Shown here piece after piece: positions 1 to 64,000 of a stretch of 64,000 nucleotides of DNA. The DNA is from a virus: the IMG/VR virus record IMGVR_UViG_3300035181_001013, positions 1-64,000 of that record; one strand, 5' to 3'. Every line of letters begins with the position of its first letter. The stretch's first letter is position 1. The position numbers and the translations under genes were made by a program. The notes beneath the pieces were generated by a model. That model made no database searches. It saw only the letters and a program-made list of their open reading frames with translations, and had not been told where the DNA came from.

Positions 1-130
1 TGACTTCTTTACGGAACTCTTCCGCTTGGATAGCACGCTTGGTGTGATGTCCAGACTTTGGTTCATGTGCACCATTCTTACAACGCTTCAGAGTCTCGTT
101 GAGATGACGGGAAGTGAAGGTCTTAGACAT
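1..130 (-). CDS. Small basic protein, partial at window edge
   Basis: Forty-three N-terminal codons read leftward from an ATG at 130 and run off the window edge without a stop. The start MSKTFTSRHLNE is preceded by a good AAGGAG ribosome site at 139-144 and a promoter at 160-188. The visible part is rich in Lys, Arg and His and suggests a small nucleic-acid-binding or structural helper, but I recognise no family. It is the last visible member of the leftward group. Confidence 0.7.
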   Translation of the reverse strand, partial: MSKTFTSRHLNETLKRCKNGAHEPKSGHHTKRAIQAEEFRKEV

Positions 131-159
131 TTTTACAACTCCTTATTGACAGAAATGAT

Positions 160-188
160 ATTGTATAGTATTTAGGGTTAAAGGTCAA
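160..188 (-). promoter_or_regulatory. sigma70-like promoter
   Basis: TTGACC, 17-bp spacer, TACAAT reading leftward, 30 bp ahead of the gene that ends at the window edge. The box overlaps the last codons of the upstream small membrane gene, so the edge gene can be transcribed separately. Confidence 0.7.
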
Positions 189-291
189 CAGATTCATCTT
201 CACCAGCAGCGAAGTGAATAACATTACCAACGATTATAGCCACAACAACTCCAACAAGGAACCAGATCAACAACCACGTAATAATACACAT
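178..291 (-). CDS. 37-aa single-span membrane peptide
   Basis: A 37-codon gene, MCIITWLLIWFLVGVV..., with one hydrophobic segment (about residues 2-24) and an acidic C-terminus (GEDESVDL). Its ATG shares one base with the TAA of the SWIM-motif gene upstream (TAATG), a translational-coupling arrangement seen throughout this genome. One transmembrane helix with an acidic tail suits a small inner-membrane phage peptide. The function is unknown. Confidence 0.6.
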   Translation of the reverse strand: MCIITWLLIWFLVGVVVAIIVGNVIHFAAGEDESVDL

Positions 292-692
292 TATAGCTCC
301 AATACTTGTTTAATATGTTTACACATTTGATGTCTGTATGTATTCTGAGGACACGTGCAGGTTGACTTCTCTCCATTAATCACTACAGTATACACATTCC
401 CATTGGATCCAGCAACCTGAACCGTCTTGACTGTAGTCTGAGCATTGTAATCAACAGACGCTCCATTGATACTGATCACATTCTTGAATAAGATATTCCG
501 GATAGGAAATTTCTCATTTGGTGTTGTAATACAGAACGACTTCAGATCATCGAAGTCTGAATTTTGAATCACAGTTCCTTCAAAGAACTTGCTGGTAGGT
601 AAGTCATTGAAGATTGGATTGGTTAACATAGCACTGAAGTTAGGAACTTCAACGCGTACTACTGAACCAACTAACGGAATGTTCATCAACAA
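291..692 (-). CDS. SWIM zinc-finger protein
   Basis: 133 residues ending in a CxCx(9)CxH motif (Cys112, Cys114, Cys124, His126), the SWIM zinc-binding signature found in proteins that bind DNA or other proteins. The N-terminal 90 residues are of mixed character and unrecognised. The first ATG (692) or the third codon (686) could start translation. The gene is followed by a coupled membrane peptide and preceded by RNase H, so a nucleic-acid role is plausible but inferred. Confidence 0.7.
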   Translation of the reverse strand: MLMNIPLVGSVVRVEVPNFSAMLTNPIFNDLPTSKFFEGTVIQNSDFDDLKSFCITTPNEKFPIRNILFKNVISINGASVDYNAQTTVKTVQVAGSNGNVYTVVINGEKSTCTCPQNTYRHQMCKHIKQVLEL

Positions 693-727
693 CTTTCGTG
701 CGATTAAAGAGATGTTACGATGTTACC

Positions 728-1300
728 CTATGCCGAACTAAAAGGCAACAAGAAGTTGGTTCTTGTTGTACCATCATACCACAGTTTCGCTATTTTTGCA
801 TATCGTTCAACCAACCGCTTAGTTGCAAACACTTTAGCCAATTTGTCAACTTCTGCATGATGTTGGTGAATACGTGGGCCGACCATATGTGACTCAATAT
901 GACGAATAACAACTCTTGCATCTAAGAGAGCATACCTTGACATGATTTGTTTCCATATTATTGGATGTGCCACATCTGCATACGGATTAGATGCACCATA
1001 AGTGATGCGTTGAAGAATTTTGTTAAGTACTATGTTAATTGTCTCACAATCACTATAGATATTGATTGTCGTATGTTGATCATTGATGTATAACGCGTGA
1101 TTCAATGCACTTTTGAATGCGAGTAGTTCTGCTGTGGTGCTAGACCATTTATTTGGACTAGATGTACTATCACCAGCCCCAAATGCAAACGTCCTAATTC
1201 CTTGCTCAACTACACTGACTGCATATCCACAATAGAATGTTTGAGCTTTTTTGTGTCTGCTGTAATATGATCCGTCACAGTATAAATCAACATGAGACAT
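728..1300 (-). CDS. Ribonuclease H type 1
   Basis: 190 residues with the RNase H fold motifs in order: LYCDGSYY (Asp9), TAELLAF (Glu58), YSDCETI (Asp84) and HHAEVDKLAK (Asp152). Together these give the DEDD metal-binding set. The family cuts RNA in RNA-DNA hybrids and in phages can remove primers during replication. The gene has its own promoter at 1332-1360. It is slightly longer than E. coli RNase HI, with a C-terminal extension of about 30 residues. All four catalytic acids are present, so it is probably active. Confidence 0.88.
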   Translation of the reverse strand: MSHVDLYCDGSYYSRHKKAQTFYCGYAVSVVEQGIRTFAFGAGDSTSSPNKWSSTTAELLAFKSALNHALYINDQHTTINIYSDCETINIVLNKILQRITYGASNPYADVAHPIIWKQIMSRYALLDARVVIRHIESHMVGPRIHQHHAEVDKLAKVFATKRLVERYAKIAKLWYDGTTRTNFLLPFSSA

Positions 1301-1331
1301 CGGGGAGCTCTTTATTTATTTCATTGACCCT

Positions 1332-1360
1332 ATCATATCACATAATAGGGTCAATGTCAA
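1332..1360 (-). promoter_or_regulatory. sigma70-like promoter for RNase H
   Basis: TTGACA, 17-bp spacer, TATGAT reading leftward. The spacer and flanks contain the inverted pair TTGACCCTATTA / ATAGGGTCAA, so the promoter can form a hairpin in DNA or carry an operator. Confidence 0.8.
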
Positions 1361-1404
1361 CCAATTTAAGAGTGATACATCACAAGTGCATCAATAATCA
1401 ACAG

Positions 1405-1749
1405 TCAAACAGGGGGTCCAATAGTTTTTAACATTTCATCTAACCACACACACGGACCTTCTCGTTTGACACTTGGGGCATCTTCGGGGATAGTGAATGC
1501 AATGAAGTCGTGACCCTTATTGTCAAAGTATCTTCCCTTAACAGGGATCCCTTTAGGGTTACGAATGTGTTCACGGAGAGCATTTGTGAAACTTCCATTA
1601 GCAAACCCTAAAGCAACCCCAGTTGAACTGATTGTTGCATTGATGTCGTCAGTGTACTCACCGTACGTTAGACCACAGGAACAACTACGCCGCCCTTTAG
1701 TGTTAAGGCTAAACACATCATTACAATGTGGACAAAACAGAAGTTTCAT
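1405..1749 (-). CDS. Zinc-ribbon protein, unknown function
   Basis: 114 residues beginning MKLLFCPHCNDVF, with Cys6/Cys9 and a second pair in SCSCGLTYGEY: an N-terminal zinc ribbon. The remainder (NPKGIPVKGRYFDNKGHDFIA) looks like a compact beta domain. The C-terminal end is acidic and proline-rich. The ATG at 1749 overlaps the stop of the next gene upstream by one base. No family is recognised; zinc ribbons of this type are common in small phage nucleic-acid-binding proteins. Confidence 0.65.
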   Translation of the reverse strand: MKLLFCPHCNDVFSLNTKGRRSCSCGLTYGEYTDDINATISSTGVALGFANGSFTNALREHIRNPKGIPVKGRYFDNKGHDFIAFTIPEDAPSVKREGPCVWLDEMLKTIGPPV

Positions 1750-1922
1750 TATAATCCTAATAAGTGAGTGATATAACTAAAACCTGGAACTTTTTCCCAC
1801 AAAAAATGCTCAAATGGGAAGGAAATTGTGATTCCTACCCAGAAGGATAATGATTTCAGTTGACTTTTGGTCTCGTGATAACACTTTACAAGAAATCCAT
1901 CCTCGTCCGTATGAAAATGCAT
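1749..1922 (-). CDS. Small protein with hydrophobic C-terminal half
   Basis: I place the start at the ATG at 1922 (MHFHTDEDGFLVKCYHE) rather than an upstream GTG at 1952 that would overlap the preceding gene. It gives a 57-residue product. Residues from about 25 on are aromatic and hydrophobic and may form a membrane-associated helix. It is coupled to the zinc-ribbon gene downstream. The function is unknown. Confidence 0.55.
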   Translation of the reverse strand: MHFHTDEDGFLVKCYHETKSQLKSLSFWVGITISFPFEHFLWEKVPGFSYITHLLGL

Positions 1923-1932
1923 TTTGTTTTCT

Positions 1933-2169
1933 TTAATCGTAGAACCAACCACAACCTGCTTTTACAGTAGGGTTAGTCAGAGGTTTCGTGAAATATGCTC
2001 CAATGAAGATTGAGTGACCTTCAAATTTTGGATTGTTGATAGATACGTTAGCACGGACTACCCCATCCCCTGCTACATCAGAAAATCGAACAGTCTCACC
2101 AGGAAGAACATGGGAACTCAGTTTAACAAGATCTTTCCATTGCTCGATGGGCATTTCAGTCATATTCAT
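1933..2169 (-). CDS. 78-aa hypothetical protein
   Basis: MNMTEMPIEQWKDLVKL... has a short helical N-terminus followed by a beta-rich stretch (GETVRFSDVAGDGVVRANVS) ending in AGCGWFYD. It may be a small OB- or SH3-like barrel by appearance only. It sits in the leftward gene run with 9-10-bp gaps on each side and is presumably co-transcribed. No family is recognised. Confidence 0.6.
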   Translation of the reverse strand: MNMTEMPIEQWKDLVKLSSHVLPGETVRFSDVAGDGVVRANVSINNPKFEGHSIFIGAYFTKPLTNPTVKAGCGWFYD

Positions 2170-2178
2170 AACAGTTCT

Positions 2179-2541
2179 CTATTTCTCAATACGGAAGATT
2201 AAAGAACGAACTTCATCCAAAGATGTTCGTTCACGAATCGCTATATTAGTCAATTCACAAAAGTTTTTCAACTCTTCATACCTATCCGACTTCAAATCTT
2301 CTGTTCGAGGTTTGTCCACCTTGATTTTAATATAAGTCTTGTGATAATCAAGATATATTTTACAGCTACCGAACACACGCTTCACTTTAGCGCGAACGAC
2401 ATCTCCAAACGCAATCTCTTGTTCGGAGAACAGAGTTTTAAAGGTTAAACTTTGGTTCTGAGCTTGGATTGCCTTGATTTGTTTGTTACCCTTCTCGTAT
2501 GCCATTGTTGAGTCTTCAATGTCACGAAGTTTTACTACCAT
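2179..2541 (-). CDS. 120-aa hypothetical protein
   Basis: The start is set at the ATG at 2541 (MVVKLRDIEDS), immediately after the TAA of the upstream gene, instead of an in-frame start seven codons earlier that overlaps it. The product is charged: an N-terminal stretch rich in Lys and Gln, a central beta-like region (DVVRAKVKRVFG) and a C-terminal helical part. It ends with TAG, an uncommon stop in this window. The function is unknown. Confidence 0.6.
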   Translation of the reverse strand: MVVKLRDIEDSTMAYEKGNKQIKAIQAQNQSLTFKTLFSEQEIAFGDVVRAKVKRVFGSCKIYLDYHKTYIKIKVDKPRTEDLKSDRYEELKNFCELTNIAIRERTSLDEVRSLIFRIEK

Positions 2542-2542
2542 G

Positions 2543-2884
2543 TTAGATTTCGTCCAACTCACGCTGAAGTTGTTCTATTTGAACTTGGATCGCTCGACGT
2601 TTCTTTTGGTTAATTGTGATCACTTGTTTAAGTTCCGAGACTGGAATAAACTTGTCTATTTTATATTCAACTTCTGCAATTCCAATTCCAATTCCAGAAA
2701 CTTTTTCGTACATGTAGTCACAACCCTGAAACATCTCTTCTATGTTTGGACATGTACTGTGAATTCCGGTGGTGTTCATTTGCGGCGACCAATAAGGGTG
2801 TCCACCTGTACCATGATCAACCAACGCAAATATATCATTTCCGTAGTTTTTGTCAATTCCAACAATTACATATCCGATAAACAT
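2543..2884 (-). CDS. 113-aa hypothetical protein with C-terminal coiled coil
   Basis: The start is at the ATG at 2884 (MFIGYVIVGIDKN), which has GGAG overlapping the end of the RNA ligase gene; an in-frame TTG at 2905 would lie inside that gene. Residues 1-75 look like a small alpha/beta domain with HSTCPNIEEMFQGC. Residues 80-113 (KQVITINQKKRRAIQVQIEQ) form a short coiled coil. It is probably translated together with the ligase. No family is recognised. Confidence 0.6.
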   Translation of the reverse strand: MFIGYVIVGIDKNYGNDIFALVDHGTGGHPYWSPQMNTTGIHSTCPNIEEMFQGCDYMYEKVSGIGIGIAEVEYKIDKFIPVSELKQVITINQKKRRAIQVQIEQLQRELDEI

Positions 2885-2885
2885 T

Positions 2886-4013
2886 TCATTCTCCAGTCTC
2901 TTCAATTTTCATATCTTTAAATCCCAATTCTTTCCACTTACTCTTCATGAACTGTTTGTAGTCAGGACTCTTCCCAAGATACAAATTCATTGCACGAGAG
3001 AAATACATCGGTGAAACTTCAGCCTGACCTTTAACAGCGTAGTCTTTTCGGTCAAGGTGTTTGTTCATTTCGTAGAACGTCTCAACTTCATTTACCATGC
3101 TGTTAAACATATGATCAACCTTCACCTGCATTTGATCAATCATCATCATTGCAACAGCATCAGTATAGAACATTCCACGAAGATCATCAACACCTTCATC
3201 AAGAATACACTCAAACAATCGACGAGGATTGTTGACAGAATCTTTCGCGTGGTGCAGGCTTAAATATTTGGTCAATTTAATTTTGACCACTCGACCGTCA
3301 GACAACCAAACCACATAGCCTTCAATGTCATCCTGCATTCCAGGAATGTTATCAATGAAGGTTTTGGTATCATCCACAATCACTCGACTGACCACGTTAT
3401 GAGCACCGAACGTCGATTGGAGAAGGTCGTATTCAACAAACGAGCCATCTTCACGGTTACGAGCGTTCAACACCTTACAGTGAGTGTTCATGTAACCCAA
3501 TACGATCCTATAGTTGGGGCTCATGAACTCCAAATTGATAGTCCATCCCTTCTCTGTGGCTGACGCGAGGTTATGATACAGCATAGCCTGGTCAGGATTA
3601 TCCAACCAATCCATCGCAGCAAGTGCTTGTTCAGAAGAGATTGAACCTTTAGATTTCAACTTCAACTGTCCGTCTTCCATATAAGTAGACATCAACGAGC
3701 CGTCAAGCTTATCGTAGATTGCATCAACTGCAGTGAAGTCGAGATCCATCGTGAATGGATTCTCATAGGCGTTAAAGAATTTGGGTTGAGGGAGAACTTT
3801 CAGTTCAACTGGGTCGTCGGAAGCGTCAACCTCAAACATCACACCCCTTGATTCCAAAGCGGAAGGAGCGAGGAAGTCGGTATATGAGGCTAACCGATAG
3901 TTGTATATCTTATAGATGTGACCATTCGACTCGAACGTCTGTGCGTAAAAGGCTTCATTGCTAGCGATGAGCGCTTGCAGTTCAGTGAATAGCTGAGTCT
4001 GGTATTGGTTCAT
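2886..4013 (-). CDS. rnlA: T4-type RNA ligase 1
   Basis: 375 residues, almost exactly the length of T4 RnlA (374). The nucleotidyltransferase motif I is DKLDGSL with Lys102 as the predicted AMP-accepting lysine (T4 Lys99). The upstream ESRGVMFEV block and downstream WTINLEFMSPNYRIVLGY (motif IIIa/IV region) and VVKIKL (motif V) also fit. In T4 this enzyme reseals tRNA anticodon loops cut by the host PrrC nuclease, together with a polynucleotide kinase; here a kinase-like gene lies at 31.7 kb and a second RNA ligase at 7.4 kb. I use the ATG at 4013; a longer reading to 4109 runs into the divergent gene. Confidence 0.9.
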   Translation of the reverse strand: MNQYQTQLFTELQALIASNEAFYAQTFESNGHIYKIYNYRLASYTDFLAPSALESRGVMFEVDASDDPVELKVLPQPKFFNAYENPFTMDLDFTAVDAIYDKLDGSLMSTYMEDGQLKLKSKGSISSEQALAAMDWLDNPDQAMLYHNLASATEKGWTINLEFMSPNYRIVLGYMNTHCKVLNARNREDGSFVEYDLLQSTFGAHNVVSRVIVDDTKTFIDNIPGMQDDIEGYVVWLSDGRVVKIKLTKYLSLHHAKDSVNNPRRLFECILDEGVDDLRGMFYTDAVAMMMIDQMQVKVDHMFNSMVNEVETFYEMNKHLDRKDYAVKGQAEVSPMYFSRAMNLYLGKSPDYKQFMKSKWKELGFKDMKIEETGE

Positions 4014-4086
4014 GGTGATCCTCTTAGAAGTTTTAGCTATATTACTACAAAAAGTTGTTGAGGTGTACACCGAACACCTGTTCAAG

Positions 4087-4443
4087 ATGAAACCCGAACT
4101 CAAAGACATCAGCGCGCTGGTATACTTCGTTGAGTTCAGTAAAGGATCAGAGCGGTTTCAGAAGATAGGGATTACGAAGCGGTCTGTGACTAAAAGGTTT
4201 CAGTCCAAAAAAGTATACTCAGTTACCTCCCGGTACGAGAGAGCTACTACACTATACGAAGCATTCAAGATTGAACAACACATCAAGAGAACATGGAAGC
4301 AGTATAAGTATGTTCCCTTGGAGTTGATCGGAGGGGATAGCGAATGCTTTGTGTTGGATGATGACGAGTGTATGAACGTTATCCGGAGTATTCAATCTAC
4401 TCAACTGGTACCCATCCCCTTTTCAGGTAGTTTTCGTAAATGA
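4087..4443 (+). CDS. GIY-YIG-like nuclease-domain protein
   Basis: Rightward gene divergent from the RNA ligase. The core ALVYFVEFSKGSERFQKIGI followed by TKRSVTKRF resembles the start of T5orf172-type GIY-YIG domains (YFIxF...KIGIT...RF). It then has YEAFKIEQHIKRTW in the helix that normally carries a catalytic Glu. The start is uncertain: the ATG at 4087 begins just before the conserved core, while an ATG at 4012 would overlap the ligase start. No clear ribosome site is seen for either. The 3' end overlaps the convergent membrane gene by 47 bp. Cutting activity is inferred. Confidence 0.6.
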   Translation: MKPELKDISALVYFVEFSKGSERFQKIGITKRSVTKRFQSKKVYSVTSRYERATTLYEAFKIEQHIKRTWKQYKYVPLELIGGDSECFVLDDDECMNVIRSIQSTQLVPIPFSGSFRK

Positions 4444-4630
4444 GACCACGAGCAATAAACGGATAAATCAACCAAGAAAGACCGAATGTGAACAGTGCAA
4501 GTATGAAACTAATAATGGCGTGACCCCAAAGACCCTTTACCAAAAGATACAGCGAACCAAACAAAAGAGTCCACACAAACGGAAAAGTTGTTTCTTCGAC
4601 GTAATTGTTGGCGGTGTTTTTGAATTTCAT
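4397..4630 (-). CDS. Small two-span membrane protein (HrgC/DUF2628-like)
   Basis: 77 residues with two hydrophobic segments (about 15-36 and 39-60), ending YENYLKRGWVPVE. The pattern of an aromatic-rich first span, TFGLSWLIYPF and a C-terminal xLxxGWxP matches small bacterial DUF2628/HrgC-type membrane proteins. T4 Imm, a superinfection-immunity protein, has a similar size and topology, so an exclusion role is possible but not shown. It has a strong promoter at 4684-4712 and a GAAAGGAAA ribosome site. Confidence 0.65.
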   Translation of the reverse strand: MKFKNTANNYVEETTFPFVWTLLFGSLYLLVKGLWGHAIISFILALFTFGLSWLIYPFIARGLIYENYLKRGWVPVE

Positions 4631-4683
4631 TTCATTTTCCTTTCAGGATTATTGGGTTCTTCAAGTACTTCTACAACAAGAAC

Positions 4684-4712
4684 ATTATCACACATTAGAG
4701 TAAAGAAGTCAA
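4684..4712 (-). promoter_or_regulatory. sigma70-like promoter
   Basis: TTGACT, 17-bp spacer, GATAAT leftward, with TGTG just before the -10. It drives the two-span membrane protein alone. The 100 bp further right (4720-4821) hold no gene, only a weak second TTGACT/TAAATA pair. Confidence 0.75.
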
Positions 4713-4821
4713 CTACAACTTGCGGTGCCCTTCACCCTTAATTCAGGTACAGTGATTACAAAGTTATCGTTTGGGTCCCACTTGGTTCGATTATTTAATA
4801 CCTTTAGAGGGGTGAGTCAAC

Positions 4822-5187
4822 CTATTTCAACCAAGCTCGTTCTTCGATATCACGAAGTGCTTTACGAAGAGCAGATATATCTTTCTTTTTTGCCGCCAAT
4901 TCAGCATTCTCCCATGCTTGTCGTTCTTCACTACGTGCAAGAACTGCCGCTTCACGATTTTCCTTGTCCTGAATAGACTCAATGTATGCTGAACGATAAC
5001 GGTCAGAACCTATCTCAGTGCCAGTCTTCACACTAAATTCACGCTCATGACCATCACCTTCACGCTGAAGAGTGATTCGAACTTTGTTGATCTTTGTAAC
5101 GATATAAATCCCCTGAGACCGAGTTGACCAACTGCCGTTGTATGCAACAGAGACACGATCACCAACTTTAAGAGTAGAGAGGTTCAT
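4822..5187 (-). CDS. Hypothetical protein, SH3-like start and helical tail
   Basis: 121 residues. The first 60 (LKVGDRVSVAYNGSWSTRSQ) read like an SH3/KOW-type barrel. Residues 75-121 form a charged helix (REAAVLARSEERQAWENAEL) ending in RDIEERAWLK. Its own promoter lies at 5221-5248. The arrangement suggests a small protein that binds nucleic acid or a partner and oligomerises, but no family is recognised. Confidence 0.65.
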   Translation of the reverse strand: MNLSTLKVGDRVSVAYNGSWSTRSQGIYIVTKINKVRITLQREGDGHEREFSVKTGTEIGSDRYRSAYIESIQDKENREAAVLARSEERQAWENAELAAKKKDISALRKALRDIEERAWLK

Positions 5188-5220
5188 TTTGTTTACTCCG
5201 TTTGTCGTTTCAATATAGTA

Positions 5221-5248
5221 ATTATACTACGTTTAACCCAAAAGTCAA
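5221..5248 (-). promoter_or_regulatory. sigma70-like promoter, 16-bp spacer
   Basis: TTGACT and consensus TATAAT leftward, separated by 16 bp, upstream of the SH3-like gene. Confidence 0.75.
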
Positions 5249-5252
5249 CCAA

Positions 5253-5492
5253 CTATTCTTCGAAGGTAGTCAGATTCGTTATATTGTTTTGCCATTCGTC
5301 GTTCCGAGGAATCCATTCATCAATGAACTCAACCAAACTATTAATAGCTCCTGGATTGTCAGCAAGAAATTCTTCCAAAGAACCATAACCACACACTTCT
5401 TGAATCAACTTTTTGAATCGCCGGACACCCGAATCCGATTCAAACGAATACATGCTATTGAGTTCAAGATAATCGTTGAGTTGTTTGGGCAT
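5253..5492 (-). CDS. 79-aa acidic hypothetical protein
   Basis: MPKQLNDYLELNSMYSFESD... is short, acidic and mostly helical by composition, ending NLTTFEE. A promoter with GACAAT at -10 lies at 5523-5551. It is the first gene of the leftward set. A divergent promoter for the rightward set begins 4 bp away. The function is unknown. Confidence 0.6.
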   Translation of the reverse strand: MPKQLNDYLELNSMYSFESDSGVRRFKKLIQEVCGYGSLEEFLADNPGAINSLVEFIDEWIPRNDEWQNNITNLTTFEE

Positions 5493-5522
5493 CTTTTTCT
5501 CTGTTGTTCATTCAATGTAACA

Positions 5523-5551
5523 ATTGTCTCTCATCTTGTGTAATAAATCAA
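5523..5551 (-). promoter_or_regulatory. Leftward half of a divergent promoter pair
   Basis: TTGATT, 17 bp, GACAAT leftward. The rightward promoter at 5555-5583 starts 4 bp beyond its -35 box, so the two are back to back at the switch point between leftward and rightward genes. Confidence 0.65.
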
Positions 5552-5554
5552 CTG

Positions 5555-5583
5555 TTGTTCTTTTACCCTATTTGTGAGATAAT
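5555..5583 (+). promoter_or_regulatory. Rightward half of a divergent promoter pair
   Basis: TTGTTC, 17 bp containing ACCCTA, GATAAT. The short transcript before the next promoter contains the hairpin AGGGTA...TACCCT (about 5611-5636) and no gene. It may be a leader or small RNA. Confidence 0.55.
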
Positions 5584-5645
5584 AGCCTTACCGGTGGGGG
5601 ACAGGAGTGGAAGGGTATGGAATTCTTATTACCCTAATTGATTCG

Positions 5646-5674
5646 TTGACTTTTGCCCCACAATACTATATAAT
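5646..5674 (+). promoter_or_regulatory. sigma70-like promoter
   Basis: TTGACT, 17 bp, TATAAT: consensus promoter for the acidic protein at 5705. Confidence 0.85.
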
Positions 5675-5704
5675 GTTGTTGTTGACTTAAGAAAGGAACA
5701 CTAA

Positions 5705-5902
5705 ATGGAACACGAAGAATATCTCGTCGACGATGAATATGGTGTACTGATGAACGATTGGTATGTCTATCATGAAGAGGGCTGTGATGAGCAGCATGAA
5801 CCTGAATTTGATGACGACCTTGATGGCGACTTTGATTCAGGGATGGCATCAGCAGGCTTTGGTACGGACGAAGACTATGGTTGTTTCGGTGACGATTTTT
5901 AA
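5705..5902 (+). CDS. 65-aa very acidic protein
   Basis: About one residue in three is Asp or Glu (EPEFDDDLDGDFDSG), with no basic clusters. Ribosome site GAAAGGAA. Strongly promoted small acidic phage proteins often act as DNA mimics or as inhibitors of host DNA-binding enzymes. That role is inference here, with no motif to support a target. It is the first gene of the rightward early block. Confidence 0.65.
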   Translation: MEHEEYLVDDEYGVLMNDWYVYHEEGCDEQHEPEFDDDLDGDFDSGMASAGFGTDEDYGCFGDDF

Positions 5903-5911
5903 GAATAGTGT

Positions 5912-6139
5912 ATGATTCAAAAGACGGACGTACTCCATGTATCGGATTCCAAAAACACTTCCAATGTAGTGAGAGTGGTTGTGGGTTGTCGGTCGTTTAC
6001 AGACCAGTTTGAAGATACGTTTTGTCGCTTGGGGTTTCGGGTACACCGAACTTATGAAGCTCCTCCAAAACGAAGTGGAAGTGAAATGCGTCGCGTTGAA
6101 GAATTGTTGGAGATTGCAGTTAAGTCTGTTGACGTCTAA
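5912..6139 (+). CDS. 75-aa hypothetical protein
   Basis: MIQKTDVLHVSDSKNTSNVV... follows the acidic gene by 9 bp. Residues 18-30 (NVVRVVVGCRSFT) suggest a beta strand, and the C-terminal half (KRSGSEMRRVEELLEIAVKS) is helical. The next gene's promoter overlaps its 3' end. No family is recognised. Confidence 0.55.
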   Translation: MIQKTDVLHVSDSKNTSNVVRVVVGCRSFTDQFEDTFCRLGFRVHRTYEAPPKRSGSEMRRVEELLEIAVKSVDV

Positions 6140-6157
6140 TTCAAAATAGGGTATTGT
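6129..6157 (+). promoter_or_regulatory. sigma70-like promoter with AGGG spacer
   Basis: TTGACG, 17 bp ending AATAGGG, TATTGT, lying across the end of the preceding gene and serving the 6185 gene. Confidence 0.65.
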
Positions 6158-6184
6158 TTACTGAAATTCAAACAAGGAATCAAT

Positions 6185-6814
6185 ATGTCAACCGTGATAC
6201 AGAATCTAATTGATGCTGGTTATGATGTCCACTCATACTTCAAGTGTGCTCGTGAAGTGAATGACAAGTACACAGAGCGTCACATAACTCCAAAAATCGC
6301 TGAAAAAGAGATTCATAAATTGTTTGGAGTCACATTTCCAACGGAAAACAACGAAGAAGCCAATGTTGCTCTTCGATATATGATCACGGAAGCTGTTAAA
6401 CTTCATGCTGATGGATTTGTTGTTGACCCTGAAGAATTGACGAAAGTGGTCAAACGAAAGGTTGTTGAATTCTTTATCAATTTTCCTTGGTATGACCCGA
6501 ATGTTGAGAGCACGATCAAAGACATTCCAACTGCTGATGAGATCTTGAACGTTCCAACTGAAGAGATTTTGCTTACTCGTAAACAGGTAAATGGCCAAAC
6601 GGTCAAGCCAAAGAAAGGTTTGAAACAAGAAGCGGCCAAACTGATCTACGAAGCGAATCGTGGTAAGTCCAATCAAGAAATCATTGCTTTGTTCATTGGT
6701 CAACTTGATATGTCCAAAGCAGGTGCGACCACATATCTGTATAACATGAAAAAGGCTGCTGGTGATATCACTGAAGGTACCAAGAAAGGTCGGAAACCTA
6801 AAGTTGTAAGTTAA
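6185..6814 (+). CDS. 209-aa protein with C-terminal helix-turn-helix-like domain
   Basis: The N-terminal 140 residues are helical and unrecognised. Residues 142-195 (KQEAAKLIYEANRGKSNQEI, then MSKAGATTYLYNMKKAAG) form a domain seen in several phage proteins: a helix, a (N/S)xxE turn, then xxAGAxTYLYN. A related half-domain occurs in the 11881 protein (VGISVACASTYLSNVASG). The basic tail TKKGRKPKVVS suggests DNA contact. I read it as a DNA-binding regulator or nucleoid-type protein, not as a known family member. Confidence 0.7.
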   Translation: MSTVIQNLIDAGYDVHSYFKCAREVNDKYTERHITPKIAEKEIHKLFGVTFPTENNEEANVALRYMITEAVKLHADGFVVDPEELTKVVKRKVVEFFINFPWYDPNVESTIKDIPTADEILNVPTEEILLTRKQVNGQTVKPKKGLKQEAAKLIYEANRGKSNQEIIALFIGQLDMSKAGATTYLYNMKKAAGDITEGTKKGRKPKVVS

Positions 6815-6829
6815 CTACTAGGAAACACT

Positions 6830-7045
6830 ATGGCACGTTCAACGATTGGAGTAGAATTTGTACGAACATGGGCGAATAGTCACCTTGAAGGGGATCGGAA
6901 TGGCACAAAAGACGTTCGCCTTGGGATATCGCTTGCTCTTGAGGAGGTCTTATTCCAAACAGGAAACTATAAAGGGTTTGCATATTTGGATACACGAGAT
7001 ACCTCTCATCCCGAGTTTGATGGAACTCGTCGTTATTACTTTTGA
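6830..7045 (+). CDS. 71-aa hypothetical protein
   Basis: MARSTIGVEFVRTWANSHLE..., 15 bp after the HTH-like gene, with AGGAAA as ribosome site. It has a C-terminal DTSHPEFDGTRRYYF tail. Two other long frames overlap this stretch but lack ribosome sites. The function is unknown. Confidence 0.6.
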   Translation: MARSTIGVEFVRTWANSHLEGDRNGTKDVRLGISLALEEVLFQTGNYKGFAYLDTRDTSHPEFDGTRRYYF

Positions 7046-7061
7046 TTACTAGGAGATACAT

Positions 7062-7268
7062 ATGGCATACACAACTATTAACTTCAAAACGAAGAAAGCA
7101 TTGAAAGAAGCACTGGCTGCAGGTAAGCAGATTGGTGTATTCAGTCCTGGTCCTTTTCCAGTTAACCAAAATGGGACTGTTTCTTTGGAAGGTCCTCATT
7201 ACCCTGAACCCCACAAGTGGTATGCGACAGCTACCGTTAAAGACGGCTACGTCGTTTCAGTGAAATGA
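7062..7268 (+). CDS. 68-aa hypothetical protein
   Basis: MAYTTINFKTKKALKEALAA has an N-terminal helix, then a proline/glycine-rich loop (GVFSPGPFPVNQNG) and a C-terminal beta hairpin (ATVKDGYVVSVK). Good AGGAG site. It is coupled by ATGA to a 21-codon acidic peptide. Small proteins of this look occur in many phages; no function is known to me. Confidence 0.6.
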   Translation: MAYTTINFKTKKALKEALAAGKQIGVFSPGPFPVNQNGTVSLEGPHYPEPHKWYATATVKDGYVVSVK

Positions 7269-7330
7269 TTATGTCATATCACCCGGACGAAGACTGGTTA
7301 CCTGAAGACGACAGTGAAGACGAGGGTTGA
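7265..7330 (+). CDS. 21-aa acidic peptide
   Basis: ATG overlaps the previous stop (ATGA). The product MIMSYHPDEDWLPEDDSEDEG has nine acidic residues. The next promoter's -35 box lies across its stop codon. Translational coupling supports expression, but it is too short for a firm call. Confidence 0.4.
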   Translation: MIMSYHPDEDWLPEDDSEDEG

Positions 7331-7355
7331 CTATTATCTACTGTTGATAGATAAT
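7327..7355 (+). promoter_or_regulatory. sigma70-like promoter
   Basis: TTGACT, 17 bp, GATAAT, with ATTATCTACTGTTGATAGATAAT inside forming an inverted repeat. It drives the second RNA ligase. Confidence 0.7.
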
Positions 7356-7381
7356 CATTAACTCAACTGAAGAGAGTTTTA

Positions 7382-8389
7382 ATGCGACATCTTGCTACTA
7401 TTCGAAAAATCGATGACATTCAACCTATCCCTGATGCTGACGCTATTGAAGTTGCGTTGCTTGGAGGATGGAAAGTCGTCGTCAAAAAAGGTGAATTTGA
7501 ACCTGGTAACCTTGTAATATACTGTGAAGTTGATAGCTTCATCCCACACGACATTGCCCCTTTCCTGACTAAAGGTGATAAAACTCCTTTTGTATACGAA
7601 GGTATCTCTGGGGAACGTCTGCGCACCGTTCGATTGAGGGGGCAATTGAGTCAGGGCCTTGTTCTCCCCATCCCCACATCCATGTTGGTGTTCAATGAGG
7701 GTGAAGATGTCACCGACCTCCTTGGCATCGTCAAGTACGAACCTCCAATCCCAGCTCAGCTGGCTGGTGTAGTTAAGGGAGCTTTTCCATCTGTATTTCC
7801 CAAGACAGATGAAGAACGAATTCAGAATCTCACTAGTAACTGGGAAGAATTGAAGCAACTAACTTATGAGGTTACTGAGAAGCTTGAGGGTAGCTCGATG
7901 TCTGTCGGTCGAATTGATGGTGAGTTCATCGTATGTTCTCGGAACTTGAACTTGAGAGAAACTGAAGGTAACTCTTTGTGGGCTCAAGCTCGTAAGTATA
8001 ACATCGAACAGCGGTTGATTGAAACGGGCTTGGATGATATCATTATTCAGGGTGAAATTATCGGAGAAGGTATACAGGGTAACCATTATGGGTTGAAGGG
8101 TCAAGACTTCTACGTGTTCGCGATATATGACATTAAGTTGGGATGTTTTCTTTCCCCTAACCAGCGGCGTCAATTGTGTGAAGACCTTGGACTTAAGCAC
8201 GTCCCTGTAATTCACGAAGAGTATGTGTTTCCACCTGAAACTTCTGTTCAAGATGTGTTGTCAATGGCAGATGGAACGAGTAAACTTACTGGTAAACTCC
8301 GAGAAGGAGAAGTATACAAGCAAGTTAATGGACGAGAACATTGGAAGGCTGTCAGCAATGAATATCTTTTTAAATACGGAAGAGGTTAA
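7382..8389 (+). CDS. RNA ligase of the Deinococcus Rnl (Rnl5) type
   Basis: 335 residues in two parts. Residues 1-125 form an N-terminal OB-like module (MRHLATIRKIDDIQPIPDAD, GNLVIYCEVDSFIP). The catalytic domain follows with motif I EKLEGSS (Lys167 as the AMP acceptor), motif III/IIIa (IIQGEIIGEGIQGN, YVFAIYDI) and motif V near EGEVYKQVN. The order OB module then ligase domain and the length match DraRnl, which seals nicked RNA with a 3'-OH RNA end. A phage carrying this as well as RNA ligase 1 can mend both broken loops and nicked duplex RNA. A strong promoter sits at 7327. Confidence 0.85.
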   Translation: MRHLATIRKIDDIQPIPDADAIEVALLGGWKVVVKKGEFEPGNLVIYCEVDSFIPHDIAPFLTKGDKTPFVYEGISGERLRTVRLRGQLSQGLVLPIPTSMLVFNEGEDVTDLLGIVKYEPPIPAQLAGVVKGAFPSVFPKTDEERIQNLTSNWEELKQLTYEVTEKLEGSSMSVGRIDGEFIVCSRNLNLRETEGNSLWAQARKYNIEQRLIETGLDDIIIQGEIIGEGIQGNHYGLKGQDFYVFAIYDIKLGCFLSPNQRRQLCEDLGLKHVPVIHEEYVFPPETSVQDVLSMADGTSKLTGKLREGEVYKQVNGREHWKAVSNEYLFKYGRG

Positions 8390-8390
8390 A

Positions 8391-8771
8391 ATGAAAGTGT
8401 TTATGTTGAACAAGAAGACTTACAAAGCACTCGAAAAATCTATCAAGAAATGGAAAAAGATTAAGAACGGCAATCAAGATTTAGACCGAGGAATTTCTAG
8501 CTGTCCTTTGTGTGCAGAATTTAATACATATTCTAACTCTCCACAGACAACAGGCCAGGATCGCTCTGATGATTGCAAACACTGTCCTATCTGTATTGAT
8601 ACAGGGAAACAGTATTGTGAAGGGACTCCTTACACTTTAGCTGTAATGAGCACGGACGAAGGTGATGATCCGGGGTACTTTAAGGCTGCTAAAAAAGAGT
8701 ATAAGTATTTGAAGGGATTGTTGGAACACAGTGTCGTTAAAGCGAACATCAAAAATTTCAAAACCAAGTAG
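8391..8771 (+). CDS. Cysteine-rich 126-aa protein
   Basis: The start MKVFMLNKKTYK at 8391 lies directly after the ligase stop, with GAGG upstream; longer in-frame readings fall inside the ligase gene. It contains SCPLCAEF and CKHCPICIDTGKQYC, a likely two-site zinc-binding module at residues 40-80, then a charged C-terminal helix. It ends with TAG. Being paired with an RNA ligase suggests a nucleic-acid-linked role, by context only. Confidence 0.65.
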   Translation: MKVFMLNKKTYKALEKSIKKWKKIKNGNQDLDRGISSCPLCAEFNTYSNSPQTTGQDRSDDCKHCPICIDTGKQYCEGTPYTLAVMSTDEGDDPGYFKAAKKEYKYLKGLLEHSVVKANIKNFKTK

Positions 8772-8776
8772 ATCAT

Positions 8777-8962
8777 ATGATGCAACAAGAATTAGTGGAC
8801 TTTTTACAAAAAATTATCGATGGTGGATGCTGGGATACAGATGAAGAAGACTTCATTGTTGATGATTATGCTGGTGGTAACGTCGATGATGCCTTCAGTG
8901 GTGGCGTTGATGTCGGCCGAGTTGAATTGGCACAAAACTTACTTGAAAGGTTTAACAAATGA
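8777..8962 (+). CDS. 61-aa acidic hypothetical protein
   Basis: MMQQELVDFLQKIIDGGCWD... is acidic and helical, with DYAGGNVDDAFSGGVDVGRV in the middle. It overlaps the following gene by ATGA. No family is recognised. The spacing puts it in the same transcript as the ligase. Confidence 0.55.
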   Translation: MMQQELVDFLQKIIDGGCWDTDEEDFIVDDYAGGNVDDAFSGGVDVGRVELAQNLLERFNK

Positions 8963-9189
8963 ACGTTTTGAAACTTCATCAAGAAACTGTAGAAGCTGTG
9001 TATGCATATGATTACTATGTGTCTTTGTTCAACGTATGTAAAAAAGGTGAACCTGAACCCACAACTCCGGAAGAAGTTTGTAAGTTCTGGAACAACTTTA
9101 GGTATGCGTTACCTGACAATATAGCTACTCACAGGGAACCGTTCAATCAGATATGTACTCTAGCTGAAGGTTCTTATTTGGAACACTAA
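8959..9189 (+). CDS. 76-aa hypothetical protein
   Basis: MNVLKLHQETVEAVYAYDYY is a helical, tyrosine-rich start; the C-terminal half (ALPDNIATHREPFNQICTLA) is also helical. It is the last protein gene before the first tRNA cluster and is translationally coupled to the gene before it. The function is unknown. Confidence 0.6.
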   Translation: MNVLKLHQETVEAVYAYDYYVSLFNVCKKGEPEPTTPEEVCKFWNNFRYALPDNIATHREPFNQICTLAEGSYLEH

Positions 9190-9197
9190 ACAAGTTT

Positions 9198-9273
9198 GGG
9201 CCTGTAGCTCAGAGGAAGTAGCAGGGTGCTCATAACGCCAAGGTCGAGGTATCGTAATCCTCCAGGCCCACCA
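9198..9273 (+). tRNA. tRNA-Met (CAT)
   Basis: Acceptor GGGCCTG/CAGGCCC, anticodon loop CTCATAA, encoded CCA. The T-loop (ATCGTAA) lacks the usual TTC, so it is divergent. Elongator type by its paired 1-72 bases. Confidence 0.75.
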
Positions 9274-9281
9274 AATTTTTG

Positions 9282-9310
9282 TTGACTTTATGGGATACTT
9301 AATATATAAT
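9282..9310 (+). promoter_or_regulatory. sigma70-like promoter for tRNA-Leu
   Basis: TTGACT, 17 bp, TATAAT between tRNA-Met and the split tRNA-Leu. The leader holds a ribosome site and a four-codon frame (ATGACTCAGAAGTAA at 9338). Confidence 0.8.
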
Positions 9311-9389
9311 AGTCTCCCAGTAAAGAAGGAGTTAGAAGAATGACTCAGAAGTAAATGTTTTTGGTGTGACTGTTCTTTTATAATTTAAT

Positions 9390-9709
9390 GCCCCGATGGT
9401 GAAATTGGTAGACACAAGGGATCGCATGACGCTAGTCCCCCTCAATTGGAAACTTTGAGTAAACTATGGGTTAATTCGGGAGAGCCTTTAAAATGGCAAT
9501 CGCGAGCCAAGCAAGTGATACATCACTTGAAGGTGTAGAGACTACTGGAGAGGTTTAGTCCTCTTAATAACCAGCTTTGAACGCCCATTACCTGACCAAA
9601 TAATGTTGAAGGTAAAGAGATAGTCCGGGCTTGAAGGAAACTTCGAGACACAACCGCTTAAAATCCCTCGCTTTCGAGCGTGCCAGTTCAAATCTGGCTC
9701 GGGGCACCA
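9390..9709 (+). tRNA. tRNA-Leu (TAA) interrupted by a group I intron
   Basis: The outer parts join to GCCCCGATGGTGAAATTGG...AAGGGA(T) + TTAAAATCCCTCGC...CGGGGCACCA, nearly identical to the E. coli tRNA-Leu(UAA) frame. The long variable arm and CCA are encoded. The anticodon loop is split, so splicing is needed for a working tRNA. Confidence 0.88.
9423..9656 (+). other. Group I intron in tRNA-Leu(UAA) anticodon loop
   Basis: About 234 bp without a reading frame. P1 forms between exon AGGGAT and AGTCCCC with a U.G at the splice site. The R-like segment GTAGAGACTAC and the S-like segment AGAGATAGTCC mark the catalytic core. Boundaries are approximate: ending at the G at 9656 obeys the terminal-G rule but leaves an eight-base anticodon loop, whereas ending one base later restores seven. 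Confidence 0.8.
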
Positions 9710-9720
9710 TTTTTTAACTT

Positions 9721-9825
9721 TTAGTTTTTACAACAAAAAGTTGGTAATAATGAATCACATTTAGGACAAACTGTTCTCAAGTTCTCTAATCTATGATCAT
9801 CATTTATTCCATTAATATGATCTAA
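9721..9825 (-). pseudogene. C-terminal remnant of an HNH endonuclease
   Basis: Leftward frame ending at 9721 encodes LDHINGINDDHRLENLRTVC, then PKCDSLLPTFCCKN. This is the second half of an HNH homing-endonuclease domain (DHINGxxxDxRxENLR plus a CxxC zinc pair). It has no start: the frame is cut at 9826, exactly where the hairpin at 9827-9862 begins. The position next to the intron suggests a lost intron-linked nuclease. Confidence 0.7.
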
Positions 9826-9826
9826 G

Positions 9827-9862
9827 GTGAACTACCCCCATTGAACAATTGGGTAGTTCACA
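9827..9862 (+). repeat. Solitary insertion-sequence end hairpin
   Basis: GTGAACTACCC, 13-base loop, GGGTAGTTCAC plus A: the same right-end hairpin as the mini-element at 36982-37064, and ending with the same GTAGTTCACA as the tnpB element at 43515. No left end is visible here. Confidence 0.7.
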
Positions 9863-9894
9863 AGATTACCGGATATAGAGACCAAAACTTTTTG

Positions 9895-9923
9895 TTGACT
9901 TTATAAATAGATTGCTATAAAAT
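9895..9923 (+). promoter_or_regulatory. sigma70-like promoter
   Basis: TTGACT, 17 bp, TAAAAT, just before a structured RNA at 9933. Confidence 0.7.
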
Positions 9924-9932
9924 GTGTATGTA

Positions 9933-10064
9933 GTAAAGAATGTTAGGTTTTGGGCTGCAATCCAGAACTAATGTGAGGTAATAAGATTGGCCAGTCGAAT
10001 TACCCAAGGCTACAGGCAGCGCACCGTCGCTGTTGGAGGTTTCGATTCCTCTTACATTCTTTAC
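9933..10064 (+). ncRNA. Structured RNA with 11-bp closing stem
   Basis: GTAAAGAATGT pairs with ACATTCTTTAC at the ends. Inside are TTAG...CTAA, GGTAAT...ATTACC enclosing GATTGGCCAGTC, CAGCG...CGCTG, and a T-arm-like GAGG/CCTC hairpin with TTCGATT. It resembles a tRNA only at its 3' arm. It has its own promoter. It could be a highly altered tRNA or a separate small RNA. Confidence 0.5.
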
Positions 10065-10079
10065 TAAATACATTTTTGT

Positions 10080-10137
10080 GTATTTCAGAAACTCATTTGA
10101 GGCGTTTATCGGGAACATCGCCCCGAATCTGAAATAC
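10080..10137 (+). terminator. Long hairpin followed by T-run
   Basis: GTATTTCAG pairs with CTGAAATAC, with a GGCG/CGCC inner pair, followed by CTTTTT: a likely end for the preceding small RNA. Confidence 0.5.
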
Positions 10138-10143
10138 CTTTTT

Positions 10144-10216
10144 GCGGGAATAGCATATTGAATGCGTTAGGGGTCCACCTTAAAGAAGTTGGTTCAATCC
10201 CAACTTTCCTGCTCCA
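10144..10216 (+). tRNA. Divergent tRNA, anticodon TCC or CCA
   Basis: Acceptor GCGGGAA/TTTCCTGC, perfect T-arm GTTGG-TTCAATC-CCAAC, encoded CCA. The anticodon loop GGTCCAC gives TCC with a non-T at position 33. Reading one base along gives CCA (Trp) with a weaker stem, so the identity is unresolved. Confidence 0.55.
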
Positions 10217-10230
10217 TAAATAGTATTATT

Positions 10231-10306
10231 GCGGTGTTAGCTCAGTAGGTAGAGCGCGATCCTTCCAAGTTCGAGGCCGTCGGTTCGAGACCGACACACC
10301 GCTCCA
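10231..10306 (+). tRNA. tRNA-Gly (TCC)
   Basis: Canonical cloverleaf: GCGGTGT/ACACCGC, D-arm GCTC/GAGC, anticodon loop CTTCCAA, T-arm GTCGG-TTCGAGA-CCGAC, CCA encoded. Confidence 0.88.
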
Positions 10307-10316
10307 AAATAAAATT

Positions 10317-10592
10317 AAAGTGCCTTTATAGCGAAGGTCTGATATAATAGAGTAGTACAAGGAACGATAAACGATATAGCCACTGCCATGGAATTTCAAT
10401 AATCGTTCGCTCTGGCAGGAGAAAGAGGCTAACCTTTTGTTGAGGTGAACCCTCCAGACTGGTCGCTATGAAGGTGCTTTAATAACTCAGCACGACATGC
10501 GCTGGCAGACGTGGAAACCAACTCGAAAGAGCGCTGGTAAACCCATAGTGGATTGGAAACACAGGCCAATCATTTCTGAGTTATATTTTATT
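10317..10592 (+). ncRNA. Two-domain structured RNA
   Basis: Domain 1 is closed by an 18-bp stem between 10317-10334 and 10463-10480 (AAAGTGCCTTTATAGCGA with its GU-tolerant partner). Domain 2 is closed by ATAACTCAG/CTGAGTTAT and contains GCGCT...AGCGC and GATTGG...CCAATC, then a T-rich end. There is no reading frame. No RNA family is recognised; it is neither tmRNA nor RNase P by their known signatures. Confidence 0.6.
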
Positions 10593-10603
10593 AGTTAGAT
10601 ATT

Positions 10604-10680
10604 CGGATATTAGCGCAGCCTGGTAGCGCATTTGCTTTGGGAGCAAAGGGTCGTAGGTTCGAATCCTACATGTCCGACCA
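10604..10680 (+). tRNA. tRNA-Pro (TGG)
   Basis: CGGATAT/ATGTCCG acceptor, anticodon loop TTTGGGA, T-arm GTAGG-TTCGAAT-CCTAC, CCA encoded. Confidence 0.9.
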
Positions 10681-10687
10681 AATTTAT

Positions 10688-10763
10688 GCTGTGTTAGCTC
10701 AGTTGGTAGAGCACTTGCCTTGTAAGCATGAGGTCGTCAGTTCAAATCCGACACACAGCACCA
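10688..10763 (+). tRNA. tRNA-Thr (TGT)
   Basis: GCTGTGT/ACACAGC acceptor, anticodon loop CTTGTAA, T-arm GTCAG-TTCAAAT-CCGAC, CCA encoded. Confidence 0.9.
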
Positions 10764-10773
10764 TTTTATTCTG

Positions 10774-10802
10774 TTGTATTCCTTTACCTTTTGTGGTATA
10801 GT
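10774..10802 (+). promoter_or_regulatory. sigma70-like promoter
   Basis: TTGTAT, 17 bp ending TTTTGTGG, TATAGT. The same TGTGG-TATAGT form recurs at 18105-18133. Confidence 0.75.
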
Positions 10803-10831
10803 GTTCTCACTAAATCAACAAAGGTATCAAA

Positions 10832-11122
10832 ATGTTAGTTAACTCAAGTCGTTTCACCTACCGCAAATGTGATAAACAATTTATCTCTGAAATCTCTAGT
10901 TTGGGTAAAGGTTTCCGGATGGAACGCGTTTACCCTGACGCTTGTGATGTTGGGTTCACGATGGTAAGTGATAAGACTGGCAAACAAGTTGTCTTTGTCG
11001 AAGAAGATGAAGTTCGAGATGTTGATAACGATATACTGTACTGGTTATTCGTCCCAACCGAAAACTCAATTCGACAAAACCCAGAACTGGTGGGCGTTAC
11101 TGTTTTACTCTTTAATGATTAA
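10832..11122 (+). CDS. 96-aa hypothetical protein
   Basis: MLVNSSRFTYRKCDKQFISE... is a mixed alpha/beta protein with an acidic middle (VEEDEVRDVDNDIL) and a hydrophobic end (GVTVLLFND). It has its own promoter and opens the rightward block after the tRNAs. No family is recognised. Confidence 0.6.
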   Translation: MLVNSSRFTYRKCDKQFISEISSLGKGFRMERVYPDACDVGFTMVSDKTGKQVVFVEEDEVRDVDNDILYWLFVPTENSIRQNPELVGVTVLLFND

Positions 11123-11132
11123 GGAACCCAAA

Positions 11133-11363
11133 ATGAAACATTTCCCCCAATCTGTTTCACTAGAAACTGCGATTCGAACTCGTATTGCTGAATCTCGGGC
11201 AGCTATACAGTTAATCGAGATTGAATTGGAACAAGTTGAAGCTACTCTTGAAGAAGAACCGAATAAGTTGAACTGGTCAGATGCCGGTTCCGTGTTCCAT
11301 GTAACTGAAATTTTGGAAGCTCTTGTTTCTTTTCTCAATTGTAGTATAGATGTTGACAAATGA
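11133..11363 (+). CDS. 76-aa helical hypothetical protein
   Basis: I start at MKHFPQSVSLE (11133, AAGGAACCC upstream) rather than an ATG at 11115 that overlaps the previous stop. Residues 10-45 form one long charged helix (RIAESRAAIQLIEIELEQVE), a probable coiled coil. The next promoter lies over its 3' end. The function is unknown. Confidence 0.6.
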   Translation: MKHFPQSVSLETAIRTRIAESRAAIQLIEIELEQVEATLEEEPNKLNWSDAGSVFHVTEILEALVSFLNCSIDVDK

Positions 11364-11381
11364 CCCCAATTGTGAGACAAT
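11353..11381 (+). promoter_or_regulatory. sigma70-like promoter, TGTGAGACAAT form
   Basis: TTGACA, 17 bp ending ATTGTGA, GACAAT. The downstream ATAGTC matches the recurring TGTGAGAYAATRGTC pattern of this phage. Confidence 0.8.
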
Positions 11382-11411
11382 AGTCTTACTGACTAAACAA
11401 ACGGAACAAAA

Positions 11412-11816
11412 ATGACTGCAACACTTGCAAAATATTTGGAAGATCCTTCTTCGAGTAGTTTCGCTCGCTGCAACAATTTTTACGATTGGTTCTGTAGTGA
11501 CAAGGCCCTTGTCGCAAAACAGAAGTCTCTTGATGCGAAGGTTCGCAAGATTGCGAAGTCACCCAAAATTGATGTTGATACAATGTATGTGTGGTACAAG
11601 AATAACTGTCCCGTAATGGGTAAGTTATATGACGATATTCGAATCAGTGACGTGATTACTGGTGATGTGATCTACAACATCTGTCCCAAGAATGGTCACA
11701 ATTCGAAGATTGGTCTGTCCGAAGTGTATTGTCGGGACAACGGTTTTGAGGCCCCTGTTGTGTCGGGCACCTGGAAAGATGTTCTGAATTATTTTGAAGT
11801 AGGTAGTAAAAAGTAG
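11412..11816 (+). CDS. 134-aa hypothetical protein
   Basis: MTATLAKYLEDPSSSSFARC... is basic in its first half and contains five cysteines spread without a CxxC pair. The central TMYVWYKNNCPVMGKLYDDI is helical. It ends in TAG, and its stop overlaps the -35 of the next promoter. It is monocistronic by its flanking promoters. I do not recognise it. Confidence 0.6.
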   Translation: MTATLAKYLEDPSSSSFARCNNFYDWFCSDKALVAKQKSLDAKVRKIAKSPKIDVDTMYVWYKNNCPVMGKLYDDIRISDVITGDVIYNICPKNGHNSKIGLSEVYCRDNGFEAPVVSGTWKDVLNYFEVGSKK

Positions 11817-11845
11817 TTGACGTTGTTTGTGATATAGGGTAAGAT
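11817..11845 (+). promoter_or_regulatory. sigma70-like promoter with TAGGG spacer
   Basis: TTGACG, 17 bp ending ATATAGGG, TAAGAT, ahead of the 11881 basic protein. Confidence 0.7.
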
Positions 11846-11880
11846 GTTCTTGTTGTTAACCAAACCGTAAGGAGAATCAA

Positions 11881-12270
11881 ATGTCTAAGAAGAATGATTT
11901 CGTTGTAAAGTATGTGGCCCTGAAGAGCAATTCGGCTTTCAAGGATGCCAAGCGTGGTCAAGTGGTTGCTGAATTGGCCAAGGAAGTGGGTATTTCGGTC
12001 GCTTGTGCATCCACCTACCTGTCCAACGTGGCAAGTGGTAAGTGGAAGCTGGACGGTTCCGATGTCAAGGAAAAGGCTGTGAAGGCCCCCAAGACGCCCA
12101 AGGCCCCTCGTGCCAAGAAGAACGCAATGACTGCTGAAGCTATCGCCGCCATGGACACCAAGACTCTGGTCGCGACCTACAACGGCAAAGCTGAAAAGCC
12201 TGTCAAGAAGTTTGCCAACCGTGAAGCTGGTATCAAGCGTGTAATGGGCCTGTTCGGTCTGACTGCGTAA
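11881..12270 (+). CDS. Lys/Ala-rich DNA-binding-type protein
   Basis: 129 residues in three parts: an N-terminal domain (residues 1-55, EVGISVACASTYLSN) related to the C-terminal domain of the 6185 protein; a histone-tail-like linker (KAPKTPKAPRAKK); and a C-terminal helix pair (AEKPVKKFANREAGIKRVMG). Codons are distinctly richer in G and C at third positions than in neighbouring genes. It also has its own promoter and a strong downstream palindrome. These features fit an abundantly made nucleoid-type protein. The binding role is inferred from composition and fold pattern. Confidence 0.7.
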   Translation: MSKKNDFVVKYVALKSNSAFKDAKRGQVVAELAKEVGISVACASTYLSNVASGKWKLDGSDVKEKAVKAPKTPKAPRAKKNAMTAEAIAAMDTKTLVATYNGKAEKPVKKFANREAGIKRVMGLFGLTA

Positions 12271-12280
12271 TGCAACTTGA

Positions 12281-12308
12281 AGGGGAGGGCTACTAGTAGC
12301 CCTCCCCT
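12281..12308 (+). terminator. Perfect 28-bp palindrome
   Basis: AGGGGAGGGCTAC and its complement meet without a spacer, giving a very stable hairpin after the 11881 gene. There is no T-run, so it may protect the mRNA end or act in both directions. Confidence 0.6.
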
Positions 12309-12334
12309 GATTGTAAGGAACCAAGATTCATGAG

Positions 12335-12363
12335 TTGATTTTTTCGTCAATGTATGGGACAAT
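12335..12363 (+). promoter_or_regulatory. sigma70-like promoter
   Basis: TTGATT, 17 bp, GACAAT followed by GTCTTCTGTTC; it drives the helicase. Confidence 0.7.
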
Positions 12364-12391
12364 GTCTTCTGTTCAACCAACGGAGTAATTT

Positions 12392-13480
12392 ATGTCTGTC
12401 TTCGAAAATGATGAAGTAACAAACGAAGAAGAGTTTAACGAAGAAATTTTCTTTGGTGAAAAGAAAAGTCGTTGGTTTCAACTTGCCGCTCTGCATGCTG
12501 TCGAGATGGCTATGGAACAAAATAAAAAGAGGATTCTCGTAGTCCTTCCCACTGGTGCTGGTAAGACTGTCACTTCAGGTTTGATTTTTACGTCACCTCG
12601 AATTCGTAAAGTCCTAAACATTGAAAATGGTCGGAAACTTCGGTTGTTATTCATTGCTCACAAACGTCGTTTGTTGTCTCAAGCGGAACTTACATATGCT
12701 GCAGCAGAGAATGTTGAAATCATAACCCAATCAGCGTTCTCTGATATTCCCAAAGACTTACAGTGGGATATTGCTTGTCTCGATGAAGCGCACCACGAAG
12801 CAATGATGTCCATTCAGTATCAACTTGAAAAGGTTGGTGATAAAGTGATTATTGGTTTGACGGCTACACCTGACCGAGCTGATGGTTGTTTGATCAAATT
12901 TGAAGAGATCATTGAACCAATCTCTCGTCAACAGGCAGTTGAAGAAGGTTTTCTTGCTCCGACTAAAATCTATTCATTTGTTGACGCTCCTGAAAAGAAT
13001 AAAACTCGTGTGGTCAAAGACATTCTCGATGGCTACATCCATCTGATGGGTCAGACAATGGTTTTCATGAGAACGAAGAAAGAAGCCAGTGAGATTCATC
13101 ATTATATCCAATCTCTCGGTTACAAGTCTGTTTTCGTTGACAGCCAACCCAGTCGTGAGCTTGACCAGATCCTCGACGACTTTAGTGCAGGTCAATACAA
13201 CTTCGTGGTCAACTGTTCACGTATAAGTGAGGGGGTTGATGTTAAAAAATGTGAGAGTGTCCTACTAGGACGAACGTTTGCAAGTTACCCCCTTCTAAAT
13301 CAAGTCATTGGAAGAGCAGCAAGACCTGACAGTGACTGCAGGGTATGGGAAATTATCAATCCGCTATCGGGTTATAACTTGGAAACAACAGCGATTGTTG
13401 GAGAACCTGAAATCCATATTCTGTCTTACCGCAAAAACGGCAAGTGGTTTGAAGAGCAGTTCGATTACACTACTGTGTAA
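12392..13480 (+). CDS. SF2 DNA/RNA helicase (DEAH)
   Basis: 362 residues with ordered SF2 motifs: Walker A LPTGAGKTV (52-60), Ia LLFIAHKRRLL, DEAHHE (131-136), LTATPDRADG (157-165), and in the second RecA domain VNCSRISEGVDV and NQVIGRAARPDSD. This is the compact SSL2/RAD25-like arrangement also seen in T4 UvsW, which unwinds branched DNA and removes R-loops. The residues needed for ATP hydrolysis are present. It is monocistronic, with its own promoter. The substrate is not deducible from sequence. Confidence 0.85.
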   Translation: MSVFENDEVTNEEEFNEEIFFGEKKSRWFQLAALHAVEMAMEQNKKRILVVLPTGAGKTVTSGLIFTSPRIRKVLNIENGRKLRLLFIAHKRRLLSQAELTYAAAENVEIITQSAFSDIPKDLQWDIACLDEAHHEAMMSIQYQLEKVGDKVIIGLTATPDRADGCLIKFEEIIEPISRQQAVEEGFLAPTKIYSFVDAPEKNKTRVVKDILDGYIHLMGQTMVFMRTKKEASEIHHYIQSLGYKSVFVDSQPSRELDQILDDFSAGQYNFVVNCSRISEGVDVKKCESVLLGRTFASYPLLNQVIGRAARPDSDCRVWEIINPLSGYNLETTAIVGEPEIHILSYRKNGKWFEEQFDYTTV

Positions 13481-13483
13481 AAG

Positions 13484-13628
13484 TAAACCTGGATTAAACA
13501 CTCCTGTAGGTATAATGCTTATGGAGCGATATGGAGTTGACCACATCGAACCACTAAACAGTAATGAAGTGTGCGGCTTACTTTGTATGTCCAATTTACG
13601 GATAATACCTCGAACGGAAAACCGCTAA
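13484..13628 (+). pseudogene. HNH endonuclease fragment
   Basis: A 48-codon frame after the helicase stop ends in MLMERYGVDHIEPLNSNEVC and then GLLCMSNLRIIPRTENR. This matches the tail of small HNH nucleases (VDHIxPLNGxxVxGLHxxxNLxxIPxxEN). The N-terminal half with the first His is missing and no ribosome site is seen. It is probably the stump of a free-standing homing nuclease. Confidence 0.6.
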
Positions 13629-13644
13629 AAAGGTAATAGTCGTG

Positions 13645-13673
13645 TTGACATTCAGGGTAAAATATGAGACAAT
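13645..13673 (+). promoter_or_regulatory. sigma70-like promoter with AGGGTA spacer
   Basis: TTGACA, 17 bp (TTCAGGGTAAAATATGA), GACAAT, then GTCTCTG: one of the clearest copies of the recurring promoter form. Confidence 0.8.
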
Positions 13674-13701
13674 GTCTCTGTTAAAACGTAAGGAGTAATA
13701 A

Positions 13702-14370
13702 ATGTCTCGAATTGGTGATATCCGTGCAGTAATCGTTGATCATGGTGGTAACCCCAACTTCACATATTATGCAGATGGTCCATCTTCCAACATGCGTGGA
13801 CATAAAGGTACCCGCCCACGAACCAAGAATGTTGTATACAAAATTGAACGATATTCCGATGGACTGACTCACAAAGAACGGGAAAAATGTATTCCTGATT
13901 TGATGAAGATTCCTGGTGTTGAAAAGGTCTACATTTCCAAACAACTCAAGCCAGCATATACCAGCTATATGGTTGGTGGACACTTGAAAATTGTATTCAG
14001 TGGTGTTGCATCAGCAATTCCAAAAAATGCTCCAAATATTCCAGTGGTCACTCCTACTGTCACACCAACGCAAACAACTAGTGACCTCTCGAACTTTGTA
14101 AAAGAGTTTGGAACATTCAAAACTGAATCTGCTTTTGCAAAATTCGCGATTGAAATGATGGCAGAGTCTGTTGTTTTGATGTACGAAGATTACCCAACTC
14201 AATCAATCCCTAACTCACAAGATGTGGCAAATATGGCAAAGGACTACGCAAACGATATAATAGAAGATTTTCGTGTTGGTGTTCTTGACCAGATTGATAA
14301 ACTAATTCTCAAAAATCCAGTGAAATTCGAAGCAAAACGAACAATCAAGATGCACATTAATTTCGACTAA
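13702..14370 (+). CDS. 222-aa hypothetical protein
   Basis: MSRIGDIRAVIVDHGGNPNF... has an N-terminal half with a possible beta domain (to about residue 100), a Pro/Thr-rich linker (IPVVTPTVTPTQTT) and a helical C-terminal half. The two-domain layout with a TP linker is clear but the family is not. A hairpin and the next promoter follow directly. Confidence 0.65.
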   Translation: MSRIGDIRAVIVDHGGNPNFTYYADGPSSNMRGHKGTRPRTKNVVYKIERYSDGLTHKEREKCIPDLMKIPGVEKVYISKQLKPAYTSYMVGGHLKIVFSGVASAIPKNAPNIPVVTPTVTPTQTTSDLSNFVKEFGTFKTESAFAKFAIEMMAESVVLMYEDYPTQSIPNSQDVANMAKDYANDIIEDFRVGVLDQIDKLILKNPVKFEAKRTIKMHINFD

Positions 14371-14393
14371 AGGTCCACCAAAGACCATGTTTT

Positions 14394-14421
14394 GAGGGGA
14401 AAAGTAGTTGACTTTCCCCTC
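14394..14421 (+). terminator. Hairpin overlapping the next promoter
   Basis: GAGGGGAAA...TTTCCCCTC with ATTTTC after it. The loop and 3' arm contain the TTGACT -35 box of the promoter at 14408-14436. Confidence 0.65.
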
Positions 14422-14436
14422 ATTTTCATTTATAAT
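14408..14436 (+). promoter_or_regulatory. sigma70-like promoter inside a terminator hairpin
   Basis: TTGACT, 17 bp, TATAAT. Confidence 0.85.
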
Positions 14437-14471
14437 GGTTGTGTTCTGTCAATCAGCACATGGAGAAGTAA

Positions 14472-15623
14472 ATGATTCTACCTTTTGATCATTCAAAAGT
14501 TCGGTTCCAAAATGTCAAAATCAAACGTGTGTCCACAGCTCTTGGTGGTTCAATGTCCATACTCGATGAAAAGGTGTTTGCTGATACTGGCAAAGAGAAA
14601 TTCATCAAAATTGATATTCCTTTATCTCTTGCTCGTATGTTCAAAGTGAAATATGGAATGTCCCAGTTCTTCGTCCCACATGAAGGTCTAATCATGTGGT
14701 ACGGTGACAAAGTTATAACGATCGAAAAAGCCAATGAAAACAGTCGGGTAATTGAATCTATTGATGGAACTGAACGTGTTTGGACTTCAAACGCGGAAAT
14801 TCATTTTCGTAATGCAGTCAGTACTTTCTTTGATAATTCCAATGTTGATTGGTTCTTTGATGGACTATACGTCTATAACTTTGGAGTACATTGGGAAAAC
14901 CAAACAATGCTTGATTTGGTAAAGTCAAGTAAACAGATTGATGAACATGGACTATTTCGTTCAGTTCCTTGTGAAGCGATTCATTTCACTTATCTGAATT
15001 TCAAACCTGCAGAACAAGAAAGTCGTGCGTGTGTTGCAATTCTTCCGAATTTGGACACATTCAGTATCTCTGCTCCAATATGGAAGACGCTTGGAACTGA
15101 AAATGCACGAATCTTGCATTCATCAGACGTGGAGTCAGATAGTGGAAAACCAGCATCTTTGGTTTCATCTCTGAAAGGTGTTGACAAACAAATTGCTGTT
15201 AATTTGAACTTTGCTCTTCGGTCAGCAAAAGAACTCACTGATCAATTTGATTACGAGAGTATTCAACCACTCCAACTCCCAAAAATGATGATTCAACTGA
15301 AGACAGTGAACATTCCAAGACTTCCGAAAGAGGTCAAGGCAACAACTGATATTGGTTTGAAATTCACACATGCACTGTCGTGGTTATTGGGAATGCAGTA
15401 CAATGCTACCACTCCTAATCAAATCTTTGCTCTTCGTCAGATTATTAAGTACTTGATGTCGAAAGGTCATTTTTGGAAAGACAAAACAAAACGGAAATCA
15501 ATTATCCGTGATACATCCAAAACTGCAATTCCCCTACTGTCAGTTCAAGAATTGGAGACGAGATATAATGAAAGTTTCGTTGTGAGTTCCCCAAAGATAG
15601 TAGATAATGTCTCTGTTGTGTAG
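14472..15623 (+). CDS. 383-aa hypothetical protein
   Basis: MILPFDHSKVRFQNVKIKRV... is a large soluble protein with no signal, no repeats and no recognisable catalytic motif. The segment VDWFFDGLYVYNFGVHWENQ is unusually aromatic. It sits before the 15678 gene with a 54-bp gap and shares its promoter, so the two products may act together. It ends with TAG. Confidence 0.65.
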   Translation: MILPFDHSKVRFQNVKIKRVSTALGGSMSILDEKVFADTGKEKFIKIDIPLSLARMFKVKYGMSQFFVPHEGLIMWYGDKVITIEKANENSRVIESIDGTERVWTSNAEIHFRNAVSTFFDNSNVDWFFDGLYVYNFGVHWENQTMLDLVKSSKQIDEHGLFRSVPCEAIHFTYLNFKPAEQESRACVAILPNLDTFSISAPIWKTLGTENARILHSSDVESDSGKPASLVSSLKGVDKQIAVNLNFALRSAKELTDQFDYESIQPLQLPKMMIQLKTVNIPRLPKEVKATTDIGLKFTHALSWLLGMQYNATTPNQIFALRQIIKYLMSKGHFWKDKTKRKSIIRDTSKTAIPLLSVQELETRYNESFVVSSPKIVDNVSVV

Positions 15624-15677
15624 ATCACAACAAACGCATCAAAACTTTACTAATCCTTTGAAACGAAAGGTCACAAA

Positions 15678-16790
15678 ATGCAACTCGGACAACGTGTTCT
15701 TACCCCCAAACAACATCAACATCTCGAGGTGAATGATTGGGCAGTAGTTCAAGCCCAAAAAGTTGAAATCTCTGAACTGAAGTCCGAAAAAAAGACTTCT
15801 GCAATAATCTCCATCAATGACGGTGAAATCATTCACCAATTCAAACCAACGTCACGTGTATCTCAATCACTCTCTTTTACTCCTCCAGAAGCTTTGGCTA
15901 AACGAATGGTCGGTGGAAAGTTCTTCACCATCAACAACACACTCGTTGATTTCCGTGATGGATCGTACAACGGTTTTATTCAAGATAACACTGCGATCCA
16001 GCAACTGATCGATACAATCGGTGTTGCTAAAGTCAATCCTTTGGCTCGGGCGATCAAAGTTGATACCACTCAAAGTGATATTTTGTTGTCCAATCCATGG
16101 GGTGAACAAACTCTCGACATCACCGAGTACCAACAAGGTGGATTATTCACGTCACAGTTGAGTTACAGCTGGTCTCCGTTCAGTCAACATATTCGTGGTG
16201 TATTTGAACTGATTCGCCAGATCTGCACGAACGGTATGGTTGGTCTTACTGAATTCTTTAACGCAAAAATTCCTATGATCAATCGATGGGAAGAACATAT
16301 GGACATCTCGTACACCCAGATCCAAAACAAAGTCCAGAGTCGTGTCAAAGCTCGGATTCTTGAAATGGGTCAAGAACGTGCAACAGTTGGTGAGTTACTT
16401 GCTATCACTGACCACGCCAATCTTCGGATTAAACAGATGCACGACATACATCCAGATGAACTTCATCGTCTTCGTACAATCAGTAACATCGCTAATCCAC
16501 AGATCCATTTGGCTGATATCTATCTTCCAAACGTGTTTGATGATCGTTCAGTTGCACAACGAGTTGTCGGTCACTTGTCATCTTTTGATGCTTGGAATTT
16601 GGTGACTGAAATGTATTCACACACGACCGCATCGACCAACTCTTCCGACATTGGTCTTCAACGGATGGCAAATTCGTTATTGCTTGAAGGTGAACAACGT
16701 AATAAGAGGCTGTTGAATGTTGAACGTGATACTCGTGTTCCAAATGCATTTTTGGACCCAACTCAAGCTTTTTATGGTGTAATGCAGTAA
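15678..16790 (+). CDS. 370-aa protein, possibly DUF932-like
   Basis: Beta-rich N-terminal half, then FSQHIRGVFELIRQICTNGM, VGLTEFFNAKIP and a helical C-terminal third. The block around LIRQICTNGMVG resembles the RVVCxNG core of DUF932 phage/plasmid proteins, often found near recombination genes. The match is weak. A terminator hairpin follows within 6 bp. It is the partner of the 14472 gene by arrangement. Confidence 0.6.
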   Translation: MQLGQRVLTPKQHQHLEVNDWAVVQAQKVEISELKSEKKTSAIISINDGEIIHQFKPTSRVSQSLSFTPPEALAKRMVGGKFFTINNTLVDFRDGSYNGFIQDNTAIQQLIDTIGVAKVNPLARAIKVDTTQSDILLSNPWGEQTLDITEYQQGGLFTSQLSYSWSPFSQHIRGVFELIRQICTNGMVGLTEFFNAKIPMINRWEEHMDISYTQIQNKVQSRVKARILEMGQERATVGELLAITDHANLRIKQMHDIHPDELHRLRTISNIANPQIHLADIYLPNVFDDRSVAQRVVGHLSSFDAWNLVTEMYSHTTASTNSSDIGLQRMANSLLLEGEQRNKRLLNVERDTRVPNAFLDPTQAFYGVMQ

Positions 16791-16795
16791 ACAAT

Positions 16796-16828
16796 AAGGG
16801 TGAAGAGGGTTGACTTCTTCACCCTTTT
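16796..16828 (+). terminator. Terminator fused to the next promoter
   Basis: AAGGGTGAAGA, GGGTTGAC loop, TTCTTCACCCTTTT. The -35 TTGACT of the next promoter is formed by the loop and 3' arm. Confidence 0.8.
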
Positions 16829-16838
16829 GGTATACAAT
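16810..16838 (+). promoter_or_regulatory. sigma70-like promoter inside a terminator
   Basis: TTGACT, 17 bp, TACAAT; it drives the five-gene group 16864-18049. Confidence 0.8.
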
Positions 16839-16863
16839 ACATTATACCGTTGAAGGAGTTGAA

Positions 16864-17169
16864 ATGACACAGTTTGCTGTTAGTGATTCGATTATTCGGT
16901 TATTATCGAATCTACATTTCGTAAGCGCGTACGCGAATTCTGATGAAACGTTGGAACATTACAAACCCAACCAGAATACAGTGATCATGTTTGGGACAGA
17001 ATATGTTGATGCAGTCAGCCTAGCTGACATCATTGATCCAAGATGTGACCCTGAAGATCGTGGTTTGTATTTAATATTCAAACTTCGTGGATTGGAAGAT
17101 GCTGATTGGATTTCATTCAACAATTTCAACTCCAAAATGTTTAGTGTTTATAAAAAGGATCTATCATGA
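16864..17169 (+). CDS. 101-aa hypothetical protein
   Basis: The start MTQFAVSDSIIRL at 16864 follows GAAGGAG; a longer in-frame reading would begin inside the promoter. It is mostly helical with a beta-like middle (NTVIMFGTEYVDAVSL). First of five coupled small genes; its end overlaps the next start by ATGA. The function is unknown. Confidence 0.6.
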   Translation: MTQFAVSDSIIRLLSNLHFVSAYANSDETLEHYKPNQNTVIMFGTEYVDAVSLADIIDPRCDPEDRGLYLIFKLRGLEDADWISFNNFNSKMFSVYKKDLS

Positions 17170-17363
17170 AGGACCAACAAATGACTCAACAGATTTTTGA
17201 CAATGGTGATTCAACACCTGAATTAACCAATGATGAAATTCAACAACTGATGTTTGCAGCAGAAGTTTTGACAACTTTCTATGACGATCTCGTCGTAAGG
17301 TCCACCAAAGATTACAACTTCTTTGTTGCACCTCCGACAAACTTCTCATATAGGGTCAACTGA
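17166..17363 (+). CDS. 65-aa hypothetical protein
   Basis: MKDQQMTQQIFDNGDSTPEL... is a short helical protein, coupled at both ends (ATGA before, TGATG after). The tail VAPPTNFSYRVN is unlike the helical body. No family is recognised. Confidence 0.55.
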   Translation: MKDQQMTQQIFDNGDSTPELTNDEIQQLMFAAEVLTTFYDDLVVRSTKDYNFFVAPPTNFSYRVN

Positions 17364-17617
17364 TGTACAAAGTAAGCATCGTCGATAAGAAGACCAAATT
17401 AATATACGAAGGGTCAGAGAAGACCTTTGATTCCTTCGACGACGCATCAACGGATGCTTTGACAAGATTTGCACTCAATTTCGGATACGATGTTAATGCG
17501 ACGTTTGAGTTCATAGACTCTTATACTTCCCCACTCGAAATCTCCAGCGTTGAACTTTTCCCTAAATTCGGGGATGATGGGGTATTCCTTTTTAAAGATA
17601 CAGAAGTGATACACTAA
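17363..17617 (+). CDS. 84-aa hypothetical protein
   Basis: MYKVSIVDKKTKLIYEGSEK begins with a beta hairpin, then DDASTDALTRFALNFGYDVN (helix) and a beta-rich end. This strand-strand-helix-strand order is common in small phage proteins that modify host enzymes, but nothing more specific can be said. Coupled to both neighbours. Confidence 0.6.
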   Translation: MYKVSIVDKKTKLIYEGSEKTFDSFDDASTDALTRFALNFGYDVNATFEFIDSYTSPLEISSVELFPKFGDDGVFLFKDTEVIH

Positions 17618-17618
17618 A

Positions 17619-17828
17619 ATGCAAATGACCAATTACGCTCATATGGAAAAACCGAATCCATACAACGTTCGGATGTATATTCCATCAATGAACGCCGAAC
17701 TCAATTACACCCAATACTGCAAACTTGTTAGAACAATGGGTCTCATTAAAGATCCAGCGAATCTATTCTTCATCGGGGGATGGCCTGTTTATAATCTTCC
17801 TGATGGTACTATTTTTCAATGTGTATAA
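17619..17828 (+). CDS. 69-aa hypothetical protein
   Basis: MQMTNYAHMEKPNPYNVRMY... is rich in Asn, Tyr and Pro. The C-terminal part (FFIGGWPVYNLPDGTIFQCV) is hydrophobic without being a membrane span. It starts one base after the preceding stop. The function is unknown. Confidence 0.55.
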   Translation: MQMTNYAHMEKPNPYNVRMYIPSMNAELNYTQYCKLVRTMGLIKDPANLFFIGGWPVYNLPDGTIFQCV

Positions 17829-17842
17829 GGAAAGGAAGTAAA

Positions 17843-18049
17843 ATGAACAATTCTTTTGTAAATCTCAATATGTATCCCCTTTACAAGGTAACGATGATTA
17901 AGATGGGGGCATGCACAGAAGGACCAACTCAAATTACTGAATACATTCGAGCTTCAGGTATCGGTAACGTAGCTGAAGAAGCTAAACGCCGCCACCCCGG
18001 ATATTTACCTTCAGGTCGATACGACAAGATTGACGACGGTATTCGTTAA
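17843..18049 (+). CDS. 68-aa hypothetical protein
   Basis: The start is the ATG at 17843 after AAGGAAG. The product MNNSFVNLNMYPLYKVTMIK... ends in KRRHPGYLPSGRYDKIDDGI, a basic, proline-containing tail. Last gene of the 16864 group; a factor-independent terminator follows within 25 bp. No family is recognised. Confidence 0.6.
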   Translation: MNNSFVNLNMYPLYKVTMIKMGACTEGPTQITEYIRASGIGNVAEEAKRRHPGYLPSGRYDKIDDGIR

Positions 18050-18072
18050 CAACCCAAACATACAACACACAA

Positions 18073-18097
18073 AGCCTGGAACTCCCAGGCTTTTTCT
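18073..18097 (+). terminator. Factor-independent terminator
   Basis: AGCCTGG, AACT loop, CCCAGGCT, then TTTTTC: ends the 16864-18049 transcript just before a new promoter. Confidence 0.9.
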
Positions 18098-18104
18098 TTT
18101 TCTG

Positions 18105-18133
18105 TTGTATGTTTGGGTCAAATGTGGTATAGT
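18105..18133 (+). promoter_or_regulatory. sigma70-like promoter
   Basis: TTGTAT, 17 bp ending AAATGTGG, TATAGT followed by GTTCACAC, like the promoter at 10774. Confidence 0.8.
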
Positions 18134-18166
18134 GTTCACACTTACTGCTCAAACAGATAAAATCAA

Positions 18167-18451
18167 ATGAATTCAATTAACCTTATCGAGCTTGCTGAAG
18201 AGATATCATATGATGAAATGGCAGAATTGCTTGCGTGGTTTATCCTGAATGAAGAGCAGTCCTTTGCGAAGCAGATGATCAGTTCTTCAGACGATACTAC
18301 AAAAATGATATATCGGAAGGTGTTATCAAATTCGAGCCAGCTGTGTCTCGAAGCAGAGGATTTACTGCGTGATGTATATTCAAAGAATTTTCTTGAAACT
18401 GCAAAAATAACGATTGGATCCGTTGCCGAAGAATACGTAAGGGATGTATAG
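18167..18451 (+). CDS. 94-aa helical hypothetical protein
   Basis: MNSINLIELAEEISYDEMAE... is helical nearly throughout, acidic at the start and with LCLEAEDLLRDVYSKNFLET later. It is bounded by its own promoter and, after a 100-bp untranslated tail, a strong terminator at 18553. It ends with TAG. The function is unknown. Confidence 0.65.
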   Translation: MNSINLIELAEEISYDEMAELLAWFILNEEQSFAKQMISSSDDTTKMIYRKVLSNSSQLCLEAEDLLRDVYSKNFLETAKITIGSVAEEYVRDV

Positions 18452-18552
18452 TCTCTTTACCGTTTGTGTTCAGACGACATAACAGGTCAGGACTACTAGA
18501 AACATCACAGTAGAAGCGATCGGGTTGCTCGTACCGCAGCACAAACCTTTAT

Positions 18553-18579
18553 AGGGCCCTGCAATGGGGCCCTCTTTTT
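18553..18579 (+). terminator. Factor-independent terminator
   Basis: AGGGCCC, TGCAATG, GGGCCCT, then CTTTTT. The 100 bp before it contains no gene. Confidence 0.9.
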
Positions 18580-18584
18580 ATCTG

Positions 18585-18613
18585 TTGTCTTTAGGGTAAC
18601 AAAAAGGTATAAT
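18585..18613 (+). promoter_or_regulatory. sigma70-like promoter with TTAGGGTA spacer
   Basis: TTGTCT, 17 bp (TTAGGGTAACAAAAAGG), TATAAT. It is followed by a leader duplicated at 20142. Confidence 0.8.
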
Positions 18614-18648
18614 ACTTACATGACATCAGGGGTCAGTGGGGAGGTATA
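18614..18648 (+). repeat. Leader repeat, copy A
   Basis: ACATGACATCAGGGGTCAGT followed by GGGGAGGTATA directly after a promoter. The same 35-bp leader, with one difference, follows the promoter at 20113. TGAC...GTCA can form a small hairpin, and a nine-codon frame starts at its ATG. Confidence 0.7.
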
Positions 18649-18659
18649 GAACTAACGTT

Positions 18660-18726
18660 TTAGGCCAACCTACCAGGTCAACAGTTGATCTTATTAGGCC
18701 AACCTACCAGGTCAACGGTTGATCTT
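18660..18726 (+). repeat. Two 33-bp direct repeats, operator-like
   Basis: TTAGGCCAACCTACCAGGTC then AAC(A/G)GTTGATCTT occurs twice with a 34-bp period and one difference. Each unit holds the inverted repeat TCAAC-N-GTTGA and ACCTaccAGGT. The second unit supplies the -35 box TTGATC of the promoter at 18719, so the pair looks like regulator binding sites. Confidence 0.75.
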
Positions 18727-18747
18727 CTGTCACATTTGTGAGATAAT
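18719..18747 (+). promoter_or_regulatory. sigma70-like promoter overlapping an operator-like repeat
   Basis: TTGATC, 17 bp ending ATTTGTGA, GATAAT, then GTTCACATC. Confidence 0.75.
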
Positions 18748-18774
18748 GTTCACATCAAGTTAAGGAGAACACAG

Positions 18775-18843
18775 ATGTCATTTCATATTATGAATTTTGA
18801 TTTATTCGAATTTGGTTGTTCACAAGAAATTGTAAGATCATGA
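18775..18843 (+). CDS. 22-aa peptide
   Basis: MSFHIMNFDLFEFGCSQEIV + RS, with TAAGGAG nine bases upstream, better placed than the site of the next gene. Its stop overlaps the next ATG (ATGA), so it can act as a translated leader for the 18840 gene. Confidence 0.5.
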   Translation: MSFHIMNFDLFEFGCSQEIVRS

Positions 18844-19133
18844 AAACAAAACACAATATGTATGGTTTCAATATTTCCTCAACGCTTCTCTCATCAGAAG
18901 CCAGTGACAATATATTCTTCAATAAGACCAAATGTTTGAACTTCATGATTCGTACGATGGAAATTCTCCAACAGGAAATTCTCCAACAATCGAGTGAAGA
19001 ATCAACTATCATCTACCAACGTCCTGTTAATGGACTCCCTGTTGTTACATGTATGAACAACGAGAACGTTCCGCTATACACATTCAGTATGATCAAATTC
19101 ACAATCCAAGATAGCCCATCGGAGGAACTCTAA
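18840..19133 (+). CDS. 97-aa hypothetical protein
   Basis: The start MKTKHNMYGFNISS at 18840 couples to the 22-codon peptide before it. The middle (FNKTKCLNFMIRTMEILQQE) is helical; the end (NENVPLYTFSMIKFTIQDSP) is beta-like. The stop overlaps the next start (TAATG). No family is recognised. Confidence 0.6.
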   Translation: MKTKHNMYGFNISSTLLSSEASDNIFFNKTKCLNFMIRTMEILQQEILQQSSEESTIIYQRPVNGLPVVTCMNNENVPLYTFSMIKFTIQDSPSEEL

Positions 19134-19429
19134 TGTCTTTTATAATCTACAACACAACAAATTTTTCTCTTTATCGGCCCAATTATTCCGCAAAGACGTA
19201 TTCAACAGAACGTAGCGCAAAGGGGGCTCTAACGAAGCTCATCAAACAGCAAGAAGAGAATCAATGGTTCATTCCAGAACATTGGGCCGTAACTACATAT
19301 GACCATTTCCGATCTATTGAACCAATGGTCGAAGTTAAAAGTTTAATGACCGGGGCACCTGTTCAAATTAGAGCATCAGATGTTGATTCATGTGTTGACC
19401 CATCCACGGAACGATTTTGGAGTATGTAA
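19133..19429 (+). CDS. 98-aa conserved phage protein
   Basis: MSFIIYNTTNFSLYRPNYSA, then TYSTERSAKGALTKLIKQ and a C-terminal SLMTGAPVQIRAS...DPSTERFWSM. I recognise the layout (a beta start IIYN, an alpha segment AAKxALTRL, an end LMTGxxV..CxxPSSExYWSM) from many phage and some bacterial small proteins that have no assigned role. Last gene before the gene-poor region. Confidence 0.65.
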   Translation: MSFIIYNTTNFSLYRPNYSAKTYSTERSAKGALTKLIKQQEENQWFIPEHWAVTTYDHFRSIEPMVEVKSLMTGAPVQIRASDVDSCVDPSTERFWSM

Positions 19430-19433
19430 TTTT

Positions 19434-19479
19434 ACTCTACGCCGGTCTCAAACTAAACAAATTCCACTATTCATGCGGA
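19434..19479 (+). repeat. 46-bp direct repeat, left copy
   Basis: Starts ACTCTACGCCGGTCTCAAAC and ends CCACTATTCATGCGGA; a near-identical copy lies at 19798-19843. The last 15 bases are the dispersed hairpin-repeat core found in the array at 20315. Confidence 0.8.
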
Positions 19480-19529
19480 TCATTAAAAACGAAAATCAGT
19501 CGACTTTCTTCAGTAATTGGGTATAATAG

Positions 19530-19795
19530 TCTTTAGTGAGTTGAGTGATGGGCATTCATTGATAGGTAAGGAGTTCGAGTCCTCACTTTGTTAATATGCC
19601 AAGTGGTGTAATAGTAAGCACACATTTCGGCCGCGTTGCTTGTGGTGTTGAGAGGCCGGGAGACGGTTCCAGAATTTTGGACGGCGCTATGAAAATAGAG
19701 GTGTAAGTGGGCGGACGTCCATGAGAAGCCGTATGACAGAGAATAGAGCTTGGGGCAGGTGTCCGCCTTCCCAGGCTCTTTCTTTTTGTAAAAAT
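19530..19795 (+). ncRNA. Pseudoknotted structured RNA with terminator
   Basis: A TATAAT box at 19518-19523 (weak -35 TCGACT) precedes it. The 5' part has a tRNA-like T-arm (AGGA-GTTCGAG-TCCT) and a second element like a D-arm (AAGTGGTGTAATAGTAAGCAC). The 3' part forms an H-type pseudoknot: GGCGGAC and GAGCTTGGG pair with the later GTCCGCC and CCCAGGCTC, followed by TTTCTTTTT. It has no reading frame and lies between 46-bp direct repeats. Confidence 0.6.
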
Positions 19796-19797
19796 CG

Positions 19798-19843
19798 ACT
19801 CTACACCGGTCTCAAACTAAACAAACTCCACTATTCATGCGGA
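19798..19843 (+). repeat. 46-bp direct repeat, right copy
   Basis: Three differences from the copy at 19434; the pair brackets the structured RNA exactly. Confidence 0.8.
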
Positions 19844-20112
19844 ATTGAAAAATTCAAAATCCTAATAGGGTCACAACTTAACAACATATCTTTTACCCTA
19901 TTACAAAAAGTTCGTAAAAAAATCTCCTGTATAATCAACTAACTACGTTCCAATTTTTTCAACAATCTCTTTATAATCAAAGAGTTATGATTTCATTTTT
20001 TCATGGAAAAACACCAAATTATTTTTCCTTCAATTCTTACTAAAAATAAATATTGTTTATAATCAAAGAGTTACAACGGGAAACCAAAGGTATACCTTTG
20101 GTGAACTTTTTG
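19844..20112 (+). other. AT-rich spacer with short repeats and a palindrome
   Basis: No gene. TTTATAATCAAAGAGTTA occurs twice (near 19970 and 20056), and ACCAAAGGTATACCTTTGGT at 20083-20102 is a perfect 20-bp palindrome. Low GC, repeats and flanking promoters fit an origin or control region. Confidence 0.5.
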
Positions 20113-20141
20113 TTGACTTTAGGGTAACGATATGAGATAAT
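20113..20141 (+). promoter_or_regulatory. sigma70-like promoter with TTAGGGTA spacer
   Basis: TTGACT, 17 bp (TTAGGGTAACGATATGA), GATAAT, reading into the second leader copy and the hairpin array. Confidence 0.8.
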
Positions 20142-20176
20142 ACTTACATGACATCAGGGGTCAGTAGGGAGGTATA
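20142..20176 (+). repeat. Leader repeat, copy B
   Basis: Same leader as 18614-18648 with one change (GGG to AGG) that opens the nine-codon frame into a 48-codon one ending in the array; no ribosome site, so translation is doubtful. Confidence 0.7.
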
Positions 20177-20314
20177 CAACTCTTATTTTAGAGCAATTCA
20201 GCAGTCAACAAAATTCTTTCTATCAGCACATCAAAACATTCAATGCTCACAACAAGGTGTTCCACAGTATAATGGGCACTCGTCAACCCACTATTGACGG
20301 GGTGGTTCTTTGTG

Positions 20315-20560
20315 TCAACCTTCGCATGAATAGTGGGGTTTGACGCGCTTCAAATCGCGCATCAATAGTGGGTTCAGACACACCAAAACACCGCATGAAT
20401 AGTGGGGTTTGACGCGCTTCAAACACCGCATGAATAGTGGGGTTTGACGCGCTTCAAACACCGCATGAACAGTGGGGTTTGATGCGCTTCAAACCCCGCA
20501 TGAATCGTGGGTTCAGACACACTCAAACCCCGCATGAACAGTGGGGTTTGACGATCGTCC
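20315..20560 (+). repeat. Seven-unit tandem hairpin repeat array
   Basis: Units of 34-36 bp with consensus CCGCATGAATAGTGGGG then TTTGACGCGCTTCAAA. Each can fold as TCAAACCCC / GGGGTTTGA around the loop GCATGAATAGT. Two units carry the variant GGGTTCAGACACAC. There are no unique spacers between units. Single copies of the hairpin core in the opposite direction occur at 19464, 19828, 21308 and 46449. It looks like a binding-site or iteron array. Confidence 0.85.
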
Positions 20561-20597
20561 AAAACCGTTTTGGAACAACGTTGATCCGAACCAAACG

Positions 20598-20626
20598 TTG
20601 ATTTCCTTGGAAAAATGTGGGATAAT
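20598..20626 (+). promoter_or_regulatory. sigma70-like promoter for a small RNA
   Basis: TTGATT, 17 bp ending AATGTGG, GATAAT. Confidence 0.75.
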
Positions 20627-20632
20627 GATAGG

Positions 20633-20706
20633 TTATAGTTTGGAACTGGACGACCCTATTACAAACTATAAAAAGGGTAACCGAGTCGTTTGTTGACTTT
20701 ACCCTA
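20633..20706 (+). ncRNA. Small RNA with pseudoknot potential
   Basis: TTATAGTTTG pairs with CAAACTATAA; the loop's ACCCT can pair with the following AGGGT, and AGGGTAA can alternatively pair with TTTACCCT. It is about 80 nt behind a strong promoter, with no reading frame. AAACC/AAATC short repeats follow (20727-20757). Confidence 0.5.
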
Positions 20707-20758
20707 ATACCCCCTCTCCTTTTCAAACCAAAACCAAAATCAAAACCAAAATCAAATA

Positions 20759-21103
20759 CTATTTAACAGGATGATTATTAGTATGAGATGTACTATAGCG
20801 ATAAACATCAGTAAGAATAACCGTTTCACCAGGGTTAACAAGATAATCATATGTAACTTTATGTATAGAGATGATACGATATACACTATAAGCAGATACT
20901 GTTGAATATGAATCACATACAGTAACAACAGAAGTGTGAGGATCATTGGATATTACAACATTAACAACTTCAATAGGTTGGAACACTATCAAACCATCTG
21001 TAATATCGTGGATAATACCAACACATTGAATACTATTATCGTTGTTTGTATCATAGTTCATCATTATTGGTATACCAATCAAACTTTTCAAAGAATAATC
21101 CAT
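20759..21103 (-). CDS. 114-aa hypothetical protein under palindromic operator
   Basis: MDYSLKSLIGIPIMMNYDTN... is beta-rich throughout (VGIIHDITDGLIVFQPIEVV, SVVTVCDSYSTVSAY), with no helix-turn-helix. It is the only leftward gene in the region and is markedly AT-rich. Its promoter (21130-21158) is covered at the -10 by the perfect palindrome at 21116-21133, with a second copy upstream. Expression is therefore very likely repressed by a dimeric regulator encoded by phage or host. The function is unknown. Confidence 0.65.
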   Translation of the reverse strand: MDYSLKSLIGIPIMMNYDTNNDNSIQCVGIIHDITDGLIVFQPIEVVNVVISNDPHTSVVTVCDSYSTVSAYSVYRIISIHKVTYDYLVNPGETVILTDVYRYSTSHTNNHPVK

Positions 21104-21115
21104 TTTGTTCTCTTA

Positions 21116-21133
21116 TTGTTTACTAGTAAACAA
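21116..21133. promoter_or_regulatory. Perfect 18-bp palindromic operator
   Basis: TTGTTTACTAGTAAACAA overlaps the -10 and start region of the leftward promoter. A second GTTTACTAGTAAAC lies 69 bp away (centre to centre) at 21187, spacing that would allow looping. Confidence 0.8.
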
Positions 21134-21158
21134 TAAATCATTTCAAAAAATATGTCAA
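21130..21158 (-). promoter_or_regulatory. sigma70-like promoter
   Basis: TTGACA, 17 bp, TATTGT leftward; the -10 overlaps the operator. Confidence 0.75.
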
Positions 21159-21186
21159 ATTATTGTTTTCTTCTTTGTTAAGATAA

Positions 21187-21200
21187 GTTTACTAGTAAAC
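21187..21200. promoter_or_regulatory. Second palindromic operator
   Basis: GTTTACTAGTAAAC, identical core to the site at 21116, located upstream of the leftward -35. Confidence 0.75.
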
Positions 21201-21890
21201 AAATAAGTATTTTCTCCAATTTCCTTTTAACTCTTTGTTTATTCGAGGATATAAAATTGTCCCAACTACCATTAAAGTCACAAAAACCTAGTTACATTGT
21301 ACCAACCGTGTATTCATGCGGGTTTTCAATCCATCAAACCCCTGTATTGCCGCGGGTTATTTCTTCTGTTAAAACAACAGATTATCTGTGTGTTGACATA
21401 TTCCCCACACTAATATACAATAACGTTAATAATATATTGATATCATAACAAAAAGTATAAAACAAATACTTCATTCATTTGTGACATCATGAACTTTTGT
21501 AAAAAGTAGATAACCCTTTAAATAATTTTTAATTGGTGAACTGCTTGAAAAAATTTTAACTTATATCACATTAGAGTATTCATCTAAAGAACAACAAGTC
21601 TACAATGAATGGTATGAGCGTGGTACAATAGATGGATATCAACAAAGAAGCAATTAAGCCTAATTCGTATTTTAATCAGGCAACAATAGCGAATGGACTT
21701 GATTCGAAAGTGGGATAAGATTTGGGATACTAGTAGTGGCCCGTGTTAGTTCCTGTATCACCACCAATAAGGTATTTTGTAACATCACACAGGAAAGCAG
21801 AGATATAATACATTGATTAACCTTCTTTATTTAATAACAGGAGAAAATGTGAAATGAATATTAATTTAAACAAAGAGTTGGGTTCACGAA
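21201..21890. other. Gene-poor stretch with decayed sequence
   Basis: Two imperfect hairpins of the array type lie near 21297-21360 (ending TGCGGGTT and CGCGGGTT). A remnant frame is at 21532. A 14-codon frame (21855-21899) with AGGAG overlaps the next gene's start and may be a leader. No intact gene is seen. Confidence 0.5.
21532..21657 (+). pseudogene. Remnant coding frame without start codon
   Basis: Encodes IGELLEKILTYITLEYSSKE followed by QQVYNEWYERGTIDGYQQRS. Its composition is like a real helical phage protein, but an in-frame TAA lies just upstream and no start codon or ribosome site exists. Confidence 0.4.
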
Positions 21891-22172
21891 ATGACTGAAA
21901 CTGGTTATCGACATCTTGGGTATTACGTTCCCCAAAACACAATTGATGAACTACGTCGATATGCGTTTAATGGAGTCCCGTTGGGAGGCTTTTTAGAAGC
22001 AGTCGTGTCTAATGATTTAGTTAGTGCAGTCAGTAGAGCCGACTCCTATAATCAAAATAATCTTCCAGCTCTTGTTGTGTATGTATACAATGAACTTCCT
22101 GCCGAATGTTGGGGTTCTAGAGAAACGTATGAACGTTGGCTTGATAAATTTAGAGAAAATACAAATGAATGA
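21891..22172 (+). CDS. 93-aa conserved phage protein
   Basis: MTETGYRHLGYYVPQNTIDE, then GGFLEAVVSNDLVSAVSRAD and VVYVYNELPAECWGSRETYE. I recognise the core GGFLxAVLxNDLxxAxxRAD...YNxxPxxCxGS as a widespread small phage/plasmid protein with no assigned role. The start overlaps a 14-codon leader frame. Overlaps the next gene by 8 bp. Confidence 0.7.
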   Translation: MTETGYRHLGYYVPQNTIDELRRYAFNGVPLGGFLEAVVSNDLVSAVSRADSYNQNNLPALVVYVYNELPAECWGSRETYERWLDKFRENTNE

Positions 22173-22293
22173 TCAACAAAGACAAATCGCTACTTTTATT
22201 GTGATGGATTTGGTGTTTATAGAATTTGCAGATCGTTTATTAGCAGCAGTTGAGTTGAACAAGAATAGCAGCCGATTAGTACAGATCCTCTGA
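22165..22293 (+). CDS. 42-aa hypothetical protein
   Basis: MNDQQRQIATFIVMDLVFIE..., a single amphipathic helix followed by ELNKNSSRLVQIL. The ATG lies inside the end of the previous gene. Its size and hydrophobic pattern suggest a partner-binding or membrane-edge peptide. Confidence is limited by length. Confidence 0.5.
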   Translation: MNDQQRQIATFIVMDLVFIEFADRLLAAVELNKNSSRLVQIL

Positions 22294-22392
22294 ACGGTAC
22301 AAATATTTTACTTTCGAGTGAAATGGATTGTCCAGGTGATTGATGAATTAAGATAGGTTACTGGTCTTACATAGACAAACAATTTATTTTAT

Positions 22393-22575
22393 ATGGAGGG
22401 TTGTGGACACCAAGATGCTCAGGCTTATTGGGGTAAAGTTGTTCTCGTATCAGGAGAGTGGTGGGATATTAAAAGATGGACAGGATGTTCAGAAACGATT
22501 GGTGATAACAACATTGCATCTACCAGATGAGCAATTGTTAGAGCTGCGGCAGAAATTGGAAAGGAAGTTAAATGA
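22393..22575 (+). pseudogene. Gene with an in-frame TGA at 22528
   Basis: The frame from ATG 22393 gives MEGCGHQDAQAYWGKVVLVS...NNIASTR, then TGA, then AIVRAAAEIGKEVK and a stop that overlaps the next ATG (ATGA). The composition stays protein-like after the TGA. It reads as a 60-residue gene with one nonsense codon, perhaps TGG to TGA. Readthrough or sequence error are the alternatives. No family is recognised. Confidence 0.5.
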
Positions 22576-23039
22576 GTGAAAGCATTCGACCCCCAGATGG
22601 ATATGTTGGAGAATCAATGTTCTTCAACCCACGGAAAGAAACTGCAACATATCTTGTAACTAAAGATGATTTGCTCCTTGTGGAAAATCAACTTATACAC
22701 GAATGTGAGTGGACGTCAGCTGATTGGACAGTTGTTGGAATGGAATTTAAGGATGTCCTTAAACTATATCCTAACGTTAAGAGTATAGCAATTCCTATGA
22801 AATTTGAATTTGATACACAAGACATCCACTATTTAACAGCGCATTTTGATTGGAACTGTTTAGGAATAGGGTTCGGTCAAATGTCTTTTGAAAAAATTGG
22901 GGTCAACGAACCACTAACGTTTGACACGGAATGTATGGGTCGTGAAACTACAAGAAAGATGTTGCACGATTTTGTTGACTTTATTGTTGACAATGGAATC
23001 AGTGATGATTGGAAATCAAAGGAGAACAAAGATGACTAA
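22572..23039 (+). CDS. 155-aa hypothetical protein
   Basis: MSESIRPPDGYVGESMFFNP... is acidic, with aromatic-rich stretches (YLTAHFDWNCLGIGFGQMSF) and a helical end. It lies directly downstream of the TGA-interrupted gene and is coupled to it. No family is recognised. Confidence 0.6.
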   Translation: MSESIRPPDGYVGESMFFNPRKETATYLVTKDDLLLVENQLIHECEWTSADWTVVGMEFKDVLKLYPNVKSIAIPMKFEFDTQDIHYLTAHFDWNCLGIGFGQMSFEKIGVNEPLTFDTECMGRETTRKMLHDFVDFIVDNGISDDWKSKENKDD

Positions 23040-23051
23040 AGAAGTTTATAG

Positions 23052-23135
23052 ATGGTTCTAGTTCGTTACATTGATTTAAAGACACTCCGATTGAAAGTTA
23101 AAAACTTGGATGGAGTGTCTGGTGACTACGAATAA
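23052..23135 (+). CDS. 27-aa peptide
   Basis: MVLVRYIDLKTLRLKVKNLD... is a short basic frame after the 22572 gene. It overlaps the 23110 frame in another phase. No ribosome site is seen. Confidence 0.25.
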   Translation: MVLVRYIDLKTLRLKVKNLDGVSGDYE

Positions 23136-23274
23136 ATATTGGGGTTCGGGTGATGGGGTTCAGATTACAACACTAACGTTCCCAGATGATTTTGATTTGA
23201 GTATTTTGGGTCTTTCGGAGTATGATTGGGACGATGCTTCAGTTGAAGACATATATGTAGGTTTAGATATGTAA
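23110..23274 (+). CDS. 54-aa acidic peptide
   Basis: MECLVTTNKYWGSGDGVQIT..., then FPDDFDLSILGLSEYDWDDA. The protein-like composition supports it, but there is no clear ribosome site; a GTG four codons later is an alternative start. It might be the tail of a frameshifted longer gene. The function is unknown. Confidence 0.4.
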   Translation: MECLVTTNKYWGSGDGVQITTLTFPDDFDLSILGLSEYDWDDASVEDIYVGLDM

Positions 23275-23294
23275 ACATGTTGTAATCACCTCAT

Positions 23295-23305
23295 TAATAA
23301 ATACA
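23295..23305 (+). promoter_or_regulatory. Late-type TAATAAATA box
   Basis: A T4-late-like box about 30 bp ahead of the repeat-protein gene at 23330, with no TTGAC -35 box at the right distance. Confidence 0.45.
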
Positions 23306-23329
23306 ATATATTAATGGAGTAACCAACTA

Positions 23330-23557
23330 ATGATTCCAGGTGGATATGTTTCCTTTTTTAAAGGTGTTTCAATTCATGCTATTGTAACAAACTCTGTTAA
23401 TTTAAAATGGGATGTTTCAGCAACTCAACAAAAGAACACTGTTAATTTAATATGGGATGTTTCAGCAACTCAACAAACGAACTCTGTTAATTTAAGCTGG
23501 GATGTTTCAGCAACTCAACAAACGAACTCTGTTAATTTAATATGGAACGTAGATTAA
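23330..23557 (+). CDS. Tandem-repeat virion-type protein
   Basis: 75 residues. After MIPGGYVSFFKGVSIHAIV come nearly four copies of the 15-residue unit TNSVNLxWDVSATQQ, encoded by almost identical 45-bp DNA repeats. The alternating pattern suits short beta strands, as in fibre or decoration proteins. A late-type promoter and the structural-looking 23575 gene next door support a virion role. Copy number may vary by recombination. The N-terminus MIPGxxVS recurs in the fragment at 58318. Confidence 0.65.
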   Translation: MIPGGYVSFFKGVSIHAIVTNSVNLKWDVSATQQKNTVNLIWDVSATQQTNSVNLSWDVSATQQTNSVNLIWNVD

Positions 23558-23574
23558 TATAAAGGAAAACACTT

Positions 23575-24129
23575 ATGGCATTAATTGGAACCGATCTAAA
23601 AATTATAACGACTGGAAGTAATAGTTCAACTCTTGGTGATATGTTAGGTGGGAATTGTTTCTATGGAGCGTCTTCAGGAACTTATAGATCTCTGTTAAGC
23701 TCTACTCTTAACGCTGTGTTCCCAGAAGTTACACTTACTCAAGCTGCTAATGGACAAATAGACTATTTTTGCGTAGGGGTGATAAACACCAACGCAGCGT
23801 CAATTTCCGATAATACAAGAGTATGGTTATCTGCTGATTCAACATCACCCGACACATCTATTCAACTGGGAATTGGAACCAGTGGAATAGTTACGTGGTC
23901 TACTGGAAACAATACTACTATTATAGAACCGAGAATTGCAAGTCGTTTCGTTACACCATCTGGTGTAACATTTGCAAATTATACCGGAACCATAACAAAT
24001 TCACTGTTGCTTGGAACACTTCAACCTGCGTATTATAGAATGTTTTGGATCAAACGAACAGTTAATCCAGGGGCAGCAACATATTCAGGTGACAATTTTA
24101 CATTGAACGTCGCAAATGCAACATCATGA
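23575..24129 (+). CDS. 184-aa virion-type protein
   Basis: MALIGTDLKIITTGSNSSTL... is rich in Thr, Ser, Asn and Gly, with almost no charged helices: a beta-sandwich composition typical of phage decoration, neck or tail proteins (TRVWLSADSTSPDTSIQLGI, SRFVTPSGVTFANYTG). It lies 17 bp after the repeat protein. I cannot assign a specific structural part. Confidence 0.65.
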   Translation: MALIGTDLKIITTGSNSSTLGDMLGGNCFYGASSGTYRSLLSSTLNAVFPEVTLTQAANGQIDYFCVGVINTNAASISDNTRVWLSADSTSPDTSIQLGIGTSGIVTWSTGNNTTIIEPRIASRFVTPSGVTFANYTGTITNSLLLGTLQPAYYRMFWIKRTVNPGAATYSGDNFTLNVANATS

Positions 24130-24441
24130 TAAAATAATATTGATGGTTTCGTATTAAACGGTCAGTTTCTCGTGTCGTTTGATGTTGGGTATGGGATATT
24201 CTCCACAAAACTCAATTTTTGGTTTTGTTTATATTGTTTAGAACTTTAACGTGAAGAGTGCAACTTATTGTGATGTTTACTTATTGTGTAAAATATAGGT
24301 AATTATATACAAAAGACGATAAAGTATTAACAGAAATTTAACTGGGGAACGTTTTGTGTAGATTATCGTATATACAGAACAATCACCTCTTTTTATTTTG
24401 AGGTGTGGGTGTTCTAATAAATGGTCTGAAATGAAGAATAA
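24130..24441. other. Intergenic stretch between convergent genes
   Basis: No reading frame. It is AT-rich and holds only the bidirectional terminator hairpin near its right end. Confidence 0.6.
24376..24415. terminator. Bidirectional terminator hairpin
   Basis: AGAACAatCACCTC, TTTTTATTTT, GAGGTGtgggtGTTCT: stem with T/A-rich loop between convergent genes. Confidence 0.6.
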
Positions 24442-24774
24442 CTATCTCCTCATTTTTGCAATGTCTTCTGCTTCTTCTTGAGAGAAAACTGGAATAGCGT
24501 TACTCTTGTGCATTGTACTAATCCCTACAATCTTATCACCTGTATAGACGGGTGATGGAATTTTTGCTGTATCTCCAATCGTTGGTTTGTGACTATTAAT
24601 TGGAGGTGGTAGTCTGTCTTCAGGGATTCCTAATTTATATGTTGATTTTGGAGGAGGAGAATCTGGATTATATTTCCATTTCTGGTTAATGTAATCCGTC
24701 ATCGCCTTATCGGCCTTTTGTTTCGCTGATGATTTCTTTTTCCGTTTAAATGAAGACTTCGTGTACACAATCAT
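24442..24774 (-). CDS. 110-aa conserved phage protein
   Basis: A basic, proline-rich, probably extended N-terminal region (SSFKRKKKSSAKQKADKAMT, PPPKSTYKLGIPEDRLPPP) is followed by a compact end: IPSPVYTGDKIVGISTMHK, SNAIPVFSQEEAEDIAKMRR. The ending (G)I(G/S)TMHKSNAxPVFSxEEAxDIAxMRR is familiar from many large phages, without known function. It is transcribed with the phosphoesterase gene, 1 bp apart. Confidence 0.7.
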   Translation of the reverse strand: MIVYTKSSFKRKKKSSAKQKADKAMTDYINQKWKYNPDSPPPKSTYKLGIPEDRLPPPINSHKPTIGDTAKIPSPVYTGDKIVGISTMHKSNAIPVFSQEEAEDIAKMRR

Positions 24775-24775
24775 A

Positions 24776-25522
24776 TCAAACCTCCACTATGAAGTTTGGA
24801 TTAAACAATACACTTTCATTTCCATATCCCTTTTGGTTTGAAATAATTCGCGTTTTCCCAATCATTCCATCAAAATTGCTGTGAGTGTGTCCATAGAACC
24901 ATATACCTTCCCAACCCATAAACTCCTCCATGTTTTCAGTGAAATACGAATTTAAAACACTCGAACCATATTTCGGGTCCACGGTTATGGGGTGAGGAGC
25001 AAAATGAGAAATTACAACTCGTTTCTGCCCTTCAGTTTCTTTAATCCAACGAGCCAATTCCCGACGAAAGATTTCATGTTGTTCGATATGGTTTTGTGTT
25101 TTCCAAAGAATACGAGGGTCATCCGATACCCGAATTAAAATAAAATCATTGATTCCCCGTTCCGCATGATGTTGGGCCAATACGTTTGTGGTTCCATACA
25201 ATGTGAATTGAGTAAACATTGTTCCGCCAAAGAAGTTAATATCATCAATCTTCGTTGAAGAGTTATTGAGAAAATGAAAGTTCGGAAATTTGGTTTCTAA
25301 TTCTGTGTGATAAGAAATAACATCATCTACCAATGAATGGTAAAATTCATGGTTCCCTATTACATACAAAATTTTAACACTAGAAGGAATTTGAATTAAA
25401 AACTTATCAAGTCGGTTCCTAGTATGTATATCACCAGACAGAATGAGTACATCTTCTCCGTCGTAAGAATACTTCATGTCATATCCTTCAAGGTGGAGGT
25501 CTGACAATTGTTTAATTTTCAT
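24776..25522 (-). CDS. Metallophosphoesterase (calcineurin-like)
   Basis: 248 residues with the family's metal motifs: DLH (Asp8, His10), GDIH (Asp31, His33), GNHEFY (Asn57, His58), VISHFAPH and near the end GHTHSN. These bind two metals and hydrolyse phosphomono- or diesters such as cyclic nucleotides or nucleic acid ends. The phage substrate is unknown. All catalytic positions are conserved. It is first in a two-gene leftward unit; no clear -35 box upstream. Confidence 0.85.
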   Translation of the reverse strand: MKIKQLSDLHLEGYDMKYSYDGEDVLILSGDIHTRNRLDKFLIQIPSSVKILYVIGNHEFYHSLVDDVISYHTELETKFPNFHFLNNSSTKIDDINFFGGTMFTQFTLYGTTNVLAQHHAERGINDFILIRVSDDPRILWKTQNHIEQHEIFRRELARWIKETEGQKRVVISHFAPHPITVDPKYGSSVLNSYFTENMEEFMGWEGIWFYGHTHSNFDGMIGKTRIISNQKGYGNESVLFNPNFIVEV

Positions 25523-25647
25523 ATATAATTCCCTAAAATAAATTTAAACTAAAAGATATTACACATGCTTCACCAAAATTTATCAACAGGCAATGTTGTA
25601 TTTTTATTAAAATAGTATAAAATGTGTTTTTTGAGGGGCGATATATT

Positions 25648-25989
25648 ATGAAACGATGGGTAGTAAAATACACTAATGCTAACACACAGACAACTAAATG
25701 GGTTACTCTCAATGGTGGAACGTCTGAAAAGGAAGATTCAGCGTTTATGTATACAAAAAAAGGTGTAGCAGAGAACAGAGTAAAAGATATAAAAAAGTAC
25801 CATTATGGATGTATAGACGTTGAAATGGTTGAATACGAACTCTATCCAGTAGATGGTAAAACTTCAAGAGTTTCAAGACAGATGACACCAAAGATGAGAG
25901 AGATAATGTTGAGGTGTGAAGAATTTACTGTTGATGAAATGTGGACTATGTTGTTGGCGCTTGCTGAATCAAATGTAAATGAAAAATGA
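25648..25989 (+). CDS. 113-aa hypothetical protein
   Basis: I use the ATG at 25648 after GAGGGG rather than an earlier one without a site. MKRWVVKYTNANTQTTKWVT begins with a beta hairpin, then KKGVAENRVKDIKKYHYG. The gene at 45235 starts with the same layout (MIRYAVQYTHTSSNK...YTNSKLANDKVRYY), so the two are probably related. Coupled to the next gene by ATGA. Confidence 0.65.
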   Translation: MKRWVVKYTNANTQTTKWVTLNGGTSEKEDSAFMYTKKGVAENRVKDIKKYHYGCIDVEMVEYELYPVDGKTSRVSRQMTPKMREIMLRCEEFTVDEMWTMLLALAESNVNEK

Positions 25990-26255
25990 ATGATGCTCCA
26001 TTGTGTATTAATTGTAAACATGAATTTAAAATTTGGGTTATATCATATTGTGACCTACGTCTGTCGTTGGTTAATGGTAAGCCTGATACGTCATGTTCAG
26101 TAATGCGGTTGAGTTTTGGAGAATGTGGACTGAAGGGGCAGTTATTCGAACCAAAAACACCAACACCTGACACCAAAGTTGAATCCACTTTAACACAGAA
26201 ACTAACTTCATGGTGGAAATCATTTTTCATAAATATTAAATCCAAATGGAAATGA
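25986..26255 (+). CDS. Cysteine-motif conserved phage protein
   Basis: 89 residues: CINCKH near the start, CDLRLSLVNGKPDTSCSVMR in the middle, ECGLKGQLFEPK after. The spacing C-xx-C-x-H...C...(S/D)C...CG-x-x-GxxFEP fits a small zinc-binding family I know from many phages, role unknown. The C-terminal tail (KLTSWWKSFFINIKSKWK) is an amphipathic, possibly membrane-touching helix. Confidence 0.65.
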   Translation: MNDAPLCINCKHEFKIWVISYCDLRLSLVNGKPDTSCSVMRLSFGECGLKGQLFEPKTPTPDTKVESTLTQKLTSWWKSFFINIKSKWK

Positions 26256-26257
26256 TA

Positions 26258-26470
26258 ATGAAATTAGCAGACTTGTTTGAAAAAGATAACGATTTTGATG
26301 CTCAAAATTCAATTGACCACAAAGCTAAAGAGATGACATTCCCTTCTGTTTACGATAAACATGACTATGGGAAAGATACTAAACCCAAAAGAGAAAAACT
26401 ACTTGTCAAAAATACGAAAACAGGTAAAGTGTATGGGGCAAGAATGATTTGGCAACGCGATATAGATTAA
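26258..26470 (+). CDS. Hypothetical protein, about 70 aa
   Basis: MKLADLFEKDNDFDAQNSID... is charged, with the end LLVKNTKTGKVYGARMIWQR. The exact start (ATG at 26246 or 26258) is uncertain because both lie in the overlap with the previous gene. The short MKLxDL start also occurs in the 31683, 53435 and 60011 genes. Its end overlaps the convergent 26467 gene. Confidence 0.55.
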   Translation: MKLADLFEKDNDFDAQNSIDHKAKEMTFPSVYDKHDYGKDTKPKREKLLVKNTKTGKVYGARMIWQRDID

Positions 26471-26688
26471 ACTAACTTAATCTTCACGATAGAATTAATA
26501 GGAACGATAATCGTTTGTTCTATTGGGTTTGTCGTAAACCTTTGACGTTCCTCTGTTTTAATAGCCACAAAAACTTCATCATATAATTCAATTGTTCCCA
26601 CCAGTGATGTCCCATCTATTAATGAAAGATACAATGTTTTATCAATCAAAAGATTTAGTACATCTTTTACCTGACCTGTTATATTCAT
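26467..26688 (-). CDS. Possible Sm-like (LSm) protein
   Basis: 73 residues: a short helix then LLIDKTLYLSLIDGTSLVGT, IELYDEVFVAIKTEE and a final strand VPINSIVKIKLV. The order helix, strand (DGTxLxGTI), strand and a terminal I/VPxxSIVxI strand is that of Sm1-Sm2 folds, which form rings that bind RNA. In a phage with so many small RNAs this is suggestive, but the match is by pattern only. Confidence 0.5.
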   Translation of the reverse strand: MNITGQVKDVLNLLIDKTLYLSLIDGTSLVGTIELYDEVFVAIKTEERQRFTTNPIEQTIIVPINSIVKIKLV

Positions 26689-26850
26689 AATTAATACTCC
26701 ATCGTTTAACTTATTTAGATATTTGCTGAAAAGCCATACTTTGAAAAATAATTTAAATAACCCTGTTGTGTTTCGTTGCTAAATAGTGTTCTTCTATAGT
26801 AATATAGAATGGTGATAAAGAAATCACATAACCTAAGGAGATTTAAAAAT

Positions 26851-27510
26851 ATGAAAAATTCAATGCTTATTGCTTTACTTTTGGGTTCTGTTGTTGCGTC
26901 GTCCGCTTTTGCGGGTGGTTTATCAGGTAGTGTTGGTGTTGCATCTGACTATGTTTTCCGTGGTGCTTCACTTTCAAACAACGACCCGAGTATTCAGGGT
27001 AACGTTAAATACACTCTTAATAATTTGACAGTTGGCGCAACCGCAACTTCTGTAAAGAATTCAGGCGACGACGTTGAACTGGACGCCATGATTAACTATA
27101 ACATTCCTGTAACCAAAGATGTTTCAGTTGATGTGGGTGCTATTAGTTACAACTTTCCTGGTGTTTCATCTCTCCAAACCACAGAGTATAGTGTTGCTGG
27201 AAATTTGAAGTTTGATAATGTCACAACACAGTTGAAAACGTCTTATTCTTCTGACTATTTTGGTTCTGGAAAACATTCTTTTTATACAGAAGTTAATGGA
27301 ACATATCAACTTCCTTATGGGTTGATTGGTGTTGGTCACGTTGGACATCTTGACCTTGATGGTACTTCCAACAAAGCAAATGACTACAAACTTGGACTTA
27401 ATAAGCAGTTCACCAAGAATATCGTTGGAGAGCTTGCTTGGGTTGACAGTAACAACCTAACTCTTACGCCTGGTAAGAGGTGGACAGTTGGTGCCAAGTA
27501 CAACTTCTAA
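26851..27510 (+). CDS. Outer-membrane beta-barrel protein (TIGR02001/TorF-like)
   Basis: 219 residues with a signal peptide (MKNSMLIALLLGSVVASSAF, cleavage after A-x-A near residue 21). The mature start GLSGSVGVASDYVFRGASLS matches the hallmark V(G)xASDYVFRGxSxT of the TIGR02001 family of putative porins found in Proteobacteria. Alternating hydrophobic strands and a terminal aromatic residue (VGAKYNF) are typical of barrels. Ribosome site AAGGAG. A perfect terminator follows. It may alter the infected cell's surface, for uptake or superinfection exclusion. Confidence 0.85.
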   Translation: MKNSMLIALLLGSVVASSAFAGGLSGSVGVASDYVFRGASLSNNDPSIQGNVKYTLNNLTVGATATSVKNSGDDVELDAMINYNIPVTKDVSVDVGAISYNFPGVSSLQTTEYSVAGNLKFDNVTTQLKTSYSSDYFGSGKHSFYTEVNGTYQLPYGLIGVGHVGHLDLDGTSNKANDYKLGLNKQFTKNIVGELAWVDSNNLTLTPGKRWTVGAKYNF

Positions 27511-27527
27511 CTCTTTGTTTTAACACG

Positions 27528-27557
27528 AAAAAGGGGGAAGATAATCTTCCCCCTTTT
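27528..27557 (+). terminator. Factor-independent terminator
   Basis: AAAAAGGGGGAAGAT, A, ATCTTCCCCCTTTT: strong hairpin with T-run after the beta-barrel gene. Confidence 0.9.
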
Positions 27558-27597
27558 CTATGTTTGATAAATATAGTAAATTTAAAGGGGTTCTGTT

Positions 27598-28416
27598 GTG
27601 AATAAGGCAAACATCTTAATGTGTGAACCAACTCACTATTCAGTTGATTATGAGATTAATTGTTGGATGAATGGGAATGTTGATTGCGTAGATACTGATT
27701 TAGCACACAAACAATGGACAGACTTTAAACGAATACTTGAACAACATGCGACAGTTCAAGTTATATCTGGTCAACAAGGATTACCAGATATGGTGTTTAC
27801 TGCTAATGCTGGTTTGGTTGTAGGAAACAGTGTAGTTGTGTCTCAATTTAAAAATAAAGAACGAAAAGGGGAAACACCTCATTTCCGTAAGTGGTTTAAA
27901 TGTAACAACTTTGAAGTTGTTCCAATTAATAATCAAATTGTGTTCGAGGGTGCTGGGGATTGTCTGTTAGGGAATAAAATATATTGGTGTGGGTATGGGT
28001 TTAGAACATCAAGAGGTGCTGCCGTCCACCTTCAAAATGTTTTAACGTGGTGGTATAATAAACAAGTCGTGCCCATTGAGTTGGTAGACGACAGATTTTA
28101 CCATCTTGATACGTGTTTCTGTCCTTTGAATGATGGAAGTGTTATGTTATATCGTCCTGCGTTGGGAGATAACAGTTTCAAACACATAGAAACAATATTC
28201 GGTAAAGACAATATCATTGAAGTTAGTGAAGAAGATGCTTTAAACTTCGCTTGTAATGCAGTTAACGTTGACAAACAAGTAATTACTAATTATGTAAGTG
28301 ATGAGTTAAGGATGAAGTTAATCACACGAGGATTTGAAGTCATCACAACACCAATGAGTGAGTTCATTAAAAGTGGTGGTGGGTGTAAATGTTTAACTCT
28401 ACAATTAAGCAATTAA
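27598..28416 (+). CDS. Amidinotransferase/DDAH-superfamily enzyme
   Basis: 272 residues from a GTG with AAGGGG upstream. Family landmarks: MCEPTHYSVDYEINCWM, GLPDMVFTANAGLV, EGAGD (117-121), GYGFRTSRGA, YHLDTCFCPL (His169, Asp171) and a C-terminal GGGCKCLTL with the predicted nucleophile Cys265. These enzymes act on guanidino groups: arginine, dimethylarginine or agmatine derivatives. The whole fold is present, so it is probably active. It resembles bacterial arginine-degrading members more than eukaryotic DDAH. Likely a host-metabolism gene. Confidence 0.85.
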   Translation: MNKANILMCEPTHYSVDYEINCWMNGNVDCVDTDLAHKQWTDFKRILEQHATVQVISGQQGLPDMVFTANAGLVVGNSVVVSQFKNKERKGETPHFRKWFKCNNFEVVPINNQIVFEGAGDCLLGNKIYWCGYGFRTSRGAAVHLQNVLTWWYNKQVVPIELVDDRFYHLDTCFCPLNDGSVMLYRPALGDNSFKHIETIFGKDNIIEVSEEDALNFACNAVNVDKQVITNYVSDELRMKLITRGFEVITTPMSEFIKSGGGCKCLTLQLSN

Positions 28417-29361
28417 TAGTAACACGCTTAATTGAAACGTCAGTTCGTGAATATTAGTCACAAGTTGTTTACTTGAATCTTCCCACCACGGTGAACAATT
28501 CGATGTAACTATTTGATTCGCTGCGGATATTTCCGATGAATTAACAAAAAACATTTTAACAATTTTAAAGTTGGTTCGTTGACGTTTTTCGTTTACAGCC
28601 AACTTTCCTCCTTGTTCTAGTCTAATTTCAAAAACATTAGATGGGTCGTGATTATAGTGAGCGATATACAAAACAGACACGTCTATATTCTGAACCACTT
28701 CTATTTTATCGGAGATAGATTTTCCAAGGAACATTCTCCACCCAGGCCAATTCTCAAACACACCTTCTGGAGAAAGAGGAATATTCAACTGTGGATGTTC
28801 TCGGACCCATAACTTATATTCCTCTGGCGAAGACAAGTTTAAAGAATGAACAAACTTCATTGTTTCTTCTAATGAAAGTCTTGGTTTTGTTTGTTTAGAA
28901 TAGTGGATATACTTTGAACCTAAAAAATCTTTCCATATCGTCCATTCCGGATAAACGAATTCTGGATATCGTGGAATAAAACAGGTATTTGTCTCTTTGT
29001 GCCAAGCCCTCCATTGATGACTAGAACCAAGTTCTAATTTCAAAGCAAACTGTTTCGCGTCTTCATAAGATAGGTATGGAATGGGTCTTGTTCCCAAAAA
29101 GTCAGTATCAGATTTCCACTCTCCGCGTATTGCATATGAACACTGGGGATTGGCTGGAATAAACTTTGGACGAATCAAACGTCCTTTAAGTGGACCCTTC
29201 TTATATCGTAGTTTTGCAAATTTTAACCACTGACGATAGTTCTCAAATCCCAAACGATTTACCCACACTTTTGCGTCTTGATATGGTATAAAATCTTTTT
29301 TGGGTTGTCCATTATTGTTTCTTACTTTCATAAAATCAAATGGTTCTTTGTTTTCTGACAT
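28405..29361 (-). CDS. Protein with phage-integrase-type repeat units
   Basis: 318 residues built of repeated segments YxDAKxWVxRLGFxNYRQW...(I)P..P...Y..W..W..FLG: units begin near YQDAKVWVNRLGF, YEDAKQFALKLEL and LEETMKFVHSLNL, and end DFLGTRP, DFLGSKY and MFLGKSI. This matches the PHINT-type repeat (Pfam PF14882), found in phages and some organelle proteins and thought to bind DNA. The C-terminal 90 residues are unrelated. No integrase catalytic domain is present. Confidence 0.7.
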   Translation of the reverse strand: MSENKEPFDFMKVRNNNGQPKKDFIPYQDAKVWVNRLGFENYRQWLKFAKLRYKKGPLKGRLIRPKFIPANPQCSYAIRGEWKSDTDFLGTRPIPYLSYEDAKQFALKLELGSSHQWRAWHKETNTCFIPRYPEFVYPEWTIWKDFLGSKYIHYSKQTKPRLSLEETMKFVHSLNLSSPEEYKLWVREHPQLNIPLSPEGVFENWPGWRMFLGKSISDKIEVVQNIDVSVLYIAHYNHDPSNVFEIRLEQGGKLAVNEKRQRTNFKIVKMFFVNSSEISAANQIVTSNCSPWWEDSSKQLVTNIHELTFQLSVLLLIA

Positions 29362-29460
29362 AATTAAAATGTGAAAGTTGATAATATTTATCCTGGAAAA
29401 CCAACGTTTGTCTTATTTTACATAAATAGATTCATAATATACATTTTATAGGAGTTTATT

Positions 29461-30096
29461 ATGGACATCGGACGTTTAAAAAATCTTGCAGGTATAATGG
29501 AATCAGCACCTTCTTCTGGTATGTCTAAGGGAGAAAAGTCAGAAGTTGTAAGCAAAGCAAAGAAAGGTGAAGACCTTGGTTCTAAAGGAAAAAACTTTAA
29601 GAAAATCGAAAAGAAAGCTGCTGCTCGTTATGGCTCTGAAGAAGCGGGTAAGAAAGTTGCTGCAGCCGTTATGTGGAAGAAAATGGCTAAAGAGGGTATT
29701 GATTACTCCGATGAAGACATTGTTCGAATTTTAGAAGCCGCTGAAGAAGCAGATGCTGAAGATACAGACAAGGATGATAAAAAAGACAAAAAAGAAGAAA
29801 ATAAGGACGAAGAAAAGAAAGACAAAAAAGAAGATGAAGATGAAGATGAAGATGAAGATGAAGATAAAGATGATAAAGATGACGTAGAAGAAAGTTTTAT
29901 GTCTGACATCCGTCGAGCTGCTGGAATTGAAATCGACCCAATCATTGAATCTATGGAAGAAGAGTCTGATACTTTCATCGTTTTTGAATCCAAAAAGTCT
30001 CCAACTGTCATTGGTGTTTTTCATAAAGCAGAAGACGCAAAACAGATTATGAAAAAATACAAAAAAGCAGTTTCACGTGGATACAAATCAAAATAA
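29461..30096 (+). CDS. Acidic low-complexity protein with LAGI start
   Basis: 211 residues. N-terminus MDIGRLKNLAGIMESAPSSG, a helical middle (KKIEKKAAARYGSEEAGKKV), then an 55-residue run of Asp/Glu/Lys encoded by GAAGAT repeats, and a C-terminal beta-alpha unit (VIGVFHKAEDAKQIMKKY). The start RLxxLAGI recurs at 40313. Such acidic, LAGI-starting proteins resemble prohead or scaffold-associated proteins of large myoviruses. A late-type CATAAATA box lies 35 bp upstream. Confidence 0.6.
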   Translation: MDIGRLKNLAGIMESAPSSGMSKGEKSEVVSKAKKGEDLGSKGKNFKKIEKKAAARYGSEEAGKKVAAAVMWKKMAKEGIDYSDEDIVRILEAAEEADAEDTDKDDKKDKKEENKDEEKKDKKEDEDEDEDEDEDKDDKDDVEESFMSDIRRAAGIEIDPIIESMEEESDTFIVFESKKSPTVIGVFHKAEDAKQIMKKYKKAVSRGYKSK

Positions 30097-30470
30097 TGTC
30101 AAAATTTAGTTTACTCTCTCAAATTACGGAGTCATTGGACGATTCTTTTGACTCCGTAAGATATAAATTAAAAAGCAAATATCAGGATAAAGAAGTTGGA
30201 CCAGTTGTTTGGCAAGTGTTTGGAACTAATGATTTCATTGGTGTAGGGTTCGATTTAACATATCGTAGAATGACACCATCTCAAGCGTGGACTCATTTTG
30301 CATCCAGTATTACACAAGCCAACAATGTTTTAAATTCTATTAACACAGAATTTAAAAACAAATTTCGTACCGAAATTCATTTAGCGAAGAAACCTTCAGG
30401 TGGAAAATATTCCGAATATGAACAAGAATTTGTTGGCGAAATTAAATTATATAAAAAAGATTCCAAATGA
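30096..30470 (+). CDS. 124-aa hypothetical protein
   Basis: MSKFSLLSQITESLDDSFDS..., coupled to the acidic protein (TAATG). The central WQVFGTNDFIGVGFDLTYRR and a basic end (EIHLAKKPSGGKYSEYEQEF) suggest a small alpha/beta fold. It may be part of the same structural module. No family is recognised. Confidence 0.6.
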   Translation: MSKFSLLSQITESLDDSFDSVRYKLKSKYQDKEVGPVVWQVFGTNDFIGVGFDLTYRRMTPSQAWTHFASSITQANNVLNSINTEFKNKFRTEIHLAKKPSGGKYSEYEQEFVGEIKLYKKDSK

Positions 30471-30961
30471 TTGATATAGGACAACTTCGTGTTTATGTAG
30501 TCCGTCCAGTCCTTACATATCTTAATATGTGGAGTGATGTGGCTGAAAATTTGGTGATTGGGACAGCCATTCAAGAGTCCCACGCCACATACTTAAAACA
30601 AGTTGGTGGTGGTCCAGCAGTTGGAATATTTCAAATGGAACCATTTACACACGACGATACATGGTCCAATTATATCAATTACCACCCTGATTTAGCTCGA
30701 CTTCTTCATGGGTTAACAATGTCTATTAGTTCTGTTCATCCAAACACAATCAACTCTATTTCAGCAAATGAAATGATTGGAAACTTATACTATGCCACAG
30801 CAATGTGTAGAGTACGATATATGCGTGTTCCAGCAGCATTACCGAACAACGATGTTAATGGTTTGGCGGCATATTGGAAACAATGGTATAACACACCAAA
30901 AGGTGCTGGAACAATTCAAGAGTTTGTTAATAATTACAACACATATAATAAAACCGCTTGA
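30467..30961 (+). CDS. Lytic-transglycosylase-like protein
   Basis: 164 residues. The segment ENLVIGTAIQESHATYLKQV, GGGPAVGIFQMEPFTHDDTW resembles SLT-type muramidase cores: a helix ending in AxQES (candidate catalytic Glu) followed by GxGxFQM. The remaining helices (LYYATAMCRVRYMRVPAALP, GLAAYWKQWYNT) fit as well. Homologues I recall in large phages are virion-linked. It has no signal peptide, so it is either holin-dependent or carried in the particle. Confidence 0.65.
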   Translation: MIDIGQLRVYVVRPVLTYLNMWSDVAENLVIGTAIQESHATYLKQVGGGPAVGIFQMEPFTHDDTWSNYINYHPDLARLLHGLTMSISSVHPNTINSISANEMIGNLYYATAMCRVRYMRVPAALPNNDVNGLAAYWKQWYNTPKGAGTIQEFVNNYNTYNKTA

Positions 30962-30962
30962 G

Positions 30963-30991
30963 TTGACATAAACTTTAGAATGTAGGATAAT
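30963..30991 (+). promoter_or_regulatory. sigma70-like promoter
   Basis: TTGACA, 17 bp, GATAAT ahead of the Nudix gene. Confidence 0.8.
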
Positions 30992-31037
30992 TATCCACAA
31001 AGGTTAAATGCCTATAATATTTCTAAGGAACACAATA

Positions 31038-31478
31038 ATGCAACGCACAGACAACCCAAGTATTCTCAATAGAGCGGGTCTCATTCCGTTTTATGTGGAT
31101 GACAAAAACAATATACAAATGATGTTCATGATTCCAATTGAAAATGAGTGGGTAGAAAGTATCCCTCAAATTAGTAAGGGTCGGATTGAGCCAGGTGAAA
31201 TGGTCTTACTTTCAGCAATTCGTGAAGCATCTGAAGAATTAGGACTTAAACGTTCTAATTTATCACGCATTGAACCGATTGGTCAGTATTCTACAATTAT
31301 GTTTTATATTGGGCAAATTAAAGATCCAACTGACTTTGATGATTTTGATTCAACAGAAACAAAAGCAACTGTTTGGATGACACTGGAACAATATTTAAGT
31401 GACGGTAGACAATTACATTCTGTTGTAGTTCGGGATGCTGTTGAAAAGATTGAGGAATTAGTAAATGTCACCGAATGA
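31038..31478 (+). CDS. Nudix hydrolase
   Basis: 146 residues from the ATG at 31038 (AAGGAACAC upstream; an ATG at 31008 is possible). The Nudix box is complete: G(RIEPG)E(MVLLSAI)REASEELGL at 48-70, with REASEE holding the metal-binding glutamates. The family removes nucleoside diphosphates from nucleotides, sugars, dinucleotides or RNA caps. T4-type phages use related enzymes in nucleotide cleaning or NAD/RNA-cap turnover. Here it opens a group with a kinase-like gene. The substrate is not predictable. Confidence 0.85.
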   Translation: MQRTDNPSILNRAGLIPFYVDDKNNIQMMFMIPIENEWVESIPQISKGRIEPGEMVLLSAIREASEELGLKRSNLSRIEPIGQYSTIMFYIGQIKDPTDFDDFDSTETKATVWMTLEQYLSDGRQLHSVVVRDAVEKIEELVNVTE

Positions 31479-31543
31479 ATATCCAAACAACTAACAAATG
31501 GACAACCGTTATAGTTCGTCCTACGTTCTAGTGGAGGTTAAAA

Positions 31544-31681
31544 TTGTTGCTTAACCCTCACGAGTTAATCTTTTGTTGGAGTGATGAAGCGTGGATATTG
31601 GATGGATTCACAGGGGAAGATTATTTTTCATATGGTGGATTGCCAGATAAAATAAGACACCGTTTAAAACAAGGAAAATAA
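31544..31681 (+). CDS. 45-aa protein from a TTG start
   Basis: GGAGG stands 8 bases before TTG at 31544. The product LLNPHELIFCWSDEAWILDG, FTGEDYFSYGGLPDKIRHRL has ordinary protein composition and ends 1 bp before the kinase start. An 18-codon frame (31475-31531), coupled to the Nudix gene, precedes it. The function is unknown. Confidence 0.5.
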   Translation: MLLNPHELIFCWSDEAWILDGFTGEDYFSYGGLPDKIRHRLKQGK

Positions 31682-31682
31682 A

Positions 31683-32180
31683 ATGAAATTGAATGAAATC
31701 ACAGAAACTCAACCTGAGATGGTTATGTTGGTAGGACTTCCTGGTTCAGGCAAATCCACATATATCGCTCAGTTAAAAAAACATAAGAATTATGTTGTTA
31801 TCTCAACAGATGATATTTTGGAACAAATTGCGAAAGACTCTGGTATTAGTTATTCGGATGCTTTCAACAGTTATTACAAAGAATCAGAAAAGAAAATGTT
31901 TATACATTTGAGACAAGCTATCAACAAAAAACAGAATATTATTATTGACCAAACGAACATGACAGTTGGGTCTCGTAGTCGGAAGTTAGGACTTGTTCCG
32001 AACAGTTATACGAAGATTGCTGTGGTGTTTAGTGTGGATTCAGCAGAACTTCAGCGTCGATTGGATAATAGAGAAAAAGAAACTGGAAAACGTATTCCTT
32101 CTTCCGTAATCAAGAGTATGAGAGAAGCATACCAAGAGCCAACAAAAAGTGAAGGTTTTGCGGAAATTATTAAAGTTTAA
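31683..32180 (+). CDS. P-loop kinase, polynucleotide-kinase-like
   Basis: 165 residues: Walker A GLPGSGKST (18-26), STDDILEQIAKDSG after strand 2, an Asp in IIIDQTNMTV, and the basic lid region RRLDNREKETGKR. These match the zeta-toxin/Pnkp 5'-kinase branch of AAA-type P-loop kinases (T4 PseT N-domain and bacterial Pnkp). With two RNA ligases present, 5'-phosphorylation of RNA ends before sealing is the natural reading, though no phosphatase domain is attached. Confidence 0.8.
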   Translation: MKLNEITETQPEMVMLVGLPGSGKSTYIAQLKKHKNYVVISTDDILEQIAKDSGISYSDAFNSYYKESEKKMFIHLRQAINKKQNIIIDQTNMTVGSRSRKLGLVPNSYTKIAVVFSVDSAELQRRLDNREKETGKRIPSSVIKSMREAYQEPTKSEGFAEIIKV

Positions 32181-32185
32181 AATAT

Positions 32186-32374
32186 TTAATTTGAAACTGC
32201 TAGAAGAGCAGGGCACCACTCAGGTGCTCTATCTCTTTCATACCAACAATTTGAAATTATTTTATTGTTAACTCCACAGACTACTTGTATTCCTCGGTCA
32301 TATTCTTCTGGCGTATTACAGTAGTACTCAGTTATTAATTAAGTACATCCTTTACAGTGATATGTAATTGTCAT
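32186..32374 (-). pseudogene. Frameshifted small zinc-type gene
   Basis: ATG at 32374 gives MTITYHCKGCT and stops. A second frame continues TEYYCNTPEEYDRGIQVVCG ... RDRAPEWCPALLAVSN to 32186 without a start. Together they look like one 60-residue protein with CxxC, C and a final RxPEWCP motif, broken by an indel near 32335. Confidence 0.45.
32205..32230 (+). terminator. Hairpin terminator
   Basis: AGAGCA...TGCTCT with inner GGCACC pairing, then ATCTCTTT, between the kinase gene and the convergent remnant. Confidence 0.6.
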
Positions 32375-32397
32375 TGATGGTCCAAAATTGTTTTCCG

Positions 32398-34656
32398 TTA
32401 TCTCACCTTTGTTGTTATGTCTTCATACACCCGATTGTGAGTGCTATTCACTCTAATAAACGTTGCACGTTTTGAAAGTTCCTTTAGTGTTTTACTTCCT
32501 GTATATGTACACGTACTCCGAACCCCACCAAGAATATGGTTAATTGTATCTTTAACTGGTCCTCGATATGGAAGTTCGATTGTTCGTCCTTCACTTGAGC
32601 GATATTCAGCCAAACCTCCACTGTGAGCTTCCATTGCTGTAGATGAACTCATCCCATAGAATTGGACAAACTTACGCTCTACTTCTAAACACTCAAGAGA
32701 AGAACCATCAATATCTTTTACAACTTCGTTAGTTTTATACCACTTCGAACTTACTTCACCTCCACCTTCGTCGTGTCCAGCGAACATTCCACCACTCATT
32801 ACAAAATCAGCGCCACCTGCAAATGCTTTTGCAAAGTCTCCAGGAGTATTACATCCCCCATCGGAACACAACCTTCCGCCTAATCCATGAACAGCATCAG
32901 CACATTCTATAATTGCACTTAACTGGGGAAAACCAATTCCAGACACTAACCTTGTGGTACAAACTGAATTGTGAACAATCATGTTGTTTGCAATGAAACT
33001 ATGGGTTGGGTGATCAATTTCTAAATCGTAGACGGGAACCTCACACTCTGTTGGGTTTTCAATTTCAAGTATTTTTATAACCTGATAATGTGAAAGATGT
33101 CTTTTTTTGTGAGAGGTCGCCAGAAAACTTCGATATCCATCTTTTCGGGGGTGTTGCACAGGATATGAAGACCGTTTCCCGTTGTTTGACATATTTGGGA
33201 AACTCCCATATATGTTAAACGTAATCCAGCTGAATAGTTCCATGAGTTGTTGTGACGTGTTGTTAAAATTAACCTGGCCTTCTTTTGTAATGTGGCCGTC
33301 ACTATCAACTAATCCATCATACAATCCCTGCAAATATTCTGTGTTGGTGCACATGAATTGGTCTGGAAGATGTTTTTCATGGAACTTTCCAAACTGTTGG
33401 AAAAATTCTCCCCACTGTTTACTATACAAGGTGATCGTGGTCAACGTTTTCCGTTTATTAGAACATACTGGGATTTTACCCGTAACCATCTCAATAGCAG
33501 ACATTAATTTAACTACATGATGTTGATCTCTTGAGTTTATATACCACTCAACACCTCCAGAAAAACTTGAAAATCCTCTGCTGTTGGTTCCTTTTGTTTT
33601 TCTTGAAGTACCATCTCCAAGAAAAAAACCAAACACATAACCAGTGTTGTAATCAGATTTAACAATAGTGTTATAATTATCCAAATGCTCTTCTCGTATA
33701 AAATAACTTGAAATATCGATATGAAAACTATCTGGTGTTTCCCAATTAATATTGATGGGAAGTAAAGCTACATCTTGTCGTATTTCACTCACCGGTTTCC
33801 ATTTTATTTTTTCCTCTCCCAAACGAGTAGGAACCTCCAGCGCCTTTTTATACCCTTTGCTTTGTAGTGTTGTAATACTAATAGAATTTAGATCACCTAC
33901 GTAACAATGATGGTCAGGAGTTAGTCTCAACGGAAGGTTGAAGTGATCGTGTTTTATCTGTGTTGTTTTCTTATATCCTGTGGTATAAGCGGATAACACA
34001 GTTGCTGGTTCTCCAGTACTCGTAATTATACGATCCCCAGGTCGAACATCTTTGATATTTTTATAAACACCACTGGACATTAAAATTCGAGCATCACCCG
34101 TTAAACACCCACTGCCTACTCCAACCTTGATGATATCTGCACCAGATAATACTAATTGTTCTGCCATTTCAGGTGTAACAACGTTACCAACAAGAAGAGT
34201 TGTGTTTGGATATTTGTCTCGTAATTTAGTTACAGTAGACACAAAAGTTTCTGTATACCCATTAGCAACGTCAACACACACATTTAAAGGAGGTCTGCCA
34301 AACATTTTGATGAAGTGTTCAAGCTTATCGAGGTCACTTTGAGACGTTCCAACTGAATAAAAAATATATTGTTCAATTGAGGGATTGTTTTTATAAAAAT
34401 CTACAAGTTGAACTACTGGATAATGTTTATGTAATGCTACCATCATTTTAAATTCAGCAAATCGTTCCGCCATTTCAAAAGTTCCAACTCCATCCATATT
34501 TGACGCTATAATTGGAATACCAGTCCATTGTTGGTGAGAGTATTTGAATGTGAACGACCTTTCAAGAGACACGTCTTTGCGTGAAGTTAGTGATGACCTT
34601 TTTGGAATAAGTAGCACATCACCAAAATCCAATTTAACATCCTCTACTATTCTCAT
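32398..34656 (-). CDS. guaC: GMP reductase with an intein
   Basis: 752 residues encoding two proteins. The host protein (residues 1-183 plus 564-752, 372 aa after splicing) has IMPDH/GMPR features: NMDGVGTFEMA, the KVGVGSG | SVCTTR active-site loop with the catalytic Cys, FVMSGGMFAGHDEGGG, EYRSSEGRT and GGVRSTCTYTG. The GMPR-style SVCTTR and short length argue for GMP reductase (GMP to IMP, NADPH) rather than IMP dehydrogenase. The intein interrupts the loop directly before the catalytic Ser-Val-Cys, so activity depends on splicing. Ribosome site AGGGGA. Confidence 0.88.
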   Translation of the reverse strand: MRIVEDVKLDFGDVLLIPKRSSLTSRKDVSLERSFTFKYSHQQWTGIPIIASNMDGVGTFEMAERFAEFKMMVALHKHYPVVQLVDFYKNNPSIEQYIFYSVGTSQSDLDKLEHFIKMFGRPPLNVCVDVANGYTETFVSTVTKLRDKYPNTTLLVGNVVTPEMAEQLVLSGADIIKVGVGSGCLTGDARILMSSGVYKNIKDVRPGDRIITSTGEPATVLSAYTTGYKKTTQIKHDHFNLPLRLTPDHHCYVGDLNSISITTLQSKGYKKALEVPTRLGEEKIKWKPVSEIRQDVALLPININWETPDSFHIDISSYFIREEHLDNYNTIVKSDYNTGYVFGFFLGDGTSRKTKGTNSRGFSSFSGGVEWYINSRDQHHVVKLMSAIEMVTGKIPVCSNKRKTLTTITLYSKQWGEFFQQFGKFHEKHLPDQFMCTNTEYLQGLYDGLVDSDGHITKEGQVNFNNTSQQLMELFSWITFNIYGSFPNMSNNGKRSSYPVQHPRKDGYRSFLATSHKKRHLSHYQVIKILEIENPTECEVPVYDLEIDHPTHSFIANNMIVHNSVCTTRLVSGIGFPQLSAIIECADAVHGLGGRLCSDGGCNTPGDFAKAFAGGADFVMSGGMFAGHDEGGGEVSSKWYKTNEVVKDIDGSSLECLEVERKFVQFYGMSSSTAMEAHSGGLAEYRSSEGRTIELPYRGPVKDTINHILGGVRSTCTYTGSKTLKELSKRATFIRVNSTHNRVYEDITTKVR
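32968..34107 (-). other. Intein with LAGLIDADG homing endonuclease
   Basis: 380 residues from Cys1 (CLTGDARILMSS, block A) to a C-terminal VHN followed by Ser+1. It includes the block-B-like LRLTPDHHCYVG and two LAGLIDADG-type helices, YVFGFFLGDG and LQGLYDGLVDSDGH, whose acidic residues are intact. The C-block (VPVYDLEIDHPTHSFIANN) is well formed. All residues needed for splicing are present. It sits at a highly conserved active-site sequence, the usual choice of inteins. Confidence 0.9.
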
Positions 34657-34743
34657 TTTATCCCCTTTTGTGTTGTCTTTTATGTAATTATTAATTATAC
34701 TATACGTAACTTAAATTATCTTTACAACATACTGGAGAAACAA

Positions 34744-35052
34744 ATGTGTTATATTATTCCCATTGTTATTTTAATTAATGGGTTCTTTTTCTTTAATAAT
34801 TATCGGTTGAATGTTGCTTATCGTTATCGAGATCAAGCGATAGATAAAGTCAGTGAGATGAACCACGAAGACGTTGACAATACTTACGCTAATGTTGGTT
34901 ATACACAAAGAGACATTCGGGAGTTGGAACTCCGTATGAATAAAAGGTGGGATAAGTTTCGTAGTTATTCGGCTGATAAAATGATATGGGAACTTACAAA
35001 GTGGAAGTATGATGATTTTTACCCCAAAGGCTTTTTTGAATTAGAGGAATAA
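34744..35052 (+). CDS. 102-aa protein with N-terminal membrane anchor
   Basis: One hydrophobic segment (MCYIIPIVILINGFFFFNNY) then a charged helical domain (RELELRMNKRWDKFRSYSAD). It is probably anchored in the inner membrane with a cytoplasmic or periplasmic helical part. GGAGAAAC ribosome site. It starts a rightward group of small genes. The function is unknown. Confidence 0.6.
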   Translation: MCYIIPIVILINGFFFFNNYRLNVAYRYRDQAIDKVSEMNHEDVDNTYANVGYTQRDIRELELRMNKRWDKFRSYSADKMIWELTKWKYDDFYPKGFFELEE

Positions 35053-35056
35053 CACA

Positions 35057-35482
35057 ATGACATTACCAGCAAATAATATTAGTTACACACATCGTTTTAG
35101 AAATGGACGGATGCACGACTGGGTAGCACTGAATGCACAGTGTCAATGTCATAGCGATGAACACCAACACGAATTGATTATCGATTATGATGACGAGTTT
35201 GATTTGTTGTCTTTGACGTTGTATTTTAAAACATGGACTCCAAATTATTGGAACCACCAAACAGGATTTTTTGGTTGGTTTAAGGACGTTTGGGCAAGTG
35301 TTAAATTCCGATTGGAGTGTGTATTCAAGGGATATAATAAATTGTCTTATGATTTTATTTTTAATGGTGAAGAAGCTATCCAAGATTACATTGATGCTCT
35401 TCAAGCGTCTCTAAATCAAATCAAACAGGTAAAAATGGAAGCACAACAAAAAAGGAGCAACAGAAGTGATAAGCAGCAATGA
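35057..35482 (+). CDS. 141-aa conserved phage protein
   Basis: Contains LNAQCQCHSDEHQHELIIDY, DYDDEFDLLSLTLYFKTW and GYNKLSYDFIFNGEEAIQDY. I have seen this Cys-His start followed by LTLYFKTW and an aromatic middle in other large phages, always unassigned. The His/Cys cluster may hold metal. The tail (KMEAQQKRSNRSDKQ) is basic and includes the ribosome site of the next gene. Confidence 0.65.
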   Translation: MTLPANNISYTHRFRNGRMHDWVALNAQCQCHSDEHQHELIIDYDDEFDLLSLTLYFKTWTPNYWNHQTGFFGWFKDVWASVKFRLECVFKGYNKLSYDFIFNGEEAIQDYIDALQASLNQIKQVKMEAQQKRSNRSDKQQ

Positions 35483-35594
35483 TGTTTTAGTTGGAACAGT
35501 GATTTTGATTTTTTGTTTGTCTGCTATATTCCCATTGATCATATGGGTAGAGTCAACAGACACATATGGTTTCAACTTGAAGAATACGAAATAG
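35466..35594 (+). CDS. 42-aa membrane peptide from a GTG start
   Basis: AAAAGGAG sits 8 bases before GTG at 35466. The product MISSNDVLVGTVILIFCLSA, IFPLIIWVESTDTYGFN has one transmembrane helix and a short polar tail. It overlaps the end of the previous gene by 17 bp. Too small to assign; holin-like or accessory membrane peptides look like this. Confidence 0.55.
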   Translation: MISSNDVLVGTVILIFCLSAIFPLIIWVESTDTYGFNLKNTK

Positions 35595-35629
35595 TAGAGG
35601 ATCACAGTGGTATTATAATCAAAAAGTAG

Positions 35630-35658
35630 TTGTTAAAAGCATTGAATACTTTTATAAT
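35630..35658 (+). promoter_or_regulatory. sigma70-like promoter for the lipoprotein
   Basis: TTGTTA, 17 bp, TATAAT. Confidence 0.75.
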
Positions 35659-35692
35659 AATTTCACTCTGAATATTTTAAAGGAAACACACA

Positions 35693-36196
35693 ATGAAAAT
35701 ACATTCTGTTGTGATAGGTTTAACCGTTGGTGTTATGTTGTCTGGTTGTGTTGATACTGGTAATGGCAATAAGGTTGGTTCAGTCACAAAGTTAGCCCAG
35801 GAAGGAGTTTTCTGTAAAACATGGGAAGGTCAACTCATTCGTGGTGGATTTAGTAATGGTTCTGGTGTAATGGGAGCTCCATTCGAATTTACTGTCGAAA
35901 ATAATCCTGAACTGGTTAAAAAAGTTGCTGAACTTATGGATTCTCAACAAGAAGTCAAAATCACATACCGAACTGAAGCTATGACTTTGTGTCGTTCTGA
36001 TTCCGACAATCACTTTTTGACAGATATTGAAGTTCTCGGAAAACAAGCTGAACACCCCATGAAGATAGATTCCACTGAACCTATTAAAGTGGAGCCTGTT
36101 AAGTCTAACCCAGTGTCTTCGCACGATAAAATACTCAAATTGCTTCAGACGCAACAACAAATAATTACTGAACTTGTTAATGAAAAAAACCGATAA
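35693..36196 (+). CDS. Outer-membrane-type lipoprotein
   Basis: 167 residues with a lipoprotein signal (MKIHSVVIGLTVGVMLSGC; lipobox LSGC). The domain GNKVGSVTKLAQEGVFCKTW, EGQLIRGGFSNGSG, FEFTVENNPELVKKV, TLCRSDSDNHFLTDIEVL is a familiar bacterial and phage protein, often mislabelled as 6-phosphogluconate dehydrogenase, with no proven role. The C-terminal 45 residues are an extra helical extension. Like the beta-barrel gene it points to a Gram-negative envelope. Lipoproteins made early by phages often block superinfection. Confidence 0.75.
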   Translation: MKIHSVVIGLTVGVMLSGCVDTGNGNKVGSVTKLAQEGVFCKTWEGQLIRGGFSNGSGVMGAPFEFTVENNPELVKKVAELMDSQQEVKITYRTEAMTLCRSDSDNHFLTDIEVLGKQAEHPMKIDSTEPIKVEPVKSNPVSSHDKILKLLQTQQQIITELVNEKNR

Positions 36197-36207
36197 AAAA
36201 GATACAA

Positions 36208-36378
36208 ATGACCCCATTTGATGAAGATATGAAAATATTGTCTGAACTTAGTTTCAAACTTTATAATTTAACCAAAGACCCACAACCAGGTTTGTTTATG
36301 TGGAAACATATGTTGGGTACAGTAATGACAGACATGAAAAACACGTTGGAACGAATTGGTGTTGGCGAGAATGTTTGA
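36208..36378 (+). CDS. 56-aa helical protein
   Basis: MTPFDEDMKILSELSFKLYN..., then WKHMLGTVMTDMKNTLERIG. The composition is protein-like and its end overlaps the start of the next gene by 8 bp. No strong ribosome site (AAAAGATA). The function is unknown. Confidence 0.5.
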   Translation: MTPFDEDMKILSELSFKLYNLTKDPQPGLFMWKHMLGTVMTDMKNTLERIGVGENV

Positions 36379-36697
36379 TTTTAATCTGAATCCACAATCA
36401 TCTGAACCAACGTCTAAGTGTGTTGTGCGTTTAAAGACATCTGTATGGAACGATAGTCGTGGTATTCATATTAAAAAAGATATCACGTATCTCCGAAGAA
36501 AAAGTTTTGGTTTTAATATTTTAGAAGAAGATGTTAGTAATATTGGACCTGAGTTCGTTGTTTCTGATATCACAAACCTTAACAGTTGTTCTGATGGAAT
36601 TTACGAAGTAGTTATTTGTAACGAAAGTCATGACTGGGAAACTGGATATGTTGATGCGTACAACTATAAATTAATAAAGGTGGTAAATGATGAGTGA
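36371..36697 (+). CDS. 108-aa hypothetical protein
   Basis: The start MFDFNLNPQSSEPTS overlaps the previous stop. It is beta-rich: KCVVRLKTSVWNDSRGIHIK, FGFNILEEDVS, GIYEVVICNESHDWETGYVD. It ends overlapping the next gene. The Cys-containing tail resembles small phage proteins of unknown role. Confidence 0.6.
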   Translation: MFDFNLNPQSSEPTSKCVVRLKTSVWNDSRGIHIKKDITYLRRKSFGFNILEEDVSNIGPEFVVSDITNLNSCSDGIYEVVICNESHDWETGYVDAYNYKLIKVVNDE

Positions 36698-36974
36698 AGA
36701 AAACACAATTTGGAAACGTCGTACGAACCTTGATACACATGAAAGAGAATTACGAAAAGGGTGGATGTACCAATATCACAATACACCTGAATATAAACAA
36801 TATCAACAGGATATGAAATCTCTCCAAGAAGAATGTGGAAAACTTGGACATGTTCGTGGGAAGTTTTGGGATAATGGGTTGGGAACAACTTGGTATTATT
36901 GTGCCCACTGTGGAGCAACTTTTGATATCGAAAAGTATGATTTGGGTTTATCAGACGCGGAGGAAGACGAATGA
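36690..36974 (+). CDS. Zinc-finger-like 94-aa protein
   Basis: A helical N-terminal part, then CGKLGHVRGKFWDNGLGTTW and YYCAHCGATFDIEKYDLGL. The pattern C-x4-H...G(T/x)xWxYCxxCGAxF is a single treble-clef-like zinc site and is one I know from several phage small proteins. Its stop overlaps the start of the interrupted 36971 gene (ATGA). Confidence 0.65.
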   Translation: MSEENTIWKRRTNLDTHERELRKGWMYQYHNTPEYKQYQQDMKSLQEECGKLGHVRGKFWDNGLGTTWYYCAHCGATFDIEKYDLGLSDAEEDE

Positions 36975-37143
36975 CATTTATCAATCTCTCAACTAAGAAA
37001 ACCCTCAGATGCTTCAGCACCGGGGGTGAACTACCCGATTGCTAAAACAATTGGGTAGTTCACATGATATCATTGAACAATTAATCGATAATAACACGGA
37101 ATGTCAGAAATTTGTTGGTGGTATTTCTGATGGAATAGAATGA
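36971..37143 (+). pseudogene. Small gene split by a mini insertion element
   Basis: ATGACATTTAT is followed by the element 36982-37064 and then TGATATCATTGAACAATTAA. Removing the element restores MTFIDIIEQLIDNNTECQKF + VGGISDGIE and a stop, a 29-residue peptide coupled to the gene before it. This reconstruction also fixes the element's right boundary. Confidence 0.65.
36982..37064 (+). mobile_element. 83-bp non-autonomous mini-element (tnpB-type ends)
   Basis: Left end CAATCTCTCAACTAAGAAAA is identical to that of the tnpB element at 44852, and both follow TTTAT. The right end is the hairpin GTGAACTACCC...GGGTAGTTCAC plus A. It carries no gene: a palindrome-associated mini form that needs enzymes supplied elsewhere. 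Confidence 0.85.
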
Positions 37144-37147
37144 TTCG

Positions 37148-37176
37148 TTGACTTTTATAAATAAGTCATATATACT
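37148..37176 (+). promoter_or_regulatory. Promoter combining sigma70 and late-type boxes
   Basis: TTGACT, 17 bp containing TATAAATA, TATACT. The same sequence TTGACTTTTATAAATAAGTC recurs at 60898. Confidence 0.8.
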
Positions 37177-37212
37177 TATAACACTGAATTAATTACTTAA
37201 AGGATTTACAAA

Positions 37213-37308
37213 ATGAACACAAACGGATTAGGTTATTGTCTATCACTCGGGTCTTTATCCATATTGGATAAGAGCCAGGTCGCCGTTTGGGGAATTACCA
37301 AGATGTAA
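37213..37308 (+). CDS. 31-aa micro-protein at tRNA cluster edge
   Basis: MNTNGLGYCLSLGSLSILDK, SQVAVWGITKM, with AAAGGATTT upstream, between a strong promoter and a strong terminator. A twin cassette with a different 32-codon product lies at 60898-61129, also beside a tRNA cluster. The short transcript (about 180 nt) might equally act as an RNA. Confidence 0.5.
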   Translation: MNTNGLGYCLSLGSLSILDKSQVAVWGITKM

Positions 37309-37328
37309 AGAGAAAAAATCCCAAAAGA

Positions 37329-37357
37329 AAGCCTGGCTCGAAAGACCCAGGCTTTTT
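37329..37357 (+). terminator. Factor-independent terminator
   Basis: AAAGCCTGG, CTCGAAAGAC, CCAGGCTTTTTT. Confidence 0.9.
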
Positions 37358-37394
37358 TGTTGTAAACTGTTATTTAAAAATTTGAAATATTTTG

Positions 37395-37513
37395 GGGCAT
37401 GCGGCGAAGTTGGAGAGTCGCGGCGGACTGACTAGAGAGCATTGGTTTTCCAGTGTTCTCGACTAAATCCGTTCCCTCGTGGTGAGTAGGTTCGATTCCT
37501 ACCATGCCCACCA
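37395..37513 (+). tRNA. tRNA with a hairpin inserted in the anticodon loop
   Basis: Acceptor GGGCATG/CATGCCC, D-arm GCGA/TCGC, anticodon stem GCGGA/TCCGT, T-arm GTAGG-TTCGATT-CCTAC, CCA. Instead of seven bases the loop holds CTGACTA, an 11-bp hairpin (GAGAGCATTGG...CCAGTGTTCTC) and GACTAAA. Cutting out the insert could give GTA (Tyr), GAA, GAC or CTA. The longer variable arm favours Tyr. Confidence 0.65.
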
Positions 37514-37519
37514 ATTTAT

Positions 37520-37605
37520 GCGCTAGTGCCGGAGTAGACGAACGGAACTGCCTGCAAAGCAGATGGTGAAAGCCCACGTGGGTGCAAATCCTACCTAGCG
37601 TTCCA
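37520..37605 (+). tRNA. tRNA-Cys (GCA)
   Basis: Acceptor GCGCTAG/CTAGCGT, anticodon loop CTGCAAA, T-loop TGCAAAT, CCA. The variable region is long for Cys. Confidence 0.75.
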
Positions 37606-37612
37606 AAATAAA

Positions 37613-37702
37613 GGGGAGTGAAATAAGGCTAGGTGGTCCTGGCGCAGGGTTGTAGCCCCTGTCCCTCGTGGCAAGAAGTTCGATTCTGTCCTCTCCCCAC
37701 CA
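37613..37702 (+). tRNA. tRNA-Tyr (GTA), divergent
   Basis: GGGGAG/CTCCCC acceptor, anticodon stem CAGGG/CCCTG with loop TTGTAGC, longer variable arm, CCA. The T-stem is weak. Confidence 0.6.
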
Positions 37703-37711
37703 AAATTTAAT

Positions 37712-37788
37712 ACCCTTCTACGCTAATTGGTAACGCGGCAACGCTTAGAACGTTGTGGTTCTCAGTTCGAATCTGAGGTTGGGTACCA
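37712..37788 (+). tRNA. tRNA with TAG anticodon (Leu codon CUA)
   Basis: Anticodon stem CAACG/CGTTG with loop CTTAGAA, T-arm CTCAG-TTCGAAT-CTGAG, CCA. The short variable arm is unusual for Leu. Confidence 0.7.
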
Positions 37789-37921
37789 AGTTTGTCCTGT
37801 TGTGTGTTATTTGGAACAATCGCTTTGTTGGTGGTATCTGGTTATTTAAACGAACCACAATTCGATACACAAGAAAACAGTTAGAACGTGAACATTTATA
37901 AAGATTAAAACATGATATATT

Positions 37922-38004
37922 GCCCTGGTGACAAATGCAAATTGGTACAGCTACTGCGCTAAGAACGCAGGTTTTTACGGGTTCGACTCCCGTCTGGGGC
38001 ACCA
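37922..38004 (+). tRNA. tRNA-Leu (AAG), copy 1
   Basis: Anticodon stem CTGCG/CGCAG with loop CTAAGAA, T-arm ACGGG-TTCGACT-CCCGT, CCA. A near-identical copy lies at 38656. The 130 bp before it hold only a possible 30-codon hydrophobic frame. Confidence 0.75.
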
Positions 38005-38013
38005 AAAAATATT

Positions 38014-38109
38014 ACCGTATCATTCCAGTAGGTGCTGGTAAGAATCAATAAGAGTTGTACTTGGAGTCCAGGTGCAACACAGGCAGAGCGTGACTGCAAT
38101 ACGGTTCCA
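38014..38109 (+). tRNA. tRNA-like gene with extra 11-bp hairpin
   Basis: Perfect acceptor ACCGTAT/ATACGGT, D-arm CCAG/CTGG, T-arm-like GCAG-AGCGTGA-CTGC, TCCA end. An 11-bp hairpin GTTGTACTTGG...CCAGGTGCAAC occupies the middle; no convincing anticodon. Confidence 0.5.
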
Positions 38110-38118
38110 AAATTTAAT

Positions 38119-38191
38119 GCGGGTTGTCAAGTGGTGTACGTTTGGCCTTCCAAGCCGAAAGAGGTGAGTTCGAATCTCATAGCCCGCTCCA
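38119..38191 (+). tRNA. tRNA-Gly (TCC), second gene
   Basis: GCGGGTT/AGCCCGC acceptor, anticodon stem TTGGC/GCCGA with loop CTTCCAA, T-arm TGAG-TTCGAAT-CTCA, CCA. Confidence 0.75.
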
Positions 38192-38199
38192 AAATATTA

Positions 38200-38302
38200 T
38201 GGCGCAGATAGGTGTAGTTGAAACAGCACTGTGGGAGATTCCTCGAGGCGTAGCTCCCATTCCTCTGGATAAGTGGGTTAAATTCCCATCCTGTGGCCAC
38301 CA
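38200..38302 (+). tRNA. tRNA-like gene with enlarged anticodon loop
   Basis: Anticodon stem TGGGAG/CTCCCA encloses 16 bases with an inner CCTCGAGG hairpin. T-arm GTGGG-TTAAATT-CCCAT and CCA are intact; the acceptor pairs only with a bulge. Amino acid not assignable. Another T-arm-like remnant (GAGGG-TTTGAAT-CCCTC) follows at 38338-38358. Confidence 0.5.
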
Positions 38303-38370
38303 ACCACGTTTGTCTCATTAATCTATATGACAAGGTGAGCGAGGGTTTGAATCCCTCATTAGGTACTATT

Positions 38371-38456
38371 CGGCAAGTGGCTTAGGTAAATTGGTACAGC
38401 CCCTGGATTTAAGTTCCAGTGCTCTTGGTTGGGTTCGAATCCCCCCTTGCCGACCA
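38371..38456 (+). tRNA. tRNA-Leu (TAA)
   Basis: CGGCAAG/CTTGCCG acceptor, anticodon stem CTGGA/TCCAG with loop TTTAAGT, long variable arm, CCA. Confidence 0.85.
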
Positions 38457-38462
38457 AATATT

Positions 38463-38553
38463 GGAGAGTAGCGTCCATGGTGGACAAACTGCCTAGAAAG
38501 CAGTCGCCGGCATCTAAGTAGAGCCGCTGGTTCGATTCCTGTACTCTCCGCCA
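38463..38553 (+). tRNA. tRNA-Ser (AGA)
   Basis: GGAGAGT/ACTCTCC acceptor, anticodon loop CTAGAAA, long variable arm CGGC...GCCG, CCA. Confidence 0.85.
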
Positions 38554-38558
38554 TATTT

Positions 38559-38643
38559 CCGCAGGTGGCTTAGGTAAATTGGTACAGCCCCTATCTTCAA
38601 ACGGTAGTGCTTTTGTGGGTTCGAATCCCTCCCTGCGGACCAG
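38559..38643 (+). tRNA. tRNA-Leu (CAA)
   Basis: CCGCAGG/CCTGCGG acceptor, anticodon stem CTATC/GGTAG with loop TTCAAAC, CCA. Confidence 0.8.
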
Positions 38644-38655
38644 ACAGTTAAATTG

Positions 38656-38738
38656 CCCCCGGTGACAAATGCAAATTGGTACAGATACTGCGCTAAGAAC
38701 GCAGGTTTTTACGGGTTTGACTCCCGTCTGGGGCACCA
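38656..38738 (+). tRNA. tRNA-Leu (AAG), copy 2
   Basis: Same as 37922 apart from four changes, including one extra C in the acceptor that may impair it; probably a recent duplication. Confidence 0.65.
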
Positions 38739-38744
38739 AAATTA

Positions 38745-38830
38745 CGAGTGTGGTGTAATTAGGTAGATGCAGCAGGCTTAAACCCTGCCGGCCGAAAGGT
38801 CGTACCGGTTCGAATCCGGTCACTCGGACC
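38745..38830 (+). tRNA. tRNA-Leu (TAA), further copy
   Basis: Anticodon stem GCAGG/CCTGC with loop CTTAAAC, variable arm GGCCGAAAGGTC, T-arm ACCGG-TTCGAAT-CCGGT. The 3' end reads GACC, so CCA is not fully encoded. Confidence 0.8.
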
Positions 38831-38834
38831 TGTG

Positions 38835-38863
38835 TTGACATTTTCGTCATTTTAAAATATCAT
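38835..38863 (+). promoter_or_regulatory. sigma70-like promoter
   Basis: TTGACA, 17 bp, TATCAT, for the gene at 38888 inside the tRNA cluster. Confidence 0.65.
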
Positions 38864-38887
38864 TTAATATATGATGAGAGACTAAAA

Positions 38888-39391
38888 ATGAACAGACATT
38901 ATCAAAATTATCTTTTTAAGAAGTATCCTGCTCTATATAAAGAACACACTCTTCCGATGAGTGAAACTTGTATGTGTTGGGGGGTTACTTGTGGAGATGG
39001 TTGGTTTAATCTTATTAATCAATTGTCTGAATTTTTGTGCAGCGATTGGATCTATGAGAAATACACATACGATCGTATGGTGCCTAACCTTGGTCAACTT
39101 TTGTATCCAGGTAGTCCTGAAAGTGATTTTAACCCTATTATCACAACTGAGTTGATTGCCGCAACCAAAGTAAGGATGGATGATGCAGAACTTTCGATTC
39201 CTGTTGCTCGGCAAGTGAAAGAAAAATTTGGAACTCTTCGGTTTTATGTTTCTAACGCAACCGAAGAACAATATTCAGCAATTCAGTTTGCTGAATATCA
39301 AAGTAAAATGATTTGTGAAGTGTGTGGTGCACGAGGAACTGTGGGTGGCCGGGGTTGGATTTCAACTCGGTGTATTAAACACAGAAAGTGA
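38888..39391 (+). CDS. Conserved phage protein with C-terminal zinc site
   Basis: 167 residues: ETCMCWGVTCGDGWFNLINQ, later VKEKFGTLRFYVSNATEEQY, and MICEVCGARGTVGGRGWIST with a final C-x-x-H. I know the layout CWGxxCGDGWxxLI...VKEKFGxLRFYV...CxxCG from numerous phage and bacterial small proteins without assigned role. The zinc ribbon at the end is clear. It sits between two halves of the tRNA cluster. Confidence 0.7.
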   Translation: MNRHYQNYLFKKYPALYKEHTLPMSETCMCWGVTCGDGWFNLINQLSEFLCSDWIYEKYTYDRMVPNLGQLLYPGSPESDFNPIITTELIAATKVRMDDAELSIPVARQVKEKFGTLRFYVSNATEEQYSAIQFAEYQSKMICEVCGARGTVGGRGWISTRCIKHRK

Positions 39392-39396
39392 TATAT

Positions 39397-39487
39397 GGAA
39401 GGTAGTGTCTATGGCAGACAAACTGTTTTGAAAGCAGTCGCCGGCATCTAAGTAGAGCCGCTGGTTCGATTCCTGTACCTTCCGCCA
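39397..39487 (+). tRNA. tRNA-Ser (TGA)
   Basis: GGAAGGT/ACCTTCC acceptor, anticodon loop TTTGAAA, long variable arm identical to that of tRNA-Ser(AGA), CCA. Confidence 0.85.
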
Positions 39488-39506
39488 GTTTTAAAGTTTT
39501 AAATTT

Positions 39507-39591
39507 GTCTCGGTGCAGGGAATTGGTAGACTGAATTGTTTCAAAAACAATTGACCGAAAGGTGGGAGTTCGAGTCTCCCTCGAGACACCA
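39507..39591 (+). tRNA. tRNA-Leu (CAA), second gene
   Basis: GTCTCGG/TCGAGAC acceptor, anticodon stem ATTGT/ACAAT with loop TTCAAAA, T-arm GGGAG-TTCGAGT-CTCCC, CCA. Confidence 0.75.
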
Positions 39592-39599
39592 AACAAATT

Positions 39600-39692
39600 G
39601 GTCCTGTAGTTTAAAGAAAACAAGATGATTTATAAACATCCAAGGTCCTAGATGAGGGCAAGTAGTGGGAGCGTTACCCACCAGGACTACCA
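39600..39692 (+). tRNA. Divergent tRNA, possibly Ile (TAT)
   Basis: GGTCCTG/CAGGACT acceptor, T-arm GTGGG-AGCGTTA-CCCAC, CCA. The anticodon arm GATG(A)-TTTATAA-(A)CATC gives TAT. The variable region is long and the D-arm poor. Confidence 0.5.
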
Positions 39693-39695
39693 AAT

Positions 39696-39818
39696 TGTTG
39701 TGTGAGGGGGATTGGTATACCCCGGCGGTGGAATCATAGTGGGGAGCTCTGTGAAGACAGACTAAAATAGTAACCCTTCCAGCAGCTTGTGTAGGTTCGA
39801 GTCCTACCACAACAACCA
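39696..39818 (+). tRNA. tRNA-like gene with large central insert
   Basis: TGTTGTG/CACAACA acceptor, T-arm GTAGG-TTCGAGT-CCTAC, ACCA end. Between D- and T-arms lie about 65 bases with a TCTGT-GAAG-ACAGA hairpin; no standard anticodon arm. Confidence 0.5.
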
Positions 39819-39822
39819 ATTG

Positions 39823-39851
39823 TTGACTTTTACTCTCCATTAGTGTAAAGT
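39823..39851 (+). promoter_or_regulatory. sigma70-like promoter
   Basis: TTGACT, 17 bp, TAAAGT after the last tRNA of the cluster. Confidence 0.7.
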
Positions 39852-39886
39852 ATCTTTACTTTAAATGTTTGTTGATAAGGTGAACT

Positions 39887-40024
39887 GTGTCGGAACGTGA
39901 TTATAAAGAACTTCGAAAAATCGCAAACCAGTTTGTTGATTACAACCTAATACAGTGTTGCGCAGAACTTGCAGCTATAAGTAATAGGACAGGGGGAAAC
40001 CCCGTTCTTTTGGACTTAAATTAA
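39887..40024 (+). CDS. 45-aa protein from a GTG start
   Basis: AAGGTG precedes GTG at 39887. MSERDYKELRKIANQFVDYN, LIQCCAELAAISNRTGGNPV. Helical and protein-like. Promoter at 39823. It starts a run of small genes. The function is unknown. Confidence 0.55.
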   Translation: MSERDYKELRKIANQFVDYNLIQCCAELAAISNRTGGNPVLLDLN

Positions 40025-40038
40025 AAACAGGATTGAAT

Positions 40039-40308
40039 ATGACTCATACTGATTTATTATATGCTCCACCAGGAACGAAAGTAAGGTTTCTTGATGAACA
40101 CGGTCTTGATTATAATCGCATTCAAGCTAGAAAACTTGGATTGGTTGAAGGTGGAGAGTATACACTATCATATATGATTATAAGTGATTATCATACAAAT
40201 ATCTTTCTTGAAGAGTTCCCCGGAAAATCCTTTAATTCTGTAATGTTTAGTTGTAAATATGAACATCCGTACAGTCTTTGGATAAATACTACAACAATTA
40301 AAGGATAA
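40039..40308 (+). CDS. 89-aa hypothetical protein
   Basis: MTHTDLLYAPPGTKVRFLDE has a PGTKVRF(L/T) element typical of short SH3-like barrels; DYNRIQARKLGLVEGGEYTL and VMFSC follow. The ATG at 40039 is preferred over a TTG two codons earlier because of AGGA spacing. No assigned role. Confidence 0.65.
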   Translation: MTHTDLLYAPPGTKVRFLDEHGLDYNRIQARKLGLVEGGEYTLSYMIISDYHTNIFLEEFPGKSFNSVMFSCKYEHPYSLWINTTTIKG

Positions 40309-40312
40309 TATT

Positions 40313-40564
40313 ATGACAACAACATCAAGACTCATGGAACTCGCTGGAATTGGTCAATCGGAAATGCTTATTGAAGCAGTCGAGATTCCTGATAACGTTT
40401 CTTTGGACCAAATTGCATCAATGATGGATGCTGCAAAACGTGGTTTGGGAATTGTTAACAAGATGAAAAACCCCGTAGATAAGAAGAAACACGCCTCTGC
40501 TGTTCTATCTAATATGAATAAAATCCGTTCTGCACTTCAACGTGTAATAAGTTCAATGGAATAA
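40313..40564 (+). CDS. 83-aa protein with RLMELAGI start
   Basis: MTTTSRLMELAGIGQSEMLI, then two helices (SLDQIASMMDAAKRGLGIVN, NMNKIRSALQRVISSME). The RLxxLAGI beginning is shared with the 29461 acidic protein, suggesting a common targeting or processing signal in virion or scaffold proteins. This is inference from two examples here and recall of similar starts in other large phages. Confidence 0.6.
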   Translation: MTTTSRLMELAGIGQSEMLIEAVEIPDNVSLDQIASMMDAAKRGLGIVNKMKNPVDKKKHASAVLSNMNKIRSALQRVISSME

Positions 40565-40565
40565 T

Positions 40566-40928
40566 ATGTTATTATGGGAACAATATCAAGAAGAAGATTC
40601 GAGCATTATTCGCTCTGAAGGAAATGATTATAGCGTTAATAAATTATTATGAATAATTAAAAACGTCAAGCCCCAAGAGTTTGAAGTATCTGATTTAATT
40701 TGGATTCCCCCATACACTAAAACAGAAAAACAGCGAACAATCAAGGCAGATACTTCACATCCTATAATTGTTATCAAATCGAAAGGTAAATTGGTAGTAT
40801 TAGATGGGGTTCATAGACTAGTTAAATCAGTTCAACAACACAAAAAACAAATATTGGGCAAATTAATTACACAGGACCAACTCAATAAAGCCAAAAATAT
40901 AAATACCCTTTTTGGAGTTATTGTATGA
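40566..40928 (+). pseudogene. ParB-like gene with an in-frame TGA at 40650
   Basis: Frame from ATG 40566: MLLWEQYQEEDSSIIRSEGN, DYSVNKLL, TGA, then IIKNVKPQEFEVSDLIWIPP ... SHPIIVIKSKGKLVVLDGVH, RLVKSV. The second part holds the ParB/Srx-type LDGxHRL motif. The final stop overlaps the next ATG (ATGA), so the frame across the TGA was the functional gene. Nonsense mutation, readthrough or sequence error remain possible. Confidence 0.6.
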
Positions 40929-41554
40929 AATTTCTATTTGGGCTTCTTTTAGTTTCTTCTTTCGCGTTTGCAGACTGTCCTCAACTATACCCAGATCATA
41001 AACCGTTTAACATTCCTAATACTACTGAACTTTGTAATAGTTTTTACGTATCGGATTATGACACTATCAACCACAAGGTAATTGCTGTATCAGAATTATT
41101 GAAACACAATTCCCCAGTAGGGTCAGTAAAACGAACAAACAATTTTCATTCTGATGATAGGGTTGGTTTTGTTCCTAACAACCGCCAATATTTAAAAACA
41201 CATTATGACAAAGGTCATATGGCACCTGCTGATGATGCATCTTCTTTAGAAGAAATGAAAGAAACTTTTTTATTGACAAATATGACTCCACAATCTCCAA
41301 CTTTAAATAGAGTTGAGTGGAAGTTACTAGAAGAAAAAGTAAGAAGTATTTTTGATTCTTCAAAAACAGATGTTTATGTTGTAACGATAGCAGTATACGA
41401 AAACAAACAAACAATTAATGGTCTTCCAATTCCGTCTGGATATTGGAAAATTGTGTATGCTGATAACTCTCAATACTTTTTTTATGCTGATAATAATGAT
41501 GACGCAGTTGTTGTTCAACGTGGTTCAGTTGCATTACCCTCTTTATTTAAATAG
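40925..41554 (+). CDS. Secreted DNA/RNA non-specific endonuclease
   Basis: 209 residues with a signal peptide (MKFLFGLLLVSSFAFA). The ββα-metal motif is YDKGHMAPADDASS (His98 as general base) and TNMTPQSPTLNR (Asn119 and Asn128 region), as in Serratia and NucA nucleases. It is expected in the periplasm, where it could salvage nucleotides or destroy incoming DNA of competing phages. It ends with TAG. Coupled to the interrupted ParB-like gene. Confidence 0.85.
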   Translation: MKFLFGLLLVSSFAFADCPQLYPDHKPFNIPNTTELCNSFYVSDYDTINHKVIAVSELLKHNSPVGSVKRTNNFHSDDRVGFVPNNRQYLKTHYDKGHMAPADDASSLEEMKETFLLTNMTPQSPTLNRVEWKLLEEKVRSIFDSSKTDVYVVTIAVYENKQTINGLPIPSGYWKIVYADNSQYFFYADNNDDAVVVQRGSVALPSLFK

Positions 41555-41672
41555 TTATTGACGTTTATTCACTTTTAAGTTAATCTGACCACACAGTGTT
41601 CAGGCAGGTGTATGAACGTATATATCAGTCTGCTGTGGGCAATTTGAAGACTCCAACTAATGGGGAATAATC

Positions 41673-41917
41673 ATGAAATTTAATTTAACATTTAAAGACC
41701 CCCCGATGGTGTATCTGAAAGTATTGCTAACGCTGTTAAACAGAGTATGGTAGACGTAACAGGTCTTTCGTCACAAGAAATTGAATCAATACGTGATGAC
41801 CGAAGTGAAGAACTTTATGATATCATATCACAGTGGGTTAGATATGGAGAATATTTAACTATTATTATCGACACTGATGCTGAAACGGCTAAAGTGAAAA
41901 TTAATAATAAATGTTGA
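41673..41917 (+). pseudogene. Gene frameshifted at a run of six C
   Basis: ATG 41673 reads MKFNLTFKDP and then derails at CCCCCC (41699-41704). In the shifted frame the protein continues DGVSESIANAVKQSMVDVTG ... ISQWVRYGEYLTIIIDTDAE. Joined they match a familiar phage protein (MKFNLTFKDPDGV...WVxYGEYxxIExDTxxxTA). Two bases extra in the C-run explain it. Confidence 0.6.
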
Positions 41918-41942
41918 CACCAACTGATGTTTAATAGATAAT
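41914..41942 (+). promoter_or_regulatory. sigma70-like promoter
   Basis: TTGACA, 17 bp, GATAAT, overlapping the end of the frameshifted gene. Confidence 0.8.
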
Positions 41943-42028
41943 GGGATATCTTTTGTTCCATGTGTTCACAAAACACAAAGGTTCACCAAACCACGAGCAA
42001 GAATTCTTAACTTTAAAGGTAAAAATAA

Positions 42029-42478
42029 ATGTCTCTTATTGAACAAATTAAAACTGACCAAATTGTTGCACGTAAATCTAAATCCGACGCTGTAAGTTTG
42101 TTGACCACACTTTACAGTGAAGCGTTGATGGTTGGAAAAAATGCTACACCACCTAGAGACCCAACCGATGCAGAAGTTATAAACACAATTAAAAAATTCC
42201 TTAAAGGTGTCAACGAAAATATATCTTACGCTGGTGACCGACAGGATGCTGACTGGCGTGACGCGTTAGAAATTGAACGAGAAATTTTGGAATATTACCT
42301 TCCGAAACAACTTTCCGTTGAAGAATTGACTTCTGTTATTACTAAATTTATTTTAAATGGTGGGATTGCAACATCAAACGGAACAGGTCTTATTATGCAA
42401 TATCTAAAAAATACACACGGGGGCATGTATGACGGGAAAGTTGCATCTGATATTATTAAAGGATTACTAAAACAATGA
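42029..42478 (+). CDS. YqeY/GatB-like protein
   Basis: 149 residues; MSLIEQIKTDQIVARKSKSD, LLTTLYSEALMVGK, EVINTIKKFLKGVNENI, EREILEYYLPKQLSVEELTS, GGMYDGKVASDIIKGLLKQ follow the YqeY family from end to end (usual length near 148). The family shares its fold with the tRNA-binding tail of GatB, the tRNA amidotransferase subunit. In a tRNA-rich phage a role in tRNA handling is plausible; the true function is unknown even in bacteria. Confidence 0.85.
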   Translation: MSLIEQIKTDQIVARKSKSDAVSLLTTLYSEALMVGKNATPPRDPTDAEVINTIKKFLKGVNENISYAGDRQDADWRDALEIEREILEYYLPKQLSVEELTSVITKFILNGGIATSNGTGLIMQYLKNTHGGMYDGKVASDIIKGLLKQ

Positions 42479-42744
42479 TAACTCAATATTACAAAATAAA
42501 AGCAACTCAAGAGAATATTGAGCATGGATATCCTGGATGTTTCGTCCTAGACGATTCTGATGATAAAATCGTCGGTTTCGTTGATTTTGTTTCTGATTGT
42601 GAAATGGCTATTGTGTTATTTGAACCAATGGATATAAACGTCCCAGGAATGGTAAATATTAGTTCAACTTATGACTGGGAAAAACGTCTTGTTGATATAT
42701 TAGATAACGATATTGATATGGCACTCCAGTGGCTTTCACACTGA
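42475..42744 (+). CDS. 89-aa hypothetical protein
   Basis: MITQYYKIKATQENIEHGYP is followed by beta-rich CFVLDDSDDKIVGFVDFVSD and an acidic helical end. It overlaps the YqeY-like gene by ATGA, so the two are co-expressed. No family is recognised. Confidence 0.6.
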   Translation: MITQYYKIKATQENIEHGYPGCFVLDDSDDKIVGFVDFVSDCEMAIVLFEPMDINVPGMVNISSTYDWEKRLVDILDNDIDMALQWLSH

Positions 42745-42750
42745 ATTCTG

Positions 42751-43083
42751 ATGAATGAAGAAAAAACCTTTGACTATTGGATGAATCTATTCAAGGATAA
42801 TCCAACAGAGTTCAACAAACAACGTAATGAAGCAATTCATGATGCTGTTATGAGGTGGCAAGAAGACCCCGATAAACAGAAACAAATGGAAGCTAAAATA
42901 TTCAACATGAACCTCCGATTAGACCGTATTCATGATTCAACAGAACGGTTCAATAAGGTTCAATCTATATTTTGGACCCAATTCTATGCGTTTCAGTATG
43001 AGCTGCAAGTGTTTAGTGGGGAAATTCGCTCCAATGTAGAACAGTCAAGATTAAGGATTGTTGTTGACAACACAAAACAGTAA
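42751..43083 (+). CDS. 110-aa protein, DUF3135-like start
   Basis: FDYWMNLFKDNPTEFNKQRN, EAIHDAVMRW resembles the start of DUF3135 (FDxWxxLxxxDPExFExxR). A long helical remainder, ETIFN..LRLDRIHDSTERFNKVQSI in approximate form, suits an oligomeric helical protein. The function of DUF3135 is unknown. Confidence 0.6.
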   Translation: MNEEKTFDYWMNLFKDNPTEFNKQRNEAIHDAVMRWQEDPDKQKQMEAKIFNMNLRLDRIHDSTERFNKVQSIFWTQFYAFQYELQVFSGEIRSNVEQSRLRIVVDNTKQ

Positions 43084-43092
43084 AGGAAAATC

Positions 43093-43590
43093 ATGCTTGA
43101 AATGAAAGATGGCTCACCAATCGAAGTTTCAATATCAAACGGCTTTAAATTAACCGAAGCACTCCCCATTGTTCGACAGTTCATGCGGGGTCGTGATTAT
43201 ATTCGCCTATACGGAACTACAGTAATTTCACTTGAAGGTGTTCAAACAGTTGTTGATGATTGTGTCGTTATGTTTGACGATTTTAATACGATGACCGGTT
43301 ATCCTGTTGGCCAAAGCTCTTTTGACAAATATGAAATTATGAACGATTCGAATGGAACAAACCCTGGAACAGCAACAAAAAGAGATACTGCGATTTATCT
43401 TTCCAAACAATTCAAAGAAGACACATTTAGGTGTTCTATTTGGAATGGTAGTGTTTTGGAAAGTATTCCAGGTGATTATCTGGTTGCAAATGTAAGCAAT
43501 GAAGACTACCGAGTTGTGAACTACCCCAATGCTAAAGCATTTGGGGCTTCCAGGCCAACGCCCAGATTTTCCTGCTTCATCATTGCATAA
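43093..43590 (+). CDS. Hypothetical protein altered by IS insertion at its stop codon
   Basis: 165 codons as it stands; the last 24 come from the insertion element. Removing 43515-44852 gives ...VSNEDYRV and an immediate TAA from the ATAAA flank, so the native protein was about 141 residues. It has EALPIVRQFMRGRDYIRLYG and DDCVVMFDDFNTMTGYPVGQ, and is unrecognised. The insertion spared nearly the whole protein and replaced only its end. Confidence 0.65.
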   Translation: MLEMKDGSPIEVSISNGFKLTEALPIVRQFMRGRDYIRLYGTTVISLEGVQTVVDDCVVMFDDFNTMTGYPVGQSSFDKYEIMNDSNGTNPGTATKRDTAIYLSKQFKEDTFRCSIWNGSVLESIPGDYLVANVSNEDYRVVNYPNAKAFGASRPTPRFSCFIIA

Positions 43591-43640
43591 CTAGATATAT
43601 CATATGCTATATCCCCATCAGAGGCAACTCCACAGGCGTA
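43498..43640 (-). ncRNA. Candidate omega RNA (TnpB guide RNA)
   Basis: By analogy with IS605-family elements the guide RNA spans the 3' end of tnpB and the right-end hairpin (CCCCAAATGCTTTAGCATTGGGG region), with the guide read from the flanking DNA just beyond 43515. The tnpB C-terminus EAPNALALG is encoded by this hairpin. Extent is inferred. Confidence 0.4.
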
Positions 43641-44852
43641 AATTCCGCTAGTTCCCAGCGTATTTAAACCAATATTCCGAATATTAATCGCAGCGTTAAT
43701 GTCTCTATCGTGTTCAGCATTGCAATCACATTTCCACTCTCTATCTTTTAGAGTCAGAGAATGATTTAATGCTCCACACGATGAGCACATTTTAGAAGAT
43801 GGAGCAAATCTAGGGATATTGACAACCAAACCACCTGTCTCTGCTAGTTTATGTTTAAGTTTTTCTTTAAACATTCTCCATCCAGCAGATTCGATTGATT
43901 TAGCCAACTTTCTGTTCTTGACCATTCCGCTAATATTCAGGTCTTCCATGCAAACAACTGAGTGATTTTTGGTTATCAAATCAACTAGTTTCCACTGGAA
44001 GTCTTTTCTTTTATTTGCTACAGATCTGTGCAACTTAGCAACAGATTTTCTTGCTTTGATTCGATTGGAAGATCCTTTAACCTTCTTAGAGAGTGATTGT
44101 TGTTTTCTCTTTAACAACCGAGAACTCTTCTCAAGGTCCTTGGGATTAGCAATCTTCTTTCCATTGCTCAACACAGCAAAATCTTTAATTCCAACATCAA
44201 TTCCGATAACTTCGGCATCAGAAAACAATGTTCTTGGTTCTACATCAGCAATCTCGCACAAAACAACTGCGTTCCACTTATCACCTACTTGTTTAAATGT
44301 AATATTTTTCGCTTTCCCCTGAAGTTTTCTATTGATTTTCCACGAAATCCATCCGATTTTAGGCAATTTTACGCCTTTATTCGATAACTTAAAACCACCA
44401 GGAACTCGAAATGAATCATTGTTTTCTGTCTTTTTCTTAAATTTAGGAAATCCAGTCTGTTTGGTTTTCCTTGCGATTTTTGCTTTGATTGATTTATCTA
44501 AATCCCTGTTTTTCTGCTGCAAAACCTGGCTATTCACCTCTTCAAGCCACGGAATCTCGGCCCTCAACTTCGTTGTCATCCGGTTCATATCGAACTGAAA
44601 ATTAAACTTCCCCTCAGCAGCATATTTGTCAATATTTGCTTTTAACATTTGGTTCCACAACCAACGAACTGATCCACCTGTCTGTTTCAGCGCGGTTTCC
44701 TGATCTGTTGTCGGATTTAATCGGAACGTGTATGCTTTATGCAAGTGGTGTTCTCCCTTTGTATAAGAGTATTTATGGGGGAAGTTAGAAGAGAGATCAA
44801 CTAATTCATCCCCGATGTTGAAGCATCTGGGGTTTTCTTAGTTGAGAGATTG
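43515..44852 (-). mobile_element. IS605-type tnpB-only insertion sequence
   Basis: 1338 bp bounded by CAATCTCTCAACTAAG (left end, at 44852) and ...GGGGTAGTTCACA (right end, at 43515). It lies next to TTTAT with no target duplication. Both ends carry hairpins. It has tnpB but no tnpA, so mobility needs a transposase from elsewhere. The mini-element at 36982 shares both ends. Confidence 0.85.
43521..44744 (-). CDS. tnpB: TnpB RNA-guided nuclease
   Basis: 407 residues. RuvC-type residues are Asp183 (GIDVGIKDFA), Glu267 (MEDLN) and Asp346/348 (EHDRDINAA). The zinc ribbon is CSSCG...CDC (320-341). N-terminal start YTFRLNPTTDQE and RWLWNQML match TnpB helix-turn-helix segments. TnpB proteins are guide-RNA-directed DNA nucleases, the ancestors of Cas12, that keep their element in place after excision. 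All catalytic residues are present, so it is probably functional. Confidence 0.92.
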   Translation of the reverse strand: MHKAYTFRLNPTTDQETALKQTGGSVRWLWNQMLKANIDKYAAEGKFNFQFDMNRMTTKLRAEIPWLEEVNSQVLQQKNRDLDKSIKAKIARKTKQTGFPKFKKKTENNDSFRVPGGFKLSNKGVKLPKIGWISWKINRKLQGKAKNITFKQVGDKWNAVVLCEIADVEPRTLFSDAEVIGIDVGIKDFAVLSNGKKIANPKDLEKSSRLLKRKQQSLSKKVKGSSNRIKARKSVAKLHRSVANKRKDFQWKLVDLITKNHSVVCMEDLNISGMVKNRKLAKSIESAGWRMFKEKLKHKLAETGGLVVNIPRFAPSSKMCSSCGALNHSLTLKDREWKCDCNAEHDRDINAAINIRNIGLNTLGTSGIYACGVASDGDIAYDISSYAMMKQENLGVGLEAPNALALG

Positions 44853-44902
44853 ATAAAAAGCAATATTTTTGATATTTCGTACAAAGTAATATAACAGTTT
44901 CA

Positions 44903-45028
44903 ATGTATAACTGGCCGCCTTGGTTATATTGGATTTGGGGACAAACGATTCGAACGATTCTATTACCCTTGGTGTTGATTGTTAGATTGTTTGAGTGGGT
45001 TTATAAATACACTAACATGCGGGAGTAG
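44903..45028 (+). CDS. 41-aa membrane peptide
   Basis: MYNWPPWLYWIWGQTIRTIL, LPLVLIVRLFEWVYKYTNMR: Trp-rich start and one hydrophobic helix. The 3' end overlaps tRNA-Gly by 10 bp. No ribosome site. Tentative. Confidence 0.35.
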   Translation: MYNWPPWLYWIWGQTIRTILLPLVLIVRLFEWVYKYTNMRE

Positions 45029-45095
45029 CTCAGTTGGTTAGAGCGCAACTTTGCCAAAGTTGAGGTCGAGAGTTCAAGTCTCTTTTCCCGCTCCA
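45019..45095 (+). tRNA. tRNA-Gly (GCC)
   Basis: Canonical cloverleaf: GCGGGAG/TTCCCGC, D-arm GCTC/GAGC, anticodon loop TTGCCAA, T-arm GAGAG-TTCAAGT-CTCTT, CCA. Confidence 0.92.
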
Positions 45096-45142
45096 AAAAT
45101 TCTTTCTTAATGGAGATAAACATTAAGTGGTGGGTTGACTTT

Positions 45143-45165
45143 AAACGGGCTTCGGTCCGTTTTTT
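45143..45165 (+). terminator. Factor-independent terminator
   Basis: AAACGGGC-TTCG-GTCCGTTTTTT with a TTCG tetraloop, after tRNA-Gly. Confidence 0.85.
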
Positions 45166-45173
45166 GTTATCTG

Positions 45174-45202
45174 TTGACATCACAGTAATTTAAGTGTAAA
45201 AT
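45174..45202 (+). promoter_or_regulatory. sigma70-like promoter
   Basis: TTGACA, 17 bp, TAAAAT. Confidence 0.75.
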
Positions 45203-45234
45203 TCAGTTATGTTCAAAATTACAGAGATAATCTG

Positions 45235-45748
45235 ATGATTCGTTACGCCGTTCAATATACGCACACTTCCTCAAATAAGATTTGTTATGAGTCTATTGGT
45301 AAGGGTTCATCAGAGAACCGCCAAGATGCTCACCTTTACACAAACTCCAAACTCGCTAACGACAAAGTTAGGTATTATTCAACAACACCCCCAGTGGTAT
45401 ACAAACGTCGAGGTTGTTCCCGTTGAAGCAATTTGTCCTGACGACAAATTTCATTTAATGAATGATGAACTAATGATGATTAATCACAAATGTATGAAAG
45501 AAGAGTGGCACGATCGCTGTTGTTGTAACTGTTTCTGGCGATGGACAGATTATGGTCACCCCTGGACAAACAAAACTAGCGTTACTACTCCAAGAGGTTA
45601 TGTTTGTGCTAGTCCTGAGCTTTGGCGTGATGGTGAAATGAGTGTGTTGAGTGAATGGGGTGAACACGGACTTTGTGAAGTTTGGACTGGAAAAGATGAA
45701 GTAGTGTTAACGATTGATTATAAACAAAGAAACAAAAATGAATCTTGA
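45235..45748 (+). pseudogene. Gene frameshifted at a run of five C
   Basis: ATG 45235 gives MIRYAVQYTHTSSNKICYES ... NDKVRYYSTT and shifts at CCCCC (about 45390). The other frame continues PQWYTNVEVVPVEAICPDDK ... HDRCCCNCFWRWTDYGHP ... GLCEVWTGKDEV. One C less restores a 170-residue protein with a CxxC/CxxCF zinc site. The first part resembles the 25648 protein. Confidence 0.6.
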
Positions 45749-46220
45749 AATCGAACGAAAGTTTCTAGTAAAAAACGATAATTGGAGGAACAATATCGTT
45801 CGAACTTTTCATATTAAACAAGCATACATTGCTCCGAATACTCGAGTTCGGATAAAGACTGAATCTGTTCCCCAGGTCCTGTCTTGGTACAGAATGACTA
45901 TTAAAAAAGACACTGGTGATATGTTGAGGCGGGAGGAATTCGAATTTGATATCGAACCAACGTTAGCTAAAGAGTTATTTTCAGCTTTTGAACATAATTC
46001 CATAGAGAAGGTTCGTTACATTGTTAAAAATAATTATCACTTGTGGGAAGTTGATGTGTTTGGGGGAAAACACGAGGGGCTTATCGTAGCCGAAATCGAG
46101 TTTAATCAAAACAAATCTCAGCTAGAAATTGATAGTTTAATTTTACCAGATTGGGTCGGTGAAGAAGTTACGAACGACCACCAATACACTAACAGTTGTA
46201 TTGCTTTTAATAGGGTCTAA
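45738..46220 (+). CDS. CYTH-domain triphosphate hydrolase
   Basis: 160 residues from MNLEIERKFLVKN (start at 45738). The ExExK signature (Glu4, Glu6, Lys8) opens the CYTH tunnel fold; TRVRIK, YRMTIKK, RREEFEFDI and EVDVFGGKHEGLIVAEIEF supply the other inward-facing charged strands. CYTH enzymes split inorganic or organic triphosphates (tripolyphosphate, thiamine triphosphate) or, less often, make cAMP. The NeuTTM-like short form suggests tripolyphosphatase. Confidence 0.85.
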   Translation: MNLEIERKFLVKNDNWRNNIVRTFHIKQAYIAPNTRVRIKTESVPQVLSWYRMTIKKDTGDMLRREEFEFDIEPTLAKELFSAFEHNSIEKVRYIVKNNYHLWEVDVFGGKHEGLIVAEIEFNQNKSQLEIDSLILPDWVGEEVTNDHQYTNSCIAFNRV

Positions 46221-46221
46221 T

Positions 46222-46476
46222 ATGATGAATACAGAAATTTTTAAATTTGCGGCTCAATATACCATATTCGACCCTTCTAATCGTGAACATAGGACAATTG
46301 TTTATGAATTTTTACGAACGAAATCCTGGCGGCACACAAATGTTCGTTTTGTGTTGGAACGTTCCTATTCGGATGTAATCCGCATGATTACAGAAAAATT
46401 GGCTGACTATTACATGAAAAACGAGTTTAATTTTTCCAAAAATGAACCCACTATTCATGCGGGAATTGGTATTTAA
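46222..46476 (+). CDS. 84-aa conserved phage protein
   Basis: MMNTEIFKFAAQYTIFDPSN, then REHRTIVYEFLRTKSWRHTN, VRFVLERSYSDVIRMI. I recognise the pattern F(x)QYTVxxPxNxEHRxIVYxxLxxxxW...RFxLExxYxxV from other phages; unassigned. Its last residues (NEPTIHAGIGI) are encoded by a copy of the dispersed hairpin CCCACTATTCATGCGGG, so that repeat has become part of the gene's end. Confidence 0.65.
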   Translation: MMNTEIFKFAAQYTIFDPSNREHRTIVYEFLRTKSWRHTNVRFVLERSYSDVIRMITEKLADYYMKNEFNFSKNEPTIHAGIGI

Positions 46477-46526
46477 AGTCAGCGAACTCCTTGTTTATAG
46501 TAAATAAATTCAATGAGAAACATTTG

Positions 46527-46555
46527 TTGACATTATTTAAAAGAACAAGTAATAT
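46527..46555 (+). promoter_or_regulatory. sigma70-like promoter for the CTA tRNA
   Basis: TTGACA, 17 bp, TAATAT. Confidence 0.7.
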
Positions 46556-46567
46556 TAGCAAATGATT

Positions 46568-46642
46568 GCTCAATTGGCTTAATGGTAAAGCAGGTGCTTC
46601 TAAAACACTTGACCGTCGGTTCGATTCCGACATTGGGCACCG
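46568..46642 (+). tRNA. tRNA with CTA anticodon (candidate amber suppressor)
   Basis: Canonical spacing throughout: GCTCAAT, TG, GCTT-AATGGTA-AAGC, A, GGTGC-TTCTAAA-ACACT, TGACC, GTCGG-TTCGATT-CCGAC, ATTGGGC, A, CCG. Loop positions 34-36 read CTA, which would decode UAG. The C31-A39 pair is mismatched. A nine-base loop reading TCT (Arg) is less likely because it breaks the normal arm lengths. CCA is CCG. Confidence 0.6.
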
Positions 46643-46643
46643 A

Positions 46644-46812
46644 GAAGTTAGAAAAGGGTGTGGTTCAATTCCACAGGAAGGGATCCGAAGCTCTATAAAG
46701 GACCGAGCGTTTCTAACGATGATTAAAAGTGTAGTAAATTGGAGATAACATCAATGATCAGGACTGGTACGCCATTCTTTAGTGAAAAACAGACCGTCTA
46801 CACTTTTGTATT
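46644..46812 (+). ncRNA. Two-domain structured RNA
   Basis: Domain 1: GTTAGAAA pairs with TTTCTAAC and holds a T-arm-like TGTGG-TTCAATT-CCACA. Domain 2: AAAAGTGTAG pairs with CTACACTTTT. No reading frame. It is placed between two tRNAs like the RNA at 10317. Confidence 0.45.
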
Positions 46813-46815
46813 AAT

Positions 46816-46891
46816 TGCGGGGTAGAGGAGGTAGTTCATCACCGGTCTCATAAGCCGAAATAGGTCAGTGCAAGTCTGACCCCCGCTACCA
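46816..46891 (+). tRNA. tRNA-Met (CAT), initiator-like
   Basis: TGCGGGG/CCCCGCT with an unpaired first position (T1 x T72), as in initiators; anticodon loop CTCATAA, T-arm GTCAG-TGCAAGT-CTGAC, CCA. Confidence 0.7.
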
Positions 46892-46965
46892 AGATTATAT
46901 TGTTAGGCGGTCAAAGAAGGTGTTTTGTACTGAATGTGATTTTGAAGTTAGTACAAAATTAGTTG

Positions 46966-46994
46966 TTGACGATACGAAATAAAAGTAGTAAAAT
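46966..46994 (+). promoter_or_regulatory. sigma70-like promoter, first of three in the RNA block
   Basis: TTGACG, 17 bp, TAAAAT. The hairpin TTTTGTACT...AGTACAAAA lies just upstream (46922-46957 region) and may end transcription from the tRNAs. Confidence 0.75.
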
Positions 46995-47004
46995 AGACTT
47001 TGAG

Positions 47005-47125
47005 TTGTTTTTGTTGTGTTGTGCTCTCGCAAGGAGCTCACCCAGGTTGGTTTGGATTGTTCTTCGAAATCAACCAGGAGAAGGCAAGGTGGTTACATGA
47101 GGAGTAAACAATACAACAAAAATAA
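47005..47125 (+). ncRNA. About 120-nt RNA with long closing stem
   Basis: TTGTTTTTGTTGTGTTGT pairs over 18 bp with ACAATACAACAAAAATAA, enclosing GCTC-TCGCAAG-GAGC and GGTTG...CAACC. A long end-to-end stem around small internal hairpins is the general plan of Y RNAs, and a Ro-like gene lies 2 kb downstream. Promoter at 46966. Confidence 0.6.
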
Positions 47126-47137
47126 TTTAAATATCTG

Positions 47138-47166
47138 TTGACTTAATGAAGAAGTTAGTATAAAGT
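47138..47166 (+). promoter_or_regulatory. sigma70-like promoter for the giant RNA
   Basis: TTGACT, 17 bp, TAAAGT. Confidence 0.75.
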
Positions 47167-47169
47167 ATA

Positions 47170-48290
47170 CAGATAGTATTAAGAAAGTCACTCTTTTAAT
47201 TAGTTCTGTGAATTCAGAACGTTTCATCAGAAACAATTTAAAAGATAAAGAATTACGCGCTTGTGCAAAGTAACCAACAGCGATGTTGTGAAAGCGGTAG
47301 GTCCTACAACTACCGCGCCCTGTAAGGGGTACAAACAAGCAAGCCTGACCTACTCCGAAAGGAGCTGATTATCGCCAACGGTAGTCATATGAGGGAAGTT
47401 AGGGGTGTGGAAAGAACGAATGTTTACAAGCCTGCTCTGCAGGGAACTTGGGCATTTGGAGAGTAACGGGTTGTGCCGACCTCACGCCTACACAAACTAG
47501 CCATCTCAAAAGGTAAAGGGTAGTACAGTGGTCCGAACCCGCAAGTAAGGGCTGTTGTGCAAGTTGAGGGGGTTTTGGTACCTGTAATAGGGTGTCACGA
47601 TTCCTGAAAACTGGTTGAGTAGTCGGCAGATGAAAAACATGAGGAGTGTGGTATTTTTATACTCAAAAGGTATGAAATCCACTGGAAACGCACTTCTTGG
47701 TAGGTTTAACAATGTTAGGGTTAACAGCCCATATAAATTTGGATTATATTACATAAAACGCAAAGACGTTTCCAGTGTAAAGTGAAAATGGCTTAATCCT
47801 TCAGCCGCAAGGTAATGAAGGCGTCCAAAACTCGCAAGGTCGAGGATGTTGAAAGAAAGTCGCACGCAGAGAGTTAGCGCTCTTGTACAGCTCGCAAGGT
47901 TGGCGGTAGACAGATAATCGAGTAGCTTTACATGTTGGTGGAAAAGCAACCACTTAAAAAATGCAGTCATGTTGATAGACATAGTTGTGCGAAAGCTGAT
48001 TATGTGGATAAGAGAAGAACTCTAGCTGTAGCAGGTGATGAGATAATGTCTCGAAGGTATCAATAGTATAGGTTTAATCTCAACCTTATACAAAGTAAAT
48101 GCCTCGATTGAGGTGTCTGCTTTAAACAATCTGTGTAGAACCTCCCTTGTAAAAGGGGTTAGAGAGTTGGTAATGCAGATTGTTTAAAGCATACTTGTGA
48201 ACTGTCACTTTGAAAAAAGAGAGTACACGCTCTTGATAAATCGTGTCAATGGGCCAGACCATTGGGAAAAATTTTCCGATAACTGCGAAT
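47170..48290 (+). ncRNA. Giant structured non-coding RNA, about 1.1 kb
   Basis: No rightward reading frame. Many GNRA/UNCG-capped hairpins appear: CTCC-GAAA-GGAG, GCCGCAAGGT, CTC-GCAA-GG, CAGCTC-GCAA-GGTTGG, GCGCCCTGTAAGGGGTAC, and long-range pairs such as GTTTAAAGCA/TGCTTTAAAC flanking 48118-48199. Size, tetraloop density and the tRNA-linked position resemble the phage-borne GOLLD and ROOL RNA classes. I cannot confirm membership by eye. Confidence 0.65.
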
Positions 48291-48297
48291 AATATCG

Positions 48298-48326
48298 TTG
48301 ATTTTTGATTTTAATCACCGTAAAAT
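48298..48326 (+). promoter_or_regulatory. sigma70-like promoter, third in the RNA block
   Basis: TTGATT, 17 bp, TAAAAT. Confidence 0.7.
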
Positions 48327-48342
48327 GTCTTTATTGAAGTTT

Positions 48343-48494
48343 AAGACGCACACAGCAATCTTTTGACTTGAGTTGTGGAGAATCTGGGAAGTGGAGGAGA
48401 TTGCTCTTGTGAAGCTTCCCAATGGAGACTACAACAAAAACGTGCTACCGTGTTTCAATACGGTAGGTGTTGACCGAGCTTCGGTTGGCGTCTT
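48343..48494 (+). ncRNA. 152-nt structured RNA, AAGACGC/GCGTCTT family
   Basis: AAGACGC pairs with GCGTCTT at the ends. Inside are AGCAATCT/AGATTGCT, CTACCGT-GTTTCAAT-ACGGTAG and ACCGA-GCTT-CGGT, with GGGAAG...CTTCCC as an alternative pairing. Its opening AAGACGC(AC)ACAGCAA resembles two shorter elements at 48972 and 63169. Confidence 0.6.
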
Positions 48495-48518
48495 GTTAAA
48501 TTAACGAAAAGGACCAAA

Positions 48519-48740
48519 ATGACTACCAAAAAAGCAAAGAAAGATCAAGCGGTTGCAGTGATTATTGGAAAACCCAACCGGCATTTTAAGTTACCGGGAT
48601 CAATTAAGCGTATGATGGCTTCAATTGAAGATAAGCATGCACGTGATGCATACAAACGTGCTATGATTTCAGCTGAATTGACATACCAAGCAAACAAAAA
48701 GAAGCGTGTTGAACGAACTGATACTAGTAAAGACGAATAA
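48519..48740 (+). CDS. 73-aa basic protein
   Basis: MTTKKAKKDQAVAVIIGKPN, RHFKLPGSIKRMMASIEDKH and a helical ARDAYKRAMISAELTYQANK. AAAAGGACC ribosome site. It directly follows the structured RNAs and is coupled (TAATGG) to the next gene. Basic and helical, so RNA binding is possible but unsupported by a motif. Confidence 0.6.
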   Translation: MTTKKAKKDQAVAVIIGKPNRHFKLPGSIKRMMASIEDKHARDAYKRAMISAELTYQANKKKRVERTDTSKDE

Positions 48741-48964
48741 TGGATTCTCAACCAGTTATTAATTTTAACACCGTATTGGTGGAAATTTCAAAACTGGAAC
48801 TTAATCCAGGTGATGTTTTAGTCATAAAAGTTCATGACGATTCTCTATTTAAGAAGAGTAAAATAATAGAAATTTCGAACGCACTTGACAAAGCGTTGCC
48901 TAAAGACGTAAAAGCAGTTATAGTTCCACCACAATATGAATTTCAAGTTATAAGAAATCTTTAA
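48740..48964 (+). CDS. 74-aa hypothetical protein
   Basis: MDSQPVINFNTVLVEISKLE, LNPGDVLVIKVHDDSLFKKS, then DKALPKDVKAVIVPPQYEFQ. A beta-alpha-beta layout with LxPGDVLVIKV. I know similar small proteins from other phages without a role. It lies between the RNA block and the Ro-like gene. Confidence 0.6.
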   Translation: MDSQPVINFNTVLVEISKLELNPGDVLVIKVHDDSLFKKSKIIEISNALDKALPKDVKAVIVPPQYEFQVIRNL

Positions 48965-48971
48965 TAGTTTA

Positions 48972-49033
48972 AAGACACTAACAGCAATCGCATAATACAC
49001 TAGACATTTAATCTAACCAGTAAAATGTGTCTT
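48972..49033 (+). ncRNA. Short AAGACAC...GTGTCTT element upstream of Ro-like gene
   Basis: AAGACAC TAACAGCAA ... GTGTCTT closes a 62-nt element ending 5 bases before the AAAAGGAG ribosome site of the Ro-like gene. Related to 48343 and 63169. It may be a protein- or ligand-binding leader. Confidence 0.5.
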
Positions 49034-49050
49034 GATAAAAGGAGAAACAA

Positions 49051-50553
49051 GTGAGCAAAGAATTTGTGGATGCCCTTTCTATTACAACCAATGTAGCACA
49101 CACGGAAAATGGTGCTGTTGCATTTGATACAACCAAATCAGCTATGTTGGATTTGTTTGCACAGGGTGGTGCACTCCGCAATCGTGATGATGATGAAATT
49201 CTTCATTTGTTTTCAAAAGCTTATGCAGAAAATGCATTGTTAGCCACTCGTGCTATGTTCTATTTCAGGGACGCTCGTGGTGGTCAAGGTGAACGTGATA
49301 CGTTTAGAAAGCAATTAAAGTGGTTGATTAACGTTAACCCTGACGCTGTCCGTAAAAACATTAAACTTATTCCATACTTTGGACGTTGGGATGATTTGTA
49401 TGTGTTATTTGATACAGAACTTGAAACAGATGCGATTGCACTAATCTTTACACAGATTACCGAAGACGTGGCATCTGAACATCCCTCGTTGCTTGCAAAA
49501 TGGTTGAAAAGTGAAAACGCTTCTTCAAAAGAAACGAAACGACTTGCAACAAAAACTCGTAAGGGTCTTAAATTAAGATCCAAAGCATATCGCTTGATGT
49601 TGAGCACTCTTCGTAAGAAAATTAACATTGTTGAACGGTTGGTGTCTGCCAATCAGTGGGATAGTATTGAATACAGTGCCGTTCCCTCTCAAGCTAACTT
49701 GTTATATGGGAAAGCTTTTTTCGCGCACGATGCTGAACGCCGTAAGAAATTCTTGGATTCTTTAAAGACTGGCGAAAAGAAAATCAATGCGAGTGTTCTT
49801 TTTCCATATGAAATCGTCCGCAAAGCATTTACGATGGGCAGGAACACACCACAACACGAACGCCAACTCATGGATGCGTTGTGGGACGCTCTTCCAAACT
49901 ATATTGGAGATAAACAAGAAAATGCTCTTGCTGTAGTTGATGTGTCTGGTTCTATGGCTGGTCTTCCATTGGAAGTTGCCATTTCGGTTGGAATGTATTT
50001 GGCTGAACGTAACACTTGTGAAGCTTATCATAACAAGTTCATTACTTTTAGCTCTACACCTCAACTACTTAAAATTCAGGGAGCTGACCTTGTTGAAAAA
50101 ATAGCCAATATGAATAGTTCTGCATGGGAAATGAATACAGATATTCAAGCTGTGTTCCGTTTGATTCTTACTGTTGCCAAACAAAACAAGTTAGCACAAT
50201 CTGAATTACCACAGAAGTTGTATATCATTTCTGACATGGAATTTGATGCCGCTACAAGCAACGCTAGATATTCTTATGAGCATCAAGGTCGGGGTATGGT
50301 TGACGAAAAATTATTCCAAACAATTTCTAAAGAATTTGGTGAGTGTGGATATACAATGCCCAATTTGGTGTTTTGGAATGTTGATGCTCAGAACCAACAG
50401 TTTCCAATGAGTATGGATGAGCGTGGTTTTCAAATGGTTAGTGGATGTAGTCCGTCTATCTTTAAGCATACAATAGGTGGAGAATTTTTGTCTGCTTATG
50501 ATTTGATGCTTGATGTTATTAACAGTGAACGTTATCAACTCGTTACAATTTAA
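49051..50553 (+). CDS. Ro60/TROVE-related DUF2828 protein with vWA domain
   Basis: 500 residues from GTG with GGAGAAAC upstream. N-terminal helical domain includes FYFRDARGGQGERDTF (71-86) and LIPYFGRWDDLYVL, both typical of DUF2828 and TROVE repeats. The C-terminal von Willebrand A domain has the metal site DVSGSMAG (297-304), NTDIQAVF-like and SDMEFDAA blocks. Ro proteins bind misfolded RNAs and Y RNAs as rings, and in bacteria help RNA decay machines. Location beside the structured-RNA block supports an RNA role, which remains inference. Confidence 0.82.
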   Translation: MSKEFVDALSITTNVAHTENGAVAFDTTKSAMLDLFAQGGALRNRDDDEILHLFSKAYAENALLATRAMFYFRDARGGQGERDTFRKQLKWLINVNPDAVRKNIKLIPYFGRWDDLYVLFDTELETDAIALIFTQITEDVASEHPSLLAKWLKSENASSKETKRLATKTRKGLKLRSKAYRLMLSTLRKKINIVERLVSANQWDSIEYSAVPSQANLLYGKAFFAHDAERRKKFLDSLKTGEKKINASVLFPYEIVRKAFTMGRNTPQHERQLMDALWDALPNYIGDKQENALAVVDVSGSMAGLPLEVAISVGMYLAERNTCEAYHNKFITFSSTPQLLKIQGADLVEKIANMNSSAWEMNTDIQAVFRLILTVAKQNKLAQSELPQKLYIISDMEFDAATSNARYSYEHQGRGMVDEKLFQTISKEFGECGYTMPNLVFWNVDAQNQQFPMSMDERGFQMVSGCSPSIFKHTIGGEFLSAYDLMLDVINSERYQLVTI

Positions 50554-50568
50554 CTTTTGGAATATAAT

Positions 50569-50922
50569 ATGAGTAAATATACACCAGATTGTTGGGTTAA
50601 GGTCAAATTCACAAATGATGAATTTGGAGAAATAGAAAAGATTTTTGCAGGTTGGTATGGTGGATACCTTAATGGTGACAGTTGGAAGTTAAGTTCAGGT
50701 ATTACACAACAAGAAGAATTCGATGACCGTTATGAATTTACAAATTCTTCTGGTTCCGTGTATGTTTGTTATAAGGGGTCTGAACGTATGAGTGGTTTAA
50801 TGGGTAGTGTGTATGCGTCATTTGCGGAACAGATTCGAGAAGCAAATGAACAAAACTCAACGAACAAAACTTTAATGGAAATTATTCCTGTAACAGGAGA
50901 CAGCGATGTTGTAACGAGTTAA
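50569..50922 (+). CDS. 117-aa conserved phage protein
   Basis: MSKYTPDCWVKVKFTNDEFG, KIFAGWYGGYLNGDSWKLSS, GITQQEEFDDRYEFTNSSGS. I recognise the block YTPDxWVxVKxT...AGWYGGYxGxDSWKLSSGI from many phages infecting Gram-negative bacteria; unassigned, about this length. The ATG at 50569 is preferred over a TTG four codons earlier. Confidence 0.7.
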   Translation: MSKYTPDCWVKVKFTNDEFGEIEKIFAGWYGGYLNGDSWKLSSGITQQEEFDDRYEFTNSSGSVYVCYKGSERMSGLMGSVYASFAEQIREANEQNSTNKTLMEIIPVTGDSDVVTS

Positions 50923-51010
50923 AGAGGGAGATTGGTTTGGAAAGAAACTGGTCGGTGTGTTGGAGAAAGAATTTGTTATTGGGGACAAAGTTGTTCGAGT
51001 AAATAGTATT

Positions 51011-51098
51011 GGAAGTATGCCAGAGCGGTTTATTGGCGCTGCCTTGAAAGCAGATGGTCCGAAAGGGCACGTGGGTTCAAATCCTACTACTTCCGCCA
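51011..51098 (+). tRNA. tRNA-Ser (TGA), second gene
   Basis: GGAAGTA/TACTTCC acceptor, anticodon stem CTGC/GCAG with loop CTTGAAA, long variable arm TGGTCCGAAAGGGCA, CCA. Confidence 0.85.
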
Positions 51099-51127
51099 AA
51101 CACAATAGAAGTAAATCGTGCAAATAA

Positions 51128-51300
51128 ATCAAGATTGTCGTCCTTGATGTATCAACAAAGACAAAATTCGCCCTGGATACGAAATTCACGATTGTCCAAA
51201 TATGAAAAGAGACCCAAAAGATAAAGACATGGACACAGAAGGGTATAAATGTGATGTGTGCGGACGGCGCGATTGGTTATATTATAGTGAGAGGAGTTAA
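51128..51300 (+). pseudogene. Small zinc-type gene broken by frameshift
   Basis: One frame reads IKIVVLDVSTKT, the next, after ACAAAATTCG, reads KIRPGYEIHDCPNMKRDPKD ... YKCDVCGRRDWLYYSER. Adding one A joins them into a 57-residue protein with a CxxC site. The start codon appears lost (ATC). A 32-codon product from ATG 51202 is possible. Confidence 0.5.
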
Positions 51301-51304
51301 ATAA

Positions 51305-52093
51305 ATGAAATTTCTTATTCAACACAATTTAATGGATAAAGAACAACTTCAGTTAACAAAAGCTGCTGTTGAACACTACCCACATGAATTTGTTGGATTA
51401 ATTCCTTTCTCTCGAGAAATAACTTCAACCGAACCATTAACAGGAACCAAATACATTCCTTATGGTTCAACACTATTAACAAACCTTGATTATGAATTAA
51501 AATGGGAAGGTCTCTATTTTGATTTAGCTAAATTCAATTACGAAGCTGCTGCATCCAACCGTGACGATATGATGAATGCACAGTTCATTAAACCATTGAA
51601 CGTGACGATTGAGTTTTTACACACGAGACCAGATAACGAACTTTGGTTTATTCGTCCTTCAGAAGATCTGAAACAATTTTCTGGACAAATTATTGAAGCG
51701 AAAGAATGTAGAGAATGGCTCAAAGATGCAATGGAATGTGACATGTCTGGTACTTATAAAATGGAACCGGAAACGATGATTGTTCTTGCTGAACCACAGA
51801 CGATTCAAGCTGAATGGCGTTGGTTTGTTGTTGGAGGGGAAATTGTTGACGGTTCCATGTACCGTGCAAATGGACGATTAATTAAAAATCATGAAACGGA
51901 AACTGGCGTTATAAAAGAAGCACAAAAATTCGCCGATAAGTGGGTACCAAGTCCGTGTTGTGTTATGGACACAGCTCTTGTCGATGACAAAATAAAGGTT
52001 ATAGAATTTAACTGTATTAACTCATCAGGTTTTTACAATCATAACGTATCAAAAATATTTTCAGCCTTATATGATTACTCAATCAATCGTTGA
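51305..52093 (+). CDS. ATP-grasp domain protein (DUF4343-like)
   Basis: 262 residues. The second half has the ATP-grasp hallmarks: VLAEPQTIQAEWRWFVVGGE, IVDGSMYRANGRLI, VPSPCCVMDTALVDDKIKVI, EFNCINSSGFYNHNV. The first half (MKFLIQHNLMDKEQLQLTKA) is a variable pre-ATP-grasp domain. Such phage proteins may ligate amino acids or peptides to a carboxylate, often in peptide or amide modification. The substrate is unknown. I have seen this family in T4-like and jumbo phages. Confidence 0.75.
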   Translation: MKFLIQHNLMDKEQLQLTKAAVEHYPHEFVGLIPFSREITSTEPLTGTKYIPYGSTLLTNLDYELKWEGLYFDLAKFNYEAAASNRDDMMNAQFIKPLNVTIEFLHTRPDNELWFIRPSEDLKQFSGQIIEAKECREWLKDAMECDMSGTYKMEPETMIVLAEPQTIQAEWRWFVVGGEIVDGSMYRANGRLIKNHETETGVIKEAQKFADKWVPSPCCVMDTALVDDKIKVIEFNCINSSGFYNHNVSKIFSALYDYSINR

Positions 52094-52128
52094 AAGGTTT
52101 GCGGTGTTAGTTTAAAATGTAATTTTTT

Positions 52129-52723
52129 ATGGAGTTTCTTGAAAATAAGACAAACGAATTTGAATTAAATAATAAATTTGCTGACTTAAGTAGGTTATTT
52201 GTTTATTACAATGAACGCAACATGGAAGGAACAATTACTAAAGATGCTGGTGCAAGAATTTGTGGTGGAATCCAAACGTTAGCAACATTTGGTGTGTGTT
52301 CAGAAGATGTTTGTCCATACTTAACTTATCGTTTCGCCATTAAACCTGTTGATTCCGCTTATTCTGATGCACTCTCAAGAAAAAATTTCAGCTTATGCTC
52401 GTGTAGATCGTTCAAACGGTGTAAACGGTATTAAACAAGTTTTGACTTCAGGTTATCCTATCATATTCGGGTTTACAGTTTTCGGTAGTTTTGAAAGTGA
52501 TCAAGTAGCCCAAACGGGAATACTGAATAATGCCTGTTGATGGTGAACAATGTCAAGGAGGACACGCTGTTCTTATGGTGGGATATGATAATACTACTCA
52601 ACGAGTAATCGTCCGCAATTTTTTGGGGGGCAAGTTGGGGGGCAGGGTGGATACTTTACAATGCCATATCAATACGTGGTAGATCGAAATTTAGCAAGCG
52701 ATTTGTGGACAATAACCAAATAA
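52129..52723 (+). pseudogene. Papain-type (C1A) cysteine peptidase gene with frameshifts
   Basis: Pieces in three frames: GARICGGIQTLATFGVCSED, VCPYLTYRFAIKP; then SQEKISAYARVDRSNGVNGI, KQVLTSGYPIIFGFTVFGSF; then QGGHAVLMVGYD, and QYVVDRNLASDLWTI. These are the C1A core (ICGG after the Cys-helix start, GGHAVLxVGYD with catalytic His, RN(S/F)WG). Breaks lie near an A6 run, at T6/G6 runs and near 52530. The catalytic Cys position reads ICG in DAGARICGG. Decay or homopolymer errors. Confidence 0.65.
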
Positions 52724-52742
52724 AATATAACATTACTCACAC

Positions 52743-52769
52743 AAAAAAGGCGCTTTGGCGCCTTTTTTG
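52743..52769 (+). terminator. Factor-independent terminator
   Basis: AAAAAAGGCGC-TTTG-GCGCCTTTTTT. Confidence 0.92.
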
Positions 52770-52781
52770 TTGATCACTGTG

Positions 52782-52810
52782 TTGACCTTAAATATTTTTT
52801 GATATATTAT
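52782..52810 (+). promoter_or_regulatory. sigma70-like promoter
   Basis: TTGACC, 17 bp, TATTAT. Confidence 0.7.
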
Positions 52811-52862
52811 ATTAACAATGAGAACTAACCTCATTTAACCAGCAACGAAAGGAAAACAAATT

Positions 52863-53348
52863 ATGACGAACATTTCAATTACAAATCTCTCTTGGGGTCA
52901 GCGTTTTGCCCTAATTAACGCATACCATCCATCTGACGATCAAGCGTGTACGGTTCTTGGGGTTACTTCTCAAGAACTTAATACTGCAAAAGCACTAATT
53001 TCAAAGGGCGTTTTTCAAGTAGATACAACTTTAAACGTTGAACCTTATGGAGTTTTGTTTGGGCGTGTAAGTTCCAATAAACCAAAAATCAAAAACATAG
53101 CTTCCACGACTACCGAAAAAAAGCGCGGGCGTAAGGGTGATAAAATTCAAACAGCGTTCTTAGCCATCACCGAAACTCCTGTTCCTGCAGAACAATTCAT
53201 CGAAAAATATGGAATTTCGATGCCTGTTCTTCGCCAATTCAAACGGTTTGATAAAACAGGACTTCCAGGGCACGTAAACGTTCGAAAACAGGAAGGTGTT
53301 TTAATGGTTTGGCGCAGCGTGGATCCAACACCCGAAACACAAACGTAA
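52863..53348 (+). CDS. 161-aa DNA-binding-type conserved phage protein
   Basis: SWGQRFALINAYHPSDDQAC, TVLGVTSQELNTAKALISKG forms a helix-turn-helix-like N-domain. A linker with TEKKRGRKGDKIQTAF, an AT-hook-like GRKG, follows, then a second domain (TPVPAEQFIEKYGISMPVLR, QFKRFDKTG). I recognise both halves from other large phages as a DNA-binding protein without known function. It has its own promoter after a terminator. Confidence 0.7.
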   Translation: MTNISITNLSWGQRFALINAYHPSDDQACTVLGVTSQELNTAKALISKGVFQVDTTLNVEPYGVLFGRVSSNKPKIKNIASTTTEKKRGRKGDKIQTAFLAITETPVPAEQFIEKYGISMPVLRQFKRFDKTGLPGHVNVRKQEGVLMVWRSVDPTPETQT

Positions 53349-53400
53349 CCAAGCGTTATGTTGGAGAGTGGATTTATTTTAAACAACTGTTTGACTTTAG

Positions 53401-53408
53401 TATAAATA
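53401..53408 (+). promoter_or_regulatory. Late-type TATAAATA box
   Basis: TATAAATA 27 bp ahead of the 53435 start, with TTGACT just 10 bp upstream, too close for a sigma70 promoter. Confidence 0.55.
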
Positions 53409-53434
53409 CGTTCACTCTCTATACTGGAAACAAA

Positions 53435-53671
53435 ATGAAATTAAACCAACTCCTCGAAACCACCAAAGATGAATACTCAAATGTATCAGAAGCAGACTAT
53501 AAGTTATGGGTCGAGACATTAGCGGACATGATCGAGAATGATAAAATGTCCTTCGACGAAGCGATAGACGTAATGCTTGACAATGATCCTAAATTCGAAC
53601 ACCTATCTACATCTGCTCAAAAGAAATGTATTTCTAACATAAAGAAACGATACTACGATTCTATTCATTAA
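53435..53671 (+). CDS. 78-aa helical protein with MKLNQLLE start
   Basis: MKLNQLLETTKDEYSNVSEA, KLWVETLADMIENDKMSFDE, KFEHLSTSAQKKCISNIKKR. The short amphipathic start followed by Glu resembles starts of several proteins here (MKLNEITE, MKLKDLIPLTE, MKLADLFE). In T4-like phages such leader peptides target proteins into the head and are cut after (I/L)xE. That reading is inferred. Confidence 0.55.
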   Translation: MKLNQLLETTKDEYSNVSEADYKLWVETLADMIENDKMSFDEAIDVMLDNDPKFEHLSTSAQKKCISNIKKRYYDSIH

Positions 53672-53680
53672 GGAGTTTAT

Positions 53681-53860
53681 ATGCGGGATAGGGTAAGTTG
53701 TGATATTTTACAGCTATACCTCGCGAAGGGAATTGCTCTTCATCCAACGTATTACTCTGATTTTCTTAACCAAATATGTTTTTTACATAGAAAGGGACTG
53801 GTTTCACCAGTCCCTATTGCTTTACTTGATAGTTATAACATGAAAACCAAACACGGTTAA
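53681..53860 (+). CDS. 59-aa hypothetical protein
   Basis: AAGGAG is seven bases before ATG 53681. MRDRVSCDILQLYLAKGIAL, HPTYYSDFLNQICFLHRKGL. The codons around 53795-53815 form a perfect hairpin (GGGACTGG-TTTCA-CCAGTCCC), which may end some transcripts inside the gene. It overlaps the convergent AT-hook gene by 4 bp. Confidence 0.55.
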   Translation: MRDRVSCDILQLYLAKGIALHPTYYSDFLNQICFLHRKGLVSPVPIALLDSYNMKTKHG

Positions 53861-54207
53861 TACATGTAATCAGAACCAATCGAAAAATTATCAAAATTAC
53901 TTCCACTCCAATCATCAGACGTCCAACGAGTTGTTGAATAACTATCCATCACGGAACTATAATCTTCTTCTATTTCAGGTAAAGAATTTTTTGATATACT
54001 CTTTTCAGGGAATTCTTCTAAATTTGTATTAGGTTGAACTTTTGAATTAATTTGATTCTTACGAGGACGTCCTCGAGGACGCTTTTCTTTAACTTCAACT
54101 AACTCTGTTGGTATTTTACGAGGACGCCCCCGAGGACGTTTTTCTGTTTGAACTGCTTCGATAACATTTTCTTTATTTCTGTTCTTGCTACCTTTTGGTC
54201 TAGCCAT
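53857..54207 (-). CDS. AT-hook protein
   Basis: 116 residues from MARPKGSKNRNKENV (ATG at 54207, AGGAG upstream). It has two full AT-hooks (KRPRGRPRK, each with GRP core) plus an N-terminal ARPKGSK variant, then an acidic Ser/Asp/Tyr-rich tail (SVMDSYSTTRWTSDDWSGSN). AT-hooks insert into the minor groove of AT-rich DNA. This suits an AT-rich phage genome, perhaps for nucleoid or transcription control. Confidence 0.8.
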   Translation of the reverse strand: MARPKGSKNRNKENVIEAVQTEKRPRGRPRKIPTELVEVKEKRPRGRPRKNQINSKVQPNTNLEEFPEKSISKNSLPEIEEDYSSVMDSYSTTRWTSDDWSGSNFDNFSIGSDYMY

Positions 54208-54269
54208 ACACAACTCCTAAATGTCAAATTAAATGATAAAACATATAAATTAAAACGTCAACATAATTT

Positions 54270-54277
54270 TATAAATA
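54270..54277 (+). promoter_or_regulatory. Late-type TATAAATA promoter of the tail fibre
   Basis: Perfect T4-late-like TATAAATA 34 bp before the tail fibre start; no -35 box. Confidence 0.65.
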
Positions 54278-54310
54278 TCTTATGTGAAGTATAATGATTA
54301 GGAGCCGTAT

Positions 54311-57300
54311 ATGCAGTTATCTTTTAGACAGGGGTTGGTTCAATATCAATCAAATTTTTTATCTTGGTCATCTGTTGGAAGTGATAGTATCTCTCTTTCG
54401 ACAACGAACAAACCTGTAACCGTAACATTTTCTCAACAAAGTTCAGAATATTTTCTCGTTGAACCGTTGGGCCAGAATGCGACTGTACGTTGGACTGGTC
54501 TTCCTGTTTCAAACAGTTCCGATTTTTGGATTTTTTGGGACATAGATAATCTTACAGCTCTCGTAACGTATGGTTTCACGACAGTAGCTCCCGTGTTCGG
54601 TCCTATTGACCCATTTCAAACCACTATCCCGTTCCCAACAATTCCAGCAACTGGACAACATTGGTTTGATACTTCTTCAATGACAATGAAGGTATGGAGT
54701 GGTTCGTCTTGGACTCCAAAGATTAGAGTATTTGCTGCAAAAATTGAAAATGGTTCTATCATTGTTCCATATCCTACTGGAACACAAGTGGGGGTTGCGT
54801 CTCCTATTAAATCAGGACGCATTTTACGAGACGGTACTGGAACTCCAATTAAAAAAGCTAACAAGACTTTCGTCACATCAGAAGATAGGTTTTTTATAGA
54901 AAATTCTGATGTTCGGACGGCAGAACTTGAAACTTCTATTGTTGTCGGGATTGCAAGAGAAAGTATTCCTTCTTATTCAGCAGTGAAGTTAGAATATTTC
55001 AATGATTATTATTTGGCTAACTATGAAGACACAACAGCTGGGTTTATAGGTATGGCTATTGATAGTGCAACATACGGAGAAAGTTTATTTGTTACAATCC
55101 AAGGAATGATTACTAATCCTGCTTGGGATTGGCAAACACCAAATGCAAAAATATGGATTGACTCTAACGGTCAACTAACTGACGTAAATCCCGGGATAGC
55201 CACCCCTACGAGAGGTTTTCAACAGCCAATTGCCAGAGTGATATCACCAACCTCAATTATATTTGGTCAAGGATATTTCAATGATGCGGGTGCTGTAACC
55301 AATACTGTCGTAACTCAAAAAGCTTCTGGTTCTGTTATTGGTATCACTGAATTATCTCTAGATCCACTTAATTTAAACACTCCAATCGCTGTTGGAGATA
55401 ATGACCCAAGAATGTCGGATGCGAGAACACCACTGGCTCACACACACCAATCAACTGATGTTTTCTATCAAGGAACCCCCTTAGATACAACGTTAACTCT
55501 AATTATGTCAGACCTCTCTGATAAGGTCTCTAAATCTGGCGACACGATGACGGGTTTCTTGACTTTGAATGCAAACCCAGTTGCTAATCTACAAGCTGCT
55601 ACAAAACAGTACGTCGATAGTGCTGCTAATCAAACAATTACCTTGTCGGGTGATATTAGTGGTTCGGGTACAAGTGGTATTACAACTACTCTTTCAAACA
55701 GCGGAGTTGCAGCTGGAACATATAACAACAGTGCTCTAACTTCTACCCCATTTACCGTCGACGCGAAAGGACGTGTAACAGCAACTGGAACCCCTATTAC
55801 AATTACTCCTGATTGGACTTCTGTATTATGGAAACCTACAACTCTTGCTGGTTATGGGATAACCGACGGTCAACCACTCAACGTTAATTTAACAGCAATT
55901 TCCAATCTCGCAACTGGAACAACAGGTGTATTAACAAAAACCGGACCAGGAACTTGGACACTTTCATCCGGTGCAAGTAACATGATTTTTCAAGAGGATA
56001 CATCATTAACGATTACAGATTCTGGAACTAATGGAACTATGTCATACGTTGTTGATGGTAGACTCGTTATGACAACTGATACAAGACATATTCGGTTTTT
56101 CAGTGGAACACCAGATTCTTGGGTATCTGTTGTTGAAAGTGGAGCATTGACATCGTACGGAACTGAAGGTTCAACTGTAAAAATTGACAGTTTGGGAAAC
56201 ATTATAACTCTTGGTTCTGTAAATCAAGGTTTTCTTACAAGTGTATTGGTAATTAAGGTCGATTCTGCAGGAAATACTGTATGGCAACAACTTATAAGTG
56301 ATAATAATGGGACATCTGGATCAACAGCAACAGCAGATGCTAGTGCGATTGACTCTCAAGATAACATAATTATGGCAGTAAATGTTAATTCTTATGGTAC
56401 ATCGAATACGCAACCCATACTCAAATTAAATTCAAATGGTGACGTCTTGTGGCAGGTGGGTATTACTCAAAACATTGATATAAATTCTTCTCCAGGAACG
56501 TATCAACCCCAAATCACAGACATTGTAGTCGATTCCGTAAATGACGTTTACGCTGGTGGATTTTTAATAATTAAAAATCCAGACAATACAGGACTTCAAA
56601 TGAACGCTGGTTTAATTGTAAAACTGTCGGGTGTCGATGGTTCCGTTATATGGCAACAGTTGATTCAAGATTCAACATCATCGAGGGGTGATTGTCGTTT
56701 AACAGGAATAACATATAATCCTTCTCTGAATCAGATATATGTGTGTGGAAATTTATTTACTAAGGATTCATTGTCCAATTCCAGTAACAACGGTTTTGTT
56801 GCAGCTTATGATTCGGCAGGAAATAGACAGTGGATTAGCTTAAGTGATGTATCTGGAGACGCTACTCACATAAATGATCAAGCGTATGATGCGGCTGGTA
56901 ACTTAGTTAACTATAAGACATTTTCGGGTATAACTCTTGGGATTGGAAGTACATTACACAACTCTGGGGGAACTTCAATTTATGTGTGTGGACAAGCTTT
57001 CACTCAAAGATCGACCAACTTCTGTATATGTGAATATATTGCCACACAAGGTGCAGGAATAACAGCTACGATAGGTGAGTTGGTGACATCTCGAACATAT
57101 GACAATTCTCATGGAAATTATAGTCAACTCTATGAAATTGTGGCAACTCCAACTGAATTAATAGCTGTTGGAAATCCTCAAACGAATACATTTGGTAGTG
57201 ACTGGTCAATACTAAAAATAAGTCTTCCAAGTCTAACTCTTGATTGGTCTTCCGATATAGGTTTTGCAAGTCCAGAAGGTTTGTTGTGGAATTTCTCAAA

Positions 57301-57463
57301 TCGTTGTTTGGATGTTCGTAATAATCAAATAGCAGTTACAGGATACACGCACCAAAATGGAGCAGGAACAAATACTAGCCAAATGATGACTGTAAAAATA
57401 CCGGTTGCCAACGTACTATTTTCTGTGGGGAATTGTGCGGTTGGTGGCGGTGGATATCTATAA
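54311..57463 (+). CDS. Large tail fibre protein with C-terminal beta-propeller
   Basis: 1050 residues. Thr/Ser/Asn/Gly-rich throughout. The middle has tail-fibre signatures: MSDARTPLAHTHQSTDVFYQ, KSGDTMTGFLTLNANPVANL, QAATKQYVDSAANQTI, and VTATGTPITITPDWTSV. From about residue 610 repeated blades with (V)DSxGNxxxxG...KxxSxGxVxWQQ (SBBP-like) form a probable propeller likely to contact the receptor. GGAG ribosome site, late-type promoter. It ends in GGGGYL and is followed by a second fibre gene 14 bp on. Confidence 0.85.
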   Translation: MQLSFRQGLVQYQSNFLSWSSVGSDSISLSTTNKPVTVTFSQQSSEYFLVEPLGQNATVRWTGLPVSNSSDFWIFWDIDNLTALVTYGFTTVAPVFGPIDPFQTTIPFPTIPATGQHWFDTSSMTMKVWSGSSWTPKIRVFAAKIENGSIIVPYPTGTQVGVASPIKSGRILRDGTGTPIKKANKTFVTSEDRFFIENSDVRTAELETSIVVGIARESIPSYSAVKLEYFNDYYLANYEDTTAGFIGMAIDSATYGESLFVTIQGMITNPAWDWQTPNAKIWIDSNGQLTDVNPGIATPTRGFQQPIARVISPTSIIFGQGYFNDAGAVTNTVVTQKASGSVIGITELSLDPLNLNTPIAVGDNDPRMSDARTPLAHTHQSTDVFYQGTPLDTTLTLIMSDLSDKVSKSGDTMTGFLTLNANPVANLQAATKQYVDSAANQTITLSGDISGSGTSGITTTLSNSGVAAGTYNNSALTSTPFTVDAKGRVTATGTPITITPDWTSVLWKPTTLAGYGITDGQPLNVNLTAISNLATGTTGVLTKTGPGTWTLSSGASNMIFQEDTSLTITDSGTNGTMSYVVDGRLVMTTDTRHIRFFSGTPDSWVSVVESGALTSYGTEGSTVKIDSLGNIITLGSVNQGFLTSVLVIKVDSAGNTVWQQLISDNNGTSGSTATADASAIDSQDNIIMAVNVNSYGTSNTQPILKLNSNGDVLWQVGITQNIDINSSPGTYQPQITDIVVDSVNDVYAGGFLIIKNPDNTGLQMNAGLIVKLSGVDGSVIWQQLIQDSTSSRGDCRLTGITYNPSLNQIYVCGNLFTKDSLSNSSNNGFVAAYDSAGNRQWISLSDVSGDATHINDQAYDAAGNLVNYKTFSGITLGIGSTLHNSGGTSIYVCGQAFTQRSTNFCICEYIATQGAGITATIGELVTSRTYDNSHGNYSQLYEIVATPTELIAVGNPQTNTFGSDWSILKISLPSLTLDWSSDIGFASPEGLLWNFSNRCLDVRNNQIAVTGYTHQNGAGTNTSQMMTVKIPVANVLFSVGNCAVGGGGYL

Positions 57464-57477
57464 AAGGAGAATGACAA

Positions 57478-58320
57478 GTGCCAACACCAACAACAAGTAC
57501 AATAGTAGGATCTTTTAATTTTTGCTCTTTTCACATTTTACCAGATGATTTTATTGAAACAAGTGTAGATACACTACTTTCCAATAACATAAATTCATTA
57601 ATATCGGGTGAAGAGTGGTTATTAACAGCTGTAGCATCGGGACCTACAACCTTTGTAACTCCTTCAGCAGTCTCATATTCAATTGATTCTTCTCAATATA
57701 GCACATTAGAGATTGACACTTTACCTTTCTCTTCAACGGTTTATACATTAACCGTTGATACAATTAACTCTTCAACTATTGTTAATGGAACTTTAACTTC
57801 TGATAATATAACATCTACTAATATAACCAATTCAGGAATTATAAGCACTAATAAATTGAATGTTACTACTGGTATTAATTTTGGAACAAATACAACAAGT
57901 CCTCCAAACACAGTTATAATATCTGATTCAGGTGGACATCAATATTGGGCAAATCCAAGTAGTTTGATAACGTCTCAATCTAATATATGGACAGCAGGCC
58001 AACGTGGACAATATGTTTATTTGTTTTCTTCTGGAGGAATTATCGGTCTAGATATGGATTCAGGAAACAACTTCTCCGTTGTTATGACAGAAAATTCAAC
58101 ACTCAACTCTCCTGTTAATTCTAGTGCTGGTCAGGGTGGAATAATCGTAATTCAAAATGGAACAACTCCGAGAACTTTAACCTTTAATTCATACTGGAAG
58201 TTTGCTGGTGGTATTGCTCCAACGTTAACACCAACAGCAAACGCAGTTGATGTGTTGAGTTATATGGTAAGTCCATCAGGAAATTTTGCAATTTGTCAAA
58301 TTCTGAATGATATAAAATGA
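57478..58320 (+). CDS. Second tail-fibre-type protein
   Basis: 280 residues from GTG after AAAAGGAG. N-terminal PTPTTSTIVGSFNFCSFHIL, a middle of short Ser/Thr/Asn strands (TINSSTIVNGTLTSDNITST), and an end GQGGIIVIQNGTTPRTLTFN, SYWKFAGGIAPTLTPTANAV, a motif widely found near the C-terminus of phage fibre proteins. It is probably a distal or accessory fibre subunit assembled with the 1050-residue fibre. Its stop overlaps the next start (ATGA). Confidence 0.7.
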   Translation: MPTPTTSTIVGSFNFCSFHILPDDFIETSVDTLLSNNINSLISGEEWLLTAVASGPTTFVTPSAVSYSIDSSQYSTLEIDTLPFSSTVYTLTVDTINSSTIVNGTLTSDNITSTNITNSGIISTNKLNVTTGINFGTNTTSPPNTVIISDSGGHQYWANPSSLITSQSNIWTAGQRGQYVYLFSSGGIIGLDMDSGNNFSVVMTENSTLNSPVNSSAGQGGIIVIQNGTTPRTLTFNSYWKFAGGIAPTLTPTANAVDVLSYMVSPSGNFAICQILNDIK

Positions 58321-58663
58321 TACCTGGAATTTTTGTATCACTTTGGGGGAAAATCAGGAACATGTGGTGAACTTTGGAACAAAGTTTTCTATTGTTTATG
58401 GAAATGGAAAATTTGTAACTGTTGGTTATGGAGCAACAAAAGTTTCAGCTGTAAGTCCTGATGGAATAAATTGGACACAATCTGGGTTACCTGTTGCAAG
58501 TACATATAGTTCTATTGCATACGGAAACGGACATAAATATCCTTGTCCATTTATGAAAGATAGAACCCAATATGTTAATTATGAAACTCATACGAGCACA
58601 TTTAACGTTAATGTTATTCCTCCATACTGCCAAACATGTTCTTATTTAAAAGGTAAAAAATAA
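58318..58663 (+). pseudogene. Chimeric remnant of two virion-type genes
   Basis: ATG 58318 reads MIPGIFVSLWGKIRNMW (like the start of the 23330 protein) and stops. Another frame gives FGTKFSIVYGNGKFVTVGYG, ATKVSAVSPDGINWTQSGLP (photosynthesis-repeat-like blades). It changes abruptly after IAYGNG to HKYPCPFMKDRTQYVNYETH ... IPPYCQTCSYLKG, a cysteine-motif family. The join looks like a deletion between two unrelated genes. Confidence 0.5.
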
Positions 58664-58664
58664 A

Positions 58665-59300
58665 ATGAATAAAATAGACGTTCACATATGTAGGTTTGGT
58701 GATTATGATAAAAAACTATATGAACAGTGTCTAAAATCTATAGAACCTGCTTCACATTTAATAAACATACATTTCGTTGATGATATATCACCTCTCAAAA
58801 AAGCCCGATGCGTAGGCTATGGTACAGGTTCGGCTGAATACATTTGTCACGTAGACCACGACGATTATGTGTTTCCAGAAGCATTTCATGCGTGTTTGGA
58901 AGAAATGGAAAAAGATAAAACACTTTCAGGTGTATATACTAACTCTTTTATAGTCAATCCGTATAAAAACATAAGAAGACAATTTTACAGTGAAACAACA
59001 GAGTGGACAAGAGAGTATCACATTCAAACACCAATCCCTGTTCATCAATTATGCATAATGAGACGTTCTGTGTTCGATAAAGTGAAAGACGAATATTTAG
59101 AACGTGGGTTAGAATTTCGTACAGAACAATATCTTTTTGCGTTGATGGCTCGAGAAGGAGATTTTAAATTTCTTGGAAAAAAATACGGATACGCATGGAG
59201 AGATTTTAAAACCGGACACCATGTAAAAACCAACTCTCCAAAAGATAAACAACATTTGACAGAATTCAAGAGACAAGTTCTTGGACCTTCCAAAAATTAA
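58665..59300 (+). CDS. Glycosyltransferase, GT-A fold
   Basis: 211 residues: KIDVHICRFGDYDKKLYEQC, SPLKKARCVGYGTGSAEYIC, HVDHDDYVFPEAFHACLEEM. The DHDDYV segment is the metal-binding DXD of family-2-like enzymes. The acceptor part has HQLCIMRRSVF and LEFRTEQYLFALMAREGDFK. Placed after the tail fibres, it may glycosylate fibres, host surface or DNA; substrate unknown. Confidence 0.8.
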   Translation: MNKIDVHICRFGDYDKKLYEQCLKSIEPASHLINIHFVDDISPLKKARCVGYGTGSAEYICHVDHDDYVFPEAFHACLEEMEKDKTLSGVYTNSFIVNPYKNIRRQFYSETTEWTREYHIQTPIPVHQLCIMRRSVFDKVKDEYLERGLEFRTEQYLFALMAREGDFKFLGKKYGYAWRDFKTGHHVKTNSPKDKQHLTEFKRQVLGPSKN

Positions 59301-59303
59301 TCG

Positions 59304-59332
59304 TTGACAGATAACTATAAAACGAGTACAAT
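59304..59332 (+). promoter_or_regulatory. sigma70-like promoter
   Basis: TTGACA, 17 bp, TACAAT. Confidence 0.75.
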
Positions 59333-59360
59333 ATTAAAAATTTTATAGGACCGAATTGAT

Positions 59361-59738
59361 GTGTCTGATATTCTTGAACAAAATTTGAATACCGAAAACG
59401 TCGAAGATATAGATTTAAACATTCAACGTTTTATACAAGCATTTAACAAAGCACGAACCGTTATTTTAACGGCTATAGTATATCTGTATCCAGAAAACTG
59501 GTCTGCAAGGTGTTCATTAGCAGACACCAAATTTGATAACACAATTTGGGCTTTTGATATTTTAAATGAAAACGGTGAAGTTCACGCGCAATACCTTATT
59601 GATGATATTGTGGCTGTATTAAATACGGCGCGTGAAGAAACAACAGAATTACTCGAAAAGAACCCACACTATAGAGATACAAAATATCTTATTGGTGTGG
59701 GAACTGAAAGAGCGTTACAACAATTTAATGTTAACTGA
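59361..59738 (+). CDS. 125-aa hypothetical protein
   Basis: GTG start after TAGGACC. MSDILEQNLNTENVEDIDLN, then FNKARTVILTAIVYLYPENW, FDNTIWAFDILNENGEVHAQ. Mostly helical with a beta middle. Own promoter at 59304. No family is recognised. Confidence 0.6.
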   Translation: MSDILEQNLNTENVEDIDLNIQRFIQAFNKARTVILTAIVYLYPENWSARCSLADTKFDNTIWAFDILNENGEVHAQYLIDDIVAVLNTAREETTELLEKNPHYRDTKYLIGVGTERALQQFNVN

Positions 59739-59941
59739 ACACCAAGAATGAAGACCTTGGACCGGCGTCGGTTGTTACTTGATTTTCATAATGCAATACC
59801 CTAAATCCAGATGTGGTAATTGACCCTACGGTACACAGCAAAAACGACCGATGGTGTCCCATTAACATAATATCTGGATACGGATGTATATGTTGGAATA
59901 GTACCAAATGTTTGGAGTGGGGTTGTGTTTATTGCTGGCAT
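59739..59941 (-). pseudogene. Leftward virion-protein fragment with frameshift
   Basis: ATG 59941 gives MPAINTTPLQTFGTIPTYTS, VSRYYVNGTPSVVFAVYRRV and a stop at 59801. A second frame continues RVLHYENQVTTDAGPRSSFL, VFS to 59739. Together they resemble a Thr/Ser-rich virion protein, broken once near 59803. No promoter is seen. Confidence 0.45.
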
Positions 59942-60010
59942 GATGTATTTTTCTTAAAACTTAATAATAAATATAAAGGTATAAACAACAAACTTAAAAG
60001 GAACAATCAA

Positions 60011-60562
60011 ATGAAATTAAAAGACCTAATTCCTCTAACAGAAAATACTACAGACTGGGTTGTGTATAAAGTTACCAACTCTAACAACCACAGCACTTAT
60101 TATGGGTATGGAAAGGGTAATTTAAGACAGACGTTCTTAGCTGGTGCTAATCGGAACGCTGCCGATAGAACAGAAGCAAAATATGTGAACGCAGCAGGTG
60201 GAATTGATAATTGCAAATTTAAAGAGATGGAAATTTTTGATAACGAATATGAAGCTTTTATGGAACGAAACGATCTTCGTTCAAAAGATCCAGATTCAAT
60301 CACAGGGCCATCACGTTTACCATCAGGAATGTTCGAACGTGCCCTAAAAGAAAATCCAAAACGGGTTAGTGGATGGAAATTAGGAGCTAGTATTAATGAC
60401 GAGACTGCAAGAGGAGCCATGAAGAATTTTCCTGAAGAATGTGTGTATGATACTAAGAGACTGAGAGATCTTGTTGGAACAGATAAAAAATTAGAAGCTC
60501 AAGTTAAAAAAGATTTGGACAGTATGACTTATCCTACATTTATAAAGAAGTACAACCTGTAA
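60011..60562 (+). CDS. Possible GIY-YIG-like protein
   Basis: 183 residues from MKLKDLIPLTENTTD (AAAAGGAAC upstream). WVVYKVTNSNNHSTYYGYGK, GNLRQTF has the spacing of the GIY-YIG start (VYKxTN...YYGYG), and later YEAFMERNDLRSKDPDSITG. Catalytic Arg/Glu positions are not clear. The MKLKDL-LTE start is the same kind of leader as in the 53435 gene. A late-type AATAAATA lies upstream (about 59968). Confidence 0.5.
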   Translation: MKLKDLIPLTENTTDWVVYKVTNSNNHSTYYGYGKGNLRQTFLAGANRNAADRTEAKYVNAAGGIDNCKFKEMEIFDNEYEAFMERNDLRSKDPDSITGPSRLPSGMFERALKENPKRVSGWKLGASINDETARGAMKNFPEECVYDTKRLRDLVGTDKKLEAQVKKDLDSMTYPTFIKKYNL

Positions 60563-60605
60563 CTTATATTATTATAGTGAACTGGATATCAACGGATGTA
60601 TCAAG

Positions 60606-60634
60606 TTGACTCTTTGATTAAAAAGATATATAAT
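60606..60634 (+). promoter_or_regulatory. Consensus promoter for a pseudoknotted RNA
   Basis: TTGACT, 17 bp, TATAAT. Confidence 0.85.
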
Positions 60635-60639
60635 ATTTT

Positions 60640-60890
60640 ATTGATTCGTGGTGCCCGAATCCCTTTATGGTAAAGACACCACGAAAATAGTCCAGTGGAC
60701 CTCAGAAACGGTGTATGTGTAGTGGTAGGCGCTAAACGTTGATACATACACTAGCCGTAAGGACCTCCTGAAGTAACAGGAAACCTTGGATATTGTGGGT
60801 TAAGAACCTGTTGCCAAGGATGCGATAGTGTGAAGCCGACGAAGACGGGCTCAAACCTGGCAAGGAAGTGGAAAGCTTCCAAATTTAAAC
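60640..60890 (+). ncRNA. Pseudoknotted structured RNA, about 250 nt
   Basis: Stems: TCGTGGTG/CACCACGA, GTGTATGT/ACATACAC. An H-type pseudoknot has AACAGG and CCTTGG pairing with the later CCTGTT and CCAAGG. The 3' GGAAG...CTTCC hairpin is followed by an A/T-rich tract and TTTTTT. No reading frame. The 3'-pseudoknot plan is shared with the RNA at 19530. Not recognisable as tmRNA, 6S or RNase P. Confidence 0.65.
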
Positions 60891-60897
60891 TTTTTTG

Positions 60898-60926
60898 TTG
60901 ACTTTTATAAATAAGTCATATATACT
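60898..60926 (+). promoter_or_regulatory. Promoter, twin of 37148
   Basis: TTGACT, 17 bp with TATAAATA, TATACT. Confidence 0.8.
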
Positions 60927-60980
60927 TGTATCAACAGTTGAGCAAAGTACTCAATAAATTTAATTAATGGAGATTTACAA

Positions 60981-61079
60981 ATGATTTTTACGACTTTCTT
61001 TACAGCGTTTACAACCCCTGAGGCATGGCATGCCCCAGAGATGGCTGTGTGCGCTCTTGAGGAAGGTTGGAAAAACTAA
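60981..61079 (+). CDS. 32-aa micro-protein, twin cassette
   Basis: MIFTTFFTAFTTPEAWHAPE, MAVCALEEGWKN with GGAGATTT upstream, between the duplicated promoter and a strong terminator, beside the third tRNA cluster. It has no sequence likeness to the 37213 product, so the shared part is the expression cassette. Confidence 0.5.
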   Translation: MIFTTFFTAFTTPEAWHAPEMAVCALEEGWKN

Positions 61080-61097
61080 AAAGTTTCCAGAAATTCT

Positions 61098-61129
61098 AAA
61101 AAGGGCGCTCCGAAAAAGCGCCCTTTTTT
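61098..61129 (+). terminator. Factor-independent terminator
   Basis: AAAAAGGGCGCT-TCCGAAAA-AGCGCCCTTTTTT in outline (the loop is CCGAAAA). Confidence 0.92.
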
Positions 61130-61189
61130 ATTGTTTGTTGATTTTGTAGTAAATGTTTTAAACTGTTCATTAACAATTTGGATTCGTTT

Positions 61190-61267
61190 GTCAGGGTGTG
61201 GGAAAGTTTGGTAATCCGCGAGTTTTGGAAACTCGAGACCACTGGTTCAAATCCAGTCATCCTGACA
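61190..61267 (+). tRNA. tRNA-Pro (TGG), second gene
   Basis: GTCAGGG/TCCTGAC acceptor, anticodon stem CGAGT/ACTCG with loop TTTGGAA, T-arm ACTGG-TTCAAAT-CCAGT. CCA is not encoded. Confidence 0.8.
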
Positions 61268-61293
61268 AACGAATTCTAAACAAAAAATATTAT

Positions 61294-61369
61294 CTCTGTG
61301 TGGTGCAATCTGGTAGCATAGCTGGTCCGGAGCCAGGCGATCAAGGTTCAAATCCTTGCATGGAGACCA
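61294..61369 (+). tRNA. tRNA, anticodon CGG by position
   Basis: CTCTGTG/CATGGAG acceptor, anticodon stem CTGG/CCAG with loop TCCGGAG (C at 33), T-arm CAAGG-TTCAAAT-CCTTG, CCA. Pro by position, but the unusual loop leaves doubt. Confidence 0.55.
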
Positions 61370-61376
61370 AACGAAT

Positions 61377-61456
61377 GGGGTTAGGGACTGCTTGGCGTGG
61401 TCGCCGCACTTGCAATGCGGAAAAACAGCTCGGTTCAAATCCGAGTAGCTCCACCA
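61377..61456 (+). tRNA. tRNA-Ala (TGC)
   Basis: Anticodon stem CCGCA/TGCGG with loop CTTGCAA, T-arm CTCGG-TTCAAAT-CCGAG, CCA. The acceptor has two GU pairs and lacks the usual G3-U70 position check by eye. Confidence 0.8.
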
Positions 61457-61488
61457 AAAGAACTTTTAAATGTTGAAGTTCTTTTAAT

Positions 61489-61546
61489 GGGGCATGATGG
61501 TTGCTGCTGACGGGCAATACGAGTTCGATTCTCGTATCGTCCACCA
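61489..61546 (+). tRNA. Truncated tRNA-like gene
   Basis: 58 nt: partial acceptor, a TTGC/GCAA hairpin, a perfect T-arm TACGAG-TTCGATT-CTCGTA and CCA. The D-arm is missing; identity unknown. Confidence 0.4.
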
Positions 61547-61581
61547 AAGTTTGTAATTAGAGTGTGCTAAAACTAAAAAAT

Positions 61582-61668
61582 GCACGGGAAGTCAGATGGA
61601 TTGGACACCACCCTTTCAAGGTGGCAGGTGAAAACCGTTTGCGGGTTCGAGTCCCGTTCCGTGCTCCA
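61582..61668 (+). tRNA. tRNA-Glu (TTC)
   Basis: GCACGGG/TCCGTGC acceptor, anticodon stem CCACC/GGTGG with loop CTTTCAA, T-arm GCGGG-TTCGAGT-CCCGT, CCA. A hairpin variable arm (GGT-GAAA-ACC) is unusual for Glu. Confidence 0.75.
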
Positions 61669-61689
61669 AATTTCACAAGTAAGACAACT

Positions 61690-61759
61690 TTCAGTATAGT
61701 GTAATGGTTAGCACGACCCGCGTTGGTGGGTTAGAGTGTGGTTCGATTCCCACCTGAAT
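61690..61759 (+). tRNA. Divergent tRNA, anticodon GTT or TTG
   Basis: TTCAG/CTGAA acceptor core, D-arm GTG...CAC, anticodon stem GACCC/GGGTT around eight bases GCGTTGGT, T-arm GTGG-TTCGATT-CCCAC. No CCA. Confidence 0.5.
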
Positions 61760-61831
61760 ACGACAACTAGAGAGCAAGCTACTCTTTCATTAATGGTCTG
61801 ATCAACTAAGATGACAAGTGAAACGATTAAC

Positions 61832-61909
61832 GTAACTGTATCTCCAATCGTGCAGAGCATTTATCTGAAAAGCAAAGTGTTGCGGGTACGAATCCTGCTG
61901 GTTACACCA
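61832..61909 (+). tRNA. tRNA-Phe (GAA)
   Basis: GTAACTG/TGGTTAC acceptor, anticodon loop CTGAAAA, T-arm GCGGG-TACGAAT-CCTGC, CCA. Confidence 0.75.
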
Positions 61910-61938
61910 AACGAATTTACTTACAAATTCGTTATAAT

Positions 61939-62014
61939 GCCGCTATAGCAAAGATGGTCTATGCGACGGACTGAAAATCCGAGGATCTCCGATCGTTACG
62001 GAGTGGCGGCACCA
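61939..62014 (+). tRNA. tRNA-Phe (GAA), second gene
   Basis: GCCGCTA/TGGCGGC acceptor, anticodon stem ACGGA/TCCGA with loop CTGAAAA, T-arm CTCCG-ATCGTTA-CGGAG, CCA. A TATAAT and an inverted repeat lie just upstream. Confidence 0.8.
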
Positions 62015-62030
62015 AACAACGCTCCAACAA

Positions 62031-62145
62031 GTGCTGTGGGTAAGCCTATCGTTAAAAAACAAGATTGAAATCTCGGCTGAGGTTTCATTGAGTTTTACAA
62101 AACGGTGAAAATTCTAGACAGGGTTCGATTCCCTACGAGTAACCA
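62031..62145 (+). tRNA. Degenerate tRNA-like gene
   Basis: Only the 3' half is convincing: AGGG-TTCGATT-CCCT T-arm and ACGAGTAACCA end. The 5' acceptor partner is missing and several small hairpins fill the middle. Confidence 0.35.
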
Positions 62146-62190
62146 ACAACGGATACTAGACATTTGACATAGTGTCCACTGAATTAAATC

Positions 62191-62219
62191 TTGATTTTCT
62201 AGTATACTAAGAGTATAAT
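62191..62219 (+). promoter_or_regulatory. sigma70-like promoter
   Basis: TTGATT, 17 bp with palindrome AGTATACT, TATAAT. A late-type AATAAATA box at 62242-62249 also precedes the 62273 gene. Confidence 0.75.
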
Positions 62220-62272
62220 TAACATTATATTTGCGTTTTCGAATAAATATACCACCTATTGGAAAAATTAAC

Positions 62273-62875
62273 ATGATCAAAAATTTTATGTTTTTAATGA
62301 TGCTGGTTGTTTCAACACATGTTTACGCTCTTAGTTATTCCATTGTAAATCAGAGACTGATATTGTCGGGTGATATCACGAAAAAAGATTTAACCGAAAT
62401 GCCAAAATATCTGACAAATCAAATAGATACAGTTGTGTTTGATGGTGTAACTGGAGGAGATGCTGGAACGACTTTAGAGTTGCTTCCATTATTTGAAGCA
62501 AGACCGAGAGCTCATATTGTTTCTGGGTTTTGTGAAAGTTCCTGCGTAATTATGTTTTTAGCCGGAACAGATAGAATATCTTATGGTATAATTGGACTCC
62601 ATTCTGTATATTCATATGACACAAACAAGATAAACCCCCATCTAAGTCAACTCTTTAATAAGTATGTTGAAAAAAGACTTGGTTCAAAGTATGACAAGCA
62701 GTTATTTTCTTTTGTTTTTAATAAAATGATAGACCACAACGAATTGTTGATTTTTAGCAAAAATGATTTTGGAAAATTGTGTGGTTCTGATTCTTGTGGG
62801 ACACCAATCGCAAGAACTGCTGAAGAACTGGGTTTGACAACAGATAAACATTTTATGTTAACATCCAACTGGTAA
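62273..62875 (+). CDS. Exported ClpP/crotonase-like protein (COG3904-like)
   Basis: 200 residues with a signal peptide (MIKNFMFLMMLVVSTHVYA). The mature part has DGVTGGDAGTTLELLPLFEA and a conserved block SGFCESSCVIMFLAGTDRIS, matching the G(x)CxSACTLxFLAGxxR motif of predicted periplasmic ClpP-like proteins. The nucleophilic Ser would lie in CESSC. The C-terminal region is specific to this protein. The target is unknown. Flanked by tRNAs on both sides. Confidence 0.7.
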   Translation: MIKNFMFLMMLVVSTHVYALSYSIVNQRLILSGDITKKDLTEMPKYLTNQIDTVVFDGVTGGDAGTTLELLPLFEARPRAHIVSGFCESSCVIMFLAGTDRISYGIIGLHSVYSYDTNKINPHLSQLFNKYVEKRLGSKYDKQLFSFVFNKMIDHNELLIFSKNDFGKLCGSDSCGTPIARTAEELGLTTDKHFMLTSNW

Positions 62876-62880
62876 CAAAC

Positions 62881-62954
62881 GCCGCCTTCGTATAATGGTA
62901 TTACACAACCTTTGTAACGTTGATACGTCAGTTCGATTCTGACAGGCGGCTCCA
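62881..62954 (+). tRNA. tRNA-Thr (TGT), second gene
   Basis: GCCGCCT/AGGCGGC acceptor, anticodon loop TTTGTAA, T-arm GTCAG-TTCGATT-CTGAC, CCA. Confidence 0.8.
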
Positions 62955-62955
62955 A

Positions 62956-63042
62956 ATTGATTGTAAAATTTGACTTGCAAGCAACCGAGTTGGAATAGCT
63001 GGAGTGACTCTGGTAGACGGTTCGGTTCCGTATCAATCAATT
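62956..63042 (+). tRNA. tRNA-like element
   Basis: AATTGATTG/CAATCAATT outer stem and T-arm ACGG-TTCGGTT-CCGT; no clear anticodon arm; no CCA. Confidence 0.4.
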
Positions 63043-63048
63043 AACAAT

Positions 63049-63124
63049 GGTGACCATAGTGTAAAGGTAGCATTCCTTGCTGTGAACGAGGAGGAGTGGG
63101 TTCAATTTCCCACTGGTCACCCCA
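63049..63124 (+). tRNA. tRNA-His (GTG)
   Basis: G(-1) opposite C73 as required for His, GTGACCA/TGGTCAC acceptor, anticodon stem CCTTG/CGAGG with loop CTGTGAA, CCA. Confidence 0.88.
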
Positions 63125-63133
63125 ATTCAATCG

Positions 63134-63161
63134 TTGACTTTTTATAATAAATCTGTAAAAT
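63134..63161 (+). promoter_or_regulatory. sigma70-like promoter, 16-bp spacer
   Basis: TTGACT, 16 bp, TAAAAT ahead of the AAGACAC element. Confidence 0.6.
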
Positions 63162-63168
63162 TAGTTTT

Positions 63169-63223
63169 AAGACACTAACAGCAACTCAAAAACTTTCTAT
63201 GCTAATGAAACTAAACGTGTCTT
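63169..63223 (+). ncRNA. Short AAGACAC...GTGTCTT element
   Basis: AAGACACTAACAGCAA ... GTGTCTTG, 55 nt, sharing its first 16 bases with the element before the Ro-like gene (48972). It lies 40 bp ahead of the next gene. Confidence 0.5.
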
Positions 63224-63262
63224 GTTCACAAAAATAGTAACTAAAATAAGGAGGGTAGGGAA

Positions 63263-63588
63263 ATGCTAAACGCAAACAAAAATGGAAGAAACACTTCGGT
63301 CTAAGACAAGTAGGAATAACTACCGACAACAAACCAGTTATCAGTGGTTTGGATGTATTCAAACACACAGAAACTCTTGGTATCCCCCTCGAACTTATAA
63401 TTGACCATATTAAAGAAAACAACTGTGTTGTAAATTGGTTGGAGTTTTTAACTGTGTCGATTGAGCACGGGTGGAACATAAAATCAACAATAACAAAAAT
63501 TGAATATGCTCTCGTTGATGTGTACGATAAGGTGTATGCAAACGAAGTAATTTCAAGGTTAAAACAACTAATCGCTTTCAATTGGTAA
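63263..63588 (+). pseudogene. Gene with a one-base loss at its start
   Basis: ATGCTAAACGC starts out of frame. With one G inserted (ATG GCT AAA CGC) the gene reads MAKRKQKWKKHFGLRQVGIT, TDNKPVISGLDVFKHTETLG, IPLELIIDHIKENNC to the stop at 63588. I recognise this layout (MAKRxKWKxHFGxRxxxI..DNKPVIxG) from other phages. A shorter product from TTG 63349 is possible. Confidence 0.6.
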
Positions 63589-63623
63589 GGAACATTAAAT
63601 TCAAATTTCCTCTAAACTGGTTT

Positions 63624-63650
63624 GATAAATATAAACAGGTTTGATAAATA
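63624..63650 (+). promoter_or_regulatory. Two late-type GATAAATA boxes
   Basis: GGTTTGATAAATA occurs twice in 31 bp ahead of the last gene; either can serve as a late promoter. Confidence 0.5.
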
Positions 63651-63680
63651 GTACTACAATATCGACCCAAAGGAAATCAA

Positions 63681-64000
63681 ATGTCAAAGGTTCTATTTAT
63701 ATTGAAGCGAAAAGAAAATTACGGTGTGGCTAATTTCCATGAACCAAGAGGATTGTCAACGGGTTTACTAAATTCAGCGTCATATGTAAGTGATATGTTA
63801 AACAGTATTGGAATTTCATCAGAGATTGAAATTGCTGTCGATAATAATTGTATTGATAGGATTGTAACACAACACAAACCTTCCGTTGTGATTATAGAAG
63901 CTTTGTGGGTTGTTCCAGAAAAATTTGAAATTCTTCAAAAACTTCATCCTAATATTCGTTGGATTGTAAGACTTCACAGTGAAGTTCCGTTTATGGCTCA
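63681..64000 (+). CDS. Conserved phage protein, possibly glycosyltransferase, partial
   Basis: 106 codons to the window edge from ATG 63681 (AAAGGAAATC upstream). MSKVLFILKRKENYGVANFH, EPRGLSTGLLNSASYVSDML, EIEIAVDNNCIDRIVTQHKP, VVIIEALWVVPEKFEILQKL, RWIVRLHSEVPFMA. This is a very widespread protein in large phages, with a Rossmann-like N-terminal half reminiscent of GT-B glycosyltransferases. The catalytic half lies beyond the window. Confidence 0.75.
   Translation, partial: MSKVLFILKRKENYGVANFHEPRGLSTGLLNSASYVSDMLNSIGISSEIEIAVDNNCIDRIVTQHKPSVVIIEALWVVPEKFEILQKLHPNIRWIVRLHSEVPFMA

What the first reader, a model, noticed from the sequence alone, without database searches (positions are those of the whole stretch)
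46960..48515. 1.5-kb non-coding block with three promoters, including a giant structured RNA
Between the initiator-like tRNA and the small genes ahead of the Ro-like gene there is no rightward gene. There are three well-formed sigma70-like promoters (46966, 47138, 48298) and very many hairpins capped with GNRA- or UNCG-type loops. The middle unit is about 1.1 kb. Known giant phage RNAs (GOLLD, ROOL) are tRNA-linked and of similar size, but I cannot confirm identity, so this may be a known class or a new one.
Basis: partly seen in the sequence, partly recalled or inferred. Interest (0 to 1): 0.9.

Follow-up and report, generated by a model that had tools for sequence, protein, structure and literature searches.

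The report
Giant phage RNA beside Ro-partner RNAs
The block holds a copy of the known giant phage RNA GOLLD, but next to it lie small RNAs that look like partners of the phage's own Ro-like RNA-binding protein, built around a stem motif shared by phages of very different bacteria and, as far as could be checked here, undescribed.

Summary
The middle unit (promoter 47138, about 47173-48240) is a GOLLD RNA: Rfam RF02032, 198.8 bits against a cut-off of 150. Its 5' and 3' domains are both conserved in jumbo-phage relatives (108 of 190 consensus pairs with compensatory change in five sequences). That part is a new member of a known class.

The third unit (promoter 48298, R4 48343-48495) is not GOLLD. 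With R5 (48972-49034, 16 nt upstream of the Ro-like gene) and R6 (63169-63224) it shares a basal stem: 7 bp, 3 nt, CAGCAA(U), then the 3' strand followed by G. The same element occurs beside Ro-like (DUF2828) genes or in tRNA arrays of Bacillus, Mycobacterium, Listeria, Enterococcus, Staphylococcus, Vibrio, Cronobacter and E. coli phages. Some copies carry a tRNA-mimic domain like YrlA. R1 (46642-46723) is a separate covarying RNA with YrlA's permuted-tRNA order; every carrier found encodes a Ro-like protein.

Best reading: a jumbo-phage RNA island with one GOLLD RNA plus Y-RNA-like partners of a phage Ro-like protein. Ro binding is inferred, not shown. R3 (46998-47129) folds strongly but has no known relatives.

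The parts
46568..46641 (+). tRNA with CTA anticodon (possible amber suppressor)
   Evidence: ARAGORN and Rfam tRNA 63.9 bits
46642..46723 (+). R1: Y-RNA-like RNA with permuted-tRNA order (end stem P1, T-arm, 3-bp acceptor-like hairpin, D-arm)
   Evidence: Relatives in G064 and G075-G077; 14 of 21 pairs changed on both sides; CM 85.7 bits
46816..46893 (+). Initiator-tRNA-like sequence, not called by tRNA finders
   Evidence: Sequence itself; BLAST matches in other GOLLD loci; not
46966..46994 (+). Promoter-like site TTGACG-17-TAAAAT ahead of R3
46998..47129 (+). R3: RNA closed by a 22-24-bp end stem; no relatives found
   Evidence: z = -6.0; no homologue
47138..47166 (+). Promoter-like site TTGACT-17-TAAAGT ahead of GOLLD
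47173..48240 (+). GOLLD RNA; ends estimated from the promoter and from predicted pairing of the ends
   Evidence: Rfam hit at 47641-48086; fold
47275..47640 (+). GOLLD 5' domain (conserved part)
   Evidence: Homologous in G001, G047, G064, G003; covariation
47641..48086 (+). GOLLD conserved 3' domain (Rfam RF02032 model 1-416)
   Evidence: 198.8 bits, E 1.3e-54
48298..48326 (+). Promoter-like site TTGATT-17-TAAAAT ahead of R4
48343..48495 (+). R4: Y-RNA-like RNA, stem AAGACGC/GCGTCTT, N3, CAGCAAU, large branched module
48972..49034 (+). R5: short member of the same family, 16 nt before the Ro-like start codon
49051..50553 (+). Ro-like RNA-binding protein (DUF2828 + DUF7788, phrog_850)
63169..63224 (+). 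R6: further short member of the R4/R5 family, in a tRNA region

Best explanation
The block is an RNA-gene island of a jumbo phage related to XacN1 and RAS14. (1) The middle gene is a GOLLD RNA of about 1.07 kb with its own promoter; like GOLLD env-38 it should assemble into a hollow 14-mer RNA cage (inferred from the family). (2) The third gene, R4, with the shorter R5 and R6, encodes Y-RNA-like partners of the Ro-like protein at 49051-50553. The RNA ends form a 7-bp stem followed by a conserved CAGCAAU strand, which I take to be the Ro-binding site. The rest varies and would be the effector or gate module: branched in R4, tRNA mimics in some relatives, minimal in R5 and R6. R5, 16 nt before the Ro-like start codon, may also control that gene. 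(3) R1 is a second Y-RNA-like RNA of the permuted-tRNA (YrlA-like) kind. During infection these RNAs would tether or gate the Ro-like ring for RNA quality control or tRNA handling. Shown: GOLLD identity, covarying stems, the shared motif and its linkage to Ro-like genes. Inferred: expression, Ro binding, effector function.
For: GOLLD: Rfam 198.8 bits; 5' domain conserved in relatives and 108 of 190 pairs with double-sided change; GOLLD in the same phage lineage. R4/R5/R6: 19 motif+stem sites in Ro-like loci against 0.5 for anagrams; strict rule finds exactly R4, R5, R6 in the whole record and none for 59 anagrams; 6 of 7 stem pairs covary in 11 members; the model finds held-out members in Vibrio PVA8, Cronobacter GAP32 and E. 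coli tootiki and nothing at E <= 0.02 in ten comparison phages; a member with a tRNA mimic in LeBron scores 39.8 bits with Rfam YrlA. R1: covariation 0.833 against 0.175 or less when slid; all five carriers encode phrog_850. Ro-like protein.
Against: No expression or binding data. The Ro-like protein matches DUF2828/DUF7788 and phrog_850 but not TROVE. R4 and R5 have no Rfam match and R4 has no tRNA-like module. R4 itself is found only weakly by the model (E 0.43) because of its long insert. A looser motif rule gives no excess in this record. Three Ro-like phages (DLP_6, Campylobacter F358, Synechococcus B23) gave no clear match.
Confidence: 0.7

Rival explanations
1. The whole block is one GOLLD locus; R3 and R4 are accessory or processing flanks of the GOLLD transcript.
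For: They are contiguous and on the same strand, and predicted pairing closes the GOLLD ends at about 47177 and 48238 without a recognised terminator.
Against: R4 has its own promoter-like site. Its motif recurs in phages without a GOLLD hit in the stretches scanned and next to Ro-like genes, and is not found in GOLLD phages XacN1, RAS14, G001, G003 and G047.
Confidence: 0.1
2. The R4/R5/R6 stems are cis-acting: leaders that the Ro-like protein or another phage factor uses to control the adjacent gene or to process polycistronic RNA, not free Y-like RNAs.
For: R5 lies directly before the Ro-like gene, as do elements in Listeria, Enterococcus and BcoS-136; short members have little internal structure.
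Against: Many copies lie inside tRNA arrays, in GAP32 about 200 kb from the Ro-like gene; several contain tRNA mimics; R4 carries a large well-folded module.
Confidence: 0.2
3. R1 is a decayed tRNA or the seam between tRNA genes, not a Y-like RNA.
For: It lies in a tRNA array and has a canonical T-arm; most YrlA-like hits in these phages are tandem tRNAs, and ARAGORN misses several tRNA-like T-arms here.
Against: It has no CCA and no full acceptor stem. The same 82-nt permuted layout with a fully rewritten but paired P1 occurs in three phage lineages, which decay would not preserve.
Confidence: 0.08

Closest known systems
GOLLD RNA (Rfam RF02032; structure in PMC12286853)
   Same: 3' domain over the full model above the cut-off, conserved 5' domain, tRNA-rich phage setting, variable linker
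   Different: No tRNA in the linker here; about 150 nt beyond the Rfam 3' end with an extra long hairpin; cage formation not tested
YrlA bacterial Y RNA (Rfam RF02553; described in PMC8394870 and PMC11472068)
   Same: End-closed basal stem, Ro-like partner gene, and in R1 and some relatives a permuted T-arm/acceptor/D-arm module
   Different: No Rfam match for R1, R4 or R5; R4 has a different module; the stem carries CAGCAAU; the protein is DUF2828-type, not TROVE
ROOL RNA (Rfam RF03087)
   Same: Giant phage cage RNA near tRNAs; a ROOL-like hit lies close to a Ro-like gene with R5-family elements in Listeria phage LP-083-2 (87.4 bits, cut-off 99.1)
   Different: Does not match this block

Membership tests
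GOLLD | Match to the conserved 3' domain above the curated score | tested here: met
   198.8 bits against 150, model 1-416
GOLLD | Separate, less conserved structured 5' domain | tested here: met
   Homology from about 47288 in G001/G063 and G047, and covariation across both domains
GOLLD | Phage-encoded near tRNA genes | tested here: met
   tRNA array
GOLLD | Assembly into a 14-mer RNA cage | not testable with these tools
   Known for env-38 GOLLD (PMC12286853)
Y RNA / YrlA (R4, R5, R6) | Basal stem formed by the RNA's 5' and 3' ends | tested here: met
   7-bp stem with compensatory changes across phages
Y RNA / YrlA (R4, R5, R6) | Score above the Rfam YrlA cut-off | tested here: not met
   No match; relatives with tRNA mimics score below the cut-off
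Y RNA / YrlA (R4) | tRNA-like effector module | tested here: not met
   No T-arm or D-arm in R4; present in LeBron, FADO and GAP32 members
Y RNA / YrlA | Ro60/Rsr (TROVE) protein encoded with it | tested here: inconclusive
   Ro-like phrog_850/DUF2828 protein present, TROVE not matched in this record
Y RNA / YrlA | Binding to the Ro protein | not testable with these tools
   Needs a binding assay
YrlA (R1) | Permuted-tRNA order: end stem, T-arm, acceptor-like, D-arm | tested here: met
   Alignment A4
YrlA (R1) | Score above the Rfam YrlA cut-off | tested here: not met
   No hit at E <= 10
ROOL / OLE / HEARO | Match to the Rfam models | tested here: not met
   No hits in the block at gathering score or at E <= 5

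The most novel reading that the evidence does not exclude
A widespread, undescribed family of phage Y RNAs, defined by a 7-bp basal stem + N3 + CAGCAAU, is co-encoded with DUF2828 Ro-like proteins in phages of Bacillota, Actinomycetota and Pseudomonadota. It carries interchangeable effector modules (tRNA mimics, branched folds or minimal loops), and large phages keep it in the same RNA islands as giant cage RNAs.
Probability: 0.6. Interest if true: 0.85.

Novelty: new variant of a known kind. Interest (0 to 1): 0.7.

Why it matters
GOLLD is known to form RNA cages, but its function is open; this adds a jumbo phage and shows GOLLD in cultured relatives (XacN1, RAS14, Phosso). The larger point is the Ro side. 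Ro-like proteins are found in 682 phage records here, and no RNA partner for them turned up in the papers that could be searched. A shared stem motif with variable modules, including tRNA mimics, predicts those partners directly and can be tested in laboratory phages such as Bacillus FADO, Mycobacterium LeBron and E. coli tootiki. It would make Ro/Y-RNA machines a recurrent tool of large phages and tie them to tRNA arrays.

Tried and rejected
BLAST for R3 and R4 in 50,697 phage records gave only chance matches. A covariance model from R3 alone found only itself and its own complement in 34 sources, so R3 stays unassigned. R2 (46722-46810, 11-bp end stem) has z = -0.7: not supported. YrlA-like hits in jumbo phages that were tandem tRNAs were discarded. 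One exact R1 pattern found nothing in the prokaryote genome collection. A genome-wide local-folding scan timed out. A loose motif rule gave no excess in this record alone, so the case rests on the strict rule and on cross-phage evidence. The idea that R1 belongs to GOLLD was dropped: G075-G077 have R1 and a Ro-like protein but no GOLLD match. ROOL, OLE and HEARO were tested and do not match.

Full report
Setting. The window is bases 1-64000 of a 178,796-bp IMG/VR virus record. Its terminase is closest to Xanthomonas phage XacN1 (50%) and Stenotrophomonas phages CM1 and RAS14 (49.5%), so this is probably a fragment of an XacN1-like jumbo phage. ARAGORN finds 42 tRNA genes in the record, and 46477-49050 is its largest stretch free of ORFs of 90 aa or more.

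Observation. No credible protein gene lies in the block. The three promoter sites exist. A generic sigma-70 scan shows no local excess, but the tighter class TTGAYN-17-TAWART occurs 20 times in the record against 3.5 in shuffles and includes all three. Folding is far better than shuffles for R3 (z -6.0) and R4 (z -3.5).

Middle unit. Rfam assigns 47641-48086 to GOLLD over the whole model at 198.8 bits (cut-off 150). GOLLD also passes the cut-off in XacN1 (two copies), RAS14/CM1, Phosso and many metagenomic phages; no match was found in PA5oct, Paride and Atu_ph07. The Rfam model covers only the 3' domain, so I aligned the RNA from 47275 to 48090 with four relatives: 190 consensus pairs, 108 with a double-sided change. 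This fits the published 5'-cap / 3'-ring organisation (PMC12286853). Cage formation is inferred from that paper. In one Lactobacillus prophage GOLLD was dispensable for phage production (as cited in PMC7567579), so an essential role should not be assumed.

Third unit. R4 (48343-48495) begins 17 nt after the -10 box of the 48298 promoter. Its ends read AAGACGC ACA CAGCAAT ... GCGTCTT G. Inspecting the flanks of Ro-like genes in unrelated phages showed the same layout repeatedly, for example AAGACAC TAA CAGCAAT ... GTGTCTT G in Bacillus phage BcoS-136 and TGAGCGC AGA CAGCAAT ... GCGCTCA G in Mycobacterium phage LeBron. A scan of Ro-like loci gave 19 CAGCAAT sites with a stem of 7 bp or more, against a mean of 0.5 for anagram motifs (the highest anagrams overlap the motif itself). 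The window holds two more members: R5, 16 nt before the Ro-like start codon, and R6 at 63169-63224. The rule 'consensus 5' strand + N3 + CAGCAA + perfect 7-bp partner + G' finds exactly these three in the whole record (3 of 5 candidates) and none for 59 anagrams (0 of 16). The 5'-strand consensus was drawn from the family, which includes these members. A looser rule shows no excess in this record. In 11 short members six of seven stem pairs change on both sides. Members were chosen by their stem, so full pairing is by selection; the compensatory changes and the anagram control are not.

A covariance model was run on 28 records. At E <= 0.02 it finds the element in FADO (6), BcoS-136 (9), LeBron (2), Listeria LP-083-2 (3), Enterococcus Porthos (1), Staphylococcus S-CoN_Ph2 (4) and this phage (2, plus R4 weakly). 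Among six Ro-like phages not used for training it finds Vibrio PVA8 (1), Cronobacter GAP32 (5) and Felixounavirus tootiki (1), and misses DLP_6, Campylobacter F358 and Synechococcus B23. Nothing reached that level in ten comparison phages: seven showed no Ro-like or TROVE match, and Paride, PA5oct and Atu_ph07 were not tested for one. It was also not found in the TROVE-type or R1-type carriers G064, Phosso and G075-G077. In GAP32 the elements sit in a tRNA array about 200 kb from the Ro-like gene, which argues for trans-acting RNAs. Some members contain T-arm and D-arm sequences in permuted order; the LeBron one scores 39.8 bits with Rfam YrlA, and YrlA-like hits of up to 47.8 bits lie beside the element in Porthos (cut-off 69). 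YrlA is described as an end-closed stem that tethers Rsr plus a tRNA-like module (PMC8394870), circularly permuted relative to tRNA (PMC11472068).

The partner. The gene at 49051-50553 carries DUF2828 and DUF7788 and matches phrog_850 'RNA-binding protein' at 455 bits; relatives in mycobacteriophages are annotated 'Ro-like RNA binding protein'. It does not match TROVE itself, but phrog_850 also matches the TROVE proteins of Phosso and G064.

Upstream element R1. 46642-46723 has relatives in G064 and in G075-G077 with complete rewriting of the basal stem: 14 of 21 pairs changed on both sides, covariation 0.833 against 0.175 or less when slid (four rows, two nearly identical, so three lineages). 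The order T-arm, short acceptor-like hairpin, D-arm is that of YrlA, but Rfam does not recognise it. All five R1 records encode a phrog_850 protein, although G075-G077 were found by the RNA motif alone. They have no GOLLD match, so R1 goes with Ro, not with GOLLD.

First unit. R3 (46998-47129) has an end-closing stem of 22-24 bp but no relative found. It may be another island RNA; I make no claim.

What is not shown. Expression, Ro binding and function are inferred. The key Y RNA papers (PMC4201824, PMC6047535, PMC6281776) were not held, and literature searches found no description of phage Y RNAs with this motif. A prior report in a journal not held here cannot be excluded.

Noticed in passing
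window 46568-46641; L134, L072, L229, L230, L136, L143: tRNAs reading stop codons recur near GOLLD in this phage clade: CTA anticodon here and in G001, G003, G047 and G064, two 'tRNA-Sup' in XacN1, TTA in RAS14.
   Followed up: partly
L240 (G001:37700-38000, minus strand) and L241 (G064:1100-1400): Two related permuted-tRNA RNAs with a closed acceptor stem and a shared outer strand TGTTGTTGCGTAGTG, not called as tRNAs across the module; likely YrlA-type Y RNAs.
   Followed up: partly
L233 (G003:10858-10936, minus strand): T-arm, 7-bp acceptor strand with CCA, short loop, other acceptor strand and D-arm in permuted order: a permuted tRNA gene or a Y RNA; best YrlA hit of its set, 36.9 bits.
   Followed up: partly
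L266:2465-3016 (Listeria phage LP-083-2): A ROOL-like hit (87.4 bits, cut-off 99.1) lies about 1 kb before the Ro-like gene and two R5-type elements, so giant cage RNAs and Ro-like genes sit together in a second phage group.
   Followed up: no
L019, L047, L072, L121; L229: A tRNA sits inside the GOLLD linker in 4 of 119 loci (Leu, Lys, CTA, Arg), and a tRNA-like stretch is aligned in the linker of G047. tRNAs in the linker are already known (PMC12286853).
   Followed up: partly
L136 (AP018399.1 36561-39052): The XacN1 GOLLD lies in a 2.5-kb stretch without annotation and occurs twice in the record (38570 and 357365), apparently in terminal repeats.
   Followed up: no
window 43521-44744 (-) and 9366-9647 (+): A TnpB-like (OrfB_IS605) gene, and a group I intron in the first tRNA region.
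   Followed up: no
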